The notes beneath the pieces were generated by a model that saw nothing but the letters and a program-made list of their open reading frames with translations, made no database searches and had not been told where the DNA came from. Below, piece after piece: positions 1 through 14,368 of a stretch of 14,368 nucleotides of DNA. How positions within the stretch are numbered: position 1 is the stretch's first letter; every line of letters begins with the position of its first letter. The stretch covers positions 1 through 14,368 of the forward strand of contig JAEZNF010000292.1 of NCBI GenBank assembly GCA_023441845.1, given 5' to 3'. The position numbers were made by a program, and so were the translations under genes. The DNA is from Bacillota bacterium (GTDB taxonomy: Bacteria; Bacillota; Clostridia; Acetivibrionales; DSM-2933).

Positions 1-147
1 GAATTATTCATTATTATACCAATTATATAATTCTAATACAACACGTATGCTTCTCAAAAATCGAAAGATTAAATATTTCCAGATGAATTATAATAAATAG
101 ATGCGGGAAAGATATATTTAAAGAAGATGTGAAAAGGAGTTGTAACT

Positions 148-369
148 ATGAGTAGAACACCCTTAGACAGAGTAGCATTAGTAGTTGTGATAATTGGAGC
201 CTTAAACTGGTTGCTTGTTGGATTATTCCGGTATGACCTGGTAGCTGCATTATTTAATACATCATCGTCAATAACAAGCAGAATAATATATACCATTGTC
301 GGCCTTGCCGGGTTATACTGCGTAAGCCTGCTATTCAGGGAAAGCGCTCCTATAAAGAACGAAAGCTGA
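148..369 (+). CDS. DUF378 family small membrane protein
   Basis: Encodes 73 residues with two hydrophobic segments, about residues 9-27 and 46-63. It carries the family hallmark of a GALNW-L-VG-F motif in the first helix, a DLV--LF stretch after it, and R-IYT-VGLAGLY at the second helix. These match the DUF378 family of short inner-membrane proteins, whose biochemical role is not known. The start is set by AAAAGGAG about 8 bases upstream of the ATG. The gene stands alone and is followed by a strong hairpin terminator at 456-496. No signal peptide or catalytic residue is visible. The length is normal for the family. Confidence 0.9.
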   Translation: MSRTPLDRVALVVVIIGALNWLLVGLFRYDLVAALFNTSSSITSRIIYTIVGLAGLYCVSLLFRESAPIKNES

Positions 370-455
370 TTACTGCACAGGCAGTTATCAAACTCACAAT
401 ATTTGAAGAATAACTGGTTAAAGAATCTACCTGATTACTCTTCAAGAAATAGCAT

Positions 456-496
456 TAATTAAAATAGCGCCCTTAAAGCAGGCGCTATTTTAATTA
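456..496 (+). terminator. Rho-independent terminator, probably bidirectional
   Basis: A 16-bp perfect stem (456-471 pairing with 481-496) flanks a 9-base loop. The GC-rich core is GCGCC/GGCGC, with an A-run before it and a T-run after it, so it can end transcription on either strand. It lies about 90 bases after the DUF378 gene. Confidence 0.85.
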
Positions 497-594
497 TATA
501 AACTCTTTTTAGATTGTTCTTTAATATCAACACTCAATTTGTTGCCGGCCGATCCCCTTACTGCATCTAACCCAAGGAAACAAAGTATGGCTCC

Positions 595-600
595 TTGACA
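595..600 (+). promoter_or_regulatory. Possible -35 element (TTGACA) upstream of the SASP-like gene
   Basis: A perfect TTGACA lies 85 bases upstream of the 686 start. No good TATAAT follows at 16-18 bases, because that place is occupied by the left edge of the 26-bp palindrome. If used, the promoter would be overlapped by the palindrome. I found no convincing sigma-G pair. Confidence 0.25.
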
Positions 601-616
601 AAAATTCCAGAATACA

Positions 617-642
617 AAATTAATTTTTGCAAAAATTAATTT
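617..642. repeat. 26-bp perfect palindrome
   Basis: Bases 617-642 read identically on both strands, centred on the GC at 629-630 (core ATTTTTGCAAAAAT). With no loop it is more likely a dimeric-protein operator than a transcription terminator. It lies 43 bases upstream of the SASP-like start codon. AT-rich composition makes short palindromes common, but 13 matched base pairs without interruption is more than expected by chance. Confidence 0.6.
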
Positions 643-685
643 AATGTAATACTCTTTTTAAGTCAAAAAAACTGGAGGGCTTTCT

Positions 686-856
686 ATGTCCGGATTTAAA
701 CTATTTAATGGCACAAAAGGGATGTTTAAAGCAATGAAATATGAAATCTCAAAAGAGCCCGGAATTGAAACAGATTTAAAGCATCTTAACGCTAAAGATG
801 AGAAGGGTATCGACGATGCCATGATAAATAAGATAATTGAACTGTCGGAAAAATAG
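686..856 (+). CDS. Short alpha/beta-SASP-like spore protein
   Basis: A 56-codon gene with a near-perfect ribosome-binding site (CTGGAGGG, 673-680) 5 bases before the ATG. The protein has MKYEISKEPGI, which resembles the germination-protease site region of alpha/beta small acid-soluble spore proteins (KYE-[IV]-A-x-E-[LF]-G). It ends with AMINKIIELSEK, resembling the C-terminal MV-K-MIE-AE helix of that family. The Gly-rich middle is replaced by KDEKGIDDA. Full alpha/beta SASPs are usually 60-75 residues and bind DNA in the spore. This one is shorter and keeps Lys/Glu-rich ends, so it may be a diverged member. Expression late in the forespore is expected if the assignment is right, but no clear sigma-G promoter is visible. 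Confidence 0.6.
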   Translation: MSGFKLFNGTKGMFKAMKYEISKEPGIETDLKHLNAKDEKGIDDAMINKIIELSEK

Positions 857-905
857 CAGTCATCATTTATCCGGGTCTTTGGAACGCACCCTAAGCAAAG
901 ACTTA

Positions 906-980
906 TATAAAACGCAGGCCGGGTCTATAGTGCTCCTTATAAATTTGAGAACCGCAATAGACCCGGCCGCCGTGTTTATA
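906..980. terminator. Large hairpin between convergent genes
   Basis: A perfect 12-bp GC-rich stem (917-928 GGCCGGGTCTAT with 957-968) extends outward through a two-base mismatch and one bulge to pair 906-914 with 972-980. It encloses a 28-base loop. On the minus strand the closing arm is followed by TGCGTTTTATAT, so it would serve as the yebC terminator. On the plus strand it follows the SASP-like gene and is followed by GTGTTTATA. The loop is longer than in ordinary terminators. Confidence 0.6.
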
Positions 981-1050
981 ATACGAACTATTAATTATTG
1001 CAAAAATACGCCCTGCGAATTTATCGGAATCTTAGTGTTTGGTTATAATC

Positions 1051-1797
1051 CTATTCCTCATCCTCTTCCTCAGGCATATCCCAGTTATGGAAAACATTCT
1101 GCACATCATCCATGTCCTCAAGGTACTCAATCAATTTATCCATAAGTTCAATCTGCTTGGCATCGGTAAGCTTTGTTGTCGTAACCGGCACCAGTTCAAC
1201 ATCTGCTTCTAAGAACTCATATCCCTTACTCTCTAGGTTTGTCCTTACACCTGAAAAATCATCAGGACCGGTAGTTATTTCATAATACTCGTCTTCAACC
1301 TTGAAGTCTTCAGCGCCTGCATCAATAGCCTCCATCATAATGTCATCTTCATTTATCCTGTCCGATTTTTCAACCAAAATAATACCCTTTTTATTGAACA
1401 TAAAGGATACGCAGCCTGTAGTACCGAGATTCCCGCCGAATTTGTCAAAGTAATGTCTTACATCACCGGCAGTCCTGTTTTTATTGTCAGTCGTTGCCTC
1501 AACAATAACTGCAACACCACCCGGTCCATAGCCCTCATATGTTATTTCTTCATAGTCGGCGCCGCCCTGCTCACCCGAAGCCTTTTTTATACATCTCATT
1601 ATATTATCGTTCGGCATGTTTGCAGCCTTTGCTTTTGCTATTGCATCCTTAAGTTTTGAATTAGACTCCGGGTCCGGGCCGCCTTGTTTAACAATAATAG
1701 CTATTTCCCTTCCGAGCTTGGTAAAAATTTTACCCTTCTGAGAATCTGTTTTTTCTTTTTTACGTTTAATATTCGCCCATTTAGAATGTCCTGACAT
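1051..1797 (-). CDS. yebC: YebC/PmpR (TACO1) family protein
   Basis: Encodes 248 residues, the normal length for this family. The diagnostic N-terminus [14 protein letters not shown] is present, followed by [10 protein letters not shown], an internal NMPNDNI stretch, and [14 protein letters not shown]. The C-terminal half is strongly acidic and ends in EEEDEE. Family members were first described as DNA-binding regulators and more recently as ribosome-associated factors that ease stalling, as the mitochondrial homologue TACO1 does. Which role applies here cannot be told from sequence. The ATG is preceded by AAGGAGGA at good spacing. It is a single-gene unit, convergent with the SASP-like gene and divergent from the kinase. 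Confidence 0.97.
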
Positions 1798-2050
1798 ATA
1801 AATCCTCCTTAATCAAATACAACTATCATTATTCAAAAAGCAGAATCCGCTTTATCATATACCTTCCATTTAACAAATTCCGCTCAAAAATCCAAACTGC
1901 AATTTATATTGATAAACTTTATGAAATTCTACACGGTATAAATTATAATATTAAAAACAAAATTAATAAAGAATTTTTTATTTAATTTTGCTTCCAGTTT
2001 ACTTTTTATATTATATTTTCTTTATTTTTGAAATAAATAATAAAAATGTA

Positions 2051-2079
2051 TTTACAATAGCAGTAAATTTATGTAGAAT
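2051..2079 (+). promoter_or_regulatory. Sigma-A type promoter of the histidine kinase
   Basis: TTTACA (2051-2056), a 17-base spacer, then TAGAAT (2074-2079), which is 5/6 at both hexamers. Transcription would start near 2086. That leaves no room for translation from the TTG at 2092 and supports the ATG at 2128. The rest of the 1798-2127 spacer is very AT-rich, and I see nothing else certain in it apart from the yebC ribosome-binding site. Confidence 0.6.
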
Positions 2080-2111
2080 GTTTATGGTATTTTGTGGATT
2101 TTTATAATAAC

Positions 2112-2118
2112 AGAGGTG
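2112..2118 (+). promoter_or_regulatory. Ribosome-binding site that fixes the kinase start
   Basis: AGAGGTG lies 9 bases before the ATG at 2128 and only 3 before the ATG at 2122. This favours 2128 over both 2122 and the upstream TTG at 2092. Confidence 0.6.
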
Positions 2119-2127
2119 TATATGTAT

Positions 2128-3264
2128 ATGCATAGAAAGTTAACTATAAATAACATTAGGAACCTTATTCTCCTGATTTCCGCAGCATTTATAATCTTAT
2201 TCAACTTAAGTGTTCTTTACTTTATTAAAAATTATTCGATTCTTTATAAAGACATGGATTATAGAACGCGGCAACCTATTTTAGGGGTAATTACGGCCAT
2301 TTTAGTATCCATTTTAGTATCCATTTTAACAATCTTATTAATTATATTAAGTTATAAAAAAATGAAGCAAAAGGAAATTATAATAGCAAAGCAAAAAGAG
2401 GAAATCGAAAATCAAAAAAAAATAATAGAAACCGTTTCAATGCTCTACAATAATATCCTGGAAGATGACAAACTTAAAACAGAATTTTTCTCATCAATAT
2501 CTCATGAGTTAAAAACCCCCATAACCGTCATCCTCGGAGCAATTCAGCTGATAGATCAAAACAAGCCGCCACACATTGATGAGAAGAGAAAATCATCAAA
2601 ACATTTTACAGCTATAAGGCATAATTGTTATAGACTCCTCCGCCTTATTAACAACATTCTCGACATCACGAGAATTGATTCGGGCTATATTAAAGTATCG
2701 CTTGTAAACTGCAATATTGTATACCTGGTCGAAGAAATAACCCAGTCTGTAGCCCCATATGCCAAAAATAAAGGAATTTCGCTTGAATTTGATACTGAAA
2801 GCGAGGAAATATATACGGCAGTTGATATTGACAAAATAGAACGAATAATCCTCAATCTGCTTTCGAACGCAATAAAATTTACACCTGCAGGAGGCCTTAT
2901 AACTGTTAAAGTAGGAAAATCGGGAGATAATGTTACAATTTCGGTTAAAGATACCGGTCCTGGAATACCTAAGAATATGCAGACAATTATCTTTGACAGG
3001 TTCAATCAGGTTAACAGTTCTCTTACCAGAGAATTTGAGGGAAGCGGAATCGGCCTGTCTCTTGTAAAGTCTTTTGTTTCTCTTCACAAAGGAAGTGTTG
3101 AGCTGATAAGCGAAGAAACTAAAGGGAGCGAGTTTATTATTGAACTGCCAATTTTCTTATGTGAGAATGACAAACTGGACAGTATATACATTAAAAACTG
3201 CCAAAATAAAATAATTGAGGCTATTAACATTGAATTTTCAGATATTTATTCAGTTTGCTGTTAA
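2128..3264 (+). CDS. Orphan membrane-bound sensor histidine kinase
   Basis: A 378-residue sensor kinase when started at 2128. Two membrane helices (about residues 12-34 and 50-76) enclose only a very short outer loop, so sensing may be within the membrane. A Lys/Glu/Gln-rich coiled coil follows (78-103). The dimerisation/phosphoacceptor domain has SHELKTP with His126. The ATPase domain shows the N box NLLSNAIKFTP (Asn247), the G1 box KDTGPGIP, the F box FDRFNQ and the G2 box GSGIGLSLVKSF. There is no PAS or HAMP domain. After the ATPase domain lies a tail of about 35 residues ending EFSDIYSVCC, a type of ending I associate with clostridial kinases of this class. No response regulator is adjacent, so its partner is encoded elsewhere. 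Confidence 0.92.
   Translation: MHRKLTINNIRNLILLISAAFIILFNLSVLYFIKNYSILYKDMDYRTRQPILGVITAILVSILVSILTILLIILSYKKMKQKEIIIAKQKEEIENQKKIIETVSMLYNNILEDDKLKTEFFSSISHELKTPITVILGAIQLIDQNKPPHIDEKRKSSKHFTAIRHNCYRLLRLINNILDITRIDSGYIKVSLVNCNIVYLVEEITQSVAPYAKNKGISLEFDTESEEIYTAVDIDKIERIILNLLSNAIKFTPAGGLITVKVGKSGDNVTISVKDTGPGIPKNMQTIIFDRFNQVNSSLTREFEGSGIGLSLVKSFVSLHKGSVELISEETKGSEFIIELPIFLCENDKLDSIYIKNCQNKIIEAINIEFSDIYSVCC
2297..2330 (+). repeat. 12-bp tandem repeat inside the kinase gene
   Basis: CCATTTTAGTAT occurs twice in tandem (2297-2308, 2309-2320), followed by a partial third copy (2321-2330, ending AAC). It encodes ILVS-ILVS-ILTI within the second membrane helix. The unit is a multiple of three, so copy-number change keeps the frame but would lengthen or shorten the helix by four residues. 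Confidence 0.85.
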
Positions 3265-3277
3265 GTTAATTAATTAT

Positions 3278-3652
3278 TCATATTAAAGCAACAAGGACAC
3301 AGGCCTTTACGGCTGTTAAGCCATTCTTGTCTATTATATCCATCAGCTCTTCGTTATGTGTCCCCGGCTGAAGCCATATGTTTTTTATTCCCAATTCAGC
3401 AGCCTCTTTTATTACCGGAATTCCGCGCTTGGGCGAAACTACCATGTCTATTACATCGGGCTTTTTGGGTAGAGACGACAGGTCCTTATAGCATTTATCT
3501 CCTTCAACAGTCTCATAATTCGGATTCACAGGATAGACCTCGTATCCCTTTGCCCTGAGTTTTCTATATATCATATTTCCATATTTTCCAGGATTTTCGT
3601 TGGCTCCAACCACAGCCCATACTTTTCTATCGAGCATCATTTCTTCCAGCAT
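3278..3652 (-). CDS. CoA-binding domain protein (YccU-like)
   Basis: A 124-residue stand-alone Rossmann-fold protein of the CoA_binding_2 type. Its order is a VWAVVGANENPGKYGN nucleotide loop near the N-terminus, GYEVYPVNPNY, DVIDMVVSP, and GIKNIWLQPGTHNEE. This matches the CoA-binding half of acyl-CoA synthetases, found alone in many bacteria and without a proven function. The open frame extends to a TTG at 3667, but that codon lies within the ribosome-binding site. GGAGGA (3660-3665) sits 7 bases before ATG 3652, which I take as the start. The gene ends 13 bases from the convergent kinase with no clear terminator between them. Confidence 0.92.
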   Translation of the reverse strand: MLEEMMLDRKVWAVVGANENPGKYGNMIYRKLRAKGYEVYPVNPNYETVEGDKCYKDLSSLPKKPDVIDMVVSPKRGIPVIKEAAELGIKNIWLQPGTHNEELMDIIDKNGLTAVKACVLVALI

Positions 3653-3659
3653 GTTATTC

Positions 3660-3665
3660 TCCTCC
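3660..3665 (-). promoter_or_regulatory. Ribosome-binding site that fixes the CoA-binding protein start
   Basis: GGAGGA on the minus strand, 7 bases before ATG 3652. It overlaps the upstream TTG reading, which it excludes. Confidence 0.85.
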
Positions 3666-3685
3666 AATTCTACTTAGGGTCACTT

Positions 3686-3765
3686 AAAATATTACTTCCA
3701 CTTTCTAAGCGGGCGCTTCGTGGCATCCACCGGGGGTGCAGCACAATTATAATGGAAGTTATTTT
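3686..3765 (-). other. GC-rich structured spacer upstream of the CoA-binding gene
   Basis: Between yigZ and the CoA-binding gene, an outer stem pairs 3686-3691 plus 3694-3700 (ACTTCCA) with 3753-3765 (two-base bulge). Inside it lie smaller hairpins: AAGC-GCCC-GCTT and CACC/GGTG on a GC-rich island in AT-rich surroundings. On the minus strand the outer stem ends in TATTTT, so it may be the yigZ terminator. Its size and the inner stems also allow a structured leader. No known riboswitch core was recognised. Confidence 0.4.
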
Positions 3766-3803
3766 TTAACCGTGCTCTAAGTGTGCTTAAAAACAGTCTT
3801 TCT

Positions 3804-4475
3804 TTATGCATTCCTGCCCTCGTCTTTTTCGATGATCTTACCTTTCTCATCTACCGTTATATAAATGTTTTCGCCTGTTTCCATAATTGCTCTTGCGTTA
3901 GTTGCCTCAACAACAGTATTTATAAATCCCTCTACTTCATCAGACTGTATATACAATGTAATCTCAACATCCTGTCCATAGACAATATCCTTTACAACGT
4001 ATCCACTCGCGCTAAACATGCTTTGCAGCTTCCCAAACAACGTATACTCAACTATTATATTAACCTCTGTACACAATAGTCTCCTTACAATCACGGCATT
4101 TTCTATTCCCACTGAAGCGCACTTGCTGTACGCTCTAATAAGCCCCGCTGCTCCAAGAAGCGTACCTCCGAAATATCTTGTCACAACTACAACAACATCC
4201 TGTACTCCCATTCTTTTTATAACCTCAAGCACAGGCATTCCGGCTGTTCCGGACGGTTCACCGTCATCACTGAATCTCTGTATTATATTATTCCCGCAAA
4301 TATAATAAGAATAAACATTATGTGTCGCATCCCAGTATTTGGACTTAATCTGATTTATAAACGCTACCGCCTCATCTTCGTCCTGAATAGGTTTAACCGA
4401 TGCAATAAACCTTGACTTTTTTTCTTCTGTTTCTCCTAAAGCCTGTCTTAATACAGTCTTGTATTCTCTTTGCAA
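3804..4475 (-). CDS. yigZ: IMPACT/YigZ (YvyE) family protein
   Basis: A 223-residue protein with the two-domain layout of the YigZ/YvyE family. The N-terminal UPF0029/IMPACT domain has KKSRFIA, ATHNVYSYY, the signature DDGEPSGTAGMPVLEVI and VVVTRYFGGTLLGAAGLIRAY. A DUF1949-type C-terminal domain follows, and the protein ends in a charged tail. Family members are thought to act in translation or nucleic-acid-linked stress responses, but no enzymatic function is settled. The frame opens at a GTG (4484), but AAAGGTG (4482-4488) overlaps that codon and sits 6 bases before TTG 4475, giving the N-terminus MQREYKTV. I take the TTG as the start. Confidence 0.92.
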   Translation of the reverse strand: MQREYKTVLRQALGETEEKKSRFIASVKPIQDEDEAVAFINQIKSKYWDATHNVYSYYICGNNIIQRFSDDGEPSGTAGMPVLEVIKRMGVQDVVVVVTRYFGGTLLGAAGLIRAYSKCASVGIENAVIVRRLLCTEVNIIVEYTLFGKLQSMFSASGYVVKDIVYGQDVEITLYIQSDEVEGFINTVVEATNARAIMETGENIYITVDEKGKIIEKDEGRNA

Positions 4476-4481
4476 ATTAAT

Positions 4482-4488
4482 CACCTTT
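4482..4488 (-). promoter_or_regulatory. Ribosome-binding site implying a TTG start for yigZ
   Basis: AAAGGTG on the minus strand is separated by ATTAAT from TTG 4475. The GTG inside the site itself cannot use it as a ribosome-binding site. Confidence 0.6.
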
Positions 4489-4510
4489 AATAACTTATAT
4501 TTTATACATA

Positions 4511-4551
4511 AAAAAGAATAAAGATAGTAATAACATTACCATCTTTATTCT
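4511..4551 (-). terminator. Rho-independent terminator after the NUDIX gene
   Basis: A 17-base stem (4515-4531 with 4535-4551, one A/C mismatch) has a three-base loop. On the minus strand it is followed by a T-run (plus-strand A-run 4511-4515). It lies 38 bases beyond the NUDIX stop and separates that gene from yigZ. Confidence 0.85.
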
Positions 4552-4589
4552 AACACTTTCCGTATAATTATTTAACGGTTTTTTATATT

Positions 4590-5024
4590 TTAGCTCACCA
4601 TCTGGCAATCGATCTCAAGAAACTTTTTATACGACAAATTTAACAAAGACTTATCCTGGCTGTAAGTAATACGGCTCATGGCCTCTTCAATTTCAAAAAA
4701 ACCCCCGTCAATAAACTTTTCTTTTTCTTCTTCGTTGATTTTATAATCTTCACTATCCGATTTCATGATATACCACGTAATTTTGTTACAGACTGGTTTT
4801 TGACGTGTTACAGAAAAGAACTCATAATTGGTATTTCCGGCAGTTGATACGATTTCAGCATTTATTCCTGCCTCTTCCCTGACCCTTCTTACAGCAACTT
4901 CACTGGATAAATCCCCTCGGCGAATAACTCCCTTCGGAAGTACCCATTCGCCCTTCTCGTTTTTAAGTAAAAATACCTTGTTGTTAAAGAAAACTAATCC
5001 TCCTGCACAGTTCCTGACAAGCAT
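4590..5024 (-). CDS. NUDIX-fold protein with altered Nudix box
   Basis: A 144-residue NUDIX-fold protein. The N-terminal strand AGGLVFF, GEWVLPKG before the box, and ITWYIM later fit the fold. The Nudix box (residues 32-54) should read G-x5-E-x7-R-E-U-x-E-E-x-G-U. Here the first Glu is Asp38 and the Glu of the RE pair is Arg47, while Glu50, Glu51 and Gly53 remain. In MutT the residue equivalent to Arg47 is thought to be catalytic, so hydrolysis may be weak, altered or lost, with a binding or regulatory role possible. The frame extends up to an ATG at 5096, but that has no ribosome-binding site. GAAAGGGG (5033-5040) precedes ATG 5024 by 8 bases. Confidence 0.85.
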   Translation of the reverse strand: MLVRNCAGGLVFFNNKVFLLKNEKGEWVLPKGVIRRGDLSSEVAVRRVREEAGINAEIVSTAGNTNYEFFSVTRQKPVCNKITWYIMKSDSEDYKINEEEKEKFIDGGFFEIEEAMSRITYSQDKSLLNLSYKKFLEIDCQMVS

Positions 5025-5032
5025 ATAAAAAA

Positions 5033-5040
5033 CCCCTTTC
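5033..5040 (-). promoter_or_regulatory. Ribosome-binding site that fixes the NUDIX start
   Basis: GAAAGGGG on the minus strand, 8 bases before ATG 5024. The upstream ATG at 5096 has no such site. Confidence 0.75.
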
Positions 5041-5139
5041 AATTTTTTATTATCGGCCTTGTTCGGTGTAGTGCTAAAACAATTGTTATGTAGCATGTTA
5101 TAGATAATAACTGCGTTTTAAAAATATCTTACTATTATT

Positions 5140-5168
5140 ATAATACACTTTGCCTAAATAATATACAA
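5140..5168 (-). promoter_or_regulatory. Possible promoter of the NUDIX gene
   Basis: On the minus strand, TTGTAT (5163-5168), 17 bases, then TATTAT (5140-5145). The -10 is 5/6 but the -35 only 3/6. It would give a leader of about 105 bases before the start at 5024. Confidence 0.3.
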
Positions 5169-5218
5169 TATCGGGAAATCAATTTGTAAAAATTCTGTGA
5201 ATTACGGGCTGCCTGTAC

Positions 5219-7030
5219 CTATAAAATATAATCTTTTATCCTGTCAACCTTTGATTTCTTGATTAAAGCCCTCACCTTTATTCCCGATTCGGCATATTCC
5301 TCTTCAAGCAAAGAACCATTCTTATATAAATAAGGAATTATCCACCCCTCACTGTAGGGAGCAATTATATTTACTTCTATTTCATCCTGGGAAAGCATCT
5401 CCAGGATGCCTTTAATAAGTTCGTCCAACCCTATTCCGGTGCTGGCTGAAACCTCAAAAACCCGCCCTTTTATTTCCGAGGCAATTGGGGGAATTTCGGT
5501 TTTAACAAGATCAACCTTGTTTAGTATAAGGAGCACAGGTTTGTTTAAGGCCCCCAGGCTTGCCAGAATATCATTAACAACAGATATTTGTTCTTCGGCC
5601 TCTTGGCTTGATATATCGACCACATGAGCGAGTATATCCGCATACACCGCCTCTTCCATTGTAGACTTGAATGCCTCGACCAGTTCATGAGGAAGCTTTC
5701 TTATAAATCCTACAGTATCTACCAAAAGGGCTTCCCGGCCATTCGGCAGGTTTAATTTCCTTGTTGTCGGGTCCAATGTCGCAAATAGCTTATTTTCTGC
5801 AAAAACCTCGGTCTTGCAAAGAGTATTCATAAGAGTCGATTTGCCTACATTGGTATACCCTACCAGAGCAATTACAGGTACGGTATTTTTTCTTCTTCCT
5901 TCCCGGGCAAATTCCCTGCGGGTGCTTAAGTTGTCCAATTCCCATTCAAGAAAACGTATTCTCCTCTTTATGTGCCTCCTGTCAACTTCAAGCTTTTTCT
6001 CACCGGGGCCTCGTGTACCGATTCCGCCGCCAAGCCTGGATAATTGACCGCCTAATCCTATTAGCCTGGGCAGTCTGTATTTTAATTGCGCAAGCTCTAC
6101 CTGAAGTTTGCCTTCCTTAGAGCGCGCCCGCTGTGCAAATATATCAAGTATAAGCGTCGTTCTATCAACAACCTTGATTCCAACAACATCTTCAATGTTT
6201 CTTGTCTGTGCTCCCGAAAGCTCCATATCGAAAATGACAACGTCAGCATTTAGCGACTGGCATATCAGGCCGATTTGCTCTACCTTTCCCTTTCCGATAT
6301 GATAAGCAGGGTCTTTAACAGGCCTTGACTTCATTATTTTATAAACGGTATCGACACCCGCAGTTGCCGCCAGCTCGCTTAGTTCATCCAGAGACCTTTC
6401 TCCCTCGCTTTTCCCGTTTATCATGCGGCCCGACATTGTTTCCATACCGACCAATACGGCTCTTTCAACCTCGGTTTCGTTTCTGTAGGTTATGTTGCCC
6501 GTATACTTGTCCTTCTTGATTATCGACTCAAATATGGCATTAATGGCTTCATCATGAATATTAACCGATTCATAAACTTCCGCTGAAGTAAATTCACCGT
6601 CCTCATCCCTTAAAGGAATTGCAAAGCAGGTTTCTTTAAGCTCACCGTCTTTTACTCCCAAAGCAATCATTGCGTCCAGTCTCAAATTCAGAAGCGAACT
6701 TATGTCTACCGAAGATAGCCTGCCGTCACCCGTCGGGTGAGTATGTATACACCTGATGCCGGAGAGTTTCTTTTTATTCCTGTAACCTTCAAACTCAGGC
6801 AGGGACACCGTGCTGCTGTCCCCGATGCTTACATCAATTACAGAGCCTTTTCTGTTAAGGTAAACAGCTATCTCACGATTTATTTTTCCCGTCAGCACGG
6901 CCATTTTTCCGGCAAGCTCAGCCGGTATCAATTCAAAACCCGACAGCTCAAGGTCATATATGCTCTCAAGCTCCTTTATAATCGAATCCTTTAAAGATAC
7001 TACATTTCCGTTAATATTAATGTGCTCCAC
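5219..7030 (-). CDS. hflX: GTPase HflX with N-terminal JAMM-like domain
   Basis: A 603-residue ribosome-associated GTPase. HflX splits stalled or stressed ribosomes in other bacteria. The HflX part starts near residue 188 (ERAVLVGME). It has the Gly-rich segment GGQLSRLGGGIGTRGPGEKK (327-346), then G1 GYTNVGKST (391-399), G3 DTVG (438-441), G4 NKVD (504-507) and G5 SAS (528-530), plus a C-terminal domain. Ordinary HflX is about 400-430 residues. The first 185 residues are an added domain with His96-x-His98-x7-Ser106-x2-Asp109, exactly the JAMM pattern, and a plausible upstream Glu53 in a RadC-like strand (REIAVYLNRKG). The called start is GTG 7030, which forms the end of AGAGGTG. An ATT 9 bases downstream is better spaced. 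Confidence 0.95.
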   Translation of the reverse strand: MEHININGNVVSLKDSIIKELESIYDLELSGFELIPAELAGKMAVLTGKINREIAVYLNRKGSVIDVSIGDSSTVSLPEFEGYRNKKKLSGIRCIHTHPTGDGRLSSVDISSLLNLRLDAMIALGVKDGELKETCFAIPLRDEDGEFTSAEVYESVNIHDEAINAIFESIIKKDKYTGNITYRNETEVERAVLVGMETMSGRMINGKSEGERSLDELSELAATAGVDTVYKIMKSRPVKDPAYHIGKGKVEQIGLICQSLNADVVIFDMELSGAQTRNIEDVVGIKVVDRTTLILDIFAQRARSKEGKLQVELAQLKYRLPRLIGLGGQLSRLGGGIGTRGPGEKKLEVDRRHIKRRIRFLEWELDNLSTRREFAREGRRKNTVPVIALVGYTNVGKSTLMNTLCKTEVFAENKLFATLDPTTRKLNLPNGREALLVDTVGFIRKLPHELVEAFKSTMEEAVYADILAHVVDISSQEAEEQISVVNDILASLGALNKPVLLILNKVDLVKTEIPPIASEIKGRVFEVSASTGIGLDELIKGILEMLSQDEIEVNIIAPYSEGWIIPYLYKNGSLLEEEYAESGIKVRALIKKSKVDRIKDYIL

Positions 7031-7034
7031 CTCT
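7028..7034 (-). promoter_or_regulatory. Ribosome-binding-site-like motif overlapping the hflX GTG start
   Basis: AGAGGTG on the minus strand includes the GTG called as start. It stands 6 bases before an ATT codon (7019-7021), the same geometry as the yigZ site and its TTG. Either GTG is used with a weak upstream site, or initiation is at ATT. Confidence 0.35.
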
Positions 7035-7264
7035 ACATACAGTTATTTCTTAATATTATAAACTAATGGCCCGTAAAATAAAACATAAAACTGATTTGAT
7101 TTTAAAAGGGGTAATAAGGAATTTTACCGAATATGTAGTATGAGATAAATTAAAGTAAGGGAGTATACCATCAATGATATACATAGCACTACTTTTTATT
7201 TTAGCTTCTGTTTAAATTGGTATATATTTTCAGTACCCCCATTTTTGGTTGATTGAGGGATAAC
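7031..7264. other. AT-rich spacer without a supported gene
   Basis: This is the left part of the 408-base gap between hflX and the dismutase gene. Apart from the possible hflX promoter I see only a 13-codon frame (7174-7215, MIYIALLFILASV) with GGGAG 10 bases upstream, enclosed by a 7-bp inverted repeat (7164-7170 with 7218-7224). That is too little to call a gene. Confidence 0.5.
7055..7060 (-). promoter_or_regulatory. Possible -10 element of hflX
   Basis: A perfect TATAAT on the minus strand, 24 bases before the GTG. The -35 region at 17 bases (TTTTAT) is poor, so the call is weak. Confidence 0.3.
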
Positions 7265-7293
7265 TTGACAAATAAACCGCAAGAAAATATGTT
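7265..7293 (+). promoter_or_regulatory. Plus-strand promoter without a downstream ORF
   Basis: A perfect TTGACA (7265-7270), a 17-base spacer, then TATGTT (7288-7293, 4/6). The predicted start is near 7300. No open frame follows before the terminator at 7396-7430. Confidence 0.45.
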
Positions 7294-7299
7294 AGAGTT

Positions 7300-7430
7300 T
7301 GTCATTTTCTACTATAATTTGGGCTTCGGGTTATTATAATCATTAAGGGTATATTAGGTCTTCTATAACTATCAGATTTAAATCAAAATAAATTTAAAAA
7401 CAGCAGATCATTGACAAATCTGCTGTTTTT
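7300..7430 (+). ncRNA. Candidate small RNA of about 130 nt
   Basis: The interval is bounded by a promoter-like element at 7265-7293 and a strong terminator at 7396-7430 in the same orientation. No ribosome-binding site with a credible ORF lies between them. No known RNA family was recognised. The terminator may simply belong to the minus-strand dismutase gene, which would leave this transcript without support. Confidence 0.3.
7396..7430. terminator. Bidirectional terminator after the dismutase gene
   Basis: A perfect 13-bp stem (7396-7408 AAAAACAGCAGAT with 7418-7430) and a 9-base loop, with five T on either strand. It lies 8 bases beyond the dismutase stop on the minus strand. It could also end a plus-strand transcript. 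Confidence 0.9.
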
Positions 7431-7438
7431 AATTATTT

Positions 7439-7954
7439 TCAGGCCATTCCGTACGCTTGTATTACACCGCAAGCCAATTTCTTTCCTGCTCCGCCAGCCG
7501 GCTGCGTTTTGTAATCGTCAGGGCCTTGATGTATTATAACCGATTTGCCAATAACATCGGCTGCTCTGAACTTGTTTGTAAAAAAGCACATCCTCGCTGC
7601 TCCGCCATTTGAAAACAAAACCGGGAAATCCCCTGCATGATTGCCATGTGGCTGGCCAGTAGGATTCCAATGCTCTCCGGCAGCCATAAACGGGTCATTT
7701 TGATCCCCCACATCACAATTTCCGTTATTGTGAATATGGAATCCATGAGGTCCTACCTGCGGCTTTCCATTCGCAGCCGGCTGGAATGGCGGCAGTCCTG
7801 ATACACTCACGCATACCATTGTCCCCCCCATAACATCCGTAAAAGTCACTATCCCGTTGATTGCCGGTGCCAGCGGCCCGCCTTTTATATAAGCCTGTAC
7901 TCTTACTGCGGTGTTCACACGTTGATAATATGGGCTATTATAATACATAATCAT
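7439..7954 (-). CDS. sodC: Cu/Zn superoxide dismutase family protein
   Basis: A 171-residue Cu/Zn superoxide dismutase fold. All metal ligands are visible: the copper/bridging histidines in GFHIH (His73, His75), then His95, His103, His106 and Asp109 in GEHWNPTGQPHGNHAGD, and His142 in IIHQGPDD. The structural disulfide pair is Cys80 and Cys162 (LACGVI). The active-site Arg normally found just before LACGV is Lys159. There is no signal peptide or lipobox. The N-terminus is Tyr-rich (MIMYYNSPYYQR), unlike the exported enzymes of other bacteria. The frame opens at a TTG at 7966 that lies in the ribosome-binding site. GGAGG (7961-7965) precedes ATG 7954 by 6 bases. Confidence 0.92.
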   Translation of the reverse strand: MIMYYNSPYYQRVNTAVRVQAYIKGGPLAPAINGIVTFTDVMGGTMVCVSVSGLPPFQPAANGKPQVGPHGFHIHNNGNCDVGDQNDPFMAAGEHWNPTGQPHGNHAGDFPVLFSNGGAARMCFFTNKFRAADVIGKSVIIHQGPDDYKTQPAGGAGKKLACGVIQAYGMA

Positions 7955-7960
7955 CAATAC

Positions 7961-7965
7961 CTCCA
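7961..7965 (-). promoter_or_regulatory. Ribosome-binding site that fixes the dismutase start
   Basis: GGAGG on the minus strand, 6 bases before ATG 7954. A second ATG at 7948 is 12 bases away and less likely. Confidence 0.8.
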
Positions 7966-8021
7966 AAAAATCTACTTTATATACATTATGTAGATCGATT
8001 GGAGTATGTGATTGGCCTGTG

Positions 8022-8825
8022 CTATAACTCTTTTTTATGGGCCTTGAAAATCAGTTCATGCCCAAGATCCGTTGGATGGATGTCGTAGGATTCATAGAAA
8101 TGCGTAAGTTTTGCTATATCTCCATACTCATTAAAGAGCTTGTAAACCTCTACTACTTTATAGCTGTTCTTATCTTTTTCAGCCTCTGTTCTTATAGTCG
8201 AGTTTATACTGTTTATCAAATTATCTGCTATAGCATACAAATTATCATCCTTTTTGAACGGATCATATACAGTCATGGCCAGTATTTTTACATCGGGATT
8301 GAGCTTTTTTATAGCCTGGATAATTTTCGTCCAGTCACTGGAAAAACCGGCTACACTTCTGCTTACAGCTACAAAGTCTATCTTCCCGTTGGCTACGTCA
8401 GACCCTCCTAAAAGGTTGTTCCCCCCTATGCTGATTGTTATAACGTCAGCCGTTTTTATGGCACTTTGGGTAGATTTGCAAACCTTTATGGCATAATCTC
8501 TCAGCTCAAAATCCTTAGGTTCTGAAGAAACGGCTAATTCCGGGTTTGTCAGTTGGAGCAGCAATTGAGAGGATGTTATACCCGGGATTGTCAAATTTTC
8601 AACGCTGAAGGATTTGTATTTTTTTGACAAATACCCGCTCATACGACCCACATAGCTCTTATCGGAGGACGATGCTCCAATTCCATAAGCAATTGAATCA
8701 CCGAGCGGAACATATTTCAAGCTTTTCTTTGTATCCTTTGAATAATCGAAAATTGATGTTTGAAAAGGAAATGATATAAAAATTAAAACAGCCGTTATTA
8801 GAGAAATAAATTTGAATCTTATCAT
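8022..8825 (-). CDS. Secreted SGNH/GDSL-family hydrolase
   Basis: A 267-residue esterase or lipase-like protein of the SGNH superfamily. The N-terminus MIRFKFISLITAVLIFISFPF is a signal peptide or membrane anchor without a lipobox Cys. Block I is LGDSIAYG with nucleophile Ser44, block II has Gly82 (TIPG), block III is IGGNN with Asn136, and block V is DIHPTDLGH with Asp248 and His250. All four catalytic positions are therefore intact. The substrate cannot be told; acyl groups on wall polymers or polysaccharides are common for secreted members. The longer frame starts at 8870, but GGAGGGG (8836-8842) points to ATG 8825. It is divergent from the ltaS-like gene. Confidence 0.9.
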   Translation of the reverse strand: MIRFKFISLITAVLIFISFPFQTSIFDYSKDTKKSLKYVPLGDSIAYGIGASSSDKSYVGRMSGYLSKKYKSFSVENLTIPGITSSQLLLQLTNPELAVSSEPKDFELRDYAIKVCKSTQSAIKTADVITISIGGNNLLGGSDVANGKIDFVAVSRSVAGFSSDWTKIIQAIKKLNPDVKILAMTVYDPFKKDDNLYAIADNLINSINSTIRTEAEKDKNSYKVVEVYKLFNEYGDIAKLTHFYESYDIHPTDLGHELIFKAHKKEL

Positions 8826-8835
8826 AATAGAACTT

Positions 8836-8842
8836 CCCCTCC
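8836..8842 (-). promoter_or_regulatory. Ribosome-binding site that fixes the GDSL hydrolase start
   Basis: GGAGGGG on the minus strand lies 10 bases before ATG 8825. That start places a typical signal peptide at the very N-terminus. Confidence 0.75.
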
Positions 8843-8876
8843 AGTGAAGTCTTAAAAGTATTTTCAACACACTATT

Positions 8877-8905
8877 ATTCTATTATATTTAAATACAGAT
8901 GGCAA
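8877..8905 (-). promoter_or_regulatory. Promoter of the GDSL hydrolase
   Basis: On the minus strand, TTGCCA (8900-8905), 17 bases, then TAGAAT (8877-8882), which is 5/6 at both hexamers. The RNA would begin near 8870, about 45 bases before the ATG. Confidence 0.55.
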
Positions 8906-8925
8906 TTGTGCTGCTTAATGTTTAG

Positions 8926-9123
8926 TATTGGTTTCTTCTGACAAAAATTCTTACCATAATTTTTCTTGTAGAGCACGGTTTTTCGGCAACAATCGGACAC
9001 TTATTCAATTATGAAGGCCTGAGCTCTGATGTCAAGGCTTACTATGCGAACCGTTTGAAGATTGCACTGTCACACCCGCTTAGCTATTGGAAAAACCTTG
9101 ACTGGAATTTGAATCTTGAGTAA
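8926..9123 (+). pseudogene. Orphan C-terminal coding fragment
   Basis: After a TAG at 8923-8925, 65 codons stay open to a TAA at 9121-9123, with no ATG/GTG/TTG start in frame. From about codon 15 the translation reads as ordinary globular protein: VEHGFSATIGHLFNYEGL, then AYYANRLKIALSHPLSYW, ending NLDWNLNLE. Base composition in this part is higher in GC than the flanks and fits coding sequence. I do not recognise the family. It looks like the 3' end of a gene whose front was deleted, lying between the divergent GDSL and ltaS-like genes. Confidence 0.5.
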
Positions 9124-9198
9124 AAGTCCCTGTGCCATTCCATATAGTATAAGCTATCCTAAAGGAGTAACTAGAAAAGCGTGTCAATACTATCCGTA

Positions 9199-9227
9199 TT
9201 GAATTTATTTTTCATTTAATATAGAAT
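9199..9227 (+). promoter_or_regulatory. Promoter of the ltaS-like gene
   Basis: TTGAAT (9199-9204), a 17-base spacer, then TAGAAT (9222-9227), which is 4/6 and 5/6. The predicted start near 9234 gives a leader of about 35 bases. Confidence 0.45.
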
Positions 9228-9269
9228 TAGATGATGATTTAAATTCAAAGATATAGGAGTGAAATTGTT

Positions 9270-11156
9270 TTGTTTAAGAATAGACAAATATTTAAAAATA
9301 ATGGGACGACCTCCAATAAACCTTTTCTGATCCTGGAAATTGCCTTTATGATACTTTTAATCCTTTCACTTTTGATTAAATGTGCTTATTTCCACTATAC
9401 AACCGCACTGGCAACAGGAAAGGTTATATCACCGGACAATGCCGTTATGATGGGTTCTACACTAGGAACGGTCCTTATCGTCTTATCCTTTTGGTTTTTC
9501 TTGAAAAGAGGACGAAATGTAGCATTTCTAATAATTAATATATTTCTTACCATTGTGCTTATAGCGGACACGCTGTATTTCCGCTATTACTATAACGTTG
9601 TATCAATACCGGTTTTAACCAACCTTAAATTGATAAATTCCGTAGGAGACAGTGCAATAAGCCTGCTCAGGAAAAAGGACCTTATATATGTTATCGACTT
9701 GCCGTTTTTTTTGGCCGGCCTGATATTTTTGTGTAAAAAGAGCACCTTTAAATTGAATTTGTCAAAGAGGGCTATAGCTTTCGCTGTTATCGCAGTTTTG
9801 GGCGTTGTGTCTGTAAAGATCTCATATAGCAAGGATAATACAGATACATTTAAATATGACAATAACTATATAGTCAAAACCACAGGCTTGTTTTATTTCC
9901 ACTATCACGACATAAAGAATTATATAAAAGACAACCTGTTTGCTTCTAAAAAGCTCACTGCAGAAGAAAAGTCATTGATAGACGATTTCTATAAAAATAA
10001 ACCGGTAGTCACTAATCCCCAGTATAACGGTATTGCAAAGGGTAAAAACCTTATAATGGTTCAGGTTGAGGCACTACAGGAATTTGTTATAAACCGCAAG
10101 GTTAACGGACGGGAAATAACCCCCAATCTGAATAAGCTTATAAAGGAAACCTCATACTTCAATAACATGTATTATCAGGTCAGGGGCGGCAATACATCCG
10201 ATGCGGAATTTCTGACCAACGTTTCTCTCTACCCCTTAAAAGAGGGAGCGGTCTATTTCAGGTATCCCAACAGGACATATGAATCATTGCCCAAGATTTT
10301 AAAGCAGCAGGGCTATTCCACATACGTTTCCCATGCCAATAATGCAAGCTTCTGGAACCGTTCAACAATGTACGGTTCACTTGGGTTTGACAAATTTTTC
10401 AGTGCTCCCGACTATAAAATGGACGAGCTTATAGGATATGCAGGCTATTCACTGAGTGACGAATCTTTTTTCAGGCAAACTCTGGATAAGATCGATACCT
10501 CAAAGCCGTTTTACAGCTTTATGATTTCTATTTCGAGCCATCATCCGTTTTCATTTTTTGAAAACTACCAGTATAAGGATTTCAATGTCGGCAACATGGA
10601 GAAAACCTATTTAGGGAGATATTTCAAGTCCATCAACTACCTTGACCACTCTATCGGAGCATTGGTTGATGACCTTAAGAAGCGCGGATTGTATGACAAT
10701 ACCCTGCTTGTAATATACGGTGACCATTACGCAATACCTAAAACCGAGTCTGCCCAATTGATGAGCTTCCTTGGTCTTGAAAATAATGAATATGAGTGGA
10801 CAAAGCTCTTAAAGGTGCCTCTTATCATGCATTATCCGGGATTACCTCAGGGACAAACAATTGAGAAAACTTGCGGTGAAATAGACATAATGCCTACCAT
10901 AGCCAATATAATGGGTTTTGAAGCACCTCATGCTATGGGAACCGATCTTTTTAACAGCAAAGAAGGATTTGCCATCATAAAAAACAATGCACTGGTTACA
11001 GATAAATTCATCTATTTAAATGATGAGGAAAAAGTCTATGACATTAAGAAGAATGTGGTTTTAAACAAGAATGACTTTTTAAGTGAAATAGACAAACACA
11101 AAAATGATACAACCGCAGCAGATACAATTATTAAAAAGGATGCTTTCAAGAAATAA
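9270..11156 (+). CDS. ltaS: Lipoteichoic acid synthase-like membrane sulfatase-fold enzyme
   Basis: A 628-residue LTA synthase family protein. Five N-terminal membrane helices lie at about 18-40, 58-79, 84-105, 138-155 and 167-185, followed by an outward-facing sulfatase-fold domain. Family residues are present: Glu267 in VQVEAL, the catalytic Thr309 in RGGNTSDAEF, FWNR with Arg364, SSHHPF with His424, and metal-binding Asp485-His486 in YGDHYA. In LtaS these bind Mn and form the phosphoglycerol-threonine intermediate that extends lipoteichoic acid from phosphatidylglycerol. Polymer type in this organism is unproven, so a related phosphoglycerol transferase is possible. The start is TTG 9270 with AGGAG (9255-9259) 10 bases upstream. 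No separate terminator is visible before the SOS promoter. Confidence 0.93.
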   Translation: MFKNRQIFKNNGTTSNKPFLILEIAFMILLILSLLIKCAYFHYTTALATGKVISPDNAVMMGSTLGTVLIVLSFWFFLKRGRNVAFLIINIFLTIVLIADTLYFRYYYNVVSIPVLTNLKLINSVGDSAISLLRKKDLIYVIDLPFFLAGLIFLCKKSTFKLNLSKRAIAFAVIAVLGVVSVKISYSKDNTDTFKYDNNYIVKTTGLFYFHYHDIKNYIKDNLFASKKLTAEEKSLIDDFYKNKPVVTNPQYNGIAKGKNLIMVQVEALQEFVINRKVNGREITPNLNKLIKETSYFNNMYYQVRGGNTSDAEFLTNVSLYPLKEGAVYFRYPNRTYESLPKILKQQGYSTYVSHANNASFWNRSTMYGSLGFDKFFSAPDYKMDELIGYAGYSLSDESFFRQTLDKIDTSKPFYSFMISISSHHPFSFFENYQYKDFNVGNMEKTYLGRYFKSINYLDHSIGALVDDLKKRGLYDNTLLVIYGDHYAIPKTESAQLMSFLGLENNEYEWTKLLKVPLIMHYPGLPQGQTIEKTCGEIDIMPTIANIMGFEAPHAMGTDLFNSKEGFAIIKNNALVTDKFIYLNDEEKVYDIKKNVVLNKNDFLSEIDKHKNDTTAADTIIKKDAFKK

Positions 11157-11168
11157 TTATGCTTTTTC

Positions 11169-11197
11169 TTGACACGAACACCTGTTCGTGATAATTT
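11169..11197 (+). promoter_or_regulatory. Promoter of the topoisomerase pair
   Basis: A perfect TTGACA (11169-11174), then 17 bases to TAATTT (11192-11197) with a TG one base before it (extended -10). GATAAT at a 15-base spacing is an alternative -10. The spacer contains the LexA-like box. The -35 starts 12 bases after the ltaS-like stop codon. Confidence 0.6.
11175..11188. promoter_or_regulatory. LexA/DinR SOS box
   Basis: CGAACACCTGTTCG is an exact CGAAC-N4-GTTCG palindrome, the Gram-positive LexA operator form. It begins directly after the -35 hexamer, so bound LexA would block polymerase. The flanking A/T makes the hairpin 8 bp if transcribed, but no T-run follows, so a terminator is the weaker reading. 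Confidence 0.8.
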
Positions 11198-11202
11198 TAT
11201 AG

Positions 11203-11340
11203 ATGTACCCGTAAGGCTCGGGGCTGTTCGTAAGCCTTGGCCACATAGACGAGCAATGTAGCGAAGCGAAATGACCGGTCCCTCACCTTTTGCCTCATTT
11301 CCCTTTGGAAATGGCCGCTAATAAAAGGGTTGGGAAATAC
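11203..11340 (+). other. Structured leader of the topoisomerase operon
   Basis: Stem 1 pairs ATGT (11203-11206) with ACAT (11243-11246), and AAGGCT (11213-11218) with AGCCTT (11233-11238). A later compound stem pairs CCC--CCTTTT with AAAAGG--GGG and encloses CATTTCC-CTTT-GGAAATG, ending shortly before the ribosome-binding site. A segment in between contains the direct repeat AGCGAAGCGAA. The region is more GC-rich than other spacers. It may be a regulatory leader or a dispersed intergenic repeat. No known riboswitch core was recognised. Confidence 0.4.
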
Positions 11341-11367
11341 AGATAAGAAGCAAGCATGGAGGTTTAA

Positions 11368-13347
11368 ATGAGTAAACAAAACAAAATAGACAAGTATGGG
11401 AACGAGAGTATATCATCGCTAAAAGGCGCAGATAGGGTCAGGCTTCGTCCCGGTGTTATTTTCGGTTCTGACGGACTTGAGGGATGCCAGCATTCCGTAT
11501 TTGAGATTTTGTCAAACTCCATTGATGAAGCAAAGGAAGGCTATGGCAGTGTAATAGAAGTAACAAGGTACAAAGACCATTCAATTATGGTAAAAGACTA
11601 CGGAAGAGGAATTCCGCTTGATTATAACCCTAAAGAGGAGAGGTATAACTGGGAACTCGTTTTCTGCGAACTCTACGCAGGCGGAAAATATAAAAACAAC
11701 TCGGGTGAGAATTATGAATTCAGCCTTGGATTAAACGGTCTCGGAAGCTGTGCAACCCAGTACAGCTCGGAATACATGGATGTTACCGTCTATAGGGACG
11801 ATTATAAATACGAGCTGCACTTTGAAAAAGGCGAAAACATCGGCGGACTTAAAAAGGAAAAGTTCAAGTCGGAGACTACAGGAACCATAATAAAATGGAA
11901 GCCTGATCTTGACGTATTTACAGACATAAATATACCCCTGGAATACTTCGATACCGTTTTGAAAAAACAGGCGGTTGTAAATTCGGGCATAGTCTTCAAG
12001 CTGTTCGATGAGGAATCGGGTGAAAACTTTGAGTACTGCTATCAGGACGGAATTGTGGATTATGTTAAAGAAATCAGTAAAGACAAGGGATTTACCGAGG
12101 TCCAATTCTATGAAACCTCCACAAAAGGCCGTGACAGGGAAGACAAACCCGAGTACAAGGTTAAAATGCAAATTGCCTTTTGCTTTAACAATGAAATTAA
12201 TTTAATTGAATATTACCACAACTCAAGCTTTTTAGAGTACGGCGGTGCGCCTGATAAAGCTGTTAAGGCGGCATTTGTATATGAAATTGACAAATGCCTA
12301 AAGGCTCAGAGTAAATATACCAAAGATGAGTCCAGGATTACCTATGCCGACATACAGGACAGCCTTATACTTGTAACCAACTCATTTTCAACCGTTACAA
12401 GCTATGAAAACCAGACAAAAAAATCAATAACCAATAAGTTTATTCAGGATGCCATGACCGAGTTTTTAAAGCAGCAGCTGGAAATCTATTTCATAGAAAA
12501 CAAGCTGGAAAGCGATAAGATTTTGGAGCAGATCCTGGTTAACAAGAGAAGCAGGGAAACGGCTGAAAAGACAAGGATTAATATAAAAAAGAAACTGAGC
12601 GGTAATGTAGATATATCAAACCGTGTTAAAAAGTTTGTAGACTGCCGCTCAAAGGACATTAATAAGAGGGAAGTATATATAGTGGAAGGCGATTCTGCTC
12701 TTGGAGCCTGTAAGCTGGGAAGAGACGCAGAATTTCAGGCAATCATACCGGTAAGGGGTAAGATTTTAAACTGCCTCAAAGCCGATTATGACGGCATATT
12801 TAAAAGTGAAATCATTGTAGACCTCTTAAAGGTTTTGGGGTGCGGGGTAGAAATACAGTCAAAACACAACAAGGACCTTAATACTTTTGACCTTAACAAT
12901 CTCAGGTGGAATAAAGTCATAATATGCACTGACGCTGATGTTGACGGTTTTCAGATAAGAACATTGATTCTGGCAATGCTTTACAGGCTTGTTCCTACCC
13001 TTATACAGGTTGGAAAGGTCTTTATTGCGGAGTCACCGCTTTTTGAAATAACAACAAAGAATAAAACTTATTTTGCATATTCGGATAAGGAAAAGAACGA
13101 CATACTGGCAAAGCTTGACGGCAAGTATACAATACAGCGTTCGAAAGGACTCGGTGAAAATGAACCTGAGATGATGTGGCAAACCACCATGAATCCTGAA
13201 ACCAGAAGACTAATACAGGTAGTGCCTGACGATGCGGAAATGACTGGACAGTATTTCGACCTTCTTCTGGGTGACAATCTGCAGGGCCGAAAGAATTTTA
13301 TCGAACAAAACGGGCACAAGTACCTTGAAATGATAGATGTAAGCTAA
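11368..13347 (+). CDS. parE: Type II topoisomerase subunit B, ParE-like
   Basis: A 659-residue ATPase subunit of a type II DNA topoisomerase. The GHKL ATPase domain has EILSNSIDEA (Glu46, Asn50), KDYGRGIP (Asp77) and the lid GLNGLGS (121-127). A transducer domain follows with QTKK (349-352). The Toprim domain has VEGDSALG (Glu440), TDADVDG (Asp522/524/526) and QRSKGLGE (590-597). Length fits ParE or short GyrB. Several signatures differ from housekeeping gyrase: RLRPGVIFGS for RPGMYIG, a GLNGLGS lid for GGLHGVG, and DGFQIRTL for DGAHIRTL. It is therefore a diverged topoisomerase IV-type subunit. The ATG has TGGAGG 6 bases upstream, and the gene is followed 11 bases later by its partner. Confidence 0.93.
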   Translation: MSKQNKIDKYGNESISSLKGADRVRLRPGVIFGSDGLEGCQHSVFEILSNSIDEAKEGYGSVIEVTRYKDHSIMVKDYGRGIPLDYNPKEERYNWELVFCELYAGGKYKNNSGENYEFSLGLNGLGSCATQYSSEYMDVTVYRDDYKYELHFEKGENIGGLKKEKFKSETTGTIIKWKPDLDVFTDINIPLEYFDTVLKKQAVVNSGIVFKLFDEESGENFEYCYQDGIVDYVKEISKDKGFTEVQFYETSTKGRDREDKPEYKVKMQIAFCFNNEINLIEYYHNSSFLEYGGAPDKAVKAAFVYEIDKCLKAQSKYTKDESRITYADIQDSLILVTNSFSTVTSYENQTKKSITNKFIQDAMTEFLKQQLEIYFIENKLESDKILEQILVNKRSRETAEKTRINIKKKLSGNVDISNRVKKFVDCRSKDINKREVYIVEGDSALGACKLGRDAEFQAIIPVRGKILNCLKADYDGIFKSEIIVDLLKVLGCGVEIQSKHNKDLNTFDLNNLRWNKVIICTDADVDGFQIRTLILAMLYRLVPTLIQVGKVFIAESPLFEITTKNKTYFAYSDKEKNDILAKLDGKYTIQRSKGLGENEPEMMWQTTMNPETRRLIQVVPDDAEMTGQYFDLLLGDNLQGRKNFIEQNGHKYLEMIDVS

Positions 13348-13358
13348 GGAGAACATAT

Positions 13359-14368
13359 ATGGCTGTAAAAAATAATTCAATAGAGCAAAAAATAGTTGAG
13401 ACACTTGAAAAAAACTATATGCCCTATGCCATGAGCGTTATAGTTTCAAGAGCTATTCCCGAAATAGACGGCTTTAAGCCTTCCCATAGAAAGCTCTTGT
13501 ATACAATGTATAAAATGGGCCTTTTGACAGGCAATAAGACTAAATCCGCAAATGTGGTCGGGCAGACAATGAAGCTTAACCCTCACGGCGATATGGCCAT
13601 TTACGAAACTATGGTCAGGCTGACAAGAGGCAATGATGCTTTAATTCTCCCATATGTCGATTCAAAAGGTAACTTCGGAAAGCATTTTTCAAGAGATATG
13701 AGATTTGCCGCACCGCGTTATACCGAAGTAAAATTGGATAAAGTGTGCGAGGAAATATTTAAAGACCTTGATAAAGATGCCGTCGACCTCATTGACAATT
13801 ATGACGGCACGCTAAAAGAGCCTACATTGCTCCCTACTACATTTCCGAATATTCTTGTAAATGCCAACCAGGGTATTGCCGTCGGCATGGCAAGCAACAT
13901 TTGCAGCTTTAATCTTAAAGAGGTTTGTGAAGCGACTGTAGAATACTTAAATGACGAAAATACAGATTTGACGGCATATATAAAAGCTCCGGATCTTTCA
14001 ACAGGCGGGCAGCTTATATATAACCATAAGGATATAACCGATATTTACAATACCGGAAGGGGCAGCTTCAAGCTGAGATCGAGGTACAAATACGACAAGC
14101 AGAACAGCTGCATTGAGGTATTTGAGATTCCTTATTCCACCACAACCGAGGCCATAATGGATTCCATTATCGATCTGGTAAAGGACGGCAAGATCAGGGA
14201 TATTACCGATGTCAGGGATGAAACCGACCTGAGCGGTCTTAAAATTACAATAGATGTCCGCAGAAACACCGATCCCGATGCATTAATGAACAAGCTCTAC
14301 AAGCTGACTCCTCTACAGGATTCCTTTGGCTGCAACTTTAACATCCTTGAGAACGGGAGCCCCAGGGT
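13359..14368 (+). CDS. parC: Type II topoisomerase subunit A, ParC-like (partial, 3' end outside window)
   Basis: The first 336 codons of the breakage-reunion subunit, cut by the window end. DGFKPSHRKLLYTM, PHGDMAIYETMVRL, the active-site segment AAPRYTEVKL with catalytic Tyr121 preceded by Arg120, and NQGIAVGMASNI identify the GyrA/ParC family. In the quinolone-determining region the usual Ser after HGD is Met79, and the acidic position four residues on is Glu83, as in ParC. The residue before PHGD is Asn74 rather than His. The ATG has AAGGAG at 13346-13351, overlapping the parE stop codon, so the two are translated from one message. The C-terminal DNA-wrapping domain cannot be seen, so a GyrA role is not strictly excluded. 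Confidence 0.93.
   Translation, partial: MAVKNNSIEQKIVETLEKNYMPYAMSVIVSRAIPEIDGFKPSHRKLLYTMYKMGLLTGNKTKSANVVGQTMKLNPHGDMAIYETMVRLTRGNDALILPYVDSKGNFGKHFSRDMRFAAPRYTEVKLDKVCEEIFKDLDKDAVDLIDNYDGTLKEPTLLPTTFPNILVNANQGIAVGMASNICSFNLKEVCEATVEYLNDENTDLTAYIKAPDLSTGGQLIYNHKDITDIYNTGRGSFKLRSRYKYDKQNSCIEVFEIPYSTTTEAIMDSIIDLVKDGKIRDITDVRDETDLSGLKITIDVRRNTDPDALMNKLYKLTPLQDSFGCNFNILENGSPR

What the first reader, a model, noticed from the sequence alone, without database searches (positions are those of the whole stretch)
6463..7030. HflX fused to an N-terminal JAMM/RadC-like domain
The first 185 or so residues contain His-x-His-x7-Ser-x2-Asp (His96, His98, Ser106, Asp109), the exact zinc-binding pattern of JAMM/MPN domains, with a candidate Glu53 in a RadC-like strand. 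Typical HflX lacks this part. A metal-dependent peptidase, deconjugase or structural JAMM domain tied to a ribosome-splitting GTPase is unexpected. It may link ribosome rescue to processing of a stalled-complex component.
Basis: partly seen in the sequence, partly recalled or inferred. Interest (0 to 1): 0.72.

Follow-up and report, generated by a model that had tools for sequence, protein, structure and literature searches.

The report
Ribosome-splitting GTPase carrying a JAMM enzyme
A protein that pulls stalled ribosomes apart carries, in many clostridia-like bacteria and in two Fusobacterium species, an extra front part with all the active-site residues of a zinc protease family related to enzymes that cut ubiquitin, which hints that ribosome splitting there is joined to cutting a still unknown target.

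Summary

It is no oddity of this window: named Clostridia, a Phascolarctobacterium and two Fusobacterium species have it, and the one 2.1-Mb Fusobacterium replicon tested has only this HflX. Alignment puts the domain where mycobacterial HflX has its short N-terminal extension, at uL16/H38 on the 50S interface. Most likely it is a working zinc hydrolase carried to the 50S face to cut a ribosome-bound protein or peptide; activity and substrate are not shown. My searches of open-access papers found no description of the fusion.

The parts
5219..7030 (-). hflX gene, 603 aa, GTG start, JAMM-HflX fusion
   Evidence: TIGR03156 GTP_HflX 456.7 bits against cut-off 216.75
6497..7030 (-). N-terminal JAMM-like domain, residues 1-178
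   Evidence: AF2 pLDDT 83.1, pTM 0.80 for residues 1-189; VIA-align to JAMM/MPN structures; conservation
6872..6874 (-). E53 codon, expected catalytic Glu on strand 53-59
   Evidence: 276 of 276 rows that have a letter there, of 288
6743..6745 (-). H96 codon, expected zinc ligand on strand 92-98
   Evidence: 280 of 280 rows with a letter, of 288
6737..6739 (-). H98 codon, expected zinc ligand
   Evidence: 280 of 280 rows with a letter, of 288
6713..6715 (-). S106 codon, expected transition-state Ser
   Evidence: 281 of 281 rows with a letter, of 288
6704..6706 (-). D109 codon, expected zinc ligand on helix 107-115
   Evidence: 281 of 281 rows with a letter, of 288
6758..6820 (-). residues 71-91, loop before the HxH strand, partly low-confidence yet conserved; candidate substrate or gating loop (inference)
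   Evidence: pLDDT under 50 at 72-76 in the domain model and 72-84 in the full model; mean top-residue fraction 0.63, against 0.36-0.52 in segments 1-50 and 129-178 and 0.64-0.78 in the rest of the core
6467..6496 (-). flexible linker, residues 179-188
   Evidence: pLDDT under 50 at 178-189 and 176-186
6134..6400 (-). GTP-bdg_N domain (HflX ND1), residues 211-299
   Evidence: PF13167 105.8 bits
5894..6130 (-). GTP-bdg_M domain (HflX helical domain), residues 301-379
   Evidence: PF16360 108.2 bits
5396..5875 (-). GTPase domain, residues 386-545; GYTNVGKST, DPTTR, DTVGF and NKVD present
   Evidence: PF01926; translation; the meaning of the motifs is recalled
5222..5383 (-). C-terminal domain, residues 550-603
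   Evidence: structural match to HflX chains through residue 603

Best explanation
The protein is a ribosome-splitting GTPase HflX with a catalytically competent, zinc-dependent JAMM hydrolase domain joined to its N-terminus by a short flexible linker. Shown here: the fusion is real and widespread among relatives, the JAMM residues do not vary in the sequences aligned, and the HflX core is complete. Supported by prediction: a JAMM-like fold. Inferred: HflX binds the 50S interface as usual and holds the JAMM domain close to uL16, helix 38 and H69-H71, where the N-terminal extension of mycobacterial HflX lies. There it cuts a peptide or isopeptide bond of a protein or peptide exposed when a stalled 70S is opened (a bound factor, a ribosomal protein tail or a nascent-chain remnant). 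The conserved flexible loop 71-91 just before the HxH strand would close on the substrate tail, as Ins-1 does in Rpn11 and AMSH (recalled), so that cutting happens only on the ribosome.
Confidence: 0.5

Rival explanations
1. The JAMM domain is a metal-dependent enzyme, but its substrate is not a ribosome-bound protein: it works like RadC, whose own function is unknown, or removes terminal residues from a small sulfur-carrier protein as other bacterial JAMM enzymes do (recalled), and HflX only regulates or localises it.
For: The profile relation tested and found is with RadC. The F. vincentii replicon holds one ThiS-like and two ThiF-like matches. 66 of 118 short relatives show no HflX core stretch at E <= 0.01, so free-standing forms may exist.
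Against: The ThiS match there lies next to one ThiF match, as in thiamine genes (reading recalled), and far from hflX. Long co-inheritance with the HflX core. Several of the 66 tails run into the first HflX residues or look like contig ends or frame changes by eye; I did not check their contigs.
Confidence: 0.23
2. The domain binds metal and a peptide or protein tail but does not cut: a sensor or anchor that helps HflX recognise a particular stalled complex or disorders rRNA, as the mycobacterial extension does.
For: It takes the place of the mycobacterial extension that is reported to disorder H68-H71 (passages). Some eukaryotic MPN domains are non-catalytic scaffolds (recalled).
Against: Non-catalytic MPN domains lose the motif (recalled); here the Glu and Ser, not needed for mere scaffolding, do not vary in the rows aligned.
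Confidence: 0.2
3. The motif is a chance likeness in a different fold (for example a GAF-like or deaminase-like domain).
Against: After realignment 49 of the 50 listed rows are JAMM/MPN proteins, 17 of them assigned by recall because the title names only a complex, BubCD or Cap3; profile match to RadC with the motif in register, above all shuffles; five of five motif residues invariant.
Confidence: 0.04

Closest known systems
HflX (TIGR03156; E. coli, Listeria HflXr, human GTPBP6)
   Different: 178 extra N-terminal residues with a JAMM-like fold, not covered by any of the 10 HflX-type PDB sequences found
Mycobacterial HflX with N-terminal extension
   Same: extra residues at the same place, before ND1; best PDB sequence match
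   Different: the extension is 39 or 58 residues (PMC12493154 passages), not a folded domain of about 178 residues with a metal-site motif
RadC (PF04002)
   Different: HTHP where the RadC fragments used have HNHPSG; no Pfam RadC hit for the window's domain; fused to a GTPase
AMSH/Sst2, Rpn11, Csn5 and AfJAMM/PfJAMM1 (JAMM/MPN+)
   Different: low identity; no ubiquitin-like substrate known; ribosomal context

Membership tests
JAMM/MPN+ metalloenzymes | EXnHS/THX7SXXD motif | tested here: met
   E53, H96-T97-H98, S106, D109; invariant over 288 rows; motif definition from PMC300881 passages
JAMM/MPN+ metalloenzymes | JAMM/MPN fold | tested here: met
JAMM/MPN+ metalloenzymes | bound zinc and peptidase or isopeptidase activity | not testable with these tools
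   needs purified protein
Pfam RadC (PF04002) / Prok-JAB (PF14464) | score over the family's curated cut-off | tested here: not met
   window domain: Prok-JAB 12 bits against 25, no RadC hit up to E 10. Of 16 members scanned singly, Prok-JAB is hit by 9 (best E 0.0039) and RadC by 5 (best E 0.003); their bit scores were not shown. Not filed as a member of either
RadC | profile similarity over Glu strand and HxH...SxxD | tested here: met
   hhalign with 19 RadC fragments: score 32.0, 77 columns, probability 54%, E 1.3e-4; maximum of 60 column shuffles 18.5
RadC | HNHPSG signature (recalled) | tested here: not met
   HTHP invariant here. 19 of 19 RadC fragments have HNHPSG, but they were picked by [HN]HPSG from 20 loci, one locus falling out, so they do not prove the signature
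HflX | TIGR03156 over cut-off; GTP-bdg_N, GTP-bdg_M and GTPase domains | tested here: met
HflX | splits ribosomes | not testable with these tools
   inferred from the family
Non-catalytic MPN- scaffolds | loss of motif residues (recalled) | tested here: not met
   no substitution at the five sites in 276-281 letters per column

The most novel reading that the evidence does not exclude
JAMM-HflX is a ribosome-gated protease: in Clostridia and Fusobacteria splitting of a stalled ribosome is mechanically coupled, in one polypeptide, to zinc-dependent cutting of a protein on the 50S subunit, a bacterial counterpart in logic to Rpn11, where an NTPase machine and a JAMM peptidase act on the same substrate.
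Probability: 0.35. Interest if true: 0.88.

Novelty: new variant of a known kind. Interest (0 to 1): 0.68.

Why it matters
HflX is a well-studied rescue and recycling factor with ribosome-bound structures from E. coli, Listeria, mycobacteria and human mitochondria (titles; E. coli and the level of study by recall); none of the chains seen carries an enzyme domain besides the GTPase. An apparently invariant hydrolase site fused to it across many anaerobes means that in these bacteria ribosome splitting may come with a chemical step that, by my searches, nobody has described. It names five residues whose mutation tests the idea, and it gives a functional handle on RadC-like JAMM domains, whose role was called unknown in 2003 (PMC300881 passages).

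Tried and rejected
Whole-genome search of the window's own genome: none is held. A viral-contig scan with the N-domain profile gave one locus, a complete JAMM-HflX on a 15-kb IMG/VR contig. Phage records: no match. Plasmid records: 2, both Fusobacterium. 198 genomes from the phylum of that Saprospiraceae MAG: 0 matches; the positive control rang in 3 of 3 records already known to match.

Considered and rejected: deaminase and GAF folds; bL27 processing, because a cysteine protease is known for that (recalled). One search shows that 52 of 118 short relatives (of 120 listed, of 520 found) reach an HflX core stretch and 66 do not; I read whole sequences of 8 and the last 25 residues of the 66, and did not check whether they end at contig ends. 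P0239 (188 aa, 856-kb contig) is one unresolved case; P0167 (235 aa, 2.6-Mb contig) includes the first HflX residues.

Papers: of 17 papers none holds HflX with 'JAB domain' or 'MPN domain'; two hold HflX and RadC (listing only). Three hold HflX with a word beginning 'jamm', two read by passages and meaning 'jammed' and 'jamming', the third, PMC5569028, seen in the listing only. HflX with 'N-terminal domain' and Clostridium: 1 paper, PMC12493154 (passages). HflX, N-terminal extension, metalloprotease: 0. JAMM, bacteria, GTPase, ribosome, RadC: 0. HflX, Fusobacterium, N-terminal: 0. HflX and difficile: 20, 12 listed, one (PMC6310831) read by passages; its main text has no 'N-terminal'. The 2006 survey of prokaryotic JAB architectures (PMC1779556) has 0 'HflX' by the listing; passages. 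Subscription papers and supplements were not searched.

Rows dropped before counting: of 311 proteins listed entered; 21 of the 120 (the window's own entry and mostly near-identical rows) and 2 of the 120 were left out. Searches list the best 120 of 571, 520 and 7999. Of the 120, 72 were aligned (71 new ones and P0121); the other 48 had been listed already.

Full report

THE MOTIF. E53, H96, T97, H98, P99, S106 and D109. AfJAMM has E22, H67, H69, S77, D80; its histidines and aspartate bind zinc, the glutamate holds the water and the serine is predicted to stabilise the intermediate; threonine between the histidines occurs in relatives (passages of PMC300881). The spacing from the first His to the Asp is identical.

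CONSERVATION. In 44 sequences, 100 and 119 the five residues do not vary. Pooled, 288 rows: ten of 178 columns are strictly invariant, E53 and R60 (276 of 276 letters), G70 (279), R93, H96, T97, H98, P99 (280 each), S106 and D109 (281 each); rows without a letter are shorter sequences. Ascertainment: collect by words from the domain itself. therefore collected with the HflX core of a distant member (P0121, itself a JAMM-HflX). Of 72 rows aligned from its 120, 60 have all five residues, 4 keep H, H, S, D but begin after E53, 1 keeps S and D, and 7 have none of the positions; there is no substitution. Some of the 7 may be partial genes; P0292, 417 aa on a 7,951-base contig, could be a plain HflX or a miscalled start, which I did not resolve.

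DISTRIBUTION AND HISTORY. Names seen among the hits: Acetivibrio, Pseudobacteroides, Ruminiclostridium, Anaerobacterium, Clostridium thermosuccinogenes; Caloramator, Peptococcaceae, Christensenellales, Phascolarctobacterium, these four as short or partial proteins; Fusobacterium animalis and F. vincentii. The F. animalis protein keeps all five residues at 37% domain identity, with C94 replaced by Ile. The 2.1-Mb F. vincentii replicon, labelled a plasmid but chromosome-sized, has one HflX core match, in an open frame of the same length (610) just downstream of the JAMM match; RadC is separate. 0 of 198 genomes drawn from the phylum of a Saprospiraceae MAG have the domain (positive control). N-domain and core distances correlate at 0.894 over 121 proteins, 0 of 500 permutations reaching this; this fits long inheritance together but is not corrected for shared ancestry. 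Whether free-standing forms exist is open: of 118 short relatives 52 reach an HflX core stretch and 66 do not; several of the 66 run into the first HflX residues or end in tails that look like contig ends or frame changes by eye, which I did not check.

HOW IT MAY WORK. The domain occupies the place of the mycobacterial N-terminal extension (alignment 180-601 to 39-466). That extension touches uL16 and helix 38 and reaches the H69-H71 junction; [quoted passage not shown] If the clostridial protein binds alike, the JAMM site is carried to this part of the 50S interface by a linker of about ten flexible residues. The loop 71-91 is partly poorly predicted yet conserved (mean top-residue fraction 0.63; V75 0.95, R84 0.89, L89 0.98); it lies just before the HxH strand, where Rpn11 and AMSH have the Ins-1 loop that grips the substrate tail (recalled). 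I therefore favour a hydrolase that is productive only when HflX sits on its ribosome and a peptide tail is in reach. The substrate is open. A deubiquitinase-like role is not favoured: the replicon tested has one ThiS match beside a ThiF match, as in thiamine synthesis (reading recalled), but I did not test for other conjugation genes.

STANDING. Shown: fusion, motif invariance in the rows aligned, HflX core. Supported by prediction: JAMM fold. Inferred: zinc, hydrolysis, place on the ribosome. Unknown: substrate and physiological trigger. I found no description of this fusion in the open-access library (searches; passages); subscription papers were out of reach.

Noticed in passing
window 3804-5096 (-): Directly downstream of hflX on the same strand lie a NUDIX hydrolase (4590-5096) and a UPF0029/DUF1949 gene (3804-4484; YigZ/IMPACT-like by recall), so hflX may head a small operon.
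   Followed up: no
L023 4989-6812: A 15-kb contig classed as viral in IMG/VR carries a complete 607-aa JAMM-HflX; perhaps host DNA or a mis-sorted contig. I looked at the other ORFs of the locus by eye only.
   Followed up: partly
P0209 and P0222: Two proteins on contigs of 1,127 and 1,367 bases join the start of the JAMM domain to PF00486 or PF06153; likely assembly chimeras, not checked.
   Followed up: no
window residues R60 and R93 (6851-6853, 6752-6754): Two arginines outside the classical JAMM motif are also strictly invariant. By eye R60 has an Arg counterpart in 15 of 19 RadC fragments, R93 in none. Their role is unexplained.
   Followed up: partly
L024 6010-7812, residue matching C94: C94, two residues before H96 on the same strand (C-x-H-x-H), is kept in 278 of 280 rows but is Ile in Fusobacterium animalis.
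   Followed up: partly
window 7439-7966 (-): A Cu/Zn superoxide dismutase-like gene (Sod_Cu, 102 bits) sits beside hflX in what is, by its relatives, probably an anaerobe.
   Followed up: no
W01 (NZ_CP084075.1): A Fusobacterium vincentii record of 2.1 Mb is labelled a plasmid in the collection and has one annotated feature; it looks like a chromosome.
   Followed up: no
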